Part shown: piece by piece, positions 1 through 64,000 of the stretch
How positions within the stretch are numbered: position 1 is the first letter of the stretch
Layout: each line of letters begins with the position of its first letter
Source of the DNA: an uncultured Lachnospiraceae bacterium
Lineage (GTDB): Bacteria > Bacillota > Clostridia > Lachnospirales > Lachnospiraceae
Length of the DNA: 64,000 nt
Direction of reading: 5' to 3'
Assembly: GCA_947172705.1 (NCBI GenBank)
Contig: CAMWCA010000007.1
Location: forward strand, 1-64,000
Notes under the pieces: generated by a model
Told to the model about the DNA's origin: nothing
The model's database searches: none
The model's input: only the letters and a program-made list of their open reading frames with translations
Translations under genes and position numbers: made by a program

Positions 1-456
1 CTGGGGCTGTGGGGAGAGGTTTCTAAAGATTATCTTGGCTCCCCGGCGGCGTTTTGGGTGCTTGTGGGAACCTATTTGTGGAAAAATATGGGCTATACGG
101 TGCTCTTGTGGCTTGCAGGGCTTGCGGGGATTCCCACGGCGCTTGTGGAAGCGGCAAAAACCGACGGCGCAGGGAGATGGCAGTGTCTGTGGTATATGAT
201 CCTGCCGAATCTGAAAGGAAGCCTTTACACCATTGTGGTTTTGTCTTTCCTGAATTCCTTTAAGATCTACCGGGAGGCTTATCTTACCGCGGGCGCTTAT
301 CCGGATGAAAGCATTTATCTTTTACAGCATCTGTTCAACAACTGGTTTGTGAATCTGGAACTGGATAAAATGGCGGCGGCAGCAGTGTGTACGGGAGGAT
401 TTTTGATGGCGGTTATGATGATTTTACAAAGGCTGTGGGATCGAAATGAAAGCTAA
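1..456 (+). CDS. sugar ABC transporter permease, MalF/UgpA type (5' end cut by window)
   Basis: This is the C-terminal part of a binding-protein-dependent transport permease. The open frame runs from the first base of the window, so the ORF-track start at 58 is internal. The EAA loop that docks on the ATPase is clear (EAAKTDGAGRW followed by ILPNLK), with hydrophobic segments on both sides. The stop overlaps the start of the next permease by 11 bases, so the two are translationally coupled and should form a heterodimeric channel, as MalF and MalG do. The substrate cannot be read from the sequence; the binding protein and ATPase are not in the window. Confidence 0.85.
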   Translation: MGLWGEVSKDYLGSPAAFWVLVGTYLWKNMGYTVLLWLAGLAGIPTALVEAAKTDGAGRWQCLWYMILPNLKGSLYTIVVLSFLNSFKIYREAYLTAGAYPDESIYLLQHLFNNWFVNLELDKMAAAAVCTGGFLMAVMMILQRLWDRNES

Positions 457-1327
457 GAGATTTAATTTACGAAAAGCGGGCATATGGCTGCAAAAAGGAT
501 TTGCGACGGCGGCGCTTCTGCTTCCGGCAGCGCTGATCCTTTTACCCCTGCTGATCTTACTGTCAGGGGCGCTGATGGACAGTTGGGAACTGGAAGGATA
601 TTTGAGAGACGTTTTTACAGAAGGAGAGAAATTTATCAGTTGGCGGTGGATGCCTGCTTATCCTTCTTTTGAAAATTATAAAAAGCTGTTGTTTGAAACG
701 CCTCAGTTTTTTGTGCTGTTCTGGAATTCCGTGAAACTGACGGGATGTATTCTTGCAGGACAGCTCCTGACGGCGGTACCGTCGGCGTGGGGCTTTGCCG
801 TGTATCCGGTAAAGGGAAGCAGATGGCTGTTTTCCCTGTATGTGGTATTGATGTTGATGCCTTTTCAGGTGACGATGCTTTCAAGCTATCTGGTGTTAAA
901 TCAATTGTCACTTTTGAATACCCACGGAGCTATTATTTTACCGGCAGTTTTTTCCACCTTTCCGGTGTTTGTGGTGTACGGGGGATTTCGAAGTATTCCG
1001 CCCCAGATGCTGGATGCGGCGAGAATGGACGGAGCCGGAGAGATGACGATATTGATCAGGCTGGGGCTTCCTCTTGGAAAGGGAGGTCTGCTCTCTGCAA
1101 TGGTGCTGGGATTCCTGGAATATTGGAATCTGATGGAGCAGCCCATGGCATTTTTGGAGGAAAAGGCTTTGTGGCCGCTGTCCCTGTATCTGCCGGAAAT
1201 TACCTGGGGGCAGGCGGGTTTTGCTTTCTGCGCCAGCGTGGTCACCCTGGTTCCGGCGGTATTTGTATTTGTGCTGGGGCAGGACTATCTGGAACAGGGC
1301 ATCATTTATGCAGGTCTTAAAGAGTGA
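446..1327 (+). CDS. carbohydrate ABC transporter permease, MalG type
   Basis: A 293-residue inner-membrane permease of the usual length for MalG-type subunits. It has an N-terminal membrane segment (residues about 13-40), an extracytoplasmic loop, further membrane segments, and an EAA loop near residue 190 (DAARMDGAGEMTILIR, then LGLP). It overlaps the upstream permease by 11 bases and is followed 16 bases later by an adaptor-like gene in the same direction. The partner ATPase is probably a shared MsmK-type protein encoded elsewhere, which is common in Firmicutes (inference). The substrate is unknown. Confidence 0.85.
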   Translation: MKAKRFNLRKAGIWLQKGFATAALLLPAALILLPLLILLSGALMDSWELEGYLRDVFTEGEKFISWRWMPAYPSFENYKKLLFETPQFFVLFWNSVKLTGCILAGQLLTAVPSAWGFAVYPVKGSRWLFSLYVVLMLMPFQVTMLSSYLVLNQLSLLNTHGAIILPAVFSTFPVFVVYGGFRSIPPQMLDAARMDGAGEMTILIRLGLPLGKGGLLSAMVLGFLEYWNLMEQPMAFLEEKALWPLSLYLPEITWGQAGFAFCASVVTLVPAVFVFVLGQDYLEQGIIYAGLKE

Positions 1328-1343
1328 AAGGAAAGGCTTTAAA

Positions 1344-2660
1344 ATGGATATAAGGTTAAAAAAGGCGGCAGTGGGATTTGTGGGTTTTCTTATCTTTATG
1401 GTAGCATGTACGTTAATTTCCAAAAGCGTATATGCCTACCGCCTGCCCATGGTCAGTACCTGCCAGCCGGAATCCAAATATATAGAACATAAAGTGGAGG
1501 CGGAGGGAATCGTGATCCCGGGAGGGGAAAAGATCGTTACCTATCAGCCGGGGGTCAGGATCGCTTTGATGCTGGTTCACGTAGGCGACCGGGTGGAGGA
1601 AGGAGCAGAACTGTTTCAAATTGATCTGGAGGATTTAAAGGAGATCATGGAGGAAAAGAAAAACGAAATTTCTCAACTTTCCCTCCAGATCAACGCGATT
1701 TTGGAGAATCAGGAGCTTGCCCGGCAGAAAAAGGAGTTGGAGCTTGCACGCGCCCGGGAAGACTACGATATTACGGCAAGGCTTCAGGACACCCAGGTGG
1801 GAAGGGCAATGGAAAGCTATGTCCAGGCGGAAGAGGATCTGGAAGAAGAGGGAGGTCAGGACGCATTGCAGGACGCGCTGCAAAGCGCGGCATACGGGGA
1901 AGCGGATGCCAGGGCGGAACGGGACGAGGCGGTAAAGCAGGCGGAAAGAAAAGTGGAGGATCTTCTTTTGCCGGAGGAAATCTCCGCAGAGCTGGATCGG
2001 CTGAATCTGGAAAAATCCCAGCATTCCGCCAGGCTACAGGAATATCAGAAGATTCTTGAGGAACAGGGGATGGTGACGGCGCCTTTTGGAGGGGTGGTTA
2101 CGGAGATCCTCACAGGAGCAGGGGAGAGGGTTCCGGACACGGCGGTATTGCTCTTATCGGACGATACCCTTCCCTGCCAGCTTAAAGTGCTGCTGGATCA
2201 GGAGCAGAAAAAGTACATTGGTCTGGGGGATCAGGTTTCCATTAAAATGGAAGGAAAAAGCAGGGAACTGGAGAAGGAGATCGCTTACCTTGCAGAGAGC
2301 AGAAGCGTCCCGGAAAAATATGAGGCATTGATTGATCTTCCGGAAAAGACAGGGACGCCGGGGGAGGCGGGAACCATTTCCAAATCCCAGAAGGGTGAAA
2401 AATATAAATTCTGCCTTCCTATGGAAGCAATTCACACAGAGAACGACAGAAGCTATGTGTATGTATTGAAGGAACGGGAAGGAATTCTGGGGGAGGAATA
2501 TTACATAGACGAGATGAATGTAAAGGTGATAGATAAAAACGACCACTGGGCGGCTGTGGAGGAAGGGAGGCTGGAGAAGGAAAGCCGGATCATACTTTCC
2601 TCTACCGGAGAAATGAAAAGAGGGGATACGGTTCGGTGGGAAGGGGAAAATTTATCATAA
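1344..2660 (+). CDS. HlyD/MacA-like membrane-anchored adaptor protein
   Basis: About 438 residues. An N-terminal membrane anchor (VGFVGFLIFMVACTLI) is followed by the first half of a barrel-sandwich (lipoyl-like) domain, a long Glu/Lys/Gln-rich coiled-coil hairpin at about residues 90-230, the second lipoyl half (VTAPFGGVVTEI) and a beta-rich C-terminal part. This is the layout of periplasmic-adaptor/membrane-fusion proteins. The ATG at 1344 is preferred to the ORF-track start at 1221, which lies inside the permease gene; GAAAGG lies upstream at normal distance. Such adaptors usually partner MacB-type exporters, so its place behind sugar-import permeases is odd. No export ATPase is nearby. 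Confidence 0.75.
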   Translation: MDIRLKKAAVGFVGFLIFMVACTLISKSVYAYRLPMVSTCQPESKYIEHKVEAEGIVIPGGEKIVTYQPGVRIALMLVHVGDRVEEGAELFQIDLEDLKEIMEEKKNEISQLSLQINAILENQELARQKKELELARAREDYDITARLQDTQVGRAMESYVQAEEDLEEEGGQDALQDALQSAAYGEADARAERDEAVKQAERKVEDLLLPEEISAELDRLNLEKSQHSARLQEYQKILEEQGMVTAPFGGVVTEILTGAGERVPDTAVLLLSDDTLPCQLKVLLDQEQKKYIGLGDQVSIKMEGKSRELEKEIAYLAESRSVPEKYEALIDLPEKTGTPGEAGTISKSQKGEKYKFCLPMEAIHTENDRSYVYVLKEREGILGEEYYIDEMNVKVIDKNDHWAAVEEGRLEKESRIILSSTGEMKRGDTVRWEGENLS

Positions 2661-2666
2661 CAGTCC

Positions 2667-2977
2667 AGCCCTGCCGCAAGGAGCAGAAGCCTATCAGCAG
2701 CCTGGCTTTGCACCTGGGGGACATACATCCTTTCCAGACTTGTCTACGAATTGGATTTCACTAACAGAATGCGGGAAAATTTTCAAGCCGGTCGGGTCAG
2801 AGCCAGCGGCATCCGTGCCGCGAGGCTCTTAAAACCGCCGTCCTGGCGGTTTTGCCCTCGTTATAGGAGCATTCTGTAAGTGAAATTGCCAATTCTCCGC
2901 CAAAGCCTGGAAAGGATGTATGTCCCCCAGGTGCAAAGTCAGGCTGCTGATAGGCTTCTGCTCCTTGCGGCAGGGCT
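2667..2977. repeat. long imperfect inverted-repeat element, copy 1
   Basis: The gene-free stretch 2661-3092 is mostly one giant hairpin. The left arm (2667-2772) and right arm (2869-2977) are complementary over about 105 bases with few mismatches; outer ends read agccctgccgcaagg and ccttgcggcagggct. The inner arm ends read ggatttcactaacagaatg and cattctgtaagtgaaat. The 96-base centre holds a GC hairpin (gcggcatccgtgccgc flanked by gagcc/ggctc) and a second hairpin (aaaaccgcc/ggcggtttt). The inner ends and GC core recur in the copy at 21240-21556. No coding potential was seen. It could be a non-autonomous mobile repeat or a structured RNA. Confidence 0.85.
2831..2853 (+). terminator. terminator-like hairpin inside inverted-repeat copy 1
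   Basis: A perfect 9-base stem (aaaaccgcc / ggcggtttt) with loop gtcct ends in four T residues. Because both sides carry A/T tracts it could stop transcription in either direction. It lies 170 bases after the HlyD-like gene, inside the larger hairpin, so transcription of the permease-adaptor operon could end here. The T tract is short, so termination is only a possibility. Confidence 0.4.
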
Positions 2978-3092
2978 TAACTACAATGGTTTATCTATTT
3001 GAAAAAGCCGAGAACATTGAAAATAGATAATAGATACAGTATAATACAAAAGAATAAAGCAATGATAAGATGCTGGCAGGAGGGCTTTCTCT

Positions 3093-3725
3093 GTGCAGGA
3101 GATTTGTAATCTGGTTTTCTTCCGATCTATATTTTTAACTGTTTTATATTCGTTCATCGCCATCACAGTGATAAACTGTCTGTTGGCGGGGCTTTTGCAC
3201 CCCTATTTCGTAAAGGGAGGCTATCCTCCCCGTTTCCTGATCCTGCGTCCCAATCGAATCGACTTTCAGCAGAGCATGGAATGCTCCGCCTATGCCTGCG
3301 CCTTCGTGCTGCGGCATTATGGAAGAGAGGCATCGGGTCAGGCGCTGTACCGGGAAATGCCCTGCAAACGCAGAAATGGAACCGTGTATCCCAAGGGCAT
3401 AAAAAAGCTTTTGACCCGTCAGGGGCTGAATGCCGTGTACTGCACCGGGAATCTGAATGCCTTGAAAAGGGAAATCAGCAGCGGGAACCCGCCTATTGTC
3501 TTTATCCGGACCCGTCCCGGCAAAAACTGGCTGCATTTTGTCCCTGTAGTGGGTTATGACGAAACGCACCTTTTTCTGGCGGACTCTCTGACCGATTTGG
3601 CAAACTGTAGCGAAAATGGCTACAACAGGAAGGTAAGCAACAAGGATTTTTTAAAGCTCTGGAACACCTCCATGCTGAAAATGCCGCTGTACAGGAATAC
3701 CTTTTTTCGGATATCGGAGGTATAG
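3093..3725 (+). CDS. membrane-anchored C39-like cysteine peptidase family protein
   Basis: 210 residues. A hydrophobic N-terminal segment (residues about 8-35) is followed by a papain-like C39-type domain. The likely nucleophile is the Cys in QSMECSAYA, the histidine lies in WLHFVPVVGYD, and an Asp follows in LFLADS. C39-like domains cleave double-glycine leaders or act as extracytoplasmic peptidases; no ABC exporter is fused to it. The start is GTG: AGGAGG at 3078-3083 lies nine bases upstream and an in-frame TAA at 3066 excludes an earlier start. It stands alone downstream of the inverted-repeat element, so its substrate cannot be inferred. Confidence 0.7.
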   Translation: MQEICNLVFFRSIFLTVLYSFIAITVINCLLAGLLHPYFVKGGYPPRFLILRPNRIDFQQSMECSAYACAFVLRHYGREASGQALYREMPCKRRNGTVYPKGIKKLLTRQGLNAVYCTGNLNALKREISSGNPPIVFIRTRPGKNWLHFVPVVGYDETHLFLADSLTDLANCSENGYNRKVSNKDFLKLWNTSMLKMPLYRNTFFRISEV

Positions 3726-3849
3726 GAAGACATCTGTCTGTCAATGTTTCTTATGGCATTTAAAACGAATGACTGTCAACAGTTGTCTTTTGACCCCAGC
3801 ATCATGATAATAAGCTATATAAATTGCTGTATGATATGAGGTGATTATT

Positions 3850-4188
3850 ATGTGTACGGAAAGTCAGATGAATAATATATTAAAGGAAGTATCCCAATTT
3901 TATCGTTCTGTATATGGAGACAGTATTGTTGCCATTTATTTATATGGTTCGTATGCAAGAGGGGATTATAGCGATGAATCTGATATAGATATTACAGCGA
4001 TTGTCAGAGGAGACAGAGCGGAGTTACAAAAAAAGCTAAAGCAGATATGGGATAAGTCCGCTGATGTAGGATTGAAGAATGATATTATTGTTTCGCCTAC
4101 AGTAATACCGTTTGATGAATATGAAGAATACAAGGAAATACTTCCGTATTATAGAAATATACAGAAAGAGGGTAGAAAAATTGGATAA
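3850..4188 (+). CDS. minimal nucleotidyltransferase (MNT/MntA-like antitoxin)
   Basis: 112 residues with the polymerase-beta nucleotidyltransferase signature GSYARGDYSDESDID, i.e. GSx10DxD, with the two metal-binding aspartates intact. A third acidic residue probably lies in the ND segment near residue 78. The ATG at 3850 is chosen because GAGGTG at 3838-3843 is its ribosome site; the ORF-track GTG at 3841 lies inside that site. The stop overlaps the HEPN gene by 8 bases. Known MntA proteins adenylylate (AMPylate) a tyrosine of the partner HEPN toxin; that role is inferred here from family and linkage. Confidence 0.8.
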   Translation: MCTESQMNNILKEVSQFYRSVYGDSIVAIYLYGSYARGDYSDESDIDITAIVRGDRAELQKKLKQIWDKSADVGLKNDIIVSPTVIPFDEYEEYKEILPYYRNIQKEGRKIG

Positions 4189-4564
4189 CTTGATGAATTA
4201 CAGGCTTAATAATGCGAAAGAAAAGCTGGAATCAGCTAAGCTTTTGCTTGATGCTGGAAAATACAGGGATTCAATAGGGCGTTCTTATTATGCTATATTT
4301 ACAGCGGTTAGGGCTGTCTTGGCAAATGACCGAATGGATTTTTCGAAACATGCAGGTGTGATTGCTTATTTTCAAAAGGAATATATTAAGACAGGAAAGT
4401 TCGATGTAAAGTATTCGAGGTATTTGCAGACTGCATTTCAAATAAGGAACAGCTGTGATTACGATGACTTTTTTATAGCGTCTAAACAGGATGCAGAGGA
4501 GCAATTTCACAAGGCGGTGGAGTTTTATGATGAAATCTTTGCTTTCCTTTCAAATTCTAAATAA
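4181..4564 (+). CDS. HEPN domain protein (HepT-like toxin partner)
   Basis: About 127 residues, all-helical, with the HEPN pattern AKEKLESAKLLLDAG, RSYYAIFTAVRAVL and IRNSCDYDDFF. The last replaces the classical Rx4-6H RNase motif with R-N-x-x-D-Y, as in the UPF0332-type branch, so ribonuclease activity is uncertain. A TTG start at 4181 is preferred: GAGGG lies eight bases upstream, and the N-terminus (LDNLMNYRLNNAKEKL) fits the family. The alternative ATG is 4193. It overlaps the nucleotidyltransferase, as expected for a toxin-antitoxin pair, and a terminator follows directly. Confidence 0.75.
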   Translation: MDNLMNYRLNNAKEKLESAKLLLDAGKYRDSIGRSYYAIFTAVRAVLANDRMDFSKHAGVIAYFQKEYIKTGKFDVKYSRYLQTAFQIRNSCDYDDFFIASKQDAEEQFHKAVEFYDEIFAFLSNSK

Positions 4565-4571
4565 ATTACAC

Positions 4572-4610
4572 AATAAGGGAGTGATTGCAAACTCCCTTAT
4601 TTTATTTTAT
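4572..4610 (+). terminator. Rho-independent terminator after the MNT-HEPN pair
   Basis: A perfect 11-base stem (aataagggagt / actcccttatt) with loop gattgcaa is followed by ttattttat. It lies eight bases after the HEPN stop and closes the two-gene unit before the aconitase-family gene. Confidence 0.8.
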
Positions 4611-4659
4611 AATGAAGTCTAAAAGTATCAGGAAATTTAAATTGCAGGAGGAAAGTTAT

Positions 4660-6948
4660 ATGATATCAGTATTGGAAGGCGGCGCCTATCTGATAAAGGG
4701 CACAGAGCTTATTCCCGATGGACCGGAGGCACTGTCCCAGATCAAAGCAAAGACGGGGAAAGAGATTACCAGAGAGGAAGCCGGAGAGCAGACCATTGCA
4801 TATAATATTTTGAAAGAACATAATACGTCAGGCAGTATGGACAAGCTGAAGATCAAGTTTGACAAGCTGACTTCCCACGACATTACCTTTGTGGGGATTA
4901 TTCAGACGGCACGTGCTTCGGGGCTTGAGAAATTTCCTGTTCCCTACGTGCTCACCAACTGTCACAACTCTCTTTGCGCGGTGGGCGGAACCATAAACGA
5001 GGATGACCACATGTTTGGGCTGACCTGCGCCAAGAAGTACGGCGGCGTTTATGTGCCCCCTCATCAGGCGGTGATCCATCAGTTTGCAAGAGAAATGCTT
5101 GCAGGGGGCGGAAAGATGATTTTAGGCTCCGATTCCCATACCCGTTACGGCGCGCTGGGAACCATGGCAATGGGCGAAGGCGGTCCCGAGTTGGTAAAGC
5201 AGCTTTTGAACCAGACCTATGATATCAATATGCCCGGCGTGGTTGGCGTTTATCTCACGGGAGAACCGGTAAAGGGAGTAGGTCCTCAGGATGTGGCGCT
5301 TGCCATTATCGGCGAGGTCTTCGCAAGCGGTTATGTAAAGAATAAGGTAATGGAATTTGTAGGTCCCGGCGTAGGTTCCTTAAGTGCGGATTTCAGAATC
5401 GGCATCGACGTTATGACTACAGAAACCACCTGCCTTTCCTCTATCTGGCGGACAGACGATACCATTCAGGAATTTTATGAAATTCATGGACGGAAGGAAG
5501 AATACAAGGAATTAAATCCCGGTGAGGTTGCTTATTATGACGGCATGATCACCATTGACCTTAGCACCATAAAACCTATGATCGCAATGCCTTTCCATCC
5601 CAGCAATACATATACCATTGAGGAGTTGAATGCAAATCTGATGGATATTTTGGATGATGTGGAGAAGAAAGCGGCAGTTTCGTTAGACGGCGCAGTGGAC
5701 TTTACCCTTAAAAATAAGGTGAAGAACGGAAAGCTGTTGGTGGATCAGGGTATTATCGCAGGCTGTGCGGGAGGCGGTTTTGAGAATATCTGTGCGGCAG
5801 CTGATATTATGAGAGGCAGTTATATCGGCTCCGACGGCTTTACCTTAAGCGTGTACCCAGCATCCATGCCTGTGTACATGGAGTTGATCAAAAACGGTTG
5901 TGCGGCGGCTCTTCTTGAGACGGGAGCGGTTATGAAAACGGCATTCTGCGGTCCCTGCTTCGGTGCAGGAGATACGCCGGCGAATAACGCGTTCAGTATC
6001 CGCCATTCTACCAGAAATTTCCCCAACAGGGAAGGTTCAAAGCTGCAGAACGGACAGATCTCTTCCGTGGCGCTTATGGATGCCAGGTCTATTGCGGCAA
6101 CGGCGGCAAACAAGGGTGTGCTCACTGCGGCAACAGATTTCGACGGAACCATAGGAAAGTATCAGTATCATTTTGACGCAAATATTTATGCCAATAGAGT
6201 ATTTGATTCCAAGGGGGTTGCAGATCCTCAGGTGGAGATCCAGTTTGGTCCTAACATCAAGGACTGGCCGGCAATGACGGAGCTTCCGGAAAACCTTGTA
6301 CTTAGAGTGGTATCTGAAATTCACGATCCGGTTACCACTACAGATGAATTGATTCCTTCCGGAGAAACTTCCTCGTACCGTTCCAATCCGCTGGGGCTTG
6401 CAGAGTTTACTTTATCCAGAAAAGATCCCGCGTATGTAGGGCTGGCAAAGGATATTCAGCTTGCCCAAAAGGCAATTATGGAAGACAAGTGCCCTGTGGA
6501 GGTTAAACCGGAGCTGAAGGATATCATGGATGTAATCAAGAAGAATTATCCGGAGGTTGGTCGCAGTAATATAGGTTTTGGCTCCACCATTTTTGCAGTA
6601 AAGCCCGGCGACGGCTCTGCAAGGGAACAGGCGGCATCCTGCCAGAAGGTCTTAGGCGGCTGGGCAAACATTGCCAACGAATACGCCACCAAGAGATATC
6701 GATCCAATCTGATCAACTGGGGTATGCTTCCTTTCCTGATCCAGGAGGGCGAGCTTCCTTTCCAAAATAAAGATTACTTATTCTTCCCCGGTATCAGGAA
6801 AGCGGTGGAGGAAAAAGCGGATAAGATCAAGGCTTATAAGGTAGGGGAAAATGGGCTTGCGGAATTTACCCTTACGCTTGGAGAATTGACGGATGAAGAG
6901 AGACAGATTATTTTGAAGGGCTGTCTGATCAATTATAACAGAGTGTAG
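4660..6948 (+). CDS. aconitase-family hydratase (YbhJ-like)
   Basis: 762 residues. It carries the aconitase iron-sulfur signatures: GSDSHTRYG near residue 150, [10 protein letters not shown] near 368, and the two-cysteine motif [10 protein letters not shown] near 430, followed by [14 protein letters not shown]. All three cluster cysteines appear present. Length and order fit the single-chain aconitase superfamily; the wording of the motifs is closer to the YbhJ-like putative hydratases than to AcnA. Members reversibly hydrate/dehydrate hydroxy-acids such as citrate; the exact substrate is not known here. Start at ATG 4660 with AGGAGG upstream; the ORF-track extension runs back through the terminator region. 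It is a one-gene unit. Confidence 0.8.
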
Positions 6949-6957
6949 AACTGAAAT

Positions 6958-7010
6958 AAAAAAGCTTGCTGCTTTTGCCGGAGAGAACCGGTAAGGGTAG
7001 CAAGCTTTTA
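6958..7010. terminator. hairpin terminator after the aconitase-family gene
   Basis: aaaagcttgct (6960-6970) pairs perfectly with agcaagctttt (6999-7009) around a loop that itself contains ccgg..ccgg. The stem begins with A and ends with T residues, so it could serve both this gene and the convergent NUDIX gene. Confidence 0.65.
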
Positions 7011-7029
7011 TGAATATAAGAACAGTGGT

Positions 7030-7491
7030 TTAATAAAACTGAATTTCCTTCTCCAGCAGTTTGTCGTCCTCATACACAAGCTTTAAGGTAAAAAACCGCT
7101 GTTCGTTGGAGAGAAGCAGATCAAGAAAGATTGCATCTCCCTCCCAGGTGGGAAGTTCAGGAACTTTTTCTTTATCCACCCATTCAAGAACGCCCTCGTT
7201 ACATTCGCAAAGCTCGCCTTCAAAGGCATCCGCCGTAAAAAGGCACATTGCTTCAGCTTCACATTGATTATAAATAAAGGTGATAAGGCTTCTGAACCTG
7301 TAAGAGGTCAGAGTAAGACCGGTTTCCTCGCGTACCTCCCGGAGCAGGCATTCCTCCGGGCTTTCCCCGTCATAGGCATGACCGCCTACGCCGATCCATT
7401 TATTGTGATTGATGTCGTTTTCTTTTTTGATCCGATGAAGCATCAAATACTTATTGTCCTTTTCGATATAGCATAATGTGGTTAATTTCAT
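7030..7491 (-). CDS. NUDIX hydrolase (MutT/8-oxo-dGTP diphosphatase-like)
   Basis: 153 residues with a complete Nudix box, GHAYDGESPEECLLREVREE then TGL, matching Gx5Ex7REUxEExGU. It should hydrolyse a nucleoside diphosphate linked to another moiety; the sequence resembles small MutT-like house-cleaning enzymes. The ATG at 7491 is chosen because AAAGGAG precedes it by eight bases; the ORF-track start adds 11 residues without support. It converges with the aconitase-family gene and stands 71 bases downstream of the HXXEE membrane protein, read in the same direction. Confidence 0.8.
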   Translation of the reverse strand: MKLTTLCYIEKDNKYLMLHRIKKENDINHNKWIGVGGHAYDGESPEECLLREVREETGLTLTSYRFRSLITFIYNQCEAEAMCLFTADAFEGELCECNEGVLEWVDKEKVPELPTWEGDAIFLDLLLSNEQRFFTLKLVYEDDKLLEKEIQFY

Positions 7492-7562
7492 ATGTTTTTC
7501 TCCTTTGAAAGTACAGTATATCACAGGAAAGCTTAATGCCTCAAGGCGATTTGGACTATATT

Positions 7563-8048
7563 TTATTTGAAATACTTATCAAAAAATTTATAAAAAGCAA
7601 CAGACAATCCTATAGGCAGACCGGCAAGTACACCGCCAATTAAAATTCCTGCTATGAGCTGGTAAACGGAAAAAAGATCCGACAAAAAATAATTTCTTAA
7701 TCCTAAAACGGAGTTCACAAGGAAAAGCACACCGCTGATCAATCCCGGAGAAACTTTTCTGTCCTTGATCGTATAGAAAAAATGGTCTCCAAAATTTATG
7801 ACTCCCCATATAAGAATTGCCACTCCAAAACATACGAATTTTTGATTGAATATAAATAAAAAAACTGATATAAGGAGCATTGGATAGTAAATAAACAGGT
7901 TATTTGCCATCCAGTGCCCATGTGTCATATGGTGGGGCAGCCATTTATGGTCATACATCCATTTGGGGAAATCGCCGATTGCTTCCTCAAATAAGTGAAA
8001 TGGTAAATAAATCACCAAATTTAATAAAATAAATTGTATCATAGTCAT
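7563..8048 (-). CDS. HXXEE domain membrane protein
   Basis: 161 residues, with about four or five hydrophobic segments. Near residue 18 it has HLFEE, the motif that names the HXXEE family, followed by His-rich HKWLPHHMTHGHW. The motif suggests a membrane-embedded metal site, but no function is established for the family that I can name. Its start overlaps the stop of the PadR-type regulator by four bases (ATGA), so the two are one transcript. It is probably the regulator's main target. Confidence 0.7.
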   Translation of the reverse strand: MTMIQFILLNLVIYLPFHLFEEAIGDFPKWMYDHKWLPHHMTHGHWMANNLFIYYPMLLISVFLFIFNQKFVCFGVAILIWGVINFGDHFFYTIKDRKVSPGLISGVLFLVNSVLGLRNYFLSDLFSVYQLIAGILIGGVLAGLPIGLSVAFYKFFDKYFK

Positions 8049-8581
8049 TTTTTGTCCCTTTCTTTCGTTAATTCTTTTTCAAAATTTTCTTCCCATTTTT
8101 CCAGAGTTTCTAAAAGCAGAAATTGTTGTTCCAGTATAGTCCGTCCAAATAATGGAATATCCTTATGCAGGGGCAGCTGTTCCATAATCTGCATTTTGGT
8201 GTTTTGAATGCTGTTTTTAATATTGGCGATACATTCATCTGCAAAGGCTTCGTCAACCAACGCCATATTTACGATCACGGCATTAAAATCTAAAAATACC
8301 CTTGTTTCAGCTACGGAAAACCTGGTCATCAATTCATGAAAAACTTCTTTTCCCTTTGGCGTTATGGTGTACAATGTTTTTTCAGGCATATTGCCATTTC
8401 TGACCGTCTCGCTGACAACATATCCTTTGGCTTCAAATTGAACCACTTTCTTGTAAACGGTAAAAGAACCGATTTTTATCCATCTTGACAGGTTCCGGGC
8501 TTCAATTTGTTTTTGTAGATCATATGCGCTTTTAGGGCTTTGGCATAACGAGCCTAGAAGAATCAGATCAATCGCAGACAT
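8045..8581 (-). CDS. PadR family transcriptional regulator
   Basis: 178 residues. The N-terminal half is a PadR winged helix (LILLGSLCQSPKSAYDLQKQ, then the wing around GNMPEKTLYTITPKG), and the C-terminal half is the helical Vir_act_alpha_C-type dimerisation region (residues about 90-175). It is the first gene of a two-gene unit with the HXXEE protein. A repeat-rich AT stretch just upstream looks like its own operator. PadR proteins normally repress their own operon and respond to small phenolics or drugs; the ligand here is unknown. Confidence 0.8.
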   Translation of the reverse strand: MSAIDLILLGSLCQSPKSAYDLQKQIEARNLSRWIKIGSFTVYKKVVQFEAKGYVVSETVRNGNMPEKTLYTITPKGKEVFHELMTRFSVAETRVFLDFNAVIVNMALVDEAFADECIANIKNSIQNTKMQIMEQLPLHKDIPLFGRTILEQQFLLLETLEKWEENFEKELTKERDKK

Positions 8582-8599
8582 ATTTTATCATCCTCTCAT

Positions 8600-8634
8600 A
8601 TTACTGTATTATATAATACTGTATTATGCAGTAA
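8600..8634 (-). promoter_or_regulatory. candidate PadR operator
   Basis: The stretch contains actgtattat twice as direct repeats (8603-8612 and 8618-8627) and the dyad TACTG-N7-CAGTA (8617-8633). It sits 20-50 bases upstream of the PadR gene and within its likely promoter. PadR proteins bind dyads of this general form, so autoregulation is likely (inference). Confidence 0.5.
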
Positions 8635-8730
8635 TTATGAAATTTGTCAAGTATGAAAATCTGTATTTAATCTGCAAAATTTTGTCTGATAGGGGTACTT
8701 TTTCAAATCAGAATAATTTTGTGGTACAGG

Positions 8731-8759
8731 TTGTATTTTTTTTGTGTTTAGAATATAAT
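8731..8759 (+). promoter_or_regulatory. sigma-A type promoter for the AAA/DUF4143 gene
   Basis: TTGTAT (8731-8736) and TATAAT (8754-8759) are separated by 17 bases. The transcript would start near 8766, leaving a leader of about 48 bases with AAGAGG before the ATG at 8814. Confidence 0.6.
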
Positions 8760-8813
8760 AAAAATGTGATTAAATACACATTAATACTAATAAAAGTGTG
8801 AAAAGAGGCATCT

Positions 8814-10154
8814 ATGGAACGATTGATTTTATCAAAACTGCTGGACTGGAAGAATTCTCCTTACCGCAAGCCGTTGATTTTAAAGGGTGTGCGTCAGGTG
8901 GGCAAGACCTGGGTTTTAAAGGAATTTGGCAGGCGCTATTATGAAAATACAGCTTATTTCAACTTTGATGAAAACGAAGAATACAAGCAGTTTTTTGAGA
9001 CAACCAAAGATGTAGACCGCATTCTGCAGAATCTGATGCTTGCCAGTGCGCAGAAGATCGTGCCGGAAAAAACTCTTATTATATTTGACGAGGTACAGGA
9101 TTGCCCTAAAGTCATCAACTCTATGAAATATTTTTGCGAGAATGCTCCACAATATCATATTGCCTGTGCCGGTTCTTTATTAGGCATCGCACTTGCAAAA
9201 CCATCTTCTTTCCCGGTGGGAAAGGTTAACTTCATGCAGATCGATCCCATGACCTTTACAGAATTCCTGATTGCTAACGGCAATGAGGATCTTGTCAGAT
9301 ATCTGGAAAGTGTGGATACCATTGAACCGATCCCGGATGCTTTTTTCAATCCTCTTTACGAGAAATTAAAGATGTACTATGTCACAGGCGGAATGCCCGA
9401 ATCGGTATTGATGTGGACGGAGGCACGGGATGTTTCCGCCATGCAGGAAGCCCTGTCCGGAATTCTTGGTGCATACGAAAGGGATTTTGCCAAGCATCCC
9501 AACATTAACGAATTTCCGAAAATTTCAATGATCTGGAAATCCATCCCATCTCAGCTGGCAAGAGAGAACAAGAAATTTATTTACAAGGTGGTCAAAGAAG
9601 GTGCAAGAGCCCGTGAATACGAGGATGCGCTGCAGTGGCTGGTGGATGCCCGATTGGTGCATAAAATCTATCGTAGCAGCGCTCCCGGTCTGCCAGTGGC
9701 CGCTTACGATGATTTGTCTGCATTTAAGATCTATCTGGTGGATGTGGGGCTGCTCCGCCGTCTGGGACAGCTGGCTCCCACAGCATTTGGAGAGGGCAAT
9801 CGCCTGTTTACTGAATTCAAAGGCGCGTTGACGGAGAACTTCGTGTTACAAACTCTGATCACGCAGTTTGAAGTAGTTCCCCGATATTGGACACAGAGCA
9901 ACCCTCCTTATGAAGTAGATTTTCTGATTCAACGTGAAAATGATATTTTCCCGGTGGAAGTTAAATCAGAGACCAATATCGCCAGCAGCAGTCTTAAGAA
10001 ATTCAAGGAACTTTTTCCGGACAAAGTGAAACTCCGCGTTCGATTTTCCATGAATAACTTGAAGCTGGACGACGACGTTCTGAACATTCCATTGTTTATG
10101 GCAGATCACGCAGACCGATTGATCGGCTTAGCAGAGAAGCAAAGTAACAGTTGA
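8814..10154 (+). CDS. AAA_14/DUF4143 ATP-binding protein
   Basis: 446 residues. The N-terminal AAA domain has Walker A GVRQVGKT near residue 25 and Walker B TLIIFDEVQDC near 88, with SLLGIAL as sensor-like strand. The C-terminal DUF4143 region contains the restriction-nuclease-like segment YEVDFLIQRENDIFPVEVKSE-type D...E.K motif near residues 365-385. These proteins are common, often in many copies, in gut Firmicutes and Bacteroidetes; a defence or mobile-element role is often suspected but not proven. The gene stands alone behind its own promoter. Confidence 0.85.
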   Translation: MERLILSKLLDWKNSPYRKPLILKGVRQVGKTWVLKEFGRRYYENTAYFNFDENEEYKQFFETTKDVDRILQNLMLASAQKIVPEKTLIIFDEVQDCPKVINSMKYFCENAPQYHIACAGSLLGIALAKPSSFPVGKVNFMQIDPMTFTEFLIANGNEDLVRYLESVDTIEPIPDAFFNPLYEKLKMYYVTGGMPESVLMWTEARDVSAMQEALSGILGAYERDFAKHPNINEFPKISMIWKSIPSQLARENKKFIYKVVKEGARAREYEDALQWLVDARLVHKIYRSSAPGLPVAAYDDLSAFKIYLVDVGLLRRLGQLAPTAFGEGNRLFTEFKGALTENFVLQTLITQFEVVPRYWTQSNPPYEVDFLIQRENDIFPVEVKSETNIASSSLKKFKELFPDKVKLRVRFSMNNLKLDDDVLNIPLFMADHADRLIGLAEKQSNS

Positions 10155-10200
10155 TACTGCCTGATGCTTTAACTTATGAATTCCAACAAAAGGGACAGCG

Positions 10201-11034
10201 TTATGATACATTTGCATAATTTTGTGCAATAAGGGTATCCATGCAATGCTTATGAGGGCTGCCGCCGCTGTCACAGTCAAAGATTTCTTCTGTGCAGGTA
10301 TGGAACATCCAGTCATGGTAATAGTGAAATAATTCTCCTGAATACCACAACGATCGCGCTTCTTCAATCCCTGTGCTGTCCGGCGCAGGGGCGATAAAAG
10401 GCTTTTGGACGAATACATTTAAGGCGTTTATTCCCATGTTTGAGGTATGAGATTTCAAATTGTCACAAAACTCTTTCCGCATTGTCTCAGGGAGAAGATG
10501 AAACACGCCGCTGCTGAATATAATGTCATATTCCTGATCAGGGCGGTAATCGAGAATATCGGCTTTAAAAAAATGGACGTTGACCTGATTATGCTCGGCA
10601 AGTGTTTTTGCCTTGTCGATTCCCGACTGGGATATGTCGAAAGCGGTTACAGAATAGCCGCATTTGGCAAAGAAAACTGCGTCTTTTCCCTCCCCACAGC
10701 CAATATCCAGCACGCGGTATGGTTTGACCGGAGGGAGGAGCTTCATGATATCATAGCAAATGCTGTTTGGCATAAGCCCCCAATAATATTCGTCGGTACA
10801 GTAGCGATTGTCATAATCTGCTGTCATACCCTTATAACCAAGCAGCGCATCGACAGTTGTGTCCAGAACAGACGCCAGTTTTGGAAGCATCTCTATATCG
10901 GGGTATGCCGTGCCCTTTTCCCATTTTGATACTGCCTGAAATGATATATTGAGGGAGCTGGCAAGCTGGTTTTGCGTCAATCCCAATTCCTTACGTTTCT
11001 TATTGATTATATCTCCTGTTTTCAGATGATTCAT
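10201..11034 (-). CDS. XRE-type HTH fused to class I SAM methyltransferase
   Basis: 277 residues. Residues 1-65 form a Cro/C1-type helix-turn-helix (RKELGLTQNQLASSLNIS..AVSKWEKG). Residues about 80-235 form a Rossmann methyltransferase with the SAM motif VLDIGCGEGKDAVFFA and acidic strand VTAFDIS; the sequence resembles TehB-like enzymes. The C-terminal tail is rich in Cys and His. The fusion could be a regulator that senses SAM or a metabolite, or a methyltransferase controlled by autoregulation. AAAGGAGA lies 12 bases before the ATG. Neighbours on both sides are unrelated. Confidence 0.75.
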   Translation of the reverse strand: MNHLKTGDIINKKRKELGLTQNQLASSLNISFQAVSKWEKGTAYPDIEMLPKLASVLDTTVDALLGYKGMTADYDNRYCTDEYYWGLMPNSICYDIMKLLPPVKPYRVLDIGCGEGKDAVFFAKCGYSVTAFDISQSGIDKAKTLAEHNQVNVHFFKADILDYRPDQEYDIIFSSGVFHLLPETMRKEFCDNLKSHTSNMGINALNVFVQKPFIAPAPDSTGIEEARSLWYSGELFHYYHDWMFHTCTEEIFDCDSGGSPHKHCMDTLIAQNYANVS

Positions 11035-11242
11035 TTGAACTGAAGTTCTCCTTTGCTGATAAATGAAAAATGGTTTTCCTTTGGCTTTATCATAGTATAT
11101 GTAAAGGGTGGTTGCAATAACGTAAGAATAGAGTGTGGGGTGATAATTCGCCTGATGGTTGAATTTGGAATTCCATACATTTGACGTTGAGATGGCAATT
11201 GATGACTTGAAAGAGATTTATGAGCAAAAATGTGACAAGTAA

Positions 11243-13093
11243 TTATTTTTCCCCTGCCAGCAGATCCATCGGCTCTGATTTTAAAATGCTGCTTGTTTTA
11301 TAGATTCCCATGCCTGTTCCCCAAAACGTCATAGAGACTGAACAAGAGATAAAAACCATCAGCGTTGTATGAAAATCACTTTCTGTGTCTGGATGATTGC
11401 CTTCTGGGGTTGAAATATTTGTATTACTATAAGTTGTATCATAAATCGTATGATTAAAATCTTCTTTCGTAATTCGATTTGAAAGAATGGCACCTGCGCC
11501 GCACCCCAACAGGGTTCCCAGAACAAGAACCAAAAACATACCGGTGAGCATAGATATCATGCATTTCCGTTTAGGGATGCCCATGCATCGTTCAATTGCG
11601 ATTCTTTTTTGCTGTTTTGAAATGAATAAATAGTTATATAAAGCCAGTAAAGATACACAAATAAGTATTCCTACTGCGCAGAGAAGCAACGACATATACC
11701 GCATCTTATCAATCCCGCTTTTCAGGCTGCTGTAGCCTTTGTCATAAAATTGAATTTCCAGGTTTGCTATTTTATTTTTCCCCAATTCTTCCATGAAGCT
11801 TTCCACGCTTCCGTTTGGGATCTGAAAGGAGGAGGTATTTCCCTGCATGGCGCTGTAAGCTAAAATGTTATCTTTTCTTTTAATAGAATTTGCAGGCACG
11901 ATCATTTCATCTCCCGCCATCCCATAGCGGCTAAGCCCCGCCCCTTTAGCGGTACTATAAATGCCTACAATCCTATACCCGCTTTCTTCAAAGACTTTTG
12001 GCGTCTCTCCTCCGGCATTCAGGATATTGAAATTGAATGCCTGGCTTCCGTCCGTGCCAAAATTCTCGCTGGCGGCATTCCTGGAATTGGTGTAGTACAA
12101 TCGGGTGTTGACAGTATCCCCTATTGCCAGGTTATTATTTTGCGCAAAGGTCTCTGATACCAGGCAGACCGTTTCTCCTTTTTCATATTCCCCATCTGAA
12201 ATATCGCGCCCGTCTGTGATGTAAGCGTCCCCATTGTAAAAAGGCATAAGCAATATGGTACGGCATGTCCCTGTCACCGGAAAAGTTTTCTTCTGTAAAG
12301 CCAGGCTGCCAATGAAATTTAAATACCGCTTTCCTTCTTTTGTTTCATAAAATGACGGGACAACCTCATAATATGCAGATATATTTTGGAGGGAATCTTC
12401 TATTAATGCGCCGTTCTGGTCATATTGGGACGTTGTGAGGGCAATAGGATTGTATTCCAGCCCTCTTTTTTCATCTGTAACCATTTCCCCGTGCATCCAG
12501 TGGCTGCTTACCATATATGCAATGTAAGTTTTGTCTTTATAAATTTGCTGGGGAAACTGCTCATTGTGGCTGCAAAACCAGACCATAGTTCCTTCCAGAT
12601 TTTTATTCCCGCCCAAAACCTTATTAATCCGGATGTTTACGGACTCATTGGGAATGCAATCCTCCAGCGGGGAAAATTCAGCTACCAGGACAATCTGTTC
12701 AAATGTATTGTGGTCGCTGACCAACTGATACTCCGGGGTGTAAGAAGCATAATAACTTCTCTTTTCCGGCGGTATGGTGTAACCTGCCCCCTGAAAATGC
12801 AGGGATGAAACCGGATATATATAGGAATACTCCGGCTCCTGCCTTATGATAAAGTTCTTTTTCTCCGCATCCCAGACCATATCCTGCCTTATGGAAGAAG
12901 CTTTCTGCTCTACTGTTCCAATGGTGATAAAGGATTCCTCATATTCTTTAAGGTTGACCTGGCTTCTGGTCCACAAGCCAGCCCCGACAGTAACCAAAGC
13001 CCCGGAAAATACAATAAGCATTAAAAATATGGCTGTTTTCAAAGGCGTCCGCAGTATCTGCCGGATACTGTTTCTGATAATTATTTTATTCAA
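11243..13093 (-). CDS. ABC exporter permease, FtsX/MacB type (large)
   Basis: 616 residues. One membrane segment at residues about 17-40 is followed by a large extracytoplasmic domain (to about 460) and then three more segments with FtsX-like spacing (LLLCAVGILICVSLLALY; MFLVLVLGTLLGCGAGA; LMVFISCSVSMTFWGTG). This is the MacB-like topology, in which movement of the outer domain drives export rather than solute channeling. It overlaps the ATPase stop by four bases and is the last gene of a five-gene minus-strand block. With the second permease it probably forms a heterodimer. The substrate is unknown. Confidence 0.75.
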   Translation of the reverse strand: MNKIIIRNSIRQILRTPLKTAIFLMLIVFSGALVTVGAGLWTRSQVNLKEYEESFITIGTVEQKASSIRQDMVWDAEKKNFIIRQEPEYSYIYPVSSLHFQGAGYTIPPEKRSYYASYTPEYQLVSDHNTFEQIVLVAEFSPLEDCIPNESVNIRINKVLGGNKNLEGTMVWFCSHNEQFPQQIYKDKTYIAYMVSSHWMHGEMVTDEKRGLEYNPIALTTSQYDQNGALIEDSLQNISAYYEVVPSFYETKEGKRYLNFIGSLALQKKTFPVTGTCRTILLMPFYNGDAYITDGRDISDGEYEKGETVCLVSETFAQNNNLAIGDTVNTRLYYTNSRNAASENFGTDGSQAFNFNILNAGGETPKVFEESGYRIVGIYSTAKGAGLSRYGMAGDEMIVPANSIKRKDNILAYSAMQGNTSSFQIPNGSVESFMEELGKNKIANLEIQFYDKGYSSLKSGIDKMRYMSLLLCAVGILICVSLLALYNYLFISKQQKRIAIERCMGIPKRKCMISMLTGMFLVLVLGTLLGCGAGAILSNRITKEDFNHTIYDTTYSNTNISTPEGNHPDTESDFHTTLMVFISCSVSMTFWGTGMGIYKTSSILKSEPMDLLAGEK

Positions 13094-13776
13094 GGTTCTA
13101 CCTCAAGCAGCCTTCCGTCCTGCATTTTCAGGATAACATCGGATTTACACGCTACCTTTTCATTGTGGGTTACTATAATGACTGCCTTTTTTTCTTCGTG
13201 TGCCAGGCGTTTCATTAATGCTACGATTATCTTTTCATTTTCAGTGTCCAGGTTTCCGGTGGGCTCGTCTGCTAAAAGGATCTGCCCTTCTGAAGCCATC
13301 GCCCTTGCAATGGCGCATCGCTGCTGTTCGCCGCCGCTTAACATGCCGGGGTATTTCTGAAAAGCCTTTTCACTTAATCCAACGGAAAGAAGCAGTGCTT
13401 CCGCTTTCTGCCTTGCCAGTTTTCTGTTCTTTTTCTGCAGTTCCATAGGAAACATAACATTTTCTGTTACAGTTAATAACGGGAATAAATGGAATGCCTG
13501 ATAAACGATTGAAACCTGATGCATACGGTATTTATCCCTGTCTATTTTAGCCATATCTGAATTTTCTATAAGGATTCTTCCGGACGATGGCAAATCCATT
13601 CCGGCAAGGAGGGATAAAAAGGTGCTTTTTCCGCTGCCCGATTTTCCTATAATGGAATACATCACGCCGGTTTCAAAGGTGCAGGCAATATTTTTAATTG
13701 CCTGGGTCGTTTGATATTTGGAACGATACGTATAGCTGATATTTTCTACTTTGATAATTTCCAAGTTGCCCTCCAT
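13090..13776 (-). CDS. ABC transporter ATP-binding protein, MacB/LolD type
   Basis: 228 residues, the usual size. Walker A is GKSGSGKST, the signature LSGGEQQRCAIARAMA, Walker B ILLADEPTGNLD, with the H-loop VTHN. The LolD-like DEPTGNLD wording marks the exporter branch that partners FtsX-type permeases. The start is ATG 13776: it overlaps the stop of the upstream permease by one base (TAATG). The longer ORF-track start lies inside that permease. It is flanked on both sides by its permeases, so the complex is encoded in one transcript. Confidence 0.9.
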   Translation of the reverse strand: MEGNLEIIKVENISYTYRSKYQTTQAIKNIACTFETGVMYSIIGKSGSGKSTFLSLLAGMDLPSSGRILIENSDMAKIDRDKYRMHQVSIVYQAFHLFPLLTVTENVMFPMELQKKNRKLARQKAEALLLSVGLSEKAFQKYPGMLSGGEQQRCAIARAMASEGQILLADEPTGNLDTENEKIIVALMKRLAHEEKKAVIIVTHNEKVACKSDVILKMQDGRLLEVEP

Positions 13777-14981
13777 TATTCTGCCCTGAATAATAACTGC
13801 ATCGTCTTTATTCTCCCTATCCGGGATAAGGCAAGGGTACAGCCTGACATATACCCGCCTGCAATAACGATATCTGTAATCAGGGCAATATCCATGTTTT
13901 GGAATGCCAGGCATGTAATGTCCCCAATTATTATGCCGGTCAATGCCAGGCAAAGCTGTTCCAGCCACAATATCTTGATGCACTGCATTTTACCGGCTCC
14001 CTGCGCCCTCATCAAAGCAAACTCCTTCTCCCTGCTTGCCATAAGCAATGTGCTGGCGATATACCCCACGCCCAATATGGTGATGCATATGACCCCGAAA
14101 AAGCTTTTGAATATGCGTATTGTTTCCTGTAAATTTTCTGCCAGTGAAATAAATACCATATCCTGCACGGTTAAAGCTGATCCCTGGTAGGAATCTCTTG
14201 CCGTCCCATTCTTTTCTGTAAGCCCCAGGGATTTCATTTCTTCTTTAAAAGCATTTAACTGCAATGGGTCTGCAACATAAAAGGAGAAAAAGGACATTTG
14301 GAGGGGGACTTCCTGACGCCTATAAATGGCGTCTGCAAGACCAATTGGCAGCAGGATATCCGGCGGCATCTGCCCGGTTTCCGTGGACAGATAATCCATT
14401 GACCCGGCGATCTTAACATCCGGGACCTCCAGCGGGATGCCGTGAATCCCCTCTATATCATCATAATCGTAATACCAGAGGTTCAGGGGTATTTCCTGCC
14501 CTGCCTTCCAATTATTCTTTTCCATCAGGCTGTTTCTTACGATGCAAACAGGCTCAGATGAATGAAAGAAATCGTCCGCATCCCCATCCAGCTGTATATC
14601 CTCCCAGGTGAGCCCCGGAATTCCATTTAAATCATTCACAGCTTCCACGCACAATGTAAGGTTTTGTTCCCACTCTTCCAGTGAAAAGTTTCCGATGCCG
14701 CCGATCATCCTGACCCCATATACTGCATTTTTTATATGGGGGGAATTCAGAAGACCTTCGGTTATGTTCCTATCAATGCTGATACCGGTACTCCTTGATC
14801 CGCTGGGGTTGGTAATCTGGCAATAAACCGGAATCCTTTCCGGTAAACTTTGCAACTGTTCTTTGTTGCTTTTCATGTTGCCAAAATAAATATGAAAGGC
14901 GGCTGTTAACAAAAAGCAGATGACCACGGTAATAAAGCTTTTTTTCCTGTTGCGTATTATATTTTGGATTGCAATATGCAC
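13776..14981 (-). CDS. ABC exporter permease, FtsX type (small)
   Basis: 401 residues. A first membrane segment (FITVVICFLLTAAFHIYFG) precedes an extracytoplasmic domain of about 240 residues. Three C-terminal segments follow (FGVICITILGVGYIA; LCLALTGIIIGDITCLAF; DIVIAGGYMSGCTLAL), with the REKEFALMRAQGAG coupling element seen in FtsX/MacB permeases. It overlaps the ATPase by one base and starts 10 bases after an unrecognised gene. Together with the 616-residue permease it should form an asymmetric exporter or a mechanotransmission complex. Confidence 0.75.
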   Translation of the reverse strand: MHIAIQNIIRNRKKSFITVVICFLLTAAFHIYFGNMKSNKEQLQSLPERIPVYCQITNPSGSRSTGISIDRNITEGLLNSPHIKNAVYGVRMIGGIGNFSLEEWEQNLTLCVEAVNDLNGIPGLTWEDIQLDGDADDFFHSSEPVCIVRNSLMEKNNWKAGQEIPLNLWYYDYDDIEGIHGIPLEVPDVKIAGSMDYLSTETGQMPPDILLPIGLADAIYRRQEVPLQMSFFSFYVADPLQLNAFKEEMKSLGLTEKNGTARDSYQGSALTVQDMVFISLAENLQETIRIFKSFFGVICITILGVGYIASTLLMASREKEFALMRAQGAGKMQCIKILWLEQLCLALTGIIIGDITCLAFQNMDIALITDIVIAGGYMSGCTLALSRIGRIKTMQLLFRAE

Positions 14982-14991
14982 TTTGTTTTCC

Positions 14992-15582
14992 TCAATATTT
15001 TATTCTATTCCAAATAGTTTTCCAGAGTCTGGTCTGGCTTTCTTTATTTCGCGCATCTTTTGACTGCAATAGTTTTATCTCGTCTGTTGAAATAATTAAA
15101 TAACGTCGTTGGTTCTTTTTATGATATGCGCTTTGAAATTCAAAATTTTCCGGCGTGCCTGCCGATCTGATGAAAACATCCAAGTCCGGATTATCTTTAT
15201 AAAAGATATCCAGTATATCTCCATATGCCCAAATATAGGGTTTTGTGTATTCGCTCACTTTGGCTCCGGGATCGCCGCTGTCGTCTGCGTCTTGGAGATT
15301 CTTCAGATGTGATTTGTAAGCTTCGGGATCGGAAGCTTGCATTTTTCGTATTAAGTCCACGTACTCTTCCAATCTAAACCCTGTTAACAGATTAGATTCT
15401 TTCGTACTCAGTTTCCACTTTCTTAAACCGGTGTCTGCTGGTTCTGTAGTAGGAAGTATGCTTCCTTCATTCGGATTTTTCCTGTTTTTCAAATCAAGTT
15501 TTTTAATACTCTCTTTTAATTTCTCTGCGTATCCAGCTGGTAAACATGCTGCGGTCATGAGACGTCTGTTTGTTACATTCAT
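14992..15582 (-). CDS. unrecognised soluble protein linked to ABC exporter (second gene)
   Basis: 196 residues, not recognised. No signal peptide, membrane segment or known motif is visible. The first 60 residues are polar and low-complexity (KNRKNPNEGS), then comes a mixed helical region (FRLEEYVDLIRKMQ, YKSHLKNLQDADD) and a basic C-terminus (RLWKTIWNRIKY). It starts four bases after the stop of another unrecognised gene and ends 10 bases before an FtsX-type permease, so all are probably co-expressed. It may be a cytoplasmic partner or an exported substrate; neither can be shown. Confidence 0.65.
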   Translation of the reverse strand: MNVTNRRLMTAACLPAGYAEKLKESIKKLDLKNRKNPNEGSILPTTEPADTGLRKWKLSTKESNLLTGFRLEEYVDLIRKMQASDPEAYKSHLKNLQDADDSGDPGAKVSEYTKPYIWAYGDILDIFYKDNPDLDVFIRSAGTPENFEFQSAYHKKNQRRYLIISTDEIKLLQSKDARNKESQTRLWKTIWNRIKY

Positions 15583-15586
15583 TTAT

Positions 15587-16480
15587 TCATTCTCCTATTT
15601 TTACACCCCACTTATAATTGCTTGGCGCCTCCAGGTTATAAATGTCCTCTCCATATGGTATACTTAGCGTGCGGTCATCACTTAATACATATTCCCTTCC
15701 GCCAACCTTCCAAACATCCCCGGACTCGTAGTTATTGAAAAATGAGGAGCCTGCTTCAGTCATTTTCCTGTATCTTTCATCATATCTGTCTTTAGAATAA
15801 ATAAGTACGCTATTTTCCCCTGTAGAATAGAAATGCGTATTTTCTTCCTCACCCATTTTAACAGTAAAAAATCCTGGCTCAATTTCTGCCTCGCCTAAAT
15901 AGTTTTTTACTTCATCTAAGGGAAATTCTAAAGTGATATAAACAGGATCTTTTGACTTCATTAGGTAATTCCAGAACCTTGCATATCGTTCCAACTCCCT
16001 GTCATATGGCGCTCCACGCATAACTTCAGAGTAAATGGAGCCTATTAAGTTGTTATCTGTGTATAAGGGATGTTCGTTCCCGTTTTTTGAAATATATTTG
16101 AAATATTGATTTTTGCCAAAGTTTAGCACATTTTTTTCTGCTTTGATTTCTTGTAAAGTATTTGTATTTATTTCAGGAATTTGTTCTGCTGAAAACTTTT
16201 TTCCATTACATTCATATAAATTTCCTGTTTTTTTGACCAGGGAAATGTCGTTATTAACCATATTTAAAAGATCTTGCGAGATATAATTTATGCTTTTTCC
16301 CATATTTGTCGTGTAATTCTCAGACTTATAAGCCAGTTCCCTTTTAGACGCAGGTAAAAATGTATCCTGCTGTTTTTTTCTACTTGTTCTTGTTCTGTTC
16401 AATAATGTATTGATTAAGGTACGTTTTGAGTTTGATTGAATATTTTTATGTGCAACGGTACAATAAAAATTGATATTCAT
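15587..16480 (-). CDS. unrecognised soluble protein, first gene of ABC exporter block
   Basis: 297 residues, not recognised. The N-terminus is short and basic (NSKRTLINTLLNRTRTSRKKQQ) with no cleavable signal. A compact region from about residue 130 onward is rich in Tyr, Asp and Glu (RFWNYLMKSKDP, DVWKVGGREYVLSDD). The ATG at 16480 is chosen because GGAGG lies eight bases upstream; the ORF-track start adds seven residues before that site. It heads a five-gene block (this gene, a 196-residue protein, permease, ATPase, permease) with gaps of 4 and 10 and overlaps of 1 and 4 bases. Confidence 0.65.
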   Translation of the reverse strand: MNINFYCTVAHKNIQSNSKRTLINTLLNRTRTSRKKQQDTFLPASKRELAYKSENYTTNMGKSINYISQDLLNMVNNDISLVKKTGNLYECNGKKFSAEQIPEINTNTLQEIKAEKNVLNFGKNQYFKYISKNGNEHPLYTDNNLIGSIYSEVMRGAPYDRELERYARFWNYLMKSKDPVYITLEFPLDEVKNYLGEAEIEPGFFTVKMGEEENTHFYSTGENSVLIYSKDRYDERYRKMTEAGSSFFNNYESGDVWKVGGREYVLSDDRTLSIPYGEDIYNLEAPSNYKWGVKIGE

Positions 16481-16605
16481 TCTCGATTCCTCCGCCTGCA
16501 AATTTCTACTTAAAATTTTTCACAATAAGTTTTTTATAGAATAGCATTTTCTATGCGGGATAAAGGCAAATGGCGAATTTCATATATTTTATGGCGAAAA
16601 AAATC

Positions 16606-17097
16606 TTATGGCAATAAATCGCGCAGGCTGATGATTGTACTTCCCTTACTTTCATAATAGCGAAGCATCTCATCAATTTTCCTTTTATCATAACTGGTGA
16701 TGCAGTCTGATAATACATGAACGTCATAATTTGCTTTGCACAGATTATAACAGGTGGATTTAACACAGGCAGCAGCGTCCGCTCCGGTTATGTAAAAAGC
16801 GTTTATTTCATTTTGCCGGATGAATTCTGTAAATTCTTCGCTGGTCAATGCGTTTCCCTTGTATTTTGTAAAGATATTTTCTGACACGATTTTTAAATCG
16901 GAAGCAAATTCCGCGCCGGGCGTATTGGGTTTGAAGGTTCTTGTACCAGCCGATAAATTTTCATGCCGGATATAAACAACATGAATATCGTTATTGGCAG
17001 CCCAATCGATGGCTTTATTAATATTATCAATAATATCTTTGTAATTTTTTGTGATGTCTTTCTGAATGTCAATGACTACTAAGGCTTTTTTCTGCAT
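16606..17097 (-). CDS. isochorismatase-family cysteine hydrolase
   Basis: 163 residues. The Asp-Lys-Cys triad of the family is present: Asp in VVIDIQKD, Lys in FTKYKGNA and Cys in GADAAACVKSTC. Members include nicotinamidases and N-carbamoyl hydrolases, so it should hydrolyse an amide or related bond; the substrate cannot be assigned. AGGAGG lies just upstream of the ATG. It is divergent from a WYL-domain regulator 124 bases away, which is the likely controller. Confidence 0.8.
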   Translation of the reverse strand: MQKKALVVIDIQKDITKNYKDIIDNINKAIDWAANNDIHVVYIRHENLSAGTRTFKPNTPGAEFASDLKIVSENIFTKYKGNALTSEEFTEFIRQNEINAFYITGADAAACVKSTCYNLCKANYDVHVLSDCITSYDKRKIDEMLRYYESKGSTIISLRDLLP

Positions 17098-17111
17098 ACT
17101 GTTTCCTCCTG

Positions 17112-17155
17112 ACAGGTTAGATGGATGTGTTTTAACTTCGTTTATTATAACCTGT
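17112..17155. promoter_or_regulatory. inverted repeat and -10 box in divergent regulator/isochorismatase gap
   Basis: acaggtta (17112-17119) and taacctgt (17148-17155) form a perfect 8-base dyad with a 28-base spacer. On the minus strand TATAAT (17144-17149) overlaps one half-site, so a protein bound there would block the hydrolase promoter. The binder is most simply the adjacent WYL regulator (inference). Confidence 0.45.
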
Positions 17156-17221
17156 AATTATTGACAGCTATATGGCAACAATATATGATTAGAAAAAGAA
17201 ATTTTGAAAGGCAAATATCAG

Positions 17222-18163
17222 ATGAAAATCAACAGACTTGTCAGTATTATTATGACACTTCTTGACAAAAAGCGAATAGGTGCGCAAGAATTAGCGGATA
17301 TGTTTGAAGTCTCGCCTCGTACCATCTACCGCGACATAGACGCCATCAATATGGCGGGAATTCCGATTCGTTCAACCTCAGGAGTGGGCGGCGGCTTTGA
17401 AATTATGCAGGAGTACAAAATTGATAAAAACTTTTTCTCCGTTGATGATCTTTCCACACTTTTAATGGGGCTTTCCGGTCTTTCGAGCATGGTGCGGGGA
17501 GATGAAGTGGTACATGCGCTTGCAAAGGTCAAGAGCTTTATTCCCGCCGAGAGAGCAAAGGAAATTGAATTAAAAGTAAACCAAATAAGCATAGATCTGA
17601 GCAGGTGGACAGGAAATCATAACATACAACCATATCTGGAAATCATCAAAGCCGCTTTACAGGAAAACAGGCTGCTTTTGTTTGAATATGTGGCGCACCA
17701 CGGAGATAAATTGATGCGAAGGGTAGAGCCGTATCAGCTTGTATTAAAAGGCAGCCACTGGTATTTGCAGGGATATTGCCATGTAAGAAATGACTTCCGC
17801 TTATTCAGAATATCCCGCATGTCAAATCTGAAAATGCTCGATGAGGCTTTTACCCCGCGGGAATACCAAAAACCGATTTTAGATTTCTCGGAAACTTTGG
17901 AAACCATACAAATAAGAATCAAAATTTGTATTCATAGATCTATCATGGACAGGGTGCTTGATTATTGCTGCTATGAAGATTTTCTGCCGGACGGTGACGA
18001 GCATTATATTGTTGATTTCCCTTTCATAGAAAACGATTATTATTATGATATTCTTCTTGGCTTTGGGAATAAATGTGAATGTCTGGAGCCGCCGCATGTT
18101 CGGGAAAACATGCGGCACAAGATACATGACATTTCTGTCATATATGAAAGCAAAGAATGTTGA
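17222..18163 (+). CDS. YafY-type regulator with DeoR-like HTH and WYL domain
   Basis: 313 residues. The N-terminal winged helix (RLVSIIMTLLDKKRIGAQELA, then VSPRTIYRDIDAI) is typical of YafY/DeoR-like regulators. The middle and C-terminal parts hold a WYL domain (LLLFEYVAHHGDKLMRRVEPYQLVLKG..WYLQGYC), which binds ligands or nucleic acid in related proteins. The ATG at 17222 is preferred to the TTG at 17204 because GAAAGG lies 10 bases upstream. It is divergent from the isochorismatase-family gene and probably controls it. Confidence 0.8.
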   Translation: MKINRLVSIIMTLLDKKRIGAQELADMFEVSPRTIYRDIDAINMAGIPIRSTSGVGGGFEIMQEYKIDKNFFSVDDLSTLLMGLSGLSSMVRGDEVVHALAKVKSFIPAERAKEIELKVNQISIDLSRWTGNHNIQPYLEIIKAALQENRLLLFEYVAHHGDKLMRRVEPYQLVLKGSHWYLQGYCHVRNDFRLFRISRMSNLKMLDEAFTPREYQKPILDFSETLETIQIRIKICIHRSIMDRVLDYCCYEDFLPDGDEHYIVDFPFIENDYYYDILLGFGNKCECLEPPHVRENMRHKIHDISVIYESKEC

Positions 18164-18171
18164 CGGAATTG

Positions 18172-19434
18172 TCAGTGGAGCGCAGAAATATATAACATAA
18201 CTTTAACATCAAAAATATGATCGCTGTCCGAGATTTCCATATTTCCGTGGTAGTTGTCTACCGCTCTTTTTACATTTTGTAAGCCTATGCCATGTTTTCC
18301 GGCATCCTTTTTGGTGGTCAGATACCCATTCCCCTGTTTTCGGATGCTGCCCTCATAGCTGTTTCGTATATTAATGAATAACATGCCCTTTTCGTATCTG
18401 ATAAAAACAGACAGCCATTTATCCTTTGAACTGCCTGCCGCCGATATGGCGTTTTCCAGCAGATTTCCCAATATGATATTCAGGTCAAAGGTCTGAATGT
18501 GGATTTCCTGGGGGATGTTAATTTTATACTCTACCCGTTCCAGGGTTTTTTGTGCCCTGTTCAGCATATAATTCAGAATGCTGTCTACCTCCCGGTTACC
18601 GCTGTTAGAATACTGGTTCTTATTTTCTATAAATGCCCCCATATTTTGTACGTAATCTGCAATTCCATGACAATTTTCTTTTTCCGCCATAATCGACAGC
18701 TCAATCAGATGATGCTTCAGGTCGTGGCGCAGAGCGCTTATTTTTTCTTCTGACTGTATCAATACGTCCAGTTGGTTTGCATAGCTGGCGATCTGTCTCT
18801 CAAACAGGGCATTTTCTTCTGATTTCAGGCACGCATCTAACAATGCGTTATATAAATAGAATATCAACATATTGATCAACAGAATTCCCGCGCTGACCAG
18901 TACCAGCAGCATCCGGTCGTTCAGATTATGCATCATGAGGATAAAGAGTATTGCGATACTAATGATGGGAATCAGCATCAATATATTCCAGTATGGGGGT
19001 GTAAATGCAGTTCCCTTCTTTTTTATCAGGAACCTTTCTACAATAAACTCACAAAGGCAGATCAAAAGAACCGTCACATATGCCGCAATTTCATTGTAAT
19101 CCTTCCCCACGGTATAATTTGAAAAAGAATAAACGGATAAAATATCGCAAGCCATGTTGATACCATAGATCAGAATAGACACTAATATTTTCTTTTTCTG
19201 CTCTCCTGCGTAAAGCTGTGTGAGAAGATAGATCATCAGCAGGTTAGCGGCAATGTTTGCGGGCGGAAAGTGAAACGTCAGGTAGACAGCCGTGGTCACA
19301 GCGAAAAAAGAGAAATAGAGGAAACGTTCTTTCTTTTTATCTTCTATTTGCGCAGGGAAAAAGATCGTTATAAATTTTCTGATAAGAAAGGTTCTGAATA
19401 GATTTGTGCTCAATGCCGTAATAATGTCAAACAT
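18172..19434 (-). CDS. AgrC-like sensor histidine kinase (GHKL)
   Basis: 420 residues. About six membrane segments fill residues 1-200. A coiled linker precedes the H-box SALRHDLKHHLIEL near residue 235, an N-box LGNLLENAIS near 330, and a G-box KHGIGLQNVKRA near 390. This is the peptide-sensing kinase layout of AgrC/ComD (HPK10). It starts directly after the stop of the LytTR regulator gene with no gap, so the two form a pair. No agrB or agrD-like peptide gene was found beside it. Confidence 0.85.
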   Translation of the reverse strand: MFDIITALSTNLFRTFLIRKFITIFFPAQIEDKKKERFLYFSFFAVTTAVYLTFHFPPANIAANLLMIYLLTQLYAGEQKKKILVSILIYGINMACDILSVYSFSNYTVGKDYNEIAAYVTVLLICLCEFIVERFLIKKKGTAFTPPYWNILMLIPIISIAILFILMMHNLNDRMLLVLVSAGILLINMLIFYLYNALLDACLKSEENALFERQIASYANQLDVLIQSEEKISALRHDLKHHLIELSIMAEKENCHGIADYVQNMGAFIENKNQYSNSGNREVDSILNYMLNRAQKTLERVEYKINIPQEIHIQTFDLNIILGNLLENAISAAGSSKDKWLSVFIRYEKGMLFINIRNSYEGSIRKQGNGYLTTKKDAGKHGIGLQNVKRAVDNYHGNMEISDSDHIFDVKVMLYISALH

Positions 19435-20154
19435 TTATTTCATCTTCTCCCATTGGTTTTGCATGATCTGTTCCCGTACGGATTTTCGGTAAGGCTGGCT
19501 TATGGACAATACGGCGCCGTTCCGCATTTTTACCAATTCATAGGAGCATTCCATGACATAATCTGAATTAATTAAATAGGACTGGTGGATCAGAATAAAA
19601 TTGTGGGGAACAATATGGGAAACCTCTTTCAACCGTCCGTTAAATCGTAACGTTTCCCCTTTGAGAACAATGTTGATTTTCTTGTTATCGCTGTAAAAAT
19701 AAAGAATGTCTTTATAAGGAATTTTAAAATGCGATCCCTTTGTATGGTATTCAAAAAGTTGGTTTTGCTTTTCATATAATTTAACGCTTCTGTTCATCAC
19801 ATCGTCCACAAGATCCTGCGTCAGGGGCTTGATGAGAAAATCCAACGGCTGCAGACGGAACAGATGCATCGCATAGGTGTTTTTGGAGGAAATGAAAACG
19901 ATCATGGTTTCCAGATTTTCCAGTTCCTCCCGTATGAAGCTTCCTACCTTGATCCCATTGGTACTGATCAATTCTATGTCCAGAAATAAAAGATCCGGGG
20001 GATTCCCTTTTTCCAGAAAATCGCAAAGAAGCTCTCCGGTGTACCAGACGCTTACGTCTATTTTGACCCCGTGTGTTTTTCCGTACCTATAGAGCAAGTT
20101 TTCTAATTGGGCGCAAGTTCCCTTTTCATCGTCGCAAATTCCTATACGAAACAC
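19435..20154 (-). CDS. LytTR family response regulator (AgrA-like)
   Basis: 239 residues. The N-terminal receiver domain has the acidic pocket ICDDE, the phosphoacceptor Asp in LLFLDIEL (near residue 58) and the Lys in FLIKPLT. The C-terminal LytTR DNA-binding domain runs from about residue 135 (HFKIPYKDILYFYSDNKKINIV, FILIHQSYLINSDYV). It is the first gene of the pair with the kinase. LytTR regulators bind paired direct repeats near about 21-base spacing; no such pair was assigned here. Confidence 0.85.
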   Translation of the reverse strand: MFRIGICDDEKGTCAQLENLLYRYGKTHGVKIDVSVWYTGELLCDFLEKGNPPDLLFLDIELISTNGIKVGSFIREELENLETMIVFISSKNTYAMHLFRLQPLDFLIKPLTQDLVDDVMNRSVKLYEKQNQLFEYHTKGSHFKIPYKDILYFYSDNKKINIVLKGETLRFNGRLKEVSHIVPHNFILIHQSYLINSDYVMECSYELVKMRNGAVLSISQPYRKSVREQIMQNQWEKMK

Positions 20155-20185
20155 AGCATGTCCTCCGATCTGCTTACTGCTATAT

Positions 20186-20215
20186 ATTTTATCGGCTTGT
20201 TTGCCGGTTTCTCAA
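20186..20215 (-). promoter_or_regulatory. promoter for the AgrA/AgrC-like pair
   Basis: On the minus strand TTGAGA (20210-20215) and TAAAAT (20186-20191) are separated by 18 bases. The spacer contains a small hairpin (ccggcaaacaagccg). The 5' leader would be about 25 bases. Confidence 0.45.
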
Positions 20216-20273
20216 TCCGCCTGGGATAAAAGTTGCATTGGACAAGGACAGGAATGCCTTATGGGAATATTTT

Positions 20274-21119
20274 TTATGTCGGAGAGCAGCCCTCAATATG
20301 ATTCATTTTATCCATGACTCCTGCAATAAAGACACCTAATGCAAGGAAAAACACATTCAAAAGCCCTTCCCTGTGGAATAGCGAAATACTCTCAAAAGGA
20401 ACGATCATAACCGTAGCGGCAATAATAATCCCCACGATCCCGTGAAACGCCTGGGAATAATGAGTTTCAAACAGGGAGTTCACAGCCTTTGAAAGACAGA
20501 CAATGGTAATGACGCCGCCGATCCCACCAGGAATCAATACCTCCGGCGCCATATGCCCGATCCCATCCACAAAAGGGGCATATAATCCCAGCGGCATCAA
20601 AAGAGCCGAAAAACTCATTCCCGGTGCAATAATACTCAAAGCGAGAGAAAAGCCGCAGAACAAGTACCACACAAACCCCGGCGTTATTTCCACAGACGCC
20701 ATGCGCAGCCAGATCAACAAAGCAAAAACCACAGACATAGCAGTAAACATGGAAATAAAAGCCTTTACAGACCTTCCCTGAAGCCCCGCTTCCTTCCACA
20801 AGGAAGGAAGCATACCAGCAATCAATCCCACAAAAAGACAAATAGAAGGGTCAGGATGTTCTTCCAAAAAATATGCAAGCAGGTTGGCAATTCCCATAAA
20901 TCCCACCACATACCCCACAATATAAGGAAACAGCCGTGGCGCATGACTCTTAAACCGGGCAAGGGGATTGGCAAGAAACTCCATCAAAGGCTTATACACC
21001 CCAAACACAACGCTCAAAACCCCGCCGCTAATCCCCGGCAGCACAGCCCCCAATCCAATCACAGCCCCCTGAAAAACATGAAACACAATTCGCAAAACCC
21101 TAGCGGAAACCTTTCCCAT
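20274..21119 (-). CDS. DUF368 polyprenyl-phosphate transporter (PopT-like)
   Basis: 281 residues, highly hydrophobic with about eight membrane segments. The opening FQGAVIGLGAVLPGISGG and the later FALSIIAPGMSFSALLMPLG-like repeat are characteristic of DUF368, in which the two halves are related. Family members have been shown to recycle the undecaprenyl phosphate lipid carrier across the membrane, feeding cell-wall synthesis. The start at ATG 21119 is chosen because AAGGA lies 10 bases upstream; 21125 (ATG) and 21140 (TTG) are alternatives. It is a single gene next to the second inverted-repeat element. Confidence 0.75.
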   Translation of the reverse strand: MGKVSARVLRIVFHVFQGAVIGLGAVLPGISGGVLSVVFGVYKPLMEFLANPLARFKSHAPRLFPYIVGYVVGFMGIANLLAYFLEEHPDPSICLFVGLIAGMLPSLWKEAGLQGRSVKAFISMFTAMSVVFALLIWLRMASVEITPGFVWYLFCGFSLALSIIAPGMSFSALLMPLGLYAPFVDGIGHMAPEVLIPGGIGGVITIVCLSKAVNSLFETHYSQAFHGIVGIIIAATVMIVPFESISLFHREGLLNVFFLALGVFIAGVMDKMNHIEGCSPT

Positions 21120-21239
21120 AAACATTAAATCCTTTATCAAATCTTTATAACTAAAGATATGAAATTCCCCCTTAATTTATATTCTTAAATTTTAAAAAGC
21201 TTTCATTACCACTAACATGAGAATATCTGGAAACAGCGA

Positions 21240-21556
21240 GAGTGTGGGCAGGGGATTACAGGGAAGGAGGGAGGAGGGGTGGGCAAAGGGATGGCAAAGG
21301 GCAATGGGGTTCCAGGGCTTTAGCGAGAAATTGGCAATTTCACTTACGGAATGGAGAAATCCCAGGGTGATTCCGCCATGGAGGGTGGAATCAGGAGCCA
21401 CGCGGCACGGATGCCGCCGGCTCCGACCCGTCCAGTTATCGACACCCTTTCCCATTCCGTTAGTGAAATCCAATTTCGAGATCAGCCCTGGAACCCCATT
21501 GCCCTTTGCCACCCCTTTGCCCACCCCTCCTTCCCTGTAATCCCCTGCCCACACTC
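21240..21556. repeat. long imperfect inverted-repeat element, copy 2
   Basis: Left arm 21240-21354 pairs with right arm 21452-21556 over more than 100 bases with very few mismatches and one indel of about 7 bases. Inner ends (caatttcacttacggaatgg / ccattccgttagtgaaat) and the core hairpin (gcggcacggatgccgc within ggagcc/ggctcc, 21394-21424) match the copy at 2667-2977 in reverse orientation. The outer arms do not match copy 1. The rest of the gap 21120-21780 holds the sigma-28 promoter and leader of the next gene. The element lies between two divergent genes, so it is not a simple terminator. Confidence 0.85.
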
Positions 21557-21590
21557 CCACCCCCTCCCAACTAAATTTTCCCCACCCCTC

Positions 21591-21617
21591 TAAACTAATT
21601 AAACTCTTTGCCGATAA
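21591..21617 (+). promoter_or_regulatory. sigma-28 (sigma-D/FliA) promoter
   Basis: TAAA (21591-21594), 15 bases, then GCCGATAA (21610-21617) matches the consensus of flagellar sigma factors exactly at both boxes and in spacing. It faces the calcium-binding protein gene at 21781 and would start transcription near 21624. This places that gene in a motility regulon (inference from established consensus). Confidence 0.75.
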
Positions 21618-21622
21618 ATATA

Positions 21623-21653
21623 TTGCAGGCATTACCGGCCATAATACCTGCAA
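21623..21653 (+). promoter_or_regulatory. 5'-terminal stem-loop in leader of the calcium-binding protein gene
   Basis: ttgcaggcatta pairs with taatacctgcaa with one mismatch around a 7-base loop. It would lie right at the predicted transcript start, a position where hairpins protect mRNAs from decay. The rest of the roughly 155-base leader has no structure I can name; it ends in a T-rich stretch and AAGGAGGAAG before the ATG. Confidence 0.5.
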
Positions 21654-21780
21654 AATATCGTTGATTAAGTCGCCACGGATGGTATACCTTAGGGAAACGG
21701 ACAGCCCTTTTGTATATCATTTTTGTTTTTTTCAACCAAGGAGGGGAGAATAAAGCAAGGGACGAAAAGAAGGAGGAAGA

Positions 21781-22932
21781 ATGCGAGTAAATTCCAGCGC
21801 AATTGGAATGGAGTCCAACAGAAGATACTCTTCCTTTACAGGAAGGGCAACGAGAGTTACGATCAGTAACAGCAGGCAGAAGCTGACGGATGGAACCGGT
21901 TTTTTGTCTGGAAATGCACTGAACTCCGGTGTGAATGGTGGGAAAAAGCAGACAGCTTTAAGGTCAAGCTTTGACGAACTGCGTTCCAGGAAAAATGCCC
22001 TTACATCCGGAAACATTCGCAGTGCAGATGCCGCAAGCGCGCATGAACAGTTTATGGAGATCAGGCAGCAGTGCCTTAATTTCCTGATGGCAATACTTTT
22101 CCCACAGAGAAGAAGAGACATGAGCTGGGGAGAAGACATGGGCGAGGGTACAGCTTCCACAGAGGAAGCGGTGCAGTCCCAGGCAGGTGTGGGTACGAAA
22201 ACGCTTACCTTCAACACCCAGTATTACCATGAGGAAACGGAGACCACCGGATTTTCAACTACCGGAACGGTTAAATGTGCAGACGGCAGAGAAATTAATT
22301 TTAATCTGAATCTGGAGATGAGCCGCAGCTTTCAGGAATATTATGAAGAAAGCGTAAGCTATACCCAGAAGGCAATGTGCGATCCTTTGGTGATCAATCT
22401 GGATGGAAACATAGCGGATCTCTCAGATCAGACATTCCTGTTTGATTTAGACGGTGACGGACAGGAGGAGGAAATCAACCGTCTTGCCGCTGGCAGCGGT
22501 TTTCTTGCCCTGGATAAAAACGGAGACGGAATCATCAATGATGGTTCGGAGCTTTTCGGAACGAAATCGGGCAATGGGTTTGCAGATCTTGCCGCCTATG
22601 ATACGGATCATAACGGTTTCATAGACGAAGGGGACGAGATCTGGAATAAACTGAAAATCTGGGTTACGGATGAGAATGGCAATCAAAAGCTTTATTCCCT
22701 GGCGGAAAAAGGAGTTGGCGCCATCTGTCTGCAAAATGCCTCTACCAATTATGCCATTAAGGATGAGGATAATCAGACAAAAGGAATGATCCGCAAAACG
22801 GGCGTCTTCCTGTATGAGAATGGAACGGCAGGGAGCGTACAGCATGTGGATCTGGCAATCCATAACCAACAGGAGCAGGTAAGACAAAAGCAGAGCAGAT
22901 ATGCTCAGTGGGCTTACGATATGGCAATGTAA
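21781..22932 (+). CDS. RTX-like calcium-binding protein, putatively flagella-associated
   Basis: 383 residues. No Sec signal; the N-terminus is Ser/Arg-rich and unstructured (SSAIGMESNRRYSS). Residues about 200-310 contain acidic turns like those in RTX/FrpC-type proteins: FLFDLDGDGQEEE, FLALDKNGDGIINDGSELFG, YDTDHNGFIDEGDEIW, then KLKIWVTDENG. Each can bind calcium EF-hand fashion. The promoter is sigma-28 type, so expression should follow motility genes; a leaderless N-terminus would fit export by the flagellar apparatus (inference). AAGGAGGAAG precedes the ATG closely. No known homologue is named with certainty. Confidence 0.7.
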   Translation: MRVNSSAIGMESNRRYSSFTGRATRVTISNSRQKLTDGTGFLSGNALNSGVNGGKKQTALRSSFDELRSRKNALTSGNIRSADAASAHEQFMEIRQQCLNFLMAILFPQRRRDMSWGEDMGEGTASTEEAVQSQAGVGTKTLTFNTQYYHEETETTGFSTTGTVKCADGREINFNLNLEMSRSFQEYYEESVSYTQKAMCDPLVINLDGNIADLSDQTFLFDLDGDGQEEEINRLAAGSGFLALDKNGDGIINDGSELFGTKSGNGFADLAAYDTDHNGFIDEGDEIWNKLKIWVTDENGNQKLYSLAEKGVGAICLQNASTNYAIKDEDNQTKGMIRKTGVFLYENGTAGSVQHVDLAIHNQQEQVRQKQSRYAQWAYDMAM

Positions 22933-22993
22933 CAAGTGATATAAAAGGTATAAAGAAGACACTTTCCCGCATAAAATAGGCTGGAGGTGTTTT

Positions 22994-23998
22994 ATGAAAA
23001 AACTTAGAGTATTTCCAACTGTCAAAATAAAAGGAATCGTACCAGGAAGCTTTCCCAAGCATCTTGGTACGGTTCTTTTATTTTTGCTTTTGTTTCCTTA
23101 TTTGATCACTTTCTTCTTTGGCAATTTGAAGGAAGGGCATCATGAACTGCCTCTGGAGGAGGAACTGAAGGAAGGAAGATTTTATGTCAGCAATATCACG
23201 GCAGTGGGAGTGGAAAGAATTCCCCTGGAGCATTATGTGGCGGATAAGCTTGCCAGATGCATTGATAACAGCTATGAGATGGAGACCCTGAAAGCTCAGG
23301 CAGTTCTTTTGCGCTCCAGTCTTTTGATGTCGGTGTGGGAGGAGGACTGCGAATATCCTGTGAGAGAAATAAAGGTGGAGGATGAGGACTATGGGGAGAT
23401 GGGAATTTCTGAAAGAATATATGAAGCGGTGGCATTGACGGCAGGAATCTATCTTGCCTGTGAAAATTGTCCTGTTAACGGCTCTTATTTTGCCCTTAGC
23501 AATGGCGCCAGCAGAAACGGAGAGGAATTACTTTTAACGGAATTTCCTTATCTGAAAAGCGTACCCTGCAGCAGAGATATTTTTTCCCCGGCGTATGGAG
23601 GAAGGGTTCTCTATGAAGAGGCGGTGTTTGCAAGACTCTGGGAGCAGACTCTTGCGGTGCAGACCACAGAGGAGGAAATTATGGAAAATCAAAAGGCAGC
23701 TGTGGAAGAGAGTATAGATGGGATGAAGCTTTACCGGGACAGTGCCGGTTATGTGCTGTATTTGGAATGGAAAGGGAAATTTATATCTGGCGAGCAGTTC
23801 AGGGAAGCCTTCCACATTCCCTCGTCCAGTTTGCATTTGACAAAGGAGGAAAAAGAAATTGTCATCACATCGGAGGGAATTGGACATGGGCTTGGTATGA
23901 GCCAGTATGGAGCCAATGAAATGGCAAAGGAAGGGGAGGATTACATAGCGATACTGAATTATTTTTTTCAAAATGTAACATTTAGAAAATTTGAATAA
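22994..23998 (+). CDS. spoIID: SpoIID/LytB-type lytic transglycosylase
   Basis: 334 residues. An N-terminal membrane anchor (LGTVLLFLLLFPYLITFFFG) is followed by a SpoIID domain with IPLEHYVADKLA near residue 75, LKAQAVLLRSSLL near 98 and the C-terminal HGLGMSQYGANEMAKEG. In sporulating cells SpoIID cleaves peptidoglycan glycan strands during engulfment, acting with SpoIIM and SpoIIP from the mother-cell side. GGAGGTG lies before the ATG. The following SpoIIQ-like gene supports the sporulation role rather than a LytB-like amidase enhancer. Confidence 0.8.
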   Translation: MKKLRVFPTVKIKGIVPGSFPKHLGTVLLFLLLFPYLITFFFGNLKEGHHELPLEEELKEGRFYVSNITAVGVERIPLEHYVADKLARCIDNSYEMETLKAQAVLLRSSLLMSVWEEDCEYPVREIKVEDEDYGEMGISERIYEAVALTAGIYLACENCPVNGSYFALSNGASRNGEELLLTEFPYLKSVPCSRDIFSPAYGGRVLYEEAVFARLWEQTLAVQTTEEEIMENQKAAVEESIDGMKLYRDSAGYVLYLEWKGKFISGEQFREAFHIPSSSLHLTKEEKEIVITSEGIGHGLGMSQYGANEMAKEGEDYIAILNYFFQNVTFRKFE

Positions 23999-24118
23999 AG
24001 AAGGAAAAAGGGGCAAAACTAACCATAAGAACAATTCATGCTCATGCATGTGTTCCTGCGCATGTTCCCATATATGTGTATATATGGCAGGAAGCAATAG
24101 GAAGGAATGGAGGAAAAG

Positions 24119-24976
24119 ATGAGAAGAAGTAGAAGAAGAGGCTATGTAAAGGAAAGAATTCTTATGGTTGCCTCAGCCGTATTGGTTTTAGGTTCCCTGA
24201 CCGCTACAGGATTGTGGCTGGGAAGAGATAAAGGCAATCAGGATGAGGGATATGTGGTAGACTTAAGCGCAATCGAGAATAATACGGCGGAAGGATTTGC
24301 CGATGGAACAGGGACAAGCATGGGGGAGAGTGTGACCCAGCAGGCGGTTCCCGCGGATGATCTTGACTATGATCCCTATTATCAGGAAACAAACTCTCAA
24401 AAGGTAGAAAATCCGGATCAGTCGGAAAGCGAAAGCATGTCGGAGGGAGCGGAGCAAAGCAGCGCTGAAAAGAAACAGGAAGAGAAGAAGGAGGAGCCAG
24501 TGGCGGAAGAGCCGGCAGAAAATACCACGGCATTGTCCACGGCAATGCAGCCGGCGCTTACTTTTAGCGATTCTGATTCTCTGGTATGGCCCATTGTGGG
24601 AAATATATTGGTAAATTACAGCATGGACAAAACCGTTTATTTTCCCACCCTCCAGCAGTATAAGTATAATCCCGCGATCGTTATTCAGGCAAGCGAAGGG
24701 GATCTGATCACATCAGTGTCGGCAGGAAAGGTAATATCTGTGTTTGAGGATCGTGAAATCGGAAATGGAATTACCATGGAGCTGGGAGGCGGCTATGAAG
24801 CCACCTATGGTCAGCTTGCCAATATTCTTGTGTCAGAGGGAAGCTATGTGGCGGCTGGAGATGTGATCGCAGAGGTGGCAGCGCCAACCAAGTATTACAG
24901 TGTGGAAGGTACAAACGTCTACTTTAAGCTGACAAAGGACGGAGAACCCGTAAACCCGCTGTCCAAGTTAAATTAG
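24119..24976 (+). CDS. spoIIQ: SpoIIQ-like protein with degenerate LytM/M23 domain
   Basis: 285 residues. A basic N-terminus and single membrane segment (ILMVASAVLVLGSLTATGLWLG) lead to an acidic linker rich in Glu/Ser, then a LytM-fold domain (residues about 160-285). The fold is recognisable (VWPIVGNILVNYSMD, GGGYEATYGQL, EGSYVAAGDVIAEV), but the zinc ligands are absent: the usual HxGxD site reads YKYNPAIVI and the usual HxH site reads TNVYFKL. It should therefore be structural, as SpoIIQ is in the SpoIIQ-SpoIIIAH channel. ATG 24119 has GGAGG five bases upstream; 24107 is the alternative. Adjacent to spoIID, as in other clostridia. Confidence 0.7.
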   Translation: MRRSRRRGYVKERILMVASAVLVLGSLTATGLWLGRDKGNQDEGYVVDLSAIENNTAEGFADGTGTSMGESVTQQAVPADDLDYDPYYQETNSQKVENPDQSESESMSEGAEQSSAEKKQEEKKEEPVAEEPAENTTALSTAMQPALTFSDSDSLVWPIVGNILVNYSMDKTVYFPTLQQYKYNPAIVIQASEGDLITSVSAGKVISVFEDREIGNGITMELGGGYEATYGQLANILVSEGSYVAAGDVIAEVAAPTKYYSVEGTNVYFKLTKDGEPVNPLSKLN

Positions 24977-24994
24977 AAGTGAAAGGATCGGAAA

Positions 24995-26197
24995 ATGTTA
25001 TATATTATCGGCGGCAAAATTTTGACCATGGCAGGGAAAAGCTGGGATAAAGGATATATATGCATTGAAGACGGTAAGATAAAGGAATTGGGGCCAATGA
25101 AAGAAGGAGCCCCTTTTCCTTTGCCGGAAGGGGACAAAGTGAAGGTGATCAATGCCCTGGGATGCCTGGTTATGCCGGGGCTGATAGAGGCTCACTGCCA
25201 CATGGGCATTACAGAGGAAAAGAAAGGGATGGAAGGAGATGATTGCAATGAGACGGTAAATCCCATTACGCCTTATCTCCGTGCCATAGATGCCATCAAT
25301 CCCATTGACGCAGCGTTTCAGGACGCCCTTCGGGCGGGAATTACCTCTGCGATGATCGGACCGGGCAGCGCCAATGTGGTAGGAGGAAGTTTTTCCTTTG
25401 TAAAAACCTGGGGGAGAAGCATCGACGAAATGGCGGTGCTTTCACCGGCGGCAATGAAGGTTGCTTTTGGAGAAAATCCCAAGGTAAATTATTCGGGGCA
25501 GGGGAAATCCCCGGCAACCAGAATGGCAATTGCTGCAATGCTCCGGGAGGAGCTTTTTAAGGCACAGCGGTATTATGAAAAGAAATGTGCCGGTATGAAG
25601 CGCCAGGAGGAAGATTTTCGGTATGAATGCTGGATACCGGTGTTTGAAGGGAAGATTCCCCTGAAAGCCCATGTGCATCGTGCCGATGATATTCAGACAG
25701 CGATCCGCATTGCCAGGGAATTTCATCTGGATATGACTCTGGATCACTGCAGCGAAGGGCATTTAATTGCAGGGCAGGTAAAAAGTTCCGGTTTTCCGGC
25801 AATCATAGGACCGGATCTGTCAAGCCGCAGTAAAATAGAGGTGCAGAACATGGCGTTTAAGACCGTAGGTATCCTGAACAGAGAGGGAGTGAAAACGGCG
25901 ATCACAACGGATCATCCTGTATCCCTGATCCAGTCTCTGCCCATCTGTGCCGGGCTTGCAATAAAATCGGGAATGGATGAAATGGAGGCGTTAAAGTCGA
26001 TTACCATTAATCCCGCAGAGATTTGCAGGGTGGCGGACAGGGTAGGTTCCCTTGAGGTGGGGAAGGATGCGGATATTGCAATCTATGATGATCTGCCGAT
26101 CCGGGTGTTGACACGGACCAGATGCACGCTGATTGAAGGAAAAATTGTTTACGCAGACGAAACCTTTCCTTTACCCACAGGTGAAAAAAATGTATAA
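24995..26197 (+). CDS. amidohydrolase-superfamily enzyme (imidazolonepropionase-like)
   Basis: 400 residues with the metal-dependent amidohydrolase pattern: HCH in LIEAHCHMGITEE near residue 66, later histidines in KAHVHRADD (near 225) and LDHCSEGHL (near 250), and the catalytic Asp in AITTDHPVS (near 307). The beta-rich ends form the small composite domain (MLYIIGGKILTMAG at the start, ADIAIYDDLPIRVL near the end). The substrate is unknown. It starts 18 bases after the SpoIIQ-like gene, so it may be co-transcribed with it, but its reaction has no evident link to sporulation. Confidence 0.8.
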   Translation: MLYIIGGKILTMAGKSWDKGYICIEDGKIKELGPMKEGAPFPLPEGDKVKVINALGCLVMPGLIEAHCHMGITEEKKGMEGDDCNETVNPITPYLRAIDAINPIDAAFQDALRAGITSAMIGPGSANVVGGSFSFVKTWGRSIDEMAVLSPAAMKVAFGENPKVNYSGQGKSPATRMAIAAMLREELFKAQRYYEKKCAGMKRQEEDFRYECWIPVFEGKIPLKAHVHRADDIQTAIRIAREFHLDMTLDHCSEGHLIAGQVKSSGFPAIIGPDLSSRSKIEVQNMAFKTVGILNREGVKTAITTDHPVSLIQSLPICAGLAIKSGMDEMEALKSITINPAEICRVADRVGSLEVGKDADIAIYDDLPIRVLTRTRCTLIEGKIVYADETFPLPTGEKNV

Positions 26198-26236
26198 TAA
26201 ACGATGATAGTATGACAACGTGCAGGAGGGATGGAA

Positions 26237-27790
26237 TTGCGCAGGATAAAGAAAACGGCGGCGTTCCTTCTTTCCTTATGCCTGATGGGGTGTGCCGTCG
26301 GGAAAGGAGAAGGCGCCCAGGGGTCTGAAAATACATTTACCAGTATGGAGGCGGAGCCGGATCTTTCCTATGAAGTTCCGGTGGGTTCGCCTAATATTTT
26401 TGTGAATCAGCTGGGATACATATCGGAAAGTACAAAAGTAGCTGTTTTCTGCGCCGACGAGCTGCCGGGAACCTTTCGGGTAATCCGAAAGGATACGGGA
26501 GAGAGTGTATTTACAGGATATCTGGAGGAAAATGAATATCTTCATAAAACCCAGGAATATACTGGGTATGGGGATTTTTCGGAGGTAAATGAACCTGGGG
26601 TTTATTATATAGAAGCGCCTGTGATCGGAAGATCCTATTCCTTTACCATTGGAGAGGATTTGTACGATGAGGTTTTTAGGGAGGCATGCAGGCAGTACTA
26701 TTATAACCGTTGCGGCATGACCCTCTCCAGAGAGTATGCAGGTGAAATGGCGCATAATGCCTGCCATACGGGCAAGGCGCTTCTGAGGGAAGACAGCTCG
26801 GTGAGTATGGATGTAAGCGGCGGATGGCATCAGGATGAGACAGGCGCCAAGGTGGTAGAGCCTGCGGCAAAAAACATTGCCATAATGCTTCTCGCCTACG
26901 AATTATATGGTGATTCTTTTACAGACGATATGGGGATACCGGAGAGTGAAAATGGAGTGCCGGATCTTTTGGATGAGATCCGCTATGAGGTGGAATGGCT
27001 TTTGAAAATGCAAGACCCGGCAACGGGGGCGGTTTATTCAGGAGTCACCATCTATGAACAGGGAGCGGGCAGATCCGGAGCATATGTGGAATCCGGAGAT
27101 TTAGAGACGGCAAGGGCCTTTGCCATGGTACTTGCCAAATTCAGTTATCTTTATCAGCATTATGATACAGCGTATGCTACGGAATGCCTGAAGGCAGCGG
27201 ATCGTGCCTGGAAATATGCCATATTGAATGAAGACAGAAAAGAAGGTGAGGCAAGCGGATGGAAATTTGCAGCGGCAGCGGAATTGTATCGGGCTTCAGG
27301 CCAGCAGGTCTGCCATCGGTATATTTCAGAATATCTTACCGGTAAAAATCTTGAGGGGAATATGGACGAAGTCATTTTCCTAGGGTGTGTCACATATATT
27401 TCCACAAAACAGCCGGTGAAGCTTTCCCTTTGCGAAAATATTTCCAAAGCATTGATGGATAAAGGAGAGGAAATATCAGAGGCGGCAAGAGATTCTGTTT
27501 TTATGTCCACAGGAAATACAGATCAGGAGGGTCAGCAGGAGCTGCTTACAAACATGATGTATCTGACCATGATAGATCATATGATTTCCAATCATGAATA
27601 TGAGAATATGATTGAAAATCATCTCCATTATCTTATGGGACGAAATGAAAAGGCAGTCAGCTATATAGATCAGGTGGGGGAAAACAATGACAAAACGATA
27701 GAAGAAGGCGTCGGCATTATGAAGCAATTTGATGCGGACAGTAAGCTGATTTTTATGCTCAGCGAAATTGTGGGCAGGCACAGGAATTGA
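26237..27790 (+). CDS. GH9-like lipoprotein, probably catalytically inactive
   Basis: About 517 residues. A lipoprotein signal (LLSLCLMGCAVG, lipobox Cys) is followed by a CelD_N-like Ig domain (IFVNQLGYISESTKVAVF) and a GH9-type (alpha/alpha)6 region (CHTGKALL.., SGGWHQDETGAKVVEP, GVPDLLDEIRYEVEWLLKMQ, LHYLMGRNEKAVSYIDQVG). The DAGD motif that holds the GH9 base is replaced by HQDETG, and the C-terminal NEVAIDYNA acid region is not visible. It may bind glycans instead. AGGAGG lies seven bases before TTG 26237; ATG 26231 would leave a one-base spacing. It precedes ddl and murF. Confidence 0.7.
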   Translation: MRRIKKTAAFLLSLCLMGCAVGKGEGAQGSENTFTSMEAEPDLSYEVPVGSPNIFVNQLGYISESTKVAVFCADELPGTFRVIRKDTGESVFTGYLEENEYLHKTQEYTGYGDFSEVNEPGVYYIEAPVIGRSYSFTIGEDLYDEVFREACRQYYYNRCGMTLSREYAGEMAHNACHTGKALLREDSSVSMDVSGGWHQDETGAKVVEPAAKNIAIMLLAYELYGDSFTDDMGIPESENGVPDLLDEIRYEVEWLLKMQDPATGAVYSGVTIYEQGAGRSGAYVESGDLETARAFAMVLAKFSYLYQHYDTAYATECLKAADRAWKYAILNEDRKEGEASGWKFAAAAELYRASGQQVCHRYISEYLTGKNLEGNMDEVIFLGCVTYISTKQPVKLSLCENISKALMDKGEEISEAARDSVFMSTGNTDQEGQQELLTNMMYLTMIDHMISNHEYENMIENHLHYLMGRNEKAVSYIDQVGENNDKTIEEGVGIMKQFDADSKLIFMLSEIVGRHRN

Positions 27791-27899
27791 TATTTTCAGG
27801 AAAAGAGAGCATTTTTTGCAAGACAGGCGGCAATCTATTCTCTGTTTTGGCAGGGCATATAGCTGTAAAGTGAGAGAAAAAAGGAGCAGGAGAGAAGTC

Positions 27900-28949
27900 G
27901 TGAAAGATCATATGAAAATTGTGGTACTGGCAGGAGGCATCAGCACAGAGAGGGACGTTTCTTTGAGTTCGGGGACTATGATTTACCGTGCCCTTAAGAA
28001 GAAAGGTTACAGAGCGGTTCTTTTGGATGTTTATCTGGGATATGAAGCGAATTTAACGGAAGCTGATATTGAAAAGCTTTTTCAGGAGGAGAGAGATTGG
28101 GCGAAAGCCCTTGGAACTATCACAGACAAAAATCCGGACATTGACCAGATCAAAAGGATGCGCCCGGACGGAGATAAAAATTTCTTTGGTCCTGGGGTTC
28201 TCGCCATATGCCAGGCAGCCGACGGGGTGTTTATGGCGCTTCATGGAGAAAACGGGGAAAACGGAAAAATACAGGCGTGCTTTGACCTTCTTGGAATCCG
28301 CTATACGGGAACGGATTACGTAAGCTCCGCATTGGCGATGGACAAAGGAATTTCAAAAGAATTGTTTACATATCACGGTATTCCCGTGCCCTGCGGCATT
28401 CGTCTCAGGAAGGAAGAAAAACAGGAAGAGCAGGTTCCTTTCCCCTGTATTGTGAAAGCCTGCTGCGGCGGTTCAAGCGTGGGAGTAAGTATTGCATGGT
28501 CGGAAAAAGAATATGAGGGAGCATTACAGGAGGCGTTCCGTTATGACAATGAAGTGATCGTAGAACAATACATTGAAGGAAGAGAATTTTCCGTAGGTGT
28601 GATGGACGGCAAAGCGCTGCCGGTGATTGAGATAGCTCCTCTTCAGGGCTTTTATGACTATAAAAATAAGTATCAGGCAGGCTCAACCATTGAAACCTGT
28701 CCCGCAGAACTTCCTGAGGATAAAACCAAAGAGATGCAGGGCTATGCGGAGAAGGCGTTTGCGGCACTGAGGCTCAAAAATTATGCCAGGATGGACTTTA
28801 TGATGAACGGACAGGGGGAAATTTTCTGTCTGGAGGCAAATACCCTTCCCGGTATGACGCCCACCTCCCTTTTGCCCCAGGAGGCAGCAGCCCAGGGAAT
28901 GGATTTTGGGGAACTGTGTGAGAAAATATTGGCGTTGGCATTATCTTAA
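27900..28949 (+). CDS. ddl: D-alanine--D-alanine ligase
   Basis: 349 residues, usual Ddl length. N-terminal GGISTERDVSLSSG binds the first D-Ala. The ATP-grasp region has VKACCGGSSVGV, VIVEQYIEGREFSVGVM and the metal site RMDFMMNGQGEIFCLEANTLPGMTPTS. The loop YDYKNKY matches D-Ala-D-Ala rather than D-lactate ligases. It supplies the dipeptide that the next gene, murF, adds to the cell-wall precursor. GTG 27900 is chosen because AGGAG lies seven bases upstream; ATG 27912 is the alternative. Fifteen bases separate it from murF. Confidence 0.9.
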   Translation: MKDHMKIVVLAGGISTERDVSLSSGTMIYRALKKKGYRAVLLDVYLGYEANLTEADIEKLFQEERDWAKALGTITDKNPDIDQIKRMRPDGDKNFFGPGVLAICQAADGVFMALHGENGENGKIQACFDLLGIRYTGTDYVSSALAMDKGISKELFTYHGIPVPCGIRLRKEEKQEEQVPFPCIVKACCGGSSVGVSIAWSEKEYEGALQEAFRYDNEVIVEQYIEGREFSVGVMDGKALPVIEIAPLQGFYDYKNKYQAGSTIETCPAELPEDKTKEMQGYAEKAFAALRLKNYARMDFMMNGQGEIFCLEANTLPGMTPTSLLPQEAAAQGMDFGELCEKILALALS

Positions 28950-28964
28950 GAACTGGAGGAAAGT

Positions 28965-30365
28965 ATGAAAAATATGACGCTGTCTGCAATGGCAAAGGCA
29001 TGTGCAGGGATATTATGCAAACCAGAAGGACAGAAAGGGGAAGATCCAAGAGAGGCTGCCTGCGTGGTCATTGATTCCCGCAAAATCCAAGAAAACGGGG
29101 TCTTTATTGCCACCAGGGGAGAAAAAGCGGACGGACATGACTTTATACCGGAGGTTGCAGCCAAAGGCGCGTTGGGGGTTGTGTGTGAGAAAAAACCGGA
29201 AAACTGTCCCATTCCCTATATTCTGGTGGAGGATTCCTTTCAGGCGCTGAAGGATCTGGCCGAGTTTTACAGAAAGCAGCTTTCCATTCAGGTAGTTGGA
29301 ATTACAGGAAGTGTGGGTAAAACCAGTACCAAGGAATTTATTGCATCGGTACTTTCCCAGCGGTATCAGGTTTTAAAGACCTTGGGGAATTTTAACAATG
29401 AGGTAGGGCTGCCGCTTACAGTGCTTTCGATCAGGGAGGAGCACCAGGTCGCGGTTCTCGAGATGGGAATCAGTGATTTTGGGGAAATGCACCGGTTAAG
29501 TAAAATTGCAAAACCGGATATTTGCGTGATCACCAATATTGGGCAGTGCCATTTGGAAAACCTGGGAACCAGAGAGGGTATTTTGAAAGCCAAATCTGAG
29601 ATTTTTGACTTTATGAATCCGGAAGGCTGGGTGTTTGTAAACGGTGACGATGATCTTCTTGGTAAACTTCAAAAAAAGGGGATTCATAAGCCGGTTCATT
29701 TTGGCATGGATTCCCGAAATGAAATTTTTGCTTCCAATGTAAAGGGCAAAGGATTGCTGGGAACGGAAGCGGTAATACATGCCGATTTGAAGGTCTTTTC
29801 CGTGGATATTCCCCTTCCCGGAGAACACATGGTGCGCAACGCACTGGCAGCAGCAGGGGTAGGAATGCTGCTTGGGCTTGAGGTTCGGGAGATCAGCCAG
29901 GGAATTGCCAAAGTACAGGGGGTCAGCGGAAGGAGCAATGTTCTTTCCCTCCCTGCTTATACGTTGATAGACGATTGCTATAATGCAAATCCGGCGTCCA
30001 TGAAAGCAGCGATCGATCTCCTTGCCACGGCATCTGGCAGAAAAACAGCAATATTGGGAGACATGTTTGAACTGGGGGAAAAGGAAAAGCAGCTTCACGG
30101 TGAGGTGGGAGCCTATGCAGTGGAAAAAGGCGTGGACCTGCTGATCTGCACTGGCGCGCTCTCCTGCCATATGTATCGTCAGGCATTAGAAACGGTTAAA
30201 AAATGTACCGGCGGGGGAAAAACAAAAATCTGTTATTTTGAAACCAGAGACGCCATGCTAAAGGAACTTCCTGCTATTCTGAAAAAGGGAGACACAATTC
30301 TGGTAAAAGCATCTCATGGGATGGCATTTGAAAAAGTGGTTGAAATGATAAAAGAGGCAGACTAA
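28965..30365 (+). CDS. murF: UDP-MurNAc-tripeptide--D-Ala-D-Ala ligase
   Basis: 466 residues with Mur ligase layout. An N-terminal UDP-binding domain (CVVIDSRKIQENGVFIA) precedes the central ATPase with P-loop GITGSVGKTSTKEFI near residue 110 and NFNNEVGLPLT, and the C-terminal domain has DDCYNANPASMKAA and LGDMFELGE. It completes the cytoplasmic pentapeptide precursor. It follows ddl closely, a natural pairing. GGAGG lies upstream of the ATG. The 3' end overlaps the convergent plsC-like gene by four bases with no terminator visible between them. Confidence 0.92.
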   Translation: MKNMTLSAMAKACAGILCKPEGQKGEDPREAACVVIDSRKIQENGVFIATRGEKADGHDFIPEVAAKGALGVVCEKKPENCPIPYILVEDSFQALKDLAEFYRKQLSIQVVGITGSVGKTSTKEFIASVLSQRYQVLKTLGNFNNEVGLPLTVLSIREEHQVAVLEMGISDFGEMHRLSKIAKPDICVITNIGQCHLENLGTREGILKAKSEIFDFMNPEGWVFVNGDDDLLGKLQKKGIHKPVHFGMDSRNEIFASNVKGKGLLGTEAVIHADLKVFSVDIPLPGEHMVRNALAAAGVGMLLGLEVREISQGIAKVQGVSGRSNVLSLPAYTLIDDCYNANPASMKAAIDLLATASGRKTAILGDMFELGEKEKQLHGEVGAYAVEKGVDLLICTGALSCHMYRQALETVKKCTGGGKTKICYFETRDAMLKELPAILKKGDTILVKASHGMAFEKVVEMIKEAD

Positions 30366-31102
30366 AAACCTGCCTCTTCTTTTATTCTGAAATAAGTATC
30401 CTGAATAATCTTCTGTGTGTAAGCCCCCACTTTCTTCTGATCCTCCTTAGCCAGATCCTTTACGTAAAACGGCTTGCCGTATTCTAAAATTACATGGGCT
30501 TTTTTGATTTTAGGGAGATGATCCTCAAAAATATCCGCCGAGTTGTAGATGGTCATGGGAACAATAGGGCATCCGGTTTTGGAAGCGATCTTAAAGCTTC
30601 CCTCATGAAATTCCATAAAAGTGTGATTGACCCTGTTTCTGGTGCCCTCCGGGAAAATACAGATGGAAATGCCGGATTTCACCTTGTCAATGGCAGTCAG
30701 AATAATTTTCAGCCCCTGTTTTACATCATCTCTGTTTAAAAACAGGCAGTGGAGGTTTTTCATCCAGTTTACCAGAAGAGGCCATTTCAGCATTTCCTTT
30801 TTGGCAATATATCCGGTAGGCCTGGGTACCCGCACATAGGTGATGATAATGTCAAAATAGCTGCGGTGATTTCCAATGTACAAGACAGGCTCATCCCTGG
30901 GGACGTTTTCAAGACCTCTTACGGTCACATCTGCCCCGGAAAGAAATAAAACGATCCGGAAAGCCCAGTTTACAATGGCAAGGGAACTTTTGTTTTTCAG
31001 ATCCATATTATATTTTCCAATAATCCACTCTGCAATCAGCAGGGGGATACTGCAGATTAAAAACAGTACGACAAAAACGGCAACTAATATCAGTCTGATC
31101 AT
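30362..31102 (-). CDS. plsC: 1-acyl-sn-glycerol-3-phosphate acyltransferase (PlsC family)
   Basis: 246 residues. An N-terminal membrane segment (MIRLILVAVFVVLFLICS) is followed by the acyltransferase motifs NHRSYFD (HX4D, near residue 80) and FPEGTRNR near 150. It converts lysophosphatidic acid to phosphatidic acid at the membrane. The ATG at 31102 is chosen over 31243 because AAAGGA lies 10 bases upstream and a clear promoter sits between the two. It is convergent with murF, sharing four bases. Confidence 0.85.
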   Translation of the reverse strand: MIRLILVAVFVVLFLICSIPLLIAEWIIGKYNMDLKNKSSLAIVNWAFRIVLFLSGADVTVRGLENVPRDEPVLYIGNHRSYFDIIITYVRVPRPTGYIAKKEMLKWPLLVNWMKNLHCLFLNRDDVKQGLKIILTAIDKVKSGISICIFPEGTRNRVNHTFMEFHEGSFKIASKTGCPIVPMTIYNSADIFEDHLPKIKKAHVILEYGKPFYVKDLAKEDQKKVGAYTQKIIQDTYFRIKEEAGF

Positions 31103-31138
31103 TCTAACTTTTTCCTTTACGTATTTAAAAACATTTTC

Positions 31139-31167
31139 AGTATAATGGATGGGATAAATTTTCGCAA
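31139..31167 (-). promoter_or_regulatory. promoter for plsC-like gene
   Basis: On the minus strand TTGCGA (31162-31167) and TATACT (31139-31144) are separated by 17 bases. It gives a leader of about 30 bases and decides the start codon at 31102 rather than the upstream ORF-track start. Confidence 0.6.
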
Positions 31168-31317
31168 TCTTTTTTAGGCTTTTTGGGGCAGAAAATGTTG
31201 CAGAAAATTTAAGGAGAAGATAAAATGATAGTATAACTATCATTTTGCGATTTCAATTTAGAAAATGTGTTGTGGAAGAATGTTTGAGAGAGAACTGTTA
31301 ACGGAAAGGCGGTATGT

Positions 31318-32661
31318 ATGAAAAAACTATCTACGGGAAAAATATGGTTATTTGCAGTAGGGCAGTTGGGGTGGTCCATGATGTCCGGTCTGATCTCCAA
31401 CTGGCTGGTGTACTTTTATCAGCCGGATACAGCGGCGCAGGAGGCGGGACAGACGATTTTTGTGCCTCAGGGGGCTGTGATCCTGGGAATTTTTACAGTG
31501 GTAGGAGGCATTACTGCCATGGGGCGTATTTTTGATGCGGTGACGGACCCCTGGATCGCATCTCTTTCAGACAAGTGCAGGTCTCAAAGGGGCAGGAGGA
31601 TACCCTTTTTAAAATGGGCATCGCTTCCTCTGGCGCTGACTACGGTGCTGGTGTTCTGGGCGCCGGTAGGACATAGCAGCATGATAAATGTAATCTGGCT
31701 TTTTGTGTTTGTGATGGGATATTATCTTTCCATTACAGCTTATTGTACCCCTTATAATGCGCTGATACCAGAGCTGGGGCATGACCGTGAAGAGCGATTG
31801 AATATTTCTACAGTGATTTCCCTTACCTTTATTGTGGGAACGGCGTTTGCCTATGTGGCGCCGGTCGTCTGGGGAGCATTGGAAGGAAGTATGGGACGGG
31901 TTATGGCAATGCGGGTTACTTTTGCCATTATGGCTGTGATCGCCTTTGGATGTATGCTGGTTCCGGTACTTGCTATCCGGGAAAAGGAATATGTGCAGGC
32001 AACGCCTTCTCAGGACAATGCCCTGTCATCACTGATCAAAACCTTTCGGAATCCGGATTTTCGAATTTTTGTGGGTTCTGATATTTTCTATTGGGTGGCG
32101 CTGACCATGTTCCAGACAGGACTGCCCTTTTTTGTGACTTCTCTGTTGAAGCTGGAGGAGAGTATGTCCACGATATACTTTGTGGCAATGACGGCACTTT
32201 CACTGCTTTTTTATGCACCGGTTAATTTCCTTACCAAAAGGATGGGAAAAAAGAAGCTGGTGCTTACTGCGTTTTTTCTCTTTGGGGCGGCTTTTCTGTA
32301 CACGGCGTTTATTGGGCTTATACCGGGTGTCCCGGCAGTGGCGCAGGGCTTTATTCTGGTAGTGGCGGCGGCTTTCCCCATGGCTGTATTTGGTATTCTG
32401 CCTCAGGCAATGGTAGCGGATGTTTCCCAGTACGATGCAGGAAAAACAGGAGAGAATCGGGAAGGCATGTTTTATGCAGCAAGAACTTTTGCGTTTAAAT
32501 TAGGGCAAAGTGTTTCCATGTTGATTTTTACTGCGCTTGCTACCATTGGAGCAGGAAGCGGTCTGGGATACCGGGTGGTGGCGGCAACGGCTTCCATATT
32601 GGCACTGACAGGCGGCGTTATACTGCTTTTTTATAATGAACGGAGGATCAATGAAAACTGA
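31318..32661 (+). CDS. GPH-family sugar:cation symporter (MelB-like MFS)
   Basis: 447 residues with about 12 membrane segments. It shows the GPH/MelB pattern: LFAVGQLGWSMMSGLI at the start, DAVTDPWIASLSDKCRSQRGRR in the cytoplasmic loop between segments 2 and 3, and GILPQAMVADVSQYDAGKTGENREGMFYA near residue 360, shown here only in part. Substrates in this family are glycosides or uronides driven by Na+ or H+. The TetR gene overlaps its 3' end by 11 bases, so the regulator and transporter are one transcript. Confidence 0.8.
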   Translation: MKKLSTGKIWLFAVGQLGWSMMSGLISNWLVYFYQPDTAAQEAGQTIFVPQGAVILGIFTVVGGITAMGRIFDAVTDPWIASLSDKCRSQRGRRIPFLKWASLPLALTTVLVFWAPVGHSSMINVIWLFVFVMGYYLSITAYCTPYNALIPELGHDREERLNISTVISLTFIVGTAFAYVAPVVWGALEGSMGRVMAMRVTFAIMAVIAFGCMLVPVLAIREKEYVQATPSQDNALSSLIKTFRNPDFRIFVGSDIFYWVALTMFQTGLPFFVTSLLKLEESMSTIYFVAMTALSLLFYAPVNFLTKRMGKKKLVLTAFFLFGAAFLYTAFIGLIPGVPAVAQGFILVVAAAFPMAVFGILPQAMVADVSQYDAGKTGENREGMFYAARTFAFKLGQSVSMLIFTALATIGAGSGLGYRVVAATASILALTGGVILLFYNERRINEN

Positions 32662-33352
32662 GGATTCGAAGAAAAGACAGACGAGACCCTCCGACAAGCA
32701 GCAATTGCGCAGAAAAAAGCTGGTGGAGAGTGCACTTCAATGCTTTAGCGAAAAGGGAATTGAAAAGACGGCGCTTGCGGATATCGCCGCCTGCGCCCAA
32801 ACGGGAGAAGCAACCTTATACCGGTATTTTGCCAACAAGGAAAATCTGGCATTGGCGTGCGGCGTTTATTTTTGGGAGTTGGCGGCATCCCGATATGAGG
32901 AACTGATAACCCAAAGCGGTTATCAGGAAAAAAGCGGAATACAGCAGGTGGAGACGCTGCTTTTGGCAACGGAGGAGATCTTTAAAGAGCACAGGGAAAA
33001 GATGAAATTTCTCCATGATTTGGATGTTTTTATGGTATCTCATAAAATAGATGGAGAAAAACAGGCGGAGTATGAAAAACAGGTGGAAAGCTTTATGCCG
33101 CTGCTCTGTGATGCCATCGAAAAAGGGAAAAAAGATGGCTCTATCGGCGTGAGAGCAGATACCAAAGAGCTTTATTATACGCTGACGCATACGGTTTTAA
33201 GCCTGCTGCAAAAGCTGGCGGGAATGGGGCATATATTATCAGGAGACGAGCAGGTAGAGGAAGAGCGCCGCATCGAGCTTTTGCGACAGCTCTTATTAGA
33301 GGGATTGAAGCATGAATATGAAAGAAATCATTTTGAAAGAGGAGTCCTTTGA
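32651..33352 (+). CDS. TetR/AcrR family regulator
   Basis: 233 residues. The N-terminal helix-turn-helix reads ALQCFSEKGIEKTALADIAACAQ..GEATLYRYFANKENLAL, typical of TetR. The C-terminal ligand-binding part is helical and not assignable. ATG 32651 is preferred to 32636 because GGAGG lies just before it and inside the longer ORF. It overlaps the symporter gene by 11 bases and the alpha/beta hydrolase by 41, so it probably regulates this three-gene unit. Confidence 0.85.
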   Translation: MKTEDSKKRQTRPSDKQQLRRKKLVESALQCFSEKGIEKTALADIAACAQTGEATLYRYFANKENLALACGVYFWELAASRYEELITQSGYQEKSGIQQVETLLLATEEIFKEHREKMKFLHDLDVFMVSHKIDGEKQAEYEKQVESFMPLLCDAIEKGKKDGSIGVRADTKELYYTLTHTVLSLLQKLAGMGHILSGDEQVEEERRIELLRQLLLEGLKHEYERNHFERGVL

Positions 33353-34283
33353 AAATCAGATGAAAACGCTTGTAGAGCCGGCGCTTGAGGCAGTCAGAAA
33401 AGAGGGAAGGCTGCGGGTGGATGGGGGAGAGCTGTATTATGAGCTGTATCCTCAGAAGGAAAAGGCGCCTGTTGTTGTGATCTGCCATGGGTTCAGCGAG
33501 TCGGCGGAAAAATACAGGGAATTTATTTATTATTTATACAGCGCAGGCTATCAGATTGCCATCCTGGATCAGAGGGGACATGGAAAGTCCTTCAGACAGG
33601 GAGAAAATCCCAATGTGGTACACGTGGAAGACTTTGAGGACTACGTGAAGGACCTCCATGACCTGGTGGAACAGGTAGTAAGACCTTTTGCGGAAGGGGA
33701 AGCTTTATATCTTTATGCCCATTCCATGGGCGGCTGTGTAGGCGCAAGATACCTGGAAAGTTATCCCGGGGATTTTGCCAGGGCAGTGTTGAATGCGCCC
33801 ATGCTTGCCATTCGGATGGGAGGATGCCCTATGGCGGCAGCAAAGGTAATTTGCGCTGCGGCAAAATCCATGGGAAGAGGGAAGAAGCGTCTGTTTACCC
33901 AGGGGGAATTCGATCCTCAGGAGCCTTTTTCGGCAAGCTGTGCGGATTCTCAGGCGCGGCATGGCTACTATCAGGAAATACGCCGAAAAACACCCTGTTA
34001 TCAAACCAGCTCTGCAAGCTATTCCTGGGGCGGCAGCGCGATTCGGGCAGGAGAAAGGGCTGTGAAACGGAAAAATGCAGCGCTGGTAGACATACCGGTT
34101 CTTTTGTGCCAGGCAGGGAAGGATGGACAGGTGAAAGCTTCCCCTCAGAAAAAATTTATCAGAAGAATTCAAAAGGGAAGCCTTCAGCGTTACCCACACA
34201 CAAAGCATGAAATTTACAGGGCGGATAACCCTGTGCTGGAGGCATATATGGAAAAAATTGTGGAATTTTATGGGGATCTTTGA
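33312..34283 (+). CDS. alpha/beta hydrolase (S33/monoacylglycerol lipase-like)
   Basis: 323 residues. The oxyanion region HGFSESAEKY near residue 58, the nucleophile elbow AHSMGGCVG near 137, a late Asp in CQAGKDGQV and the His in YPHTKHEIY complete a Ser-Asp-His triad. The wording resembles lysophospholipase PldB and monoacylglycerol lipases. No signal peptide is visible, so it should act on an imported or membrane-derived ester in the cytoplasm. GAGGG lies eight bases before ATG 33312, which is inside the TetR gene. Confidence 0.8.
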   Translation: MNMKEIILKEESFENQMKTLVEPALEAVRKEGRLRVDGGELYYELYPQKEKAPVVVICHGFSESAEKYREFIYYLYSAGYQIAILDQRGHGKSFRQGENPNVVHVEDFEDYVKDLHDLVEQVVRPFAEGEALYLYAHSMGGCVGARYLESYPGDFARAVLNAPMLAIRMGGCPMAAAKVICAAAKSMGRGKKRLFTQGEFDPQEPFSASCADSQARHGYYQEIRRKTPCYQTSSASYSWGGSAIRAGERAVKRKNAALVDIPVLLCQAGKDGQVKASPQKKFIRRIQKGSLQRYPHTKHEIYRADNPVLEAYMEKIVEFYGDL

Positions 34284-34340
34284 TAAAATAGCAGGGTAAG
34301 TGCGTATGTACAGATGCGGCAGATGGAAAGGATAATCAAA

Positions 34341-35300
34341 ATGGATAAAATTGCAGTTTTAATCCCTTGCTACAATGAGGAGAAAACCATTGCAAAGGTA
34401 ATAGAGGATACACGCAGGTCTTTGCCGGAAGCGGTGATTTATGTATATGATAACAATTCCACAGACCGCACCGGAGCCCTTGCCAGAGAGCATGGGGCGG
34501 TGGTACGTCACGAATACATGCAGGGAAAAGGAAATGTGATTCGCAGGATGTTCCGGGAGATCGAGGCACAGTGCTACATTATGGTGGACGGGGATGACAC
34601 CTATCCTATGGAGTTTGCGCCGGAGATGGTGGACAAGGTTTTAAACCATAATGCAGATATGGTGGTGGGGGATCGTCTCTCATCCACTTATTTTGAGGAA
34701 AATAAACGCCCCTTCCACAATATGGGGAATTCCCTGGTGCGGGCAAGCATCAATCATCTGTTTGGCTGTGAGGTCAAGGATATTATGACAGGCTTCAGAG
34801 CTTTCAGTTATGGATTTGTAAAGACTTTTCCGGTTTTGTCCAAAGGCTTTGAAATCGAAACGGAGATGACCATACACGCTGTTTATAATCATATGCAGAT
34901 CGACAATGTAATTGTGGAATACAGAGACAGACCTGAGGGAAGCCAGTCCAAGCTTAACACCTATTCGGACGGCTTTAAGGTGCTGGGAACGATTTTCAGG
35001 CTCTACAGAGATTACAAGCCTTTTGGCTTTTTCAGCTATCTGGCGCTTTTTCTAAGCGTGATTGCTGTGGCGTTCTTTATTCCGGTTCTTCTGGAGTTTA
35101 TGAAAACAGGTTTGGTACTTAAATTCCCCACGCTGATCGTGTGCGGTTTCGTAATGATGGCGGCGATCCAATCCTTTTTTGCCGGATTGATCCTGTCCAA
35201 TATGGCGATGAAAAACAGAAGAGATTTTGAATATCGTTTTACATTGGTGTGTCAGAAGGAAAGACAAAACAGACAAAAGGATGGAGAGGAAGAACATTGA
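34341..35300 (+). CDS. GT2 glycosyltransferase, polyprenyl-phosphate glycosyl type
   Basis: 319 residues. The GT-A domain opens with IAVLIPCYNEEKTIAKVI, has NNSTDRTG and the metal-binding DGDDTYP near residue 87, and SKGFEIETEMTIHA near 175. Two C-terminal membrane segments follow (FSYLALFLSVIAVAFFIPVL; LIVCGFVMMAAIQSFFAGLI). This is the layout of enzymes that load a sugar onto undecaprenyl phosphate. ATG 34341 has AAAGGA eight bases upstream. Its stop overlaps the TTG of the next membrane protein, a likely user of the lipid-linked sugar. Confidence 0.8.
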   Translation: MDKIAVLIPCYNEEKTIAKVIEDTRRSLPEAVIYVYDNNSTDRTGALAREHGAVVRHEYMQGKGNVIRRMFREIEAQCYIMVDGDDTYPMEFAPEMVDKVLNHNADMVVGDRLSSTYFEENKRPFHNMGNSLVRASINHLFGCEVKDIMTGFRAFSYGFVKTFPVLSKGFEIETEMTIHAVYNHMQIDNVIVEYRDRPEGSQSKLNTYSDGFKVLGTIFRLYRDYKPFGFFSYLALFLSVIAVAFFIPVLLEFMKTGLVLKFPTLIVCGFVMMAAIQSFFAGLILSNMAMKNRRDFEYRFTLVCQKERQNRQKDGEEEH

Positions 35301-37027
35301 AAAAGCTGGTTTCACGATGGTATCTGTTCTTTGTAATTGGTTTTATTGTGTTTGCAGGAATGGTTTTTGTGATCTGCGGCGAAGGAAGCACCATAGCCGT
35401 TCATGATAACCTGGATCTGTTTACGCCCCAGTTCCAGATGATGAAAGATACGGGAACTTTCTGGAAGCATGGGGTGGATGTACCCTTTTTAGGAGGAATC
35501 AGCAGAGATAACCTGCCCTCTGAATTTTCCCTGTATACCATACTTTATATGTTTCTTCCGGCGTATCCTGCATACATTGCAGGATATCTTTTAAAGATTT
35601 TTGTGGCGGTAGGCTCCTGCATTCTTCTTGCCAGAGAACTGTATGGAGAAAAGTACCGGCAGTACCGTCCCCTTGTGTGGGTATTGGGACTGGGTTATGG
35701 CGTGTTGAATGTATTTCCGGCGTTTGGGATTCCGTTTGCTTCCATTCCTCTTGTGATCTGCCTCCTTCTCAAAATAAACAGGGAGCCTTCTTTTAAGTGG
35801 TATGGGGCGCTTTTCCTTTATCCGGTTCTCTCCTATTTCTCTTATTTTGGCTTGTTTATACTGGCATATATGGCGGTGGTATTTCTCTGGATGTGGCTTA
35901 AAAATAAAAGCTTCCCGGGAAGAATGTTTTTGGCTCTCTGCGTTTTGTCGGCAGGCTGTATTGCCTGTGAGTACAGGCTGTTCGGCACTATGCTGTTGGG
36001 GGATGAGGTAACCATACGCAGCACCATGGAAGCGGGCAGCTTTACAGGAGGAGAGATCCTGAAAACCATTGGAGAGGTGTTTGCAAAAGGAATGTTCCAT
36101 GCAGAGAGCGTACACACCTGTTTGGTGCTTCCGGTCTGTGTCATTTATTTTGTGGTTTTAAATGTGGGATACATCAGAAAGAAAGACCTGAAAGGCTGTT
36201 TTCATGATGTTTATAATCTTCTGATGCTGGTTTTGGTTTTTAACAGTGTTATCTATGGAGTTTACTACTGGGAGCCATTTCGAAAGGTGGTGGAAACCGT
36301 TTGCCCGCCTCTCACCGGATGGCAGTTTAACAGAACGGTATTTTTTAATCCATTTTTATGGTATGCCGCTTTCTTCCTGGTATTGAAGCAGTTGTATGAA
36401 AAGGCGGGAAAATGGAAAAAAGGGCTGGCAAATCTGCTGGCGGTAGCTGCTGTGCTGCTGATCGTGCTATCAGGTACACGGTATAACGATCTTTATGCCA
36501 CCTGCTTTGACCAGGCATACCGGGTGATAAAGGGCACAGAGACAGACCGAGTGTCATTCCATGAGTTTTACTCCCGGGAATTATTTGAAAAAGCAAAAAA
36601 AGAGACAGGCTATCAGGGAGAATGGGCGGCAGCATATGGATTCTATCCCGCCGTACTGGAATACAACGGCATTGCTACGCTGGATGGTTACCTGGGTTAC
36701 TACGCCCAGAGCTACAAAGAAGCTTTTCGCAAAATAATTGCCCCCGCCCTGGATCGTGTGGAAGCGAGCAAAGACTACTTTGATACCTGGGGCGCCCGCG
36801 CCTACCTGTACTCAGGCACAGACCTGTCCATCGTAAGCGCCTACCGCAACTCCACCGTGACGGATCAGAATATTTACATGGATATTGATGCATTTAAAGC
36901 CCTTGGAGGAGAATACCTTTTCTCCAGAATCCAACTGACCAACGCAGAAGAAACCGGGCTTACCCACATAGGAACCTACACCGACGCATCATCTCCCTAC
37001 ACCCTATACGTATACCGTGCCCTATAG
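35297..37027 (+). CDS. polytopic membrane protein, GT-C/DUF6044-like
   Basis: 576 residues with about 10-12 membrane segments in the first 400 residues and a soluble extracytoplasmic C-terminal part. The first loop carries acidic residues (VHDNLDLFTPQFQMMKD, then LGGISRDNLPSE), the position where GT-C glycosyltransferases keep catalytic Asp residues. I associate it from memory with DUF6044, without certainty. TTG 35297 overlaps the stop of the GT2 gene (TTGA), with GGAGAGGAAG upstream. The pair could move a lipid-linked sugar onto a surface polymer (inference). Confidence 0.6.
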   Translation: MKKLVSRWYLFFVIGFIVFAGMVFVICGEGSTIAVHDNLDLFTPQFQMMKDTGTFWKHGVDVPFLGGISRDNLPSEFSLYTILYMFLPAYPAYIAGYLLKIFVAVGSCILLARELYGEKYRQYRPLVWVLGLGYGVLNVFPAFGIPFASIPLVICLLLKINREPSFKWYGALFLYPVLSYFSYFGLFILAYMAVVFLWMWLKNKSFPGRMFLALCVLSAGCIACEYRLFGTMLLGDEVTIRSTMEAGSFTGGEILKTIGEVFAKGMFHAESVHTCLVLPVCVIYFVVLNVGYIRKKDLKGCFHDVYNLLMLVLVFNSVIYGVYYWEPFRKVVETVCPPLTGWQFNRTVFFNPFLWYAAFFLVLKQLYEKAGKWKKGLANLLAVAAVLLIVLSGTRYNDLYATCFDQAYRVIKGTETDRVSFHEFYSRELFEKAKKETGYQGEWAAAYGFYPAVLEYNGIATLDGYLGYYAQSYKEAFRKIIAPALDRVEASKDYFDTWGARAYLYSGTDLSIVSAYRNSTVTDQNIYMDIDAFKALGGEYLFSRIQLTNAEETGLTHIGTYTDASSPYTLYVYRAL

Positions 37028-37082
37028 CCCCAACTGTATTGTACTTTTCACAAAATCCAATTTAAACTGTAATATAGGATTA

Positions 37083-37292
37083 GCAAAATCCCCGTATCTT
37101 TATGGCGGCTGGAGCCTTCGAAAAGACATTTGTGCGAACGACTTTTGCACCATGGAGATGAGACTCAAAAAACACAGAAGCCAATGCTTCTGTGTTTTTG
37201 TATCAAGAGGCTCATCGGAATGCCCGGTGCAACGGAGCGAGCGCGAATTCTTTTCAAAGGCTCCAGCCGCCATAAAGATATGGGGATTTTGC
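37083..37292. repeat. long inverted repeat 3 between convergent genes
   Basis: gcaaaatccccgtatcttta.. (37083-37126) pairs with the 37249-37292 arm over 44 bases with two mismatches. Pairing continues patchily inward (ttgcacc, gatgag..ctc) to an apical perfect hairpin, aaaaacacagaagc / gcttctgtgttttt around caat (about 37169-37199). It sits between the convergent membrane-protein and prs genes, so the apex could terminate transcription from both sides. It shows no clear sequence match to the two related copies at 2667 and 21240. Confidence 0.75.
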
Positions 37293-37323
37293 GCCCCCGG
37301 CAAATGCCGCCCTTTTTACTCCT

Positions 37324-38514
37324 CTAATTTATAACCTCTCCCGCCTTATACTTTGCAACCGCCGTCTGAATACGTTCATTAGGGTCCAGCAGATCGCTGA
37401 TGGAAGCGTCATGGTTTAAGGTATCGATCAAGTAAGCAATATATTTACTCATATCACAGTCAATATACCATTCCCGCTTAAGCAGATCGGGTGTCTGATA
37501 GATCAGGTTCGTTGTCAGCACTCTGTCGATGATCCCGTTCTCATAAGCCTTATCAAACCGTTCCAGTCCGTTGGTAAAAAGACCGAAGGTAGCGCAGATA
37601 AAGATCTTACGCGCTTTCCGCTCCTTCAAAGCGGTGGCAACCTCCAGGACGCTTTCACCGGAGGAGATCATATCGTCTATGATGATCATATCTTTTCCCT
37701 CCACGGAGGAACCTAAAAATTCATGGGCAACAATAGGATTGCGTCCATTTACGATGCGGGTGTAATCCCTTCTTTTGTAGAACATACCCATATCAAGCCC
37801 AAGGACATTTGCCATATAAATGGCACGGCCCATGCCGCCCTCGTCAGGGCTGATAACCATAATATGGCTAGAATCGATCTGGAGATCCGGAACGTGCTTT
37901 AACAGCCCTTTTATAAACTGATAGGTAGGCTGAACCGTCTCGAATCCATGAAGAGGAATTGCATTCTGGACTCTGGGGTCATGGGCATCAAAGGTTATGA
38001 TATTGTCCACGCCCATGTGGACCATTTCCTGAAGCGCCAGGGCGCAGTCAAGAGACTCTCTGGAAGTTCTTTTATGCTGCCTGCTCTCATAAAGAAAAGG
38101 CATGATGACTGTAATACGCCTTGCTTTTCCTCCCACGGCAGCGATGATCCTTTTCAGATCCTGATAATGGTCGTCGGGGGACATATGATTTTCATGTCCG
38201 CACAGGGAATAGGTCAGGCTGTAATTTGCCACATCGACCAGAAGGTAGAGGTCGGTTCCCCGCACTGATTCCAGGATCATGCCTTTTGCTTCGCCGGAGC
38301 CGAAGCGGGGGACTTTTGCCTTCAGAATATAGGAATCCCGCTGATAACCGGCAAAAGCAAGACTTTCCTTGTGCTCGCTTTCCCGAACGGTACGCCATTT
38401 TACCAGATAATCATCTACTTTTTCACCGAGAGCTCTGCAGCCTTCCAGGGGAATGATGCCCAGAGAACCTACCGGTATTGTTTCCAGGTTTCTTGTTTCT
38501 TCACGATGTGCCAT
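37324..38514 (-). CDS. prs: ribose-phosphate pyrophosphokinase, long form
   Basis: 396 residues, longer than the usual 310-320 because of an N-terminal extension and inserts. The catalytic flexible-loop region reads PFLYESRQHKRTSRESLDC, the metal region FDAHDPRVQNAIP, and the PRPP-binding loop MIIIDDMISSGES. It makes PRPP from ribose 5-phosphate and ATP for nucleotide, His and Trp synthesis. It is nine bases downstream of the DnaC-like gene and ends the murC-side minus-strand run; its own promoter was not identified. Confidence 0.85.
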   Translation of the reverse strand: MAHREETRNLETIPVGSLGIIPLEGCRALGEKVDDYLVKWRTVRESEHKESLAFAGYQRDSYILKAKVPRFGSGEAKGMILESVRGTDLYLLVDVANYSLTYSLCGHENHMSPDDHYQDLKRIIAAVGGKARRITVIMPFLYESRQHKRTSRESLDCALALQEMVHMGVDNIITFDAHDPRVQNAIPLHGFETVQPTYQFIKGLLKHVPDLQIDSSHIMVISPDEGGMGRAIYMANVLGLDMGMFYKRRDYTRIVNGRNPIVAHEFLGSSVEGKDMIIIDDMISSGESVLEVATALKERKARKIFICATFGLFTNGLERFDKAYENGIIDRVLTTNLIYQTPDLLKREWYIDCDMSKYIAYLIDTLNHDASISDLLDPNERIQTAVAKYKAGEVIN

Positions 38515-38523
38515 GAAGGTACC

Positions 38524-39495
38524 TCACTTTCTGTTTTGCAGTCTTTTTTTTTGCATCCGGATATCAGATCCGGTGAACTTACATATGGTATATTGATTGG
38601 TTATCCGGGAAAATACCCGATCCGAATAGCGGTTTCGTAAATCCTCCAGGGACAGATTGGTGGAGATGATAGTGGACTTTTTCCCCAGGCAGCGCTGGTT
38701 GAGCAGGGAAAAGAACACAGAAACAGCCACATTATTGGTATATTCTGTTCCCAGATCATCAATAATGAGCAAATCACAGCCATATAAATCCTCATGAAAG
38801 CTGAGAACATCTTCTTTATTTTTGTAGTCGAACATATTCCTGGATAAAGTTTCAAAGAGTCCGGCGGCGCTAAAGTAGATCACGGAATGTCCGCTCTCTA
38901 TCAGTTCCTTGGCAATACAGCCGGATAGAAAAGATTTGCCTGTACCTACTGTACCATAAAAGAATAAATTATGGTAGTCTGAATCAAAAGTTTCTATAAA
39001 CTTTTGGCACTCCCTTACCGTATTTTGGAAGCGGGTGAGATCCTCTCCCTGATAATAGTCGTAAGAAAGAGAACTGAAATTTTCCTGTTTCAGCATTTCC
39101 TGAATACCGGACTGGGCATAGAGGAGATCAATGACCGCCTGTTTAAAGCAGCTGCACTTGCTTCCGCCTATGTATCCGGTATCTTTGCAATGAGGACACT
39201 GGTAGACAGGCTCCAGATAGTTTTCAGGGTAACCTGCGCCTGTAAGCAGTTGTGTTTTCATGGAGGAAAGGCTGCGAATGGAAGCCTTCAGGTCTTCTAA
39301 CGCGTGTTCGTCACCCTCCAAAAGCTTTTTGCCCTGGGTTACGGAGATGGCAGCGATAGATTCTGAAAGCTCCCGATATCCCTCTACCTTTTGATACACT
39401 TCTGCTGTGCGTTCTTCCATGAGATGTCTGGCGCTGTTCTGCCTGTCCTCATATTTTCGCATAATTACTTCATACTGAGCGTTACTTAATGCCAC
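38524..39495 (-). CDS. DnaC/DnaI-like helicase-loader ATPase
   Basis: 323 residues. An N-terminal coiled region precedes a four-cysteine zinc-binding cluster (CPHCKDTG..SKCSCFKQA, near residues 94-112). The AAA+ domain has Walker A GTVGTGKSFLSG near 183, Walker B LLIIDDLGTEY near 247, and an arginine-finger region RNRYSDRVFSRI. DnaI-type loaders place the replicative helicase on DNA. It lies 11 bases after the DnaD-domain gene, the classic partner that recruits the loader. Confidence 0.85.
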   Translation of the reverse strand: MALSNAQYEVIMRKYEDRQNSARHLMEERTAEVYQKVEGYRELSESIAAISVTQGKKLLEGDEHALEDLKASIRSLSSMKTQLLTGAGYPENYLEPVYQCPHCKDTGYIGGSKCSCFKQAVIDLLYAQSGIQEMLKQENFSSLSYDYYQGEDLTRFQNTVRECQKFIETFDSDYHNLFFYGTVGTGKSFLSGCIAKELIESGHSVIYFSAAGLFETLSRNMFDYKNKEDVLSFHEDLYGCDLLIIDDLGTEYTNNVAVSVFFSLLNQRCLGKKSTIISTNLSLEDLRNRYSDRVFSRITNQYTICKFTGSDIRMQKKRLQNRK

Positions 39496-39506
39496 GTTAG
39501 GTTCTC

Positions 39507-40550
39507 CTAGTTGCTTAGAATTTCTTTTTCAAGTGCTTCAAAGTCATAGCTGTTTTGCATAAACTGGTTAAATTGTCCGGCTCCGGCGCCTGCAGGCTTT
39601 GAGGTAAAGGTTCTGCTTTTGGCGTAGGCTTCATCCAATGCCTTAATATCGGACTTGTGTCGGACCTGCTTCTGGTGCCAGCTGCTGAGAATACGGTCGG
39701 CATATTCAAAGCGGTGTTTATCGGTTGCCATTACGGTACGGTCGCATGCTTCCAGAATGATATCCTTTGTAAAGCCGTATTCCTGAATCCATTTTGTAGC
39801 AAAGGCGGCTTCCCCACGGGTAGGAGAACCGGATTTGCCCAGCGCTTTCATGATTTCATAAACGGTCTTATCATATTTTACTGCAACTGCCGCCGCCTGC
39901 TTGGGGGTAGTGATGCCTTCCTGCGCCCAGCTGATGGCAACTTTTTCTATGTAACGAAAATCTTTTTTTCCTTTATCAACGCAATATTGAATCAGATAGT
40001 CAATGAGATCCTCCGAAAATTTAAGCCTGTCTGTGAAAAAAAGGATGGTTTTGATTTCAGAAGGGCTTAAAGGCCTGCCGATATATTGCTCGGCTACAAA
40101 AAGAATCTGTGAAGTTTCCTCATTGGTCTTAAATTCCTTTAACTGATCCAGAGAATAGACCGGTTTGGAGAAATCACATTTAGGGGCGGGCGTTTCTCCT
40201 TTGGAGGGAAGCTGAACCACAGGAGCCAGCGCCGCCGGTTCGTTGGCGGAACTTTTTGCGACATCCAGAAGAGAAATTCCGGAAAGGCTCTTGTCACTGT
40301 CGTATTCCAAAGCAAGAAGCCGCTTTTTTTCCCAATATTTGAGCGCTCTAATAACATCCTTTTCGGTATGGTTGAACTGATCCGCTATGTCGGAGACACT
40401 GGTGGACAGTCCTGCACTCATGGTACGGAGAAGATATAAATATATTTTCAACTGCGCATCGTTGGCATCCTTCATGTATTCATCAATGAATAAGTTGGAC
40501 ACAACGGTCACGTCAGAACGATTTTCCTGAGAAATTTTAAAGCGGCCCAT
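39507..40550 (-). CDS. dnaD: DnaD domain replication-initiation protein
   Basis: 347 residues. The N-terminal winged-helix part (LFIDEYMKDANDAQLKIYLYLLR, DIADQFNHTEKDVIRALKYWEKKRL) and two DnaD-type C-terminal helical modules (LSPSEIKTILFFTDRLKFSEDLIDYLI near residue 165; TKDIILEACDRTVMATDKHRFEYADRILSSWH near 265, quoted in part) are clear. It remodels origin DNA and recruits the helicase loader encoded next. An extended -10 promoter and a DnaA-box-like cluster lie upstream. Confidence 0.8.
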   Translation of the reverse strand: MGRFKISQENRSDVTVVSNLFIDEYMKDANDAQLKIYLYLLRTMSAGLSTSVSDIADQFNHTEKDVIRALKYWEKKRLLALEYDSDKSLSGISLLDVAKSSANEPAALAPVVQLPSKGETPAPKCDFSKPVYSLDQLKEFKTNEETSQILFVAEQYIGRPLSPSEIKTILFFTDRLKFSEDLIDYLIQYCVDKGKKDFRYIEKVAISWAQEGITTPKQAAAVAVKYDKTVYEIMKALGKSGSPTRGEAAFATKWIQEYGFTKDIILEACDRTVMATDKHRFEYADRILSSWHQKQVRHKSDIKALDEAYAKSRTFTSKPAGAGAGQFNQFMQNSYDFEALEKEILSN

Positions 40551-40601
40551 GAGGCAATCACCTAACCTTAATTTTATTTACACGAATTGAAAGCAAATTG
40601 A

Positions 40602-40607
40602 ATTATA
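40602..40607 (-). promoter_or_regulatory. extended -10 promoter for dnaD operon
   Basis: On the minus strand the sequence TGCTATAAT gives an extended -10 box; the -35 position (TTTTCA, 17 bases upstream) is weak. The DnaA-box-like cluster begins about 70 bases further upstream. Confidence 0.5.
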
Positions 40608-40677
40608 GCATAAGCTTTCTGAAATGAAAATAGGAAAAAATGCAGAAAAATCAGTATTTTCAAGGAACTTCAGATCT

Positions 40678-40802
40678 TGTGGAAAGTGTGGACAATGTGG
40701 ATATACGAAGGAAAAAACAAAAAAACCACCTTTTCCCAATTAAAAATATCCACATATTCAAAACAGCCTTTCAGCCTTTGAATATGTGGACAATGTGGAC
40801 AG
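40678..40802. promoter_or_regulatory. cluster of DnaA-box-like nonamers upstream of dnaD
   Basis: Three tandem nonamers TGTGGAAAG, TGTGGACAA, TGTGGATAT start at 40678, 40687 and 40696; ATATCCACA lies at 40746 and TGTGGACAA, TGTGGACAG at 40785 and 40794. Read on the other strand these are CTTTCCACA, TTGTCCACA, ATATCCACA and so on; four of six differ from the DnaA consensus TTATCCACA at one base. The cluster fills the gap between murC and dnaD and would let DnaA control the helicase-loader operon (inference). Confidence 0.55.
40749..40790 (-). terminator. hairpin at the 3' end of murC
   Basis: tccacatattcaaa and tttgaatatgtgga form a perfect 14-base stem with a 14-base loop, starting 13 bases after the murC stop. 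On the minus strand it is followed by tatttttaa, so it may terminate murC. The arms also contain two of the DnaA-box-like nonamers. Confidence 0.5.
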
Positions 40803-42182
40803 CTATCCTTTTAAAAGAGCTTCTCCAATGTTTACAATGTCTCCGGCACCCATAGTTATCAACAGATCACCTGGTGCACAACTTTTTAAAAGAAATTTTT
40901 CAATTTCTTCAAAGGAAGGGAAATAATAGCAGCTCTTCCCCAAAGCCTCGAGTTCTTTTTGAAGGGTTCTGGAGCTGATTCCAAGATCATCGGTTTCCCG
41001 GGCGGGATAAATATCGGCGAGAACCACCTTGTCAGACAAGGACAGGGCGGCGGCAAATTCCTTCATAAAGGCTTTGGTACGGGTAAAGGTGTGGGGCTGA
41101 AATACACACCACAAGGTTTTGTGGGGGTAATTCTGTGCGGCGTTTAAAGTTGCAGTAATTTCTGTGGGATGATGTGCATAATCATCTATTATAACGGTTC
41201 CATTCAGAGTGCCTTTATATTCAAAACGACGGTCGGTGCCTCGAAAATGGGACAAAGCCTTTTGAACAGAGGGAAAATCAATGGAAAGAAGGTCGGCAAG
41301 GGCAATGGCAGCAAGGGCATTGTAAATGTTGTGTTCACCGGGGACACCAAGAGAAATATTTTCTTTTGGACCATCTTTTCTCACCAGCTGGAACCGGGCG
41401 CATCCTGTTTCATTATAGCAGATCTGCTCCGGATGATAATCATGGGAAGAATCCATGCCAAAGGTTATGACCCTGCACGCAATGCCATCCAAAATGGTTT
41501 GAATTTCGGGAATTTCTCCATTGATGATCAGAGAGCCATCTTCAGGAAGAAGGGCGGCAAAACGATGAAAGGAATGAAGAATATCATGGATATCCTTGAA
41601 AAAGTCCAGATGATCTTCTTCCACATTTAAGATCAATCCTATTTTAGGGAAAAAGCTTAAAAAGCTGTTGGTGTATTCGCATGCTTCAGTGACAAAGCAT
41701 TTGCCATGGCCAATACGGATATTTCCGTCTATGGTTTTCAGAATACCGCCAATGGAAAGGGTGGGGTCGCATCCTGCCTCCAGAAGAATTTCCGAAACCA
41801 TGGAAGTAGTAGTGGTTTTCCCGTGAGTTCCACTGATGGCAATGGGAATCTCATAATTTTTCATCAGCTGTCCCAGCAGTTCTGCGCGGGTCAGGGAAGG
41901 GATCTTCCTTTTTTTCATGGCAGCATATTCCGGGTTGTCGGGGTGAATAGCGCTGGTGTACACTACCAGGTCGATGTCACTGTTTAAATTTTCGGCTTTC
42001 TGGCCATAGTAAATGCGGGCACCCTTTTTGGAAAGCAGTTCTGTCAGGGAAGATGCCTTTGTATCGGAGCCGGAAACGGTAAATCCCTTGTCGATAAGGA
42101 TTTCTGCGAGACCGCTCATACTGATGCCGCCAATTCCTATGAAATGTATGTGTATAGGATGATCAAAATCTAACTGGTACAT
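40803..42182 (-). CDS. murC: UDP-N-acetylmuramate--L-alanine ligase
   Basis: 459 residues, usual length. The N-terminal Rossmann part has HFIGIGGISMSGLAEIL, the ATP loop is SGTHGKTTTTSM near residue 115, and later motifs are EACEYTNSFL, GEHNIYNALAA and DDYAHHPTEI near 340. MurC adds L-Ala as the first residue of the stem peptide. GGGAGG lies upstream of the ATG. A single-gene unit with its own promoter and a 3' hairpin. Confidence 0.93.
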   Translation of the reverse strand: MYQLDFDHPIHIHFIGIGGISMSGLAEILIDKGFTVSGSDTKASSLTELLSKKGARIYYGQKAENLNSDIDLVVYTSAIHPDNPEYAAMKKRKIPSLTRAELLGQLMKNYEIPIAISGTHGKTTTTSMVSEILLEAGCDPTLSIGGILKTIDGNIRIGHGKCFVTEACEYTNSFLSFFPKIGLILNVEEDHLDFFKDIHDILHSFHRFAALLPEDGSLIINGEIPEIQTILDGIACRVITFGMDSSHDYHPEQICYNETGCARFQLVRKDGPKENISLGVPGEHNIYNALAAIALADLLSIDFPSVQKALSHFRGTDRRFEYKGTLNGTVIIDDYAHHPTEITATLNAAQNYPHKTLWCVFQPHTFTRTKAFMKEFAAALSLSDKVVLADIYPARETDDLGISSRTLQKELEALGKSCYYFPSFEEIEKFLLKSCAPGDLLITMGAGDIVNIGEALLKG

Positions 42183-42224
42183 GAAATAGCCTCCCTATGG
42201 TTTGATGACATTAGTTTTGACTTA

Positions 42225-42253
42225 ATTATATATAATTACACAATAAAAACCAA
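42225..42253 (-). promoter_or_regulatory. promoter for murC
   Basis: On the minus strand TTGGTT (42248-42253) and TATAAT (42225-42230) are separated by 17 bases, giving a leader of about 36 bases. Confidence 0.55.
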
Positions 42254-42391
42254 GGGCATTTTTGACAAAATATGCGATGATGCCCGATGAGTCGTACAAA
42301 ATATTGTATGATGAAGGGAAAATACGACTGATTTTTATGTTAAATTTTGACATAAAAGTCAACTGATACTGGAATATTTTTGTAAAAAATA

Positions 42392-42420
42392 TTCACTTTT
42401 AAGCAAACCTATGATATACT
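42392..42420 (+). promoter_or_regulatory. promoter for glgC-glgD
   Basis: TTCACT (42392-42397) and TATACT (42415-42420) are 17 bases apart, and the transcript would start about 53 bases before the glgC ATG. AGAGGTGATG serves as the ribosome site. The rest of the 298-base gap between murC and glgC is AT-rich and shows no other element apart from the murC promoter. Confidence 0.55.
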
Positions 42421-42480
42421 ATTCATGAATTCCATGATTGGTACTAATGTATCAAAAAATTACTTGTAAGAGGTGATGAC

Positions 42481-43755
42481 ATGATTAAAAAAGAAATGAT
42501 TGCCATGTTGCTGGCAGGTGGTCAGGGAAGCAGATTGGGCGTGCTCACATCAAAGGTGGCCAAGCCCGCGGTATCTTTTGGGGGGAAATACCGTATTATC
42601 GACTTTCCGTTGAGCAACTGTATTAATTCAGGAGTGGATACAGTTGGTGTCCTGACGCAGTACCAGCCCTTACGACTGAATACCCATATCGGAATCGGTA
42701 TTCCCTGGGATCTGGACAGAAACATAGGCGGCGTAACCGTCCTCCCACCCTATGAAAAAAGTACAAACAGCGAGTGGTACACCGGTACGGCAAACGCTAT
42801 TTATCAGAATCTGGATTATATGGAAGGATTTAATCCGGAATATGTTCTGATTCTTTCCGGGGATCACATATATAAGATGGATTATGAGATCATGCTGGAT
42901 TTCCATAAGGAAAAGGGCGCTGATGTGACCATTGCCGTTATGCCTGTGCCCATGGAAGAAGCAAAGCGATTCGGAATCATGATTACAGACGAAAACAGAA
43001 GAATTACAGACTTTGAAGAGAAGCCGGAAAATCCCAGAAGCAACCTCGCTTCCATGGGAATCTACATTTTCAGCTGGAAGACCTTAAAGGAAGCGCTGCT
43101 TGCCAATGCAGAGCAGCCGGGGCTGGATTTTGGAAAACATATCATTCCTTATTGCCATGGCAAGGGAGACCCTCTCTATGCATACGAATTTAATGGTTAT
43201 TGGAAGGATGTGGGAACATTAAATTCCTATTGGGAAGCCAACATGGAACTGATCGATCTGGTTCCCGAATTCAATTTGTATGAGGAATACTGGAAGATCT
43301 ATACAAGAAGTGAAATTCTTCCGCCTCAGTATATCGCCAATGATTCTGTGGTAGAGAGAAGTATTGTGGGAGAGGGATCGGACGTCTATGGCAAGGTTTA
43401 TAATTCTGTAATAGGCTGCGGCGTTACCATTGGAAAAGATACCATTGTGAGAGATTCCATTATTATGAACAATACCGTTATCGGCGATGGGTGTGAGCTT
43501 TACAAGGCGATCATAGCTGAGAATGTGGAGATCAAAAACGGTGTTAAGCTGGGCTATGGCGACGAGGTGCCCAACGAAACAGATCCTCATATTTACAATC
43601 GTGGTATTGTCACAGTAGGGGAAAAGAGCGTGATACCCGAAGGTATTACGGTAGGCAAAAATTCCTGTATCTTCGGCATTACATCAAAGGAAGATTACAA
43701 GGATAACTATCTTGCAAGTGGAAAAACATTAATTAAGGCAGGTGATGAACGGTGA
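42481..43755 (+). CDS. glgC: glucose-1-phosphate adenylyltransferase
   Basis: 424 residues. The nucleotidyltransferase start reads [15 protein letters not shown], followed by [19 protein letters not shown]; the catalytic Asp lies in [11 protein letters not shown] and the glucose-phosphate site in [10 protein letters not shown]. The C-terminal third is a left-handed beta-helix ([19 protein letters not shown]). It makes ADP-glucose for glycogen synthesis. It overlaps glgD by four bases; the two subunits usually form a heterotetramer in clostridia. Confidence 0.93.
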
Positions 43756-44870
43756 GAGCAATTGGTATAGTATTAGCAGGCGGAAACAGTTATAGAATGA
43801 AAGAACTCTCACAGAAGAGAGCTGTATGTGCAATGCCCATCGCAGGCAGCTACCGAAGCATTGATTTTGCGCTGAGTAATATGTCGAATTCTCATATTCA
43901 GAAGGTGGCGGTATTTACCCAGTACAATGCAAGAAGCCTGAACGAACATTTGAATTCATCCAAATGGTGGGATTTCGGACGTAAGCAGGGCGGTTTATAT
44001 ATTTTTACGCCTGCAACCACCGCTGAGAGCAGCTCCTGGTACAGAGGCACGGCAGATGCCATTGCACAGAATCTTTCATTCTTAAAGAGCAGCCATGAAC
44101 CCTATGTGGTAATTGCATCCGGTGATTGTGTCTACAAGATGGATTACAATAAGGTATTGGAATATCACATTGCAAAGAAGGCGGATATTACGGTAGTATG
44201 CAAGAACATGCCTGCCAATGTGAATGTAGACAGATACGGCACCATTAAAATGAATGAAGAAAGCCGTATTGAGGAATTTGAGGAAAAGCCTATTGTGGCA
44301 AAGTCCAACACAATTTCCTGCGGTATCTATGTGGTCAGAAGACGCCAGCTAATAGAGATGATCGAAAAATGCGCAGAAGAGGACAGATATGATTTTGTAA
44401 AGGATATTTTGATCCGGTACAAGAACATGAAGAGGATCTACGGCTACAAGCTTCAGGATTATTGGAGAAATATTGCGACTGTGGATGATTATTTCAATAC
44501 CAATATGGATTTCCTGAAACCGGAGATCAGAGATTATTTCTTCAAACAGTATCCGGACATTTATTCAAAGGTAGATGATCTGCCTCCGGCAAAATATAAT
44601 GTAGGTTCTCAGGTGAGAAACAGTATTATTTCCAGTGGCTGTATTATTAACGGTACGGTAGAGGATTCTGTGATCTTTAAGAAAGCCTATATTGGAAATA
44701 ACTGTTACATTAAGAACTCCATTATTTTAAATGATGTTTATATCGGAGATAATACCCATATAGAAAATTGTATTGTGGAGAGCCGCGATACGATCAGAGC
44801 AAATTCATATCATACTGGCAATGATGGCATTAAGATTGTGCTAGAAAGGAACGACAGATACGTGATGTAA
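43752..44870 (+). CDS. glgD: GlgD, glucose-1-phosphate adenylyltransferase partner subunit
   Basis: 372 residues, shorter than GlgC and with altered loops. The opening [20 protein letters not shown] lacks the G-S-R-L of the active loop, while [13 protein letters not shown] and [11 protein letters not shown] are retained in modified form. The C-terminal beta-helix is present ([19 protein letters not shown]). GlgD is the non-catalytic or modulatory partner of GlgC in Firmicutes. Its start overlaps the GlgC stop (ATGA-type), so expression is coupled. Confidence 0.9.
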
Positions 44871-44969
44871 TGCACTCAGGCAGAGAAACATGATTCGCAT
44901 TCGATGGGAGGCCAACGTTGATCATAAAAGAAGTTTAGATATTCGTGACTGACTAAGGGGGACGAGAAA

Positions 44970-45242
44970 ATGCAAATAACAGATGTACGAGTGAGAAAAA
45001 TTACAAAAGAAGGAAAAATGAGGGCAATTGTTTCGATCACGATCGATGAGGAATTTGTGATCCACGATATCAAGGTGATAGAAGGGGACAAGGGATTGTT
45101 CATCGCAATGCCCAGTAAAAAAGCAACAGATGGTGAATATCGGGATATTGCGCATCCTATTAATTCATCTACAAGAGAAAAAATACAAACGATCATTTTA
45201 GACAGGTACCAGAAGGCATTGCTGGAGCCAGACGAGGAATAA
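44970..45242 (+). CDS. spoVG: SpoVG RNA/DNA-binding regulator
   Basis: 90 residues and near-complete match to the family pattern: [57 protein letters not shown]. SpoVG is a small site-specific nucleic-acid-binding protein that affects septation, sporulation and virulence gene expression. AAGGGGG lies upstream. It follows glgD by 99 bases and is closed by a strong terminator. Confidence 0.93.
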
Positions 45243-45293
45243 GAAAGATCAAACGTCGGCGCACTTTGCGAAGCGTCTTATAAAGGCAGGAAG

Positions 45294-45323
45294 GAGATCA
45301 TCACAAGGATGATCTCTTTTTTT
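45294..45323 (+). terminator. Rho-independent terminator after spoVG
   Basis: gagatcatc pairs perfectly with gatgatctc around acaag and is followed by seven T residues (45317-45323). Confidence 0.9.
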
Positions 45324-45393
45324 GTGGAAGTAAGAAAAAATGATTGACTATGGGGCTATTATAGGGTTTACTATGGAATGTGGAGGGAAAGGC

Positions 45394-46743
45394 ATGGAAA
45401 AGAATCTGACATCAGGCAGTGTATTGAAGAACATAGTGTATTTTTCTCTGCCTTATCTGTTATCTTATTTTTTGCAGACCCTTTATGGGATGGCGGATCT
45501 GTTTATGATCGGTCAGTTTGAAGGGGTGGAAAGTACCACTGCTGTCTCTATTGGAGGACAGGTGATGCATATGCTGACGGTGATGATCGTTGGTCTTGCC
45601 ATGGGCACTACAGTAAGCGTCGGACAGGCAATCGGGGCAGGCGACAGAAAACGGACTTCCGCTGTTGTGGGGAATACGGTTACGCTTTTTGCAGGCTTGT
45701 CTATTGGAACCATGGTGTTACTCCTGCTTTTGGTCAGACCCATCGTTGCTGTTATTTCCACGCCAGTGGAAGCTGTGCCGGGGACGGTTGCTTATCTTAG
45801 GATTTGCTTTATGGGCATTCCCTTTATTACTGCTTATAATATAATCAGTTCCATCTTCAGAGGGCTGGGGGATTCCAAAAGTCCCATGTATTTTATTGGA
45901 GTGGCATGTGCGGCTAATATTGGGCTGGATTATTTACTGATTGGCGTGTTTCATATGGGAGCGTCAGGGGCTGCGCTGGGGACGGTTTTGGCGCAGACCA
46001 TCAGTGTGATGATTGCACTGGCAGTGATTCTAAAAAGAAAAATGGGTGTTTCCCTTTTGCAGGAGGATCTCAGACCTCAGCGGGAAACCGTTGGGAAAAT
46101 ATTGAAGATAGGTATTCCTGTGGCATTCCAGGATGGTCTGATTCAGGTTGCATTTATTGTCATCACGATTATTGCAAACAAGAGGGGATTAAATGATGCC
46201 GCTGCGGTAGGGATTGTGGAAAAGGTGATTGGATTTCTGTTTCTGGTGCCATCCTCCATGCTCTCAACGGTGTCGGTTCTCTGTGCCCAGAATATCGGTG
46301 CAGGGAAAAGTAAGCGTGCCGTGCAGACCTTACGGTATGCTGTCATGATAGCGGCGGGGTTTGGAATTTTGGTGTCTGTTATCATACAATTTACAGCGCA
46401 GCCGGTGGTTGGTATGTTCACGCCTGATGCAGCGGTTATTGTATTGGGAGGGCAGTATATTCGGGGGTATATTTGGGACTGCATTTTTGCCGGGATACAC
46501 TTTTGCTTTAGCGGATATTTTTGTGCCTGCGGCAGGTCGGAGCTTTCTTTTCTCCACAACATCACGGCAATTTTGTTGATGCGCATTCCCGGCGTTTATG
46601 TGACGTCAAAGCTTTTTGCCCATACCCTGTTTCCCATGGGGCTTGCCACGGCAGGGGGATCTCTGGTTTCCGTGCTGATCTGCCTGATTGCTTTTGCCTG
46701 GCTTCAGCGCCATAAGCCGGCGGATACAGGGGGAACTTTATAA
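45394..46743 (+). CDS. MATE family efflux transporter
   Basis: 449 residues with about 12 membrane segments in two related halves, typical of MATE (SLPYLLSYFLQTLYGMADLFMIGQF at the start; GIPVAFQDGLIQVAFIVITI at the second half). MATE proteins export drugs or metabolites by Na+ or H+ antiport; the substrate is unknown. ATG 45394 is chosen because GGAGGG lies upstream; the ORF-track start at 45340 lies next to the spoVG terminator. It ends 25 bases before pth. Confidence 0.85.
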   Translation: MEKNLTSGSVLKNIVYFSLPYLLSYFLQTLYGMADLFMIGQFEGVESTTAVSIGGQVMHMLTVMIVGLAMGTTVSVGQAIGAGDRKRTSAVVGNTVTLFAGLSIGTMVLLLLLVRPIVAVISTPVEAVPGTVAYLRICFMGIPFITAYNIISSIFRGLGDSKSPMYFIGVACAANIGLDYLLIGVFHMGASGAALGTVLAQTISVMIALAVILKRKMGVSLLQEDLRPQRETVGKILKIGIPVAFQDGLIQVAFIVITIIANKRGLNDAAAVGIVEKVIGFLFLVPSSMLSTVSVLCAQNIGAGKSKRAVQTLRYAVMIAAGFGILVSVIIQFTAQPVVGMFTPDAAVIVLGGQYIRGYIWDCIFAGIHFCFSGYFCACGRSELSFLHNITAILLMRIPGVYVTSKLFAHTLFPMGLATAGGSLVSVLICLIAFAWLQRHKPADTGGTL

Positions 46744-46768
46744 AAAGATAAGCGGAAAGGAAAGGATC

Positions 46769-47365
46769 ATGTTTATAATAGCAGGACTTGGAAATCCCAA
46801 AAAAGAATATGATAATACAAGACATAACATTGGGTTTGAAACAATCGATGCGCTGGCGGATAAATACCAGATTTCCGTTATGGATATTCGGAACAAAGCA
46901 ATGACGGGCAAGGGTGTGATAAACGGGCAGAAGGTGATTCTGGTAAAACCCCTGACTTTTATGAATTTAAGTGGAGAGAGTATTCGCCCTCTGACGGATT
47001 ACTATAAAATCCACATAGAAACAGAACTGATCGTGATTTCTGACGATATTACCCTTCCTCCCGGGCAGATTCGGGTAAGAAAAAGCGGAAGCGCCGGAGG
47101 GCACAACGGCCTTAAAAATATTATTCAGAACCTTGGCAGCCAGGAATTTCAGAGAATCCGGATCGGCGTGGGTGAAAAGCCCAGAGGCTATGACCTTGTG
47201 GATTATGTACTGGGGCACTTTTCCAAAGAAGAAAAGCCTTTGATGCGGGAAGGAGTGGAGAAGGCGATACAGGCAGCGGAGCTGATGCTGGAGGGCAATA
47301 CGGAGCAGGCAATGAATACGTTTAACCGCAAGGTTTCTCCCAAACAGGAAAATCAATCCAAGTAA
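46769..47365 (+). CDS. pth: peptidyl-tRNA hydrolase
   Basis: 198 residues, usual length. Motifs are GLGNPKKEYDNTRHNIGF with the catalytic His in RHNIG, KPLTFMNLSGES, SDDITLPPGQIRVRKSGS and GGHNGLKNI with the second His. It releases peptides from stalled peptidyl-tRNA. AAAGGA lies close before ATG 46769. It precedes mfd by 18 bases, the conserved pth-mfd order of Firmicutes. Confidence 0.93.
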   Translation: MFIIAGLGNPKKEYDNTRHNIGFETIDALADKYQISVMDIRNKAMTGKGVINGQKVILVKPLTFMNLSGESIRPLTDYYKIHIETELIVISDDITLPPGQIRVRKSGSAGGHNGLKNIIQNLGSQEFQRIRIGVGEKPRGYDLVDYVLGHFSKEEKPLMREGVEKAIQAAELMLEGNTEQAMNTFNRKVSPKQENQSK

Positions 47366-47383
47366 TTGAAAGGAAAGGCTTAC

Positions 47384-50300
47384 ATGAGAGTATTGACGGC
47401 GCCCCTGGAGGAACTGGGGGAGTTTTTGGAGGTAAAAGATCAGCTGCAAAAGGGCGCTGCAACGGTGGCGCTGACAGGCTGTGTGGAATCTCAAAAGCTG
47501 CATATGGTATATGGACTTGGCGATGGGTTTAAATACAGGCTCATCGTTACGTTCAGTGATCTGCGGGTGAAGGAGCTGCTGGAGGATTACCGTTTTTATG
47601 ACAGAAATGTCACAAGCTATCCGGCGAAGGACCTGATTTTCTATCAGGCGGACATTCACGGGAACCAACTGGTGACGGAGAGGGTGAAATGCTTAAAGCG
47701 TATGCTGGAGGGTAAGCCGGTTACGGTCATTACCACCTTCAGCAGTCTCATGGCGCCTCAGATTCCCCTTACCGTTTGGAAAGAGCATCTTTTATCCATC
47801 AGCAGCAGAGGGCAGGTAGATGAAAAGCAGCTTGCCCGGCGGCTGGTGGAGATGGGCTATGAAAAAAACTATCAGGTAGAGATGCCCGGGCAGTTCAGCA
47901 TTCGGGGCGGTATTATAGATATTTTTGACCTGACGGAGGAGAATCCCTATCGAATCGAGCTGTGGGGAGACGAAGTGGAATCCATTCGAAGCTTTGATGT
48001 GTTAAGCCAGCGCTCTATAGAAAAGCTTTCCGACATCACCGTTTATCCGGCAGGAGAAATGCTGCTTTCCGATCAACGCATGAAAAAGGGCATGGAAAAA
48101 ATTGAAAAAGAGGGGAAGCTTTTTTCGGAAAAGCTGAGGAAGGAATTTCATACGGAGGAAGCCCACCGGATCGATACTCAGATCAGAGAATTGAAGGAAC
48201 AGGTCTACGAATTTCGCAATCTGGTGAATCTGGATGCCTATGTACATTATTTTTATGAGGATACCATATCTTTTCTGGAAATGTTTGATAAGGATAAAAC
48301 CTGTATTTTCGTGGATGAGCCTGCAAGAGTGAAGGAACATGCGGAAGCGGTGGAACTGGAATTTCGGGAGAGTATGATTCACCGGGTGGAGAAAGGTTAC
48401 ATCCTGCCGGGGCAGATGCAGCTTCTGTATGCGCAGGAGGAGGTGGCGGCAAAGCTACAGCAGAGAAGGCTGGTTACCCTTGCTTCTCTGGAATTGAAAA
48501 ACAACCTGTTTAAGATCCACAGGAAGGTGGACTTTTCTGTGAAGAGTATTTCCTCCTATAATAACAGTTTTGAGGCGTTGGTGCAGGATTTGAAGCGTTA
48601 CAGAAAAAAAGGTTACAGAATGCTTCTTTTATCCGGTTCCAGAACCAGAGCGGAAAGGCTTGCCAGGGACTTGAGAGACGAAGAACTGACAGCCTTTTAT
48701 ACGGAGAACCCTGACAGAGAGCTGCAGCCGGGAGAAATCATGACTTTTTACGGCAGAGTCCTGAAAGGATTTGAGTATCCGCTGTTAAAGTTCGTGGTGA
48801 TATCAGAAAGCGATATTTTCGGGGCTGATAAAAAGAAGAAGAAAAAGAGAAAAACCTATGAAGGGCGTAAGATCAACGATTTTAACGAACTGAAGGTAGG
48901 AGACTATGTGGTTCATGAAAACCACGGGCTGGGAATTTACAAGGGGATTGAAAAGGTAGAGATCGAAAAGGTGGTAAAGGATTACATCAAGATCGAATAC
49001 CGGGACGGAGGCAATCTCTATGTCCTTGCCACGGGGCTGGATGTGATACAAAAGTATGCCTCCGCCGATGCAAAGCGCCCCAAACTGAATAAGCTGGGAA
49101 CCCAGGAGTGGAGCCGTACCAAGAGCAAGGTTCGGGAAGCGGCAGGGGAGGTGGCAAAGGATCTGGTGGAACTGTATGCTGCCCGCCAGCAGAAGAATGG
49201 ATTTCAGTATGGTCCGGATACAGTGTGGCAGAAGGAGTTTGAGGAAACTTTTCCCTTTGAAGAAACAGAGGATCAGATACTTGCCATTAACGCCACCAAA
49301 GAGGATATGGAAAGCACGAAGATTATGGACCGCCTGATCTGTGGAGATGTGGGCTATGGCAAGACGGAGATTGCTATCCGTGCGGCGTTTAAGGCTGTGC
49401 AGGAGGGCAAACAGGTGGTTTATCTGGTGCCTACCACTATTTTGGCGCAGCAGCATTATAACACCTTTATCCAACGGATGAAGGATTTCCCGGTGCGGGT
49501 GGATATGCTGTCCAGATTCAGGACGAATGCAGAGCAGAAAAAAACAGTGGAAGACCTGAAAAAAGGACTGGTGGATATTGTGATCGGCACCCACAGAGTT
49601 TTGTCGGCGGATGTTGTTTACAAGGATCTGGGACTTTTGATCATTGACGAAGAGCAGCGGTTTGGGGTTGCCCATAAAGAAAAAATAAAGAAAATGAAAG
49701 AGAATGTGGATGTGCTGACCCTGACGGCAACGCCTATTCCAAGAACCCTTCACATGAGCCTTGTAAGCATCAGAGATATGAGTGTACTGGAGGAAGCGCC
49801 TGGGGACAGGATGCCCATTCAGACCTATGTGCTTGAATATAATGAGGAGATGGTCCGGGAGGCGATTGTGAGGGAACTGTCCAGAAACGGACAGGTGTAC
49901 TATGTCTATAACAGGGTGAACCATATTGCGGATGTGGCGGCTTCCATCCAAAGCCTGGTGCCGGAGGCGGTAGTTTCCTTTGCCCACGGGCAGATGCAGG
50001 AGCGTGAGCTGGAGCGCATTATGTACGATTTTATCAGCGGAGAGATCGATGTGCTGGTGTCTACCACCATCATTGAGACGGGGCTTGATATTTCCAATGT
50101 GAATACCATGATCATCCACGACTCCGATAACATGGGGCTTTCCCAGCTCTACCAGCTTCGGGGGAGAGTGGGAAGAAGCAACCGTACGGCATATGCCTTC
50201 CTTATGTACAAGCGGGACAAAATGTTAAGGGAAGTGGCGGAGAAAAGGCTTGCGGCAATCAAGGAGTTTACAGACCTGGGAAGCGGCTTTAAGATCGCCA

Positions 50301-50908
50301 TGCGTGATCTGGAGATCAGAGGAGCAGGAAATCTGCTGGGGGCAAGGCAGCATGGACATATGCAGGCAGTGGGATATGATCTGTACTGCAAGATGCTCAA
50401 CGAAGCGGTAAAAAATTTAAAGGGTATCAGCACCATTGAGGATTTTACCACCACAGTGGATCTGGATGTGGATGCTTTTATTCCCCCTGCTTATATTGTC
50501 AACGAAATTCAAAAGCTGGATATTTATAAACGGATCGCCGGCATTGAAAATCAGGGGGAATGTGATGATATGAAGGAGGAACTGTTAGACCGTTTTGGAG
50601 AGATTCCCCTTGCGGTACAGAACCTTTTCCGCATTTCCATGATCCGGGTAAATGCCCATAGGCTTTATATTACAGATATCAAAGGGAAAAACGGAGAAAT
50701 TTTGATTTCCCTGAAAAGAGACGCACAGATCTATGGGGAAAAAATACCGAAGCTTTTGGATAAGCATGAAAAGCTTTCCTTTAATTATAAGATGACAAGT
50801 TTTCTGTATCGTTACAAAAAAAGCGGTATGGTGGAAAAGGATGCTCAGACCTTGCTGGAACTGACCGAAAATTTGCTGGAGGATATGAAGATCCTGCAGC
50901 GGAAATAA
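47384..50908 (+). CDS. mfd: transcription-repair coupling factor
   Basis: 1174 residues, full length. An N-terminal UvrB-like region (QFSIRGGIIDIFDLTEENPYRIELWGDEVESI, quoted in part) precedes the RNA polymerase-interaction domain (VGDYVVHENHGLGIYKGI, near residue 505). The RecG-like translocase has Walker A GDVGYGKTEIAIRA near 650, DEEQRFG Walker B near 755 and LTATPIPRTLHMSL, and a C-terminal TRCF domain. It removes stalled RNA polymerase and recruits UvrA. ATG 47384 has AAAGGAAAGG upstream. Confidence 0.95.
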   Translation: MRVLTAPLEELGEFLEVKDQLQKGAATVALTGCVESQKLHMVYGLGDGFKYRLIVTFSDLRVKELLEDYRFYDRNVTSYPAKDLIFYQADIHGNQLVTERVKCLKRMLEGKPVTVITTFSSLMAPQIPLTVWKEHLLSISSRGQVDEKQLARRLVEMGYEKNYQVEMPGQFSIRGGIIDIFDLTEENPYRIELWGDEVESIRSFDVLSQRSIEKLSDITVYPAGEMLLSDQRMKKGMEKIEKEGKLFSEKLRKEFHTEEAHRIDTQIRELKEQVYEFRNLVNLDAYVHYFYEDTISFLEMFDKDKTCIFVDEPARVKEHAEAVELEFRESMIHRVEKGYILPGQMQLLYAQEEVAAKLQQRRLVTLASLELKNNLFKIHRKVDFSVKSISSYNNSFEALVQDLKRYRKKGYRMLLLSGSRTRAERLARDLRDEELTAFYTENPDRELQPGEIMTFYGRVLKGFEYPLLKFVVISESDIFGADKKKKKKRKTYEGRKINDFNELKVGDYVVHENHGLGIYKGIEKVEIEKVVKDYIKIEYRDGGNLYVLATGLDVIQKYASADAKRPKLNKLGTQEWSRTKSKVREAAGEVAKDLVELYAARQQKNGFQYGPDTVWQKEFEETFPFEETEDQILAINATKEDMESTKIMDRLICGDVGYGKTEIAIRAAFKAVQEGKQVVYLVPTTILAQQHYNTFIQRMKDFPVRVDMLSRFRTNAEQKKTVEDLKKGLVDIVIGTHRVLSADVVYKDLGLLIIDEEQRFGVAHKEKIKKMKENVDVLTLTATPIPRTLHMSLVSIRDMSVLEEAPGDRMPIQTYVLEYNEEMVREAIVRELSRNGQVYYVYNRVNHIADVAASIQSLVPEAVVSFAHGQMQERELERIMYDFISGEIDVLVSTTIIETGLDISNVNTMIIHDSDNMGLSQLYQLRGRVGRSNRTAYAFLMYKRDKMLREVAEKRLAAIKEFTDLGSGFKIAMRDLEIRGAGNLLGARQHGHMQAVGYDLYCKMLNEAVKNLKGISTIEDFTTTVDLDVDAFIPPAYIVNEIQKLDIYKRIAGIENQGECDDMKEELLDRFGEIPLAVQNLFRISMIRVNAHRLYITDIKGKNGEILISLKRDAQIYGEKIPKLLDKHEKLSFNYKMTSFLYRYKKSGMVEKDAQTLLELTENLLEDMKILQRK

Positions 50909-50989
50909 AAATGCCTATACCCAAAAAGAACGAAATAGTGTACAATAAGAAATGTAGCTGCTTTTTACAAACATCCGGAGGATAGGATA

Positions 50990-52762
50990 ATGGATATTTT
51001 TAGCATACTAACGATGGTTGGCGGTCTTGCCTTGTTTCTGTATGGAATGGAGGTTCTTGGGGACGGTTTGAAAAAGGCGTCCGGGGGTAAGCTGGAGATT
51101 ATTTTGGAGAAGCTTACATCCAACAAGCTTATGGCGATTCTCCTGGGGGCGGGCGTAACTGCCGTGATCCAATCCTCATCGGCAACTACTGTTATGGTGG
51201 TAGGTTTTGTCAATTCAGGGATTATGAAGCTTTCCCAGGCAGTAGGGGTCATTCTGGGAGCCAATGTGGGAACTACGGTGACGGCATGGCTCTTAAGCCT
51301 GACAGGGGTGGAAGGCTCAGGCATGTTCCTTCAATTTTTAAAGCCCTCTTCCTTTGCGCCGATTTTAGCTTTTGTGGGTGTTGTGATGCGCAGCATGAGC
51401 AAAAGGGAAAAGCATAAAGTAGCCGCTACCATTATGATTGGTTTTGCGGTGCTTATGACAGGGATGGAAACCATGTCAAATGTGGTGAAACCCCTGGCGG
51501 AAAATTCTGATTTTACAAATATATTGCTGATGTTTTCCAATCCGGTACTGGGCATGCTGATCGGTCTTGTGCTGACAGCGATCATTCAGTCTTCATCGGC
51601 TTCCGTAGGTATTCTTCAGGCACTGTGCGTTTCAGGCGCAGTCAGTTATTCCACTGCAATTCCCATTATCATGGGACAAAATATTGGCGATTGCGTAGCG
51701 GCTCTTCTCTCCAGCGCGGGAGCAGGCAAGCAGGCAAAGAGAGCGGCTTTGATCGGCTTATACTATAAGATCATAAAAGCAGTGGCTTTTATGGCGGTTT
51801 TCTATGCCCTGAATGCGGTAATCCATTTTGAATTTTTAAGCCAGCCGGCAAGCGCGCTGGGGGTTGCAGTGATTCATACCACCTTTAACGTAGCATCGGT
51901 TATTCTCATGTATCCTTTTACGTGGGTATTGGAAAAGCTGGTATATCTCACCATTCCCGAGAGCGAAGAGGAGACTCAGGCGATCAGCGCGGTAAAGAAG
52001 GAAATCCAAATTCTGGACCCTCGTTTTTTAAATACTCCAAGAGTTGCCCTGGAGCAATGTAAAAATGCTGCTGTGGATATGGCGAATTATGCCAGGGATG
52101 CGTTGTTTATGGCGATCCGTATGCTGGATCGGTTCGATAAAAAGGAAGCGGGCAAGGTGATCGAGCTGGAGGAACTTGTGGATCATTATGAGGATGAACT
52201 GGGTTCCTATTTGATCAAGTTAAGCAGCAAGCATCTGACGGCAAAGGACAGCCAGGAGCTTTCTGTGCTGCTTCACTGTATCGGCGATTTTGAGAGGATC
52301 TCTGACCATGCCATTAATATTATGGAATCTGCAAGGGAAATGTATGAGAAGGAAATGGCGTTCTCAAGAAAAGCGGAAGAGGAGCTTGCCATTTTCACAG
52401 GAGCTGTGAAGGATATTATCAATACCTCCATTCAGGTATTCCAACAGGAGGATCTGAAGCTTGCCTGCACGGTAGAACCTATGGAGGAGGTCATTGATTA
52501 TCTGAATTCTGAGATCAAGAAGCGTCATATCAAACGTCTTCGCAAAGGGAAATGTACGATTGAGATGGGGTTTGTGCTCTCAGATATTACCACAAACTAT
52601 GAAAGAGTATCAGATCATTGCTCCAATATTGCCCTCTGTCTGCTTCAATTAAATGAAGAGAATTTTGATACCCATGAGTATCAGGACAATCTGACCAGCA
52701 AGGACAATGTGGTTTTTGCAGCAGAAGTAAAAAAATTACGGGAGCAATATGTGCTTCCATAA
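50990..52762 (+). CDS. Na/Pi cotransporter family protein with PhoU-like C-terminus
   Basis: 590 residues. The first 320 residues hold about eight membrane segments and the paired signature repeats GAGVTAVIQSSSATTVM (near 55) and LTAIIQSSSASVGILQ (near 195), typical of NptA-type Na+/phosphate symporters. The C-terminal 230 residues form a PhoU-like helical domain (CIGDFERISDHAINIMESA and later YERVSDHCSNIALC). It should import phosphate, or export it, in a regulated way. It stands 81 bases after mfd with TACAAT as a possible -10 box. Confidence 0.9.
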   Translation: MDIFSILTMVGGLALFLYGMEVLGDGLKKASGGKLEIILEKLTSNKLMAILLGAGVTAVIQSSSATTVMVVGFVNSGIMKLSQAVGVILGANVGTTVTAWLLSLTGVEGSGMFLQFLKPSSFAPILAFVGVVMRSMSKREKHKVAATIMIGFAVLMTGMETMSNVVKPLAENSDFTNILLMFSNPVLGMLIGLVLTAIIQSSSASVGILQALCVSGAVSYSTAIPIIMGQNIGDCVAALLSSAGAGKQAKRAALIGLYYKIIKAVAFMAVFYALNAVIHFEFLSQPASALGVAVIHTTFNVASVILMYPFTWVLEKLVYLTIPESEEETQAISAVKKEIQILDPRFLNTPRVALEQCKNAAVDMANYARDALFMAIRMLDRFDKKEAGKVIELEELVDHYEDELGSYLIKLSSKHLTAKDSQELSVLLHCIGDFERISDHAINIMESAREMYEKEMAFSRKAEEELAIFTGAVKDIINTSIQVFQQEDLKLACTVEPMEEVIDYLNSEIKKRHIKRLRKGKCTIEMGFVLSDITTNYERVSDHCSNIALCLLQLNEENFDTHEYQDNLTSKDNVVFAAEVKKLREQYVLP

Positions 52763-52858
52763 GAAGTTTTTCTGAGTTAAAGTCCGTTTTATGGGACTGC
52801 CATAATGTTATTCTGATAATAGATGAAGAAAATTATCGAAATGACAGGAGGCAGTATG

Positions 52859-52960
52859 ATGAAAGGATATTTTGTAAACAATGGATACATGGGACTGGTA
52901 GAGGGAAGCTACATGCTTTTTGCCAGTGAAGAAGATTATCTGGATTATCTGGAAAGATAA
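52859..52960 (+). CDS. small conserved-looking protein, 33 residues
   Basis: This gene is too short for the ORF track. AGGAGG (52846-52851) is seven bases before ATG 52859 (four before ATG 52856). The product reads MKGYFVNNGYMGLVEG, then SYMLFASEEDYLDYLER, with many Tyr and acidic residues and no membrane segment. I recall short proteins of this form beside housekeeping genes in related bacteria, but cannot confirm that here. The stop is 18 bases before the 3-methyladenine glycosylase gene. No function is known to me. Confidence 0.6.
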   Translation: MKGYFVNNGYMGLVEGSYMLFASEEDYLDYLER

Positions 52961-52978
52961 CAATGGGAATGAGGAAAA

Positions 52979-53512
52979 ATGGCAAAGAGAATGGGGCGGA
53001 AGGAGCTTACCAGACCGGCGGATGAGCTTGCGCCGGAACTTTTAGGAAAGCTGCTGTGCAGGAAAACGGATCAGGGAATTCTGAAGCTGAGAATCATGGA
53101 GACGGAATGCTATCTGGGCGAGGAGGATACGGCATGTCATGCCAGTAAGGGCAGGACGGAGCGGACAAAGGTTCTTTACGAAAAAGGCGGAACCGCCTAC
53201 ATTTATCTCTGTTATGGAATCCATTCCCTTTTTAATGTGGTAAGCGGAAAAGAGGGACATCCCCAAGCCGTATTGATCCGGGGTGTTGAAGGCTATAATG
53301 GTCCGGGTAAACTTACCAGCGCCATGAAGATTGACAGAAGTCTGAACGGCGAGGATATGGTCATATCTAAAAGTCTGTGGCTGGAGGATGATGGATACAG
53401 ACCCGCTTATGTAACGGCAAAGCGGGTGGGGATCGACTATGCCACAGAGGAGTACAGAGAGATTTTGTGGCGTTTTATTGCAGAGGATAAGAGCTATAAG
53501 CCGGTCAAATAA
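52979..53512 (+). CDS. DNA-3-methyladenine glycosylase, AAG/MPG family
   Basis: 177 residues. Typical AAG motifs are ELLGKLLCRK, the catalytic Glu in METECYLGEEDTACHASKG, RTKVLYEKGGTAYIYLCYG and NGPGKLTSAM. It removes alkylated purines from DNA in base-excision repair. It is somewhat shorter than many relatives at the C-terminus but keeps the active-site segments. It follows the small protein and precedes a HAM1-like pyrophosphatase, so the three may form a nucleotide-quality unit. Confidence 0.85.
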   Translation: MAKRMGRKELTRPADELAPELLGKLLCRKTDQGILKLRIMETECYLGEEDTACHASKGRTERTKVLYEKGGTAYIYLCYGIHSLFNVVSGKEGHPQAVLIRGVEGYNGPGKLTSAMKIDRSLNGEDMVISKSLWLEDDGYRPAYVTAKRVGIDYATEEYREILWRFIAEDKSYKPVK

Positions 53513-53538
53513 GAAAGCTTCTTAAGATGAGAGGATTT

Positions 53539-54189
53539 ATGAAGATCATTTACGGAACAGGAAACAATGCAAAAATTTCCTATATGCGGAGAGCGTTGGA
53601 GAAACTTTCCATGGAGGGAATTTCCATAGAAATTCAGGGTTTGTATGAAGCGGCGGCGGAAAGAAACCTGACAATTCCCCAGGTGGAGGAAAGGGGCAAT
53701 ACGCCTCTGGAAAATGCCAGAGAGAAGGCGGAGCAATATTTTGCCTTGTTCCGATGCCCTGTATTTTCCTGTGACAGCGGGCTTTACCTTTGGAATCATG
53801 GAACAGGAATGCCTTTGCCCCAGGAAAGCCAGCCAGGCGTTTGTGTCCGCGGCCGTGATGGGAAAAGGCGCAGCGACCAGGAACTGCTGAACCATTACAT
53901 TCATTTGGTAAAGAAATATGGACCCATCAGGGCAAGGTATCAAAATGCCATTTGTCTGATCTGGGACGAGCACACCAGAGCGGAAAGCCAGGCGGAGGAG
54001 CTATGGGGAGAACCTTTTCTGCTAACAGATATACCCCATCCAAGGCGGGTGGAAGGATTTCCTCTGGACAGCATTTCTCTGGATCTGAAAACGCAAAAAT
54101 ATTTTTATGATATGGAGAATAATTTGCAGGATGATTTGGTATCCCATCAGGGATTCTCAAATTTTTTTTATGAATTTTTGAAAAAATAA
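53539..54189 (+). CDS. divergent HAM1/RdgB-type NTP pyrophosphatase
   Basis: 216 residues. The opening IIYGTGNNAKISYMRRAL matches the TGNxxK nucleotide loop, ERGNTPLENAREKAEQY the central helix, and FSCDSGLYL the catalytic Asp strand. The usual PGxxSARYAG segment is changed to QPGVCVRGRDGKRRSDQELL, so substrate preference may differ from ITP/XTP. A C-terminal extension of about 30 residues is present. ATG 53539 has GAGAGG upstream. It follows the glycosylase by 26 bases. Confidence 0.7.
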   Translation: MKIIYGTGNNAKISYMRRALEKLSMEGISIEIQGLYEAAAERNLTIPQVEERGNTPLENAREKAEQYFALFRCPVFSCDSGLYLWNHGTGMPLPQESQPGVCVRGRDGKRRSDQELLNHYIHLVKKYGPIRARYQNAICLIWDEHTRAESQAEELWGEPFLLTDIPHPRRVEGFPLDSISLDLKTQKYFYDMENNLQDDLVSHQGFSNFFYEFLKK

Positions 54190-54303
54190 TAGAAAATTGC
54201 AACAAAAAATGCCCTAAGCGCGATGGATTACAACTATTCATTGGAATAGATGTAATTTATACTTAAACTGTTAGTGAAATACGCGAAATGGGAGAATTCT
54301 TTT

Positions 54304-54690
54304 ATGCAGGGAGTAGAAGAGAAAAAGGTTGAACAAATGATTTCACATATGATGCTGGATATGGGTGTGCCGGCGCATTTGAAAGGCTACCGCTATGTGA
54401 GATCGGCTGTTTTTATGGCTGAGGAGGATATGAAGGTGGTGGGAAGCGTTACAAAGCTTCTTTACCCGGAGATTGCAAAGCAGTATAATACTACTGACGG
54501 TAAGGTTGAGCGGGCGATTCGCAATGCCATTGAGATTTCGTGGATGCGGGGAAATAAAAAGACCTTTGAAGGTCTGTTTGGATATTGTGCGGAAAGCGGT
54601 CAGGGCAGACCTACCAACAGCGAATACATAGCGGTAATCGCAGATACCATCAGAATACGATTAAATACGGAAAGCGCTGAAGAAGAATAA
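54304..54690 (+). CDS. stand-alone Spo0A C-terminal DNA-binding domain protein
   Basis: 128 residues. The whole chain resembles the Spo0A effector domain: DMGVPAHLKGYRYVRSAV, GSVTKLLYPEIAKQYNTT, KVERAIRNAIEISWMRGN and GRPTNSEYIAVIADTIR. There is no receiver domain, so it cannot be phosphorylated as Spo0A is. It could bind 0A-like boxes constitutively or compete with Spo0A (inference). ATG 54304 has GGGAG nine bases upstream; the GTG at 54274 lacks a ribosome site. It is followed by pseC 42 bases on. Confidence 0.85.
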   Translation: MQGVEEKKVEQMISHMMLDMGVPAHLKGYRYVRSAVFMAEEDMKVVGSVTKLLYPEIAKQYNTTDGKVERAIRNAIEISWMRGNKKTFEGLFGYCAESGQGRPTNSEYIAVIADTIRIRLNTESAEEE

Positions 54691-54732
54691 AAGATTTTCC
54701 AGAGGCTTTCCGGGGAAGCAGAGGAGAAACTT

Positions 54733-55932
54733 ATGGAGAAGCCTGCAATTTGCGGAGGAAAGCCCATTCGGGATAAGAAAATTTCATACGGACATCAATA
54801 CATTGATGAGGCTGATATTCGTGCTGTGGTGGAGGTGCTGAAAAGTGATTTTCTTACCTGTGGACCTAAAATAGGAGAATTGGAGAATAAGCTGTGCCAA
54901 ATCACAGGCGCAAAATATGCGGTAGTGTGCAGCAGCGGAACTGCGGCGCTGCATATGGCATGTCAGGCGGCAGGAATCGGAGAGGGGGATCAGGTCATTA
55001 CCACACCCATCACCTTTGCCGCGTCGGCAAATTGTGTGCGGTATTGCGGCGGTACGCCGGTGTTTGCCGACATCAATGATGAAACCTATAATATTGATCC
55101 TGCAGAAGTGGAAAAGCTGACCAATGAAAAGACAAAAGCGGTGGTAGCAGTGGATTTTACGGGGCAGTCGGTGGAACTGGACCGTCTCCTTGCCCATTGC
55201 CGTGCCAACAACCTGATTTTGATAGAGGATGGCGCCCATGTAATCGGAACCCGTTATAAGGGAAAAAACAACGGTTCTATAGCGGATATGACTACCTTAA
55301 GCTTCCATCCGGTAAAGACGGTTACCGGAGGAGAAGGCGGGGCGGTTCTGACCAACAGTGAAGAATATTATAAAAAGCTGCTCTTATACCGCGCCCACGG
55401 CATCACCAGAGATCCGGAGCAAATGGAGCACGAGCCTGATGGACCCTGGTACTATGAGCAGATCACACTGGCAATGAATTACCGGATGACGGATATGCAG
55501 GCGGCGCTGATCATCAGCCAGCTGGATAAACTGCCTGTGTTTTCTGCAAGGAGAAAAGAGATCGTAAAAGCCTACAATGAGGCTTTTTCCAAATTGCCGC
55601 AGATCATTGTGCAGAAAGAGATACCGGAATCAGATACTACGAGGCATCTGTATATTCTCAGGCTGAAGTTGTCTGAATTACGGATAGACAGAAAGCAGTT
55701 TTTTGAAGCGTTGGATGCGGAGAACATATGCTGTAATGTGCACTATATTCCAACCTATTATTTCCCTTATTATGAGAAGCTGGGATATAAAAGGGGCTTG
55801 TGTCCCAAGGCGGAGAGGCTGTATCAGGAGATCATCAGCCTGCCTTTATATTATGCCATGACAGATCAGGATGTGCAGGATGTGATCGGTGCGGTGACAA
55901 AGATAGCGGAATATTATGGAACAGGGGTATAG
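54733..55932 (+). CDS. pseC: UDP-4-amino-4,6-dideoxy-L-AltNAc aminotransferase
   Basis: 399 residues, DegT/DnrJ/EryC1/StrS aminotransferase fold. The PLP lysine lies in SFHPVKTVTGGEGG (near residue 195), the cofactor loop is CSSGTAALHMA and the acidic partner ILIEDGAHVIG. The start KPAICGGKPIRDKKISYGHQ-like wording and length match PseC, which aminates the PseB product in pseudaminic acid synthesis. PseB is not adjacent, as it often is. The next gene begins four bases downstream. Confidence 0.85.
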   Translation: MEKPAICGGKPIRDKKISYGHQYIDEADIRAVVEVLKSDFLTCGPKIGELENKLCQITGAKYAVVCSSGTAALHMACQAAGIGEGDQVITTPITFAASANCVRYCGGTPVFADINDETYNIDPAEVEKLTNEKTKAVVAVDFTGQSVELDRLLAHCRANNLILIEDGAHVIGTRYKGKNNGSIADMTTLSFHPVKTVTGGEGGAVLTNSEEYYKKLLLYRAHGITRDPEQMEHEPDGPWYYEQITLAMNYRMTDMQAALIISQLDKLPVFSARRKEIVKAYNEAFSKLPQIIVQKEIPESDTTRHLYILRLKLSELRIDRKQFFEALDAENICCNVHYIPTYYFPYYEKLGYKRGLCPKAERLYQEIISLPLYYAMTDQDVQDVIGAVTKIAEYYGTGV

Positions 55933-55935
55933 GAA

Positions 55936-56970
55936 ATGAAATTAAGTGTGATCGTGCCTGTTTATAATATGGCGGCAGGAGATAAGCTTACCTGGTGCCT
56001 GAATTCACTGGTGAATCAGACATTATCAGATTATGAAATTATTGCGGTGGACGATTGCTCCACCGACAATTCGCTGGAAATTCTCCGGCAGTATGAGCAA
56101 AGCTATCCGGATCGGTTTAAGGTGATCGCTTCCCCGGTGAACAAAAAGCAGGGAGGCGCAAAAAATCTTGGACTGGAAGCGGCAAAGGGAGAGTGGATCG
56201 GATTCATAGACAGCGACGACTGGGTTACACCGGATTTCTATGAAAAGCTGATTACCAGGGGGGAAGAGACGGGAGCCGATCTGGTAGGGTGCGATTACCA
56301 TCTTACCGGGGAGCACAGCATGAAGATCGGACAGGTGGTACACAACAACAAACAATCTCAGGCAGGAACCCTTACAAAAGAGAAATACAGGTCACTGATT
56401 CTGGATAGTGGAAGCCTTGTGGTAAAGATCTATAAACGTCATATCATATTTGATTTTCCCAATCGTTTTCCCGAAAATATTTTTTATGAGGATAATGCCA
56501 TCAGTAATTCCTGGATGTTGAGAGCGAAATGCTTTGCGTATCTGGAGGAGCCTCTTTACTATTATTATCAGCATGATGCATCGACGGTTCATACCATAAC
56601 CCCCAGGAGATGCCAGGACAGAATGGAAGCGGCAAGGGTGATGGTAAGGGAGGCAAAGGAATTTGGTTTTCTGGAAGAATATTATCCTGAGATCGAGAGC
56701 AGCTTTACCACGCTGTTTTATGTAAATACACTGTTTTCCTACATGGCAGGAGTGAAAAAAAGAAAATACGGTTTTGTGAAGCGCCTTGGCAGAGAGATGA
56801 GAGAAACCTTCCCCGGATTCATGGAGAACGTTTATTATCAGGAACGGGTTCACCAGGAGGAACGCAAGCTGATCAGGATACATATGCGGTCTACCCTTTG
56901 CTTTATGCTGTATTACAGGGTACTGTGGGGATATAGAAATTTGAGGAAAGCCATCGCAGGGAAGAAATAA
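55936..56970 (+). CDS. GT2 family glycosyltransferase
   Basis: 344 residues. The GT-A domain begins KLSVIVPVYNMAAGDKL, has the nucleotide-sugar Asp in IAVDDCSTDNS and the metal motif DSDDWVTPDF near residue 92. The C-terminal region is helical without clear membrane segments. It probably transfers a sugar to a protein or glycan in the cytoplasm. Four bases after pseC and 23 before the ATP-grasp gene, it belongs to the nonulosonic acid cluster. Confidence 0.85.
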   Translation: MKLSVIVPVYNMAAGDKLTWCLNSLVNQTLSDYEIIAVDDCSTDNSLEILRQYEQSYPDRFKVIASPVNKKQGGAKNLGLEAAKGEWIGFIDSDDWVTPDFYEKLITRGEETGADLVGCDYHLTGEHSMKIGQVVHNNKQSQAGTLTKEKYRSLILDSGSLVVKIYKRHIIFDFPNRFPENIFYEDNAISNSWMLRAKCFAYLEEPLYYYYQHDASTVHTITPRRCQDRMEAARVMVREAKEFGFLEEYYPEIESSFTTLFYVNTLFSYMAGVKKRKYGFVKRLGREMRETFPGFMENVYYQERVHQEERKLIRIHMRSTLCFMLYYRVLWGYRNLRKAIAGKK

Positions 56971-56993
56971 AAACTGCCGGAATGGAGATTAGA

Positions 56994-58154
56994 ATGAAAG
57001 TAGCAGTGATAGGCGCCAGCCAGGAGGCGCTGCATACAATTGAAAAGGCACAGGAATATGGTCTTACCGTAATGGCTTTGGACGGAGATCCCCATGCAGT
57101 GGGGCTGAGGGCATCCGATCTGGCGAAGGTGGTGGATATTTCCGATGAAAATGCCGTGATAGAGGCATTGAAAAGGGAAACGCCGGACTTTGTGCTGACG
57201 GCGCCCATTGGAAGATACTTGACCACGATAGGGGCGGTTAACGATGCTTTTGGACTGCCAGGCATCAGTAAAAAAACAGCTGTTTTATGTACCGATAAGC
57301 TTGCTTTTCACCAAAGGCTTGCCTCCGGAGGGCTTCGTAACTGTTGCTGCTATGCCGTAAGCGGTGGGGAGAAGAAGGAGTTTAAGATCACCTTTCCGGC
57401 GATCTTAAAGCCCAGGTATGGTTCCGGAAGCCGGGGGATTCATGTGGCGATGAACCGCGAGGAGCTGGAGCAGGCATTGAAAGCCCTGGAAGGAGAGGCT
57501 TACGTGCTGGAGGAATGTGTTGCAGGAGAAGAGTACGGAGTGGATGGGGCAGTGACGAGGGATGGCTTTCAGATGATTCTGCTTCGCAGAAAAGAAAATA
57601 CGCCCCTGCCTGCAAGGCAGGCAGTAGGTTATTTTTCTGTTTTACCCTCAGAGGAGTTCTGGCGCCAGGTACAGGAATATATGGTCAGGATAGTGGAGAG
57701 CCTGGGATTGGAAGAGTGCCTTCTCCATGCAGACCTGATCAGAGGCAAGGAGGGCCCGTTTGTCATAGAACTTTCTGCAAGACCCTCGGGGCATAATCTT
57801 CATAACCTGTTTACGCCTTTGTGTACCGGCGTTGACATGGCGGAGGAATATATTAAATACAGAATGGGGCTTGCCTGTGAATTTATGCCGAAATATACCA
57901 GAACCATGATGATCCATTATTTTGATATGGAAGGCAGAGTTCGTAAGATTCCGGATCGAAACAGTGTGGAGCAGGCAGCAGGAGGCGGACTGGCGGCATG
58001 GGATTGCAGGATCAGAGAAGGAGAATATCTGGAGCCTGTTTCGGACGGACATTCTCTGATGGGCAGGGGATATTTTATTCTGGAAGGAAAAGAGGCTTCT
58101 GCTTTGAGAGCCGCAGGACAGCATATAAAAGACTTGTTTTTTAATGAAAAATAG
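56994..58154 (+). CDS. ATP-grasp ligase in pseudaminic acid cluster
   Basis: 386 residues. The N-terminal part is a PurK/CarB-like Rossmann region (KVAVIGASQEALHTIEKA). The ATP-grasp part shows FPAILKPRYGSGSRGIHVA (near 130), VLEECVAGEEYGVDGAV and the metal site LIRGKEGPFVIELSARPSG near 265. It should form an amide or peptide bond via an acyl phosphate. No PseH acetyltransferase is seen in the window, so it may acylate the 4-amino sugar (inference). ATG 56994 has GGAG six bases upstream. It converges with pseG. Confidence 0.75.
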   Translation: MKVAVIGASQEALHTIEKAQEYGLTVMALDGDPHAVGLRASDLAKVVDISDENAVIEALKRETPDFVLTAPIGRYLTTIGAVNDAFGLPGISKKTAVLCTDKLAFHQRLASGGLRNCCCYAVSGGEKKEFKITFPAILKPRYGSGSRGIHVAMNREELEQALKALEGEAYVLEECVAGEEYGVDGAVTRDGFQMILLRRKENTPLPARQAVGYFSVLPSEEFWRQVQEYMVRIVESLGLEECLLHADLIRGKEGPFVIELSARPSGHNLHNLFTPLCTGVDMAEEYIKYRMGLACEFMPKYTRTMMIHYFDMEGRVRKIPDRNSVEQAAGGGLAAWDCRIREGEYLEPVSDGHSLMGRGYFILEGKEASALRAAGQHIKDLFFNEK

Positions 58155-58202
58155 AAAATTAAATTATAATTTAATATACGGAGCGCTTCGTAATAGGAAA
58201 GG

Positions 58203-59300
58203 CTACAGGGCTTTCAATGCTTCGGCAATACGCAAAGCGCCATTCCCGTCAACAAGGCTGTTCATGGTAACATGGGCGGTCTTTCTTTTGTCATAAGCAG
58301 AAGTTAAAGAACTGGTGTTATCAAATAAAAACTGAAGAATTGCCTGAAGAGATTCCTGAAAAGCGGTGCGGATATCTCCGGCATATGGGATGGCGCCTGC
58401 CTCATGGAATGCCTGAGCGGCGATAAGCTGGTTGTCGGCAATGGAAAAGCTGATGGCAGGAATGCCAAGGGCACAAAGCTCATATAAAGTGGTACCGGCG
58501 GCGGAGATGGCAAGGTCGCAGTTTCTCATAAGAGAGGCAATATCAGAGAGGTTTTCGTACAGCTTTATATGGGGATGCGCCTTCCCGATCCGGTATAGGG
58601 CTTCCTTATCCTCATTGAGGCTGCCTATTACAACATGAAAGCTAAGCTTTTGAAAGGCGTCGGTCAGGGAAGGATCTGAGGGAAGCAGGACTTCATTTAT
58701 AAGCTTCAGGGTAAAATGAAAGGGATCTGTTCCCCCGGTGGAAAGGAAGATATCTGATACGCTTTTTCTGACGGAAATAGGGTCGTTCCGGAACTGGGGG
58801 CGCAAAGGCGCATAGGCAGCCCCCAGAAGAAGCTTTTCTGCATTTTGGTAAGCAGATCGATAGGATGGCATCCGGGCAGGGGGGATCACATCGTAGTTGA
58901 CCAGCAGATGAACAGGATAATCAAAAAGCTGAAGATCATCCAAATAGGCGGTCTTCACCAGAGGCTTAAGAGTGGACAAATATTTTGCAGTGACATAATA
59001 AGAGTCCACAAAATAAATAACATGCGTATCTTTATTTTGCTCTAAGAGGGAAAGAACTTCAGGCAATTCCTTTTCCAAATCATCAAAAACGGCTGTCTTT
59101 AATCGAATCAGGGAAAACGGCGCCTGCCCGCGTGTGAGGTTACGGAGAAGAGATTCACTTTGTCCATCGGAAACCAAAAAGCAGACCTCCATGCCCAACT
59201 GGCAACAGGCATATGCCACAGAGGCGCATCGTACCAAATGTCCTGATGCTATTTTGGAGTTTCCGTCTGTGCGTATATAAATTAATCGATCAGATCCCAT
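58203..59300 (-). CDS. pseG: UDP-2,4-diacetamido-2,4,6-trideoxy-altropyranose hydrolase
   Basis: 365 residues with the GT28-like two-domain fold of PseG. The N-terminus RLIYIRTDGNSKIASGHLVRC contains the conserved GH catalytic histidine region, and the C-terminal UDP site has LSTGGTDPFHFTLK and LAISAAGTTLYELCALGIP. It removes UDP before condensation by PseI. The start overlaps the end of pseI by 19 bases. It ends the four-gene minus-strand operon (pseF, PLP enzyme, pseI, pseG). Confidence 0.85.
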   Translation of the reverse strand: MGSDRLIYIRTDGNSKIASGHLVRCASVAYACCQLGMEVCFLVSDGQSESLLRNLTRGQAPFSLIRLKTAVFDDLEKELPEVLSLLEQNKDTHVIYFVDSYYVTAKYLSTLKPLVKTAYLDDLQLFDYPVHLLVNYDVIPPARMPSYRSAYQNAEKLLLGAAYAPLRPQFRNDPISVRKSVSDIFLSTGGTDPFHFTLKLINEVLLPSDPSLTDAFQKLSFHVVIGSLNEDKEALYRIGKAHPHIKLYENLSDIASLMRNCDLAISAAGTTLYELCALGIPAISFSIADNQLIAAQAFHEAGAIPYAGDIRTAFQESLQAILQFLFDNTSSLTSAYDKRKTAHVTMNSLVDGNGALRIAEALKAL

Positions 59301-60334
59301 TGAAGCGGTGTTCCTTTCTTTAAGAAGGTTTTTGCCTTTTTTCCCAATACTTCCTCATAGTACATGGTATGAAGCCCATTACCGGGGCGGATAGAGCGTA
59401 TGTTTTCGGCACTCAGAAGCTCTCCCGGAAGAATATCTTTCACCACAAACAGAGAACGGGAGCCGCCATGTTCCAGTTCCTGGACAGGCGTTAACCGATA
59501 CTCGCTGCTGCCCAATGCCTTCTCCATAATACGGATATCTTTTACCATTTGGGCAAATTCTTCCGGTTCCATGGAAAAGGCGCTGTCCGGTCCTCCATCA
59601 GCCCGGCGAAGAGTAAAATGCTTTTCCACCATCTTAACGCCCAGGGCGATGGAGGCGGCGGATACAATACTTCCCATGGTGTGATCGGAGATACCCACCA
59701 GGCAATCATAGGTGCTGGCAAGGGTAGGAATTACATTTAAATTAACATCCTCATAGGGAGTGGGATAGGCGGAGACGCATTTGAGCAGAATAATATCTTC
59801 ATTTCCTTCCTCACGGCAGGTGGCAAGGGCGCGTTCAATGTCCTCAGGGTAGGCGATGCCGGTGGCAAAGATCATGGGTTTGTGGAGCTTTGCAATTTTC
59901 CGAATCATGGGAATGTCGTTGATCTCGTAGGAAGCAATTTTATACGCGGGCATGCCCAGACTTTGGAGAAAATCCACAGAGGTAAGATCAAAAGGGGAGG
60001 AAAAGCATTCCAGACCAAGCTTGTCTGCTTCTTCCTTCAGCCGGGGTTGCCATTCCCAGGGAGTATAGGCCTGCTGGTAAAGCTTGTAAAGGGTGGTGCC
60101 GTCCCAAATAGTGCCTTCCTTGATCTGAAAGCAGGGATCATCGCAGTCCAGAGTAATGGTGTCCGCCGTGTAGGTTTGCAGCTTTACAGCGTCAGCTCCG
60201 GCTTCTTTGGCAGCGTGAAGGATCTCCAGGGCACGGCCATAATCCTGATTGTGGTTTGCGGAAAGCTCCGCCACTACAAACACAGGAGAGCTTTCGTTTA
60301 TGATGTGGGTTCCGATTTTGATCTCTTTTTTCAT
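59282..60334 (-). CDS. pseI: pseudaminic acid synthase
   Basis: 350 residues. A NeuB-type TIM barrel (FVVAELSANHNQDYGRALEI, KLQTYTADTITLD, AYKIASYEINDIPMI, GISDHTMGS) is followed by a C-terminal SAF antifreeze-like domain (RSLFVVKDILPGELLSAENI). It condenses the deprotected sugar with phosphoenolpyruvate. ATG 60334 overlaps the stop of the PLP enzyme by four bases (ATGA); the longer ORF-track start lies inside that gene. It overlaps pseG by 19 bases. Confidence 0.9.
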   Translation of the reverse strand: MKKEIKIGTHIINESSPVFVVAELSANHNQDYGRALEILHAAKEAGADAVKLQTYTADTITLDCDDPCFQIKEGTIWDGTTLYKLYQQAYTPWEWQPRLKEEADKLGLECFSSPFDLTSVDFLQSLGMPAYKIASYEINDIPMIRKIAKLHKPMIFATGIAYPEDIERALATCREEGNEDIILLKCVSAYPTPYEDVNLNVIPTLASTYDCLVGISDHTMGSIVSAASIALGVKMVEKHFTLRRADGGPDSAFSMEPEEFAQMVKDIRIMEKALGSSEYRLTPVQELEHGGSRSLFVVKDILPGELLSAENIRSIRPGNGLHTMYYEEVLGKKAKTFLKKGTPLQWDLID

Positions 60335-61545
60335 GGCTTTATTCCCTTCTCCCAGTGATTTTTCTGCAGAAATTCCTCGTTTGTCCAAGGTTCTCTTGCT
60401 GTAAAAACAGAACCGTCTTCCTGCTCTATATAGACAGCGGGAAAATAATTTATAAACAATGGATTTAAGCACATGGTATAGCCTCCGGCGGTGTCATAAA
60501 TGATTTTGTCTCCGGGAAGCAGCTCCACATCATCGGTAATTTCAAATAATTTATCGTATTCCATGCAGGTTGCGCCGCAGACCCACTGGCAGGAAACGGA
60601 ATTCCGCACGGAGGTGTCGGAAGCATATTCTATATGATGAGGATAAACATGTCTTGTAACCAGAGGATTCAAGTTGGTGCGGCTGCCGTCGGTGACCACA
60701 AATTTACGGTCTCTGATCTCTTTCACATCGATCACGGTGGTTTCAAAGGTGGAGGCTCTTGAAATCAGGGAAACGCCGGGTTCGGCAATAAGAATGGTTT
60801 CCCGGGGGTCGAAGTGGGCAGAAAGCTCCCGGCAGATCTCCTGAAAATAATCCCGATAATCAGGCATATCATCTCTGCCGCCAAAATAACCGCCGCCCAT
60901 ATCCACGTAATTCAGGGACAGGTCGTATTCCCGGGCAATTTTCACTGCCATTTTTGCCAGTGCGCCGAAAACCTGTACGCTTCGGGACTGCGTGGAAGAA
61001 TGTAAATGAAGACCGGAAACCCATACGTTGGGCAGAGAAGAAAGCCGGCAGATGGCGGTTTTCAGGACGCCGTTTTCATAGCAGTATCCGAATCTGCCGC
61101 CCTTCTGGGAGGGAAGGATCTCCTGGGGGCATAAAGCTGCAAGATCGCAGTTTACCCGGAGACCTACCTTAAAATGGCGATTGGGGTACAGAGAGCTTAA
61201 TTCTTCCATCCACTGAAGCTCATAGTTGGAATCCAGATTGATATATCCTCCTGCAAGAAGAACCGTTTCAAAAACTTTTTTGTCTTTGATGGGACCATTA
61301 TAAATGATCTGCCTGCTGGAAAATCCAAGCCGCAGGGCAAGCTCATATTCCGTTTTGGATACCACTTCGGCATAAAAACCCTGATCCCTCAAATAGGCAA
61401 GAAGCCATGGGAGGGAATTTGTTTTAACGGAATATCCGGCAATATAATTGCCCCAGTTCCGGGACAAAGCTTCCTTTAACAAAGTAATATCATAGCGTAA
61501 GTCTTTTTCTTTGATGCGAAAAAAAGGAGTCTGTAATGGTTTCAT
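60331..61545 (-). CDS. fold-III PLP decarboxylase-like enzyme (DAP/ornithine decarboxylase family)
   Basis: 404 residues. The alanine-racemase-type barrel carries the PLP lysine in AGYSVKTNSLP near residue 44, the phosphate loop DMGGGYFGG near 220 and EPGVSLISRA near 260. The C-terminal beta domain has the active-site Cys in CGATCMEYDKLFE, a variant of the family's C-x-S-x-D. It should decarboxylate or otherwise act on an amino acid, possibly to feed the ATP-grasp ligase (inference). ATG 61545 has GGAGG five bases upstream. It sits between pseF and pseI. Confidence 0.75.
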   Translation of the reverse strand: MKPLQTPFFRIKEKDLRYDITLLKEALSRNWGNYIAGYSVKTNSLPWLLAYLRDQGFYAEVVSKTEYELALRLGFSSRQIIYNGPIKDKKVFETVLLAGGYINLDSNYELQWMEELSSLYPNRHFKVGLRVNCDLAALCPQEILPSQKGGRFGYCYENGVLKTAICRLSSLPNVWVSGLHLHSSTQSRSVQVFGALAKMAVKIAREYDLSLNYVDMGGGYFGGRDDMPDYRDYFQEICRELSAHFDPRETILIAEPGVSLISRASTFETTVIDVKEIRDRKFVVTDGSRTNLNPLVTRHVYPHHIEYASDTSVRNSVSCQWVCGATCMEYDKLFEITDDVELLPGDKIIYDTAGGYTMCLNPLFINYFPAVYIEQEDGSVFTAREPWTNEEFLQKNHWEKGIKP

Positions 61546-61596
61546 TTTTACCTCCAAATGAATCTGTTTATGAATCTGTCTCTCAAAGGCGATCTG

Positions 61597-62295
61597 TCAT
61601 GCGTCTTGGCTGTGCAGCAGGCGATATTTCATTTCGGCAAGGGTCCAGTCCTCCGGCGTGTCAATGTCCTGTACCTCAAGCTCATCAAGAACAAGGGGAA
61701 GAAGCTTTTCTACGTCTGTAGTGCCCGCCTTGAAAAAGGCATCTGTGCGGCAGGCATAAAACTGACCGCAGTCATGATAAATTTGGGGAAGGTCCTGGCT
61801 GCGTGCAGCGGCATATTGGGGGAACTCCCTCTCCACGAATCCGCTGCTGTTGATCACAAGCCCCCGCTGAGGCGGGTAGGAAAAGGGAACCACAGGCATC
61901 ACTGAGTCGGCTTGGCCAAGAAGCTCCATGGCGCCGCGGAGCCTCTGGGCGCTTAGGAAAGGAGCCGTAGGATAAATGCAGCAAAAAGCGTCAAACTGTC
62001 GTCCCATTGCCTGATATGCCTTAAGCACTTCCATAATAACATCATCGGTGGAGGCGTAATCCCCTGCATTTTCCAGGGAGCGGAAAAATGGAACTCTGGC
62101 GCCGGCGCTTTTTGCTACCTCTGCAATTTCGGCATCGTCAGTGGATACCATAACTTCTTCAAAAATACCGGCTTCCTTTGCCGCTTCTATAGAATAGCAT
62201 ATGATAGGCTTTCCGCAAAAATCTCGTATATTCTTTCGGGGAATTCGTTTGCTGCCGCCCCGTGCGGTTATGATTGCAATGTTTTTCTGATTCAT
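61597..62295 (-). CDS. pseF: pseudaminic acid cytidylyltransferase
   Basis: 232 residues, the normal size. The nucleotide-binding start IAIITARGGSKRIPRKNIRDF, then STDDAEIAEVAKSAGA and CCIYPTAPFLSAQRL are typical of CMP-nonulosonate synthetases of the PseF branch. It activates the sugar acid as its CMP derivative. It heads the minus-strand operon with a promoter close upstream and lies 51 bases before the PLP enzyme. Confidence 0.88.
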   Translation of the reverse strand: MNQKNIAIITARGGSKRIPRKNIRDFCGKPIICYSIEAAKEAGIFEEVMVSTDDAEIAEVAKSAGARVPFFRSLENAGDYASTDDVIMEVLKAYQAMGRQFDAFCCIYPTAPFLSAQRLRGAMELLGQADSVMPVVPFSYPPQRGLVINSSGFVEREFPQYAAARSQDLPQIYHDCGQFYACRTDAFFKAGTTDVEKLLPLVLDELEVQDIDTPEDWTLAEMKYRLLHSQDA

Positions 62296-62335
62296 GGCTT
62301 TCCTGCCTGTTTCTTAAGATTTCTTAATACTACCG

Positions 62336-62363
62336 ATTATACACCATTATGCGTTGCAATCAA
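62336..62363 (-). promoter_or_regulatory. promoter for pseF operon
   Basis: On the minus strand TTGATT (62358-62363) and TATAAT (62336-62341) are separated by 16 bases, leaving a leader of about 35 bases. Its -35 box overlaps that of the divergent promoter. Confidence 0.5.
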
Positions 62364-62383
62364 ATAAAAATATATGATAATAT
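62354..62383 (+). promoter_or_regulatory. promoter for GT52-like gene
   Basis: TTGCAA (62354-62359) is followed at 16-18 bases by GATAAT/TAATAT (62376-62383), with TG before TAATAT forming an extended -10. It overlaps the -35 of the pseF promoter, so the two compete or are jointly regulated (inference). Confidence 0.45.
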
Positions 62384-62431
62384 AAGCAGGGAATTATGGG
62401 TATACCATAAAGACAAGGAGTTTTAAAAGGA

Positions 62432-63535
62432 TTGAAAAAAACAGAGAAAAGAATTTATATTTGTCATACCTACTATCATGTTTATGTTGCTTGTCTGAAA
62501 GAATTGAACCTTCCGGTGCAGGGGGAAGGCGCAGTCAGAGGACAGGCTTCTTTGATGCTCAGCACAATGTCCACGGATTTTGGTAATTTGGGAAAACGGG
62601 CGGGCAGTTCGGGGCTTTTTAAAGAAGTGCTGGTGTATGAGGAAAAGGAGGAAAGCTTTTTTCCGGAACTGGCAAAGTATCATAAGGACAGAGGAAACAT
62701 TGTGCTTAATATGCTTTGCAGGATCAGATATACCAAGCTGCTGGGAAGGCTGCAGGCGCCTTTTGTGCCGGTGGATCTGCGGCAGTATGAGGAAATCTAT
62801 GTGTTTTGTGATTCCGATCCCATAGGCTATTATTTGAGTACGGCAAGGATTTATTATCACGCCCTGGAGGACGGGCTTGACTGTATCCGCTATTATGATA
62901 CGGCGCGCTATGATAACCGGGGGCATTTTAATTTGAAAGCGTGGATGGCGGCAAGGAATCTGATTTTTATTCAAAACGGATATTCTAAGTATTGTCTGGA
63001 TATGGAGGTGAACGATGTTTCGGTGCTTCCCTATCCCTGTTCCAAATATATTGAGAAACCCCGGAGAGAACTGGTGCAGAACCTGGGTGATCGGGAACGG
63101 GAGACGCTGGTATCTGTTTTTATAGAAAACAGGGAGGAACTGGAGGAGACATTAGCCCGGGGAGAAGGGCATGAGCATAAGGTTTTAATTTTAACGGAAC
63201 CTTTATGTGATCTGGAAACCAGAAAAAGGATTTTTGAGGATATCATAGAGGAGTACGGCGTGATTCAGGGGAAGAGAGCGCAGATCATCCTGAAACCCCA
63301 TCCCAGGGATGTGCTGGATTATCGGAAGCTGTTTCCGGAGCATGTGGTACTGGAAGGGAAATTTCCCATGGAGGTATTAAACGAAATAAAGGGGCTTGAG
63401 CTGGACCGGGTGGTTACGGTTTTCACAGTGCCGGATAGCATAGCTTTTGTGAAGGAGAAGGTATTTTTAGGGGAAGATTTTATGGATCGATATGAAGCGC
63501 CTGAAATTCACAGGCAGAATGAGCAGATCTATTAA
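62432..63535 (+). CDS. GT52/sialyltransferase-like glycosyltransferase
   Basis: 367 residues. The N-terminus RIYICHTYYHVYVACLKEL resembles lipooligosaccharide sialyltransferase-type enzymes, and the C-terminal half has the nucleotide-site pattern IILKPHPRDVLDY and LEGKFPMEVLNE. Such enzymes use CMP-nonulosonates, so this is the best candidate for transferring the CMP-pseudaminic acid made by the neighbours. The start is TTG with AAGGAG 11 bases upstream; no ATG is available before residue about 40. It is divergent from pseF. Confidence 0.65.
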   Translation: MKKTEKRIYICHTYYHVYVACLKELNLPVQGEGAVRGQASLMLSTMSTDFGNLGKRAGSSGLFKEVLVYEEKEESFFPELAKYHKDRGNIVLNMLCRIRYTKLLGRLQAPFVPVDLRQYEEIYVFCDSDPIGYYLSTARIYYHALEDGLDCIRYYDTARYDNRGHFNLKAWMAARNLIFIQNGYSKYCLDMEVNDVSVLPYPCSKYIEKPRRELVQNLGDRERETLVSVFIENREELEETLARGEGHEHKVLILTEPLCDLETRKRIFEDIIEEYGVIQGKRAQIILKPHPRDVLDYRKLFPEHVVLEGKFPMEVLNEIKGLELDRVVTVFTVPDSIAFVKEKVFLGEDFMDRYEAPEIHRQNEQIY

Positions 63536-63552
63536 ATTCCTGAGGAGAAACG

Positions 63553-64000
63553 ATGGAAGAAAACAGGAAAATGAAAATTGGCGTGGCAATTGCGGGTACA
63601 ATTCTTTTGATTGCCATGGCAGTATATCCGGAAGTGAAAAATGAAGCAGACGTATACCAAAGACAGGAGATCTCCCTGGAACAGCAGCCCTCTGAGGGAA
63701 CGGCGGAGGAGATAGCAAAAGCTCCTTTACAGGACTGGGAGCGTCAGAATCCGGAAGCTCTTTTGGAAGAAAAGGGTCTGGACGTAATGCTTGCCATTGG
63801 GCAGGGAGAGCGGAGCCTTCGGGTGTCTCTCTGGCAAAGTAATGACGGCATCTGCTATTTCTTTTTACCGGGGTATGCGAAGGGAATGGAATTGGCTCTG
63901 GCGCATGCAGGAGGCGGAAGTCTTCAGATTGGCAATGCAAGAGTGCAGGAGGGGGATGTTTTGAAGGAGCTCCTTTGGGAGGCAGCTTATGAGATGACGC
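63553..64000 (+). CDS. membrane-anchored or secreted protein, 3' end cut by window
   Basis: The first 149 codons are present. A membrane segment or signal (MKIGVAIAGTILLIAMAVYP) is followed by a Gln/Glu-rich stretch and a region with YFFLPGYAKGMELALAHAGG. It is not recognised; an extracellular role is likely. GAGGA lies six bases before the ATG, and the gene begins 18 bases after the GT52-like stop, so it may be part of the same transcript and concern the glycosylated target. Confidence 0.6.
   Translation, partial: MEENRKMKIGVAIAGTILLIAMAVYPEVKNEADVYQRQEISLEQQPSEGTAEEIAKAPLQDWERQNPEALLEEKGLDVMLAIGQGERSLRVSLWQSNDGICYFFLPGYAKGMELALAHAGGGSLQIGNARVQEGDVLKELLWEAAYEMT

Follow-up and report, generated by a model that had tools for sequence, protein, structure and literature searches.

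TwoAYGGAY cores within giant, dispersed and polymorphic palindromes of Lachnospiraceae genomes

Two giant hairpins with a common core

The window analyzed here, a stretch of 64,000 nt from the genome of an uncultured Lachnospiraceae bacterium (G000), contains two giant hairpins, copies 1 and 2, both laid out as one long inverted repeat that encloses a core of about 165 nt with two short hairpins (Table 1). An inverted-repeat search placed the arms of copy 1 at 2662-2741 and 2903-2982 (80 nt, 95% complementary) and those of copy 2 in two segments, 21240-21271/21525-21556 (32 nt, 100% complementary) and 21269-21319/21484-21534 (51 nt, 96%). The computed RNA folds reach -235.8 kcal/mol (z -22.2) for copy 1 and -244.4 kcal/mol (z -22.0) for copy 2, and no shuffled sequence equaled either value. 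Coordinates, arms and core thus match those given in a preliminary description of the two elements. Its statement that the arms exceed 100 bases also holds, and the arms lie mostly outside the Rfam model of the core and represent the new part of the element.

Table 1 Giant hairpins, cores, loops and hairpin-less sites in the window.
Feature	Position	Strand	Description
Copy 1, whole giant hairpin	2667..2977	- (core reads on minus strand)	311 nt; ~80-nt arms outside core, 95% complementary
Copy 1 core, RF01731 TwoAYGGAY	2741..2902	-	74.6 bits, model 1-168
Copy 1 loop CACGGATG, CsrA-type CANGGANG	2810..2817	-	Closes second core hairpin; sequence and motif count
Copy 1 loop CAGGACG, CsrA-type	2839..2845	-	Closes first core hairpin; sequence and motif count
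Copy 2, whole giant hairpin	21240..21556	+	Two arm segments, 96-100% complementary
Copy 2 core, RF01731 TwoAYGGAY	21320..21484	+	80.6 bits, full model
Copy 2 loop CATGGAGG, CsrA-type	21377..21384	+	Sequence and motif count
Copy 2 loop CACGGATG, CsrA-type	21406..21413	+	Sequence and motif count
Hairpin-less site where congener G302 (UBA7093) has copy C56:162681	52762..52775	.	Flanks 84-88% identical; ~390 bp vs 12 bp
Hairpin-less site where congener G302 has copy C56:152741	62295..62311	.	Flanks 82-84% identical; ~377 bp vs 16 bp

In cmscan, both cores are full-length matches to RF01731, TwoAYGGAY, with scores well above the gathering cut-off of 43 bits, and they have the sequence and structure of that family. 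The preliminary description knew of no named element with this architecture and conceded that a match to a catalogued element would lower the novelty. For the core this is the case. TwoAYGGAY was described in 2010 as probably an RNA, not cis-regulatory, from human gut metagenomes, gamma-Proteobacteria and Clostridiales (Weinberg 2010, PMC2864571), and has been in the catalogue since then without demonstrated function. According to a later proposal, CsrA is the protein that binds its two loops (PMC4333381). RF01731 belongs to Rfam clan CL00106, to which E. coli CsrB also maps. However, the Rfam model ends at 168 nt, while the stem goes on here for tens to about 150 pairs, and unlike the element as catalogued, the copies studied here are dispersed and polymorphic, with arms that alter in mirror image. 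A known core is present here in a form that had gone unrecognized, as part of large palindromes that are dispersed and polymorphic and in which the arms are mirrored and the CsrA-type loops fixed. As a description, this finding is well supported. Two core subfamilies were found among the copies.

A sub-threshold match of positions 21268-21534 to the plant microRNA family MIR2118 was discarded because its score is far under the gathering cut-off and the long hairpin explains it.

Copy number, site occupancy and genomic context

When the core was searched with a covariance model, as the preliminary description had recommended, far more than two copies were found. The genome containing the window has 36, all above the RF01731 cut-off, and congeners have up to 52. 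Of the 38 genomes of the genus, 18 are positive (0 to 52 copies per genome), and in a survey of 299 Lachnospiraceae genomes, mostly one per genus, TwoAYGGAY was present in 45. With the exception of one copy at a contig end, all copies of the window's genome have arms that reach tens to about 150 pairs past the model. The median extension is 84 pairs (53 measured loci); in other genera the arms are shorter (median 36). About 10 of the 36 copies, compared with an expectation of about one, are located less than 400 bp from a contig end, and the copy numbers are thus probably underestimates. Giant hairpins seem to break assemblies, and contigs of the congener G305 do break within a hairpin. An origin from phages or plasmids was dismissed because their records contain no match; 24 viral hits to 17-mers are probably fortuitous.

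Comparison of orthologous sites revealed differences in both directions. At the copy 2 site, G302 (Lachnospiraceae UBA7093) has 20 bp in place of 376 bp between flanks that are 82-88% identical. Copy 2 is cleanly absent from G302, G309 and others, and two further copies of the window's genome (L034 and L001) are lacking in G302. Reciprocally, the window has hairpin-less sites where G302 carries a copy (Table 1), and at one site a divergent pair in G302 is matched by a single member of that pair in the window's genome. Between these two genomes, one of five tested sites from G000 and one of four from G302 were shared. Note that some members of the second core subfamily escaped a first profile HMM and that the flags for occupied sites therefore also use gap lengths. 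Copy 1 shares a ~1.9-kb segment (2644-4571) with genes for a C39-type peptidase and a HEPN-domain protein. This segment is replaced by 28 bp at the syntenic place in G302, and sequences like it lie elsewhere in other congeners.

Deletion scars, in which one arm persists but the core is missing or the opposite arm incomplete, reveal a route by which giant hairpins are lost. The preliminary description also considered a DNA hairpin processed by a nuclease, which is possible; what the single-arm scars show is that the hairpins are deletion-prone. An internally deleted element of this kind was found in G302 (contig C62, L153 ~2407-2540). At the copy 2 site, G305 possesses a giant hairpin of its own and G333 retains one arm only (L156), so that the difference at copy 2 may reflect gain or loss.

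No target duplication was obvious at five or more junctions, the flanks of which are only 75-95% identical, and a terminus common to the whole family was not identified. Neither was a cognate enzyme, Y1_Tnp (PF01797) being the sole candidate sought. This domain had no match in G319 (98% complete, 43 copies) nor in G306, and an IS200-type Y1 transposase was rejected as the mobilizer because it is missing from a genome with 43 copies. A transposase between the members of one close pair was likewise dismissed, since the genes residing there are rpsT and one for a trypsin-like protease (named from translations). The earlier suggestion of a non-autonomous mobile repeat agrees with the behavior of the family, i.e., dispersal, 0 to 52 copies among congeners and reciprocal presence and absence, but neither a mobilizing enzyme nor a target duplication was found.

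With respect to neighboring genes, no significant preference in orientation was apparent in co-directional gaps (18 sense vs 25 antisense, p = 0.36). A crude promoter model gave no enrichment upstream (5') over downstream (3') of the arms, where scores were no better than downstream, and thus no support for an own promoter. A role as 3'-UTR or terminator was set aside in view of the lacking orientation bias and the lack of a consistent T-run. Close TwoAYGGAY neighbors are nearly always divergent, with their 5' ends facing each other (about 20 pairs, none convergent; e.g., L007, L016, L214, L218), and spacers range from 9 bp to several hundred bp. This arrangement is reminiscent of REPINs (PMC3116915), although Y1 transposases are not required here.

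Mirrored arms and fixed loops

Between copies, arms that can be aligned diverge by a mean of 20%, whereas the two arms within one copy mismatch at 6%. We read off mirrored and unmirrored changes, for the arm region only, from alignments of copies at sites common to two species. At three shared sites the counts were 11 vs 1, about 10 vs 2 and 3 vs 0, and the mirrored changes include multi-base changes and indels. A fourth shared site with short arms had no mirrored change, and some compared pairs were left out because their cores are about 60% divergent and the copies not orthologous. Arms that evolve independently cannot yield mirrored changes of this kind. Mirroring could result from selection for RNA pairing, but G-U intermediates would then be expected.

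These intermediates are nearly absent. In the core stems, two-sided changes occurred at 25 of 28 predicted pairs, with 362 two-sided vs 18 one-sided cells (table sums), while G-U made up 0.8% of the standard pairs and also 0.8% at covarying pairs. For the TPP riboswitch from 30 congeners, treated in the same way as a control, G-U amounted to 7.6% and to 14.6% at covarying pairs. Arm mismatches in total, with 164 G-T and 141 A-C, are close to strand-neutral, although the first set alone was weakly skewed to G-T (105 vs 75, p 0.03). Taken together, the near-absence of G-U and the mirrored arms suggest that the pairing is to a large extent preserved at the DNA level. One arm would be templated by the other, and template switching is established as a process that homogenizes the arms of inverted repeats (PMC8604942, PMC6649704). 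The possibility that arms arise by inverted duplication of the adjacent flanking sequence was rejected because they have no similarity to hairpin-less sites at the tested loci, apart from one borderline case that is probably a scar. Purines prevail in the 5' arm, where G clearly outnumbers C.

The loops behave differently and stay fixed while the stems turn over. Each copy has two CsrA-type loops, both on one strand. The consensus recognized by CsrA is a GGA-type hairpin-loop motif, CA(N)GGANG. By script, this motif was present in 81 of the 83 first loops and in 75 of the 83 second ones (156 in all), and the other eight second loops have the shorter form CAGGA(N)G, which brings the CsrA-type loops to 164 of 166. 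GGA itself is kept in 165 of 166 (82/83 first, 83/83 second). Recognition by CsrA would give such strand-specific conservation. The survey points in the same direction, with CsrA found in 44 of 45 TwoAYGGAY-positive genomes compared with 110 of 254 negative ones (Fisher p 1.7e-13); as flagellin occurs in all 45 positive genomes, this association is not specific to CsrA. In three genomes with copies and FlhA (G302, G333 and G168), CsrA and FliW were not detected, but all three are incomplete drafts. For the copies, a predicted role through CsrA is plausible.

Interpretation and comparison with known systems

The observations are, in our judgment, best and probably correctly explained by a dispersed family of mobile palindromic repeats, the central 168 nt of which are the TwoAYGGAY element, with templated arms and copies that are both gained and lost. 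One arm would serve as the template for the other during replication or repair, by template switching as in quasi-palindromes, and such templating would preserve the complementarity of the arms even as they diverge. Copies would spread by means of some mobilizer and could be lost through deletion of the hairpin. We are less sure about the part played by the loops, where we consider the following about as likely as not: the conserved strand, once transcribed, may bind a CsrA dimer via its two loops, so that the copies would act as dispersed decoys or place neighboring transcripts under CsrA.

A conventional regulatory RNA would offer a different explanation. The copies would then be CsrA-sequestering sRNAs or UTR elements in the manner of CsrB, the arms very stable stems selected at the RNA level, and the copies would have arisen by ordinary duplication. 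The strict CA(N)GGANG loops, the co-occurrence with CsrA, the Rfam clan shared with CsrB and the published proposal of CsrA binding (PMC4333381) all fit. Such an origin is nevertheless unlikely, given G-U pairs almost absent compared with 7.6% in TPP, nearly balanced G-T and A-C mismatches in the arms, no promoter enrichment, no orientation bias to genes and a turnover of sites between species at about 86% identity. The structured RNA considered in the preliminary description gains from the catalogued reading and the fitting CsrA-type loops, but loses ground where G-U depletion and mirrored arms suggest that pairing is largely kept up in the DNA.

Gains are called into question if the family is old and only loss takes place, i.e., if many ancestral hairpins were deleted repeatedly and mobility has ceased. 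We consider this quite improbable. Although shared sites exist and scars are present in G302 C62 and at the copy 2 site in G333, the sharing between G000 and G302 (1/5 and 1/4) would demand about 140-170 ancestral copies, when no genome has more than 52; gains are thus likely, on the basis of a small sample of nine sites. More improbable still is that the folded hairpin serves solely as a single-stranded DNA substrate for a recombinase or HUH nuclease, as attC or REP/REPIN do, and that RNA has no part in it. Strand-neutral pairing together with G-U depletion, the lack of a clear target duplication and the frequent close inverted pairs with facing 5' ends would suit such a substrate. On the other hand, Y1_Tnp genes are missing from G319 and G306, no enzyme is linked to the copies and the loop motif fits the consensus of an RNA-binding protein.

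Starting from the mobile, arm-templated palindrome that we favor, a more far-reaching version is conceivable, though rather doubtful. The main conserved information of the palindrome might be the predicted CsrA-binding loop pair, tens of CsrA decoys might have been spread through flagellated Lachnospiraceae, and what looks like RNA covariation might mostly be DNA copying from arm to arm and not selection for RNA pairing. If this were true, covariation alone would be no proof of RNA function for such families. Two questions have now become testable: can a dispersed repeat in Firmicutes act as a sponge for CsrA, and can palindrome homogenization at the DNA level produce strong base-pair covariation? 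The latter bears on the acceptance of candidate structured RNAs from covariation alone, and near-absence of G-U would provide a simple diagnostic.

Likenesses to several known systems are evident. With the CsrA-sequestering sRNAs CsrB, CsrC and Rsm, TwoAYGGAY shares GGA in C-G-closed hairpin loops and clan CL00106. However, the sRNAs unite many sites in one molecule, whereas TwoAYGGAY has two sites per copy over dozens of loci, no promoter was seen and CsrA binding is only predicted. REPINs and REP elements (PMC3116915) are also dispersed intergenic palindromes without an enzyme of their own, often in inverted pairs, but TwoAYGGAY copies are several times longer, have a large conserved core and do not depend on Y1 transposase in this genus. 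Like MITEs, they are short, non-coding and dispersed and have long inverted repeats. In contrast to MITEs, neither a terminal sequence common to the subfamilies nor a target duplication or a matching transposase was found, and the arms match within a copy and differ between copies. Long arms that stay perfect as their sequence changes are known from the mitochondrial coding palindromes of Nematomorpha, for which template switching has been proposed (PMC6649704). The family described here differs in being bacterial, defined and dispersed and in having a conserved, functional-looking core.

A third giant inverted repeat of the window (37083-37292; 44-nt arms, 95% complementary, z about -13) is not a TwoAYGGAY element and has no match in Rfam. 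Stretches related to it occur in other examined pieces of this genome and of G302, and it thus represents a second dispersed hairpin family.
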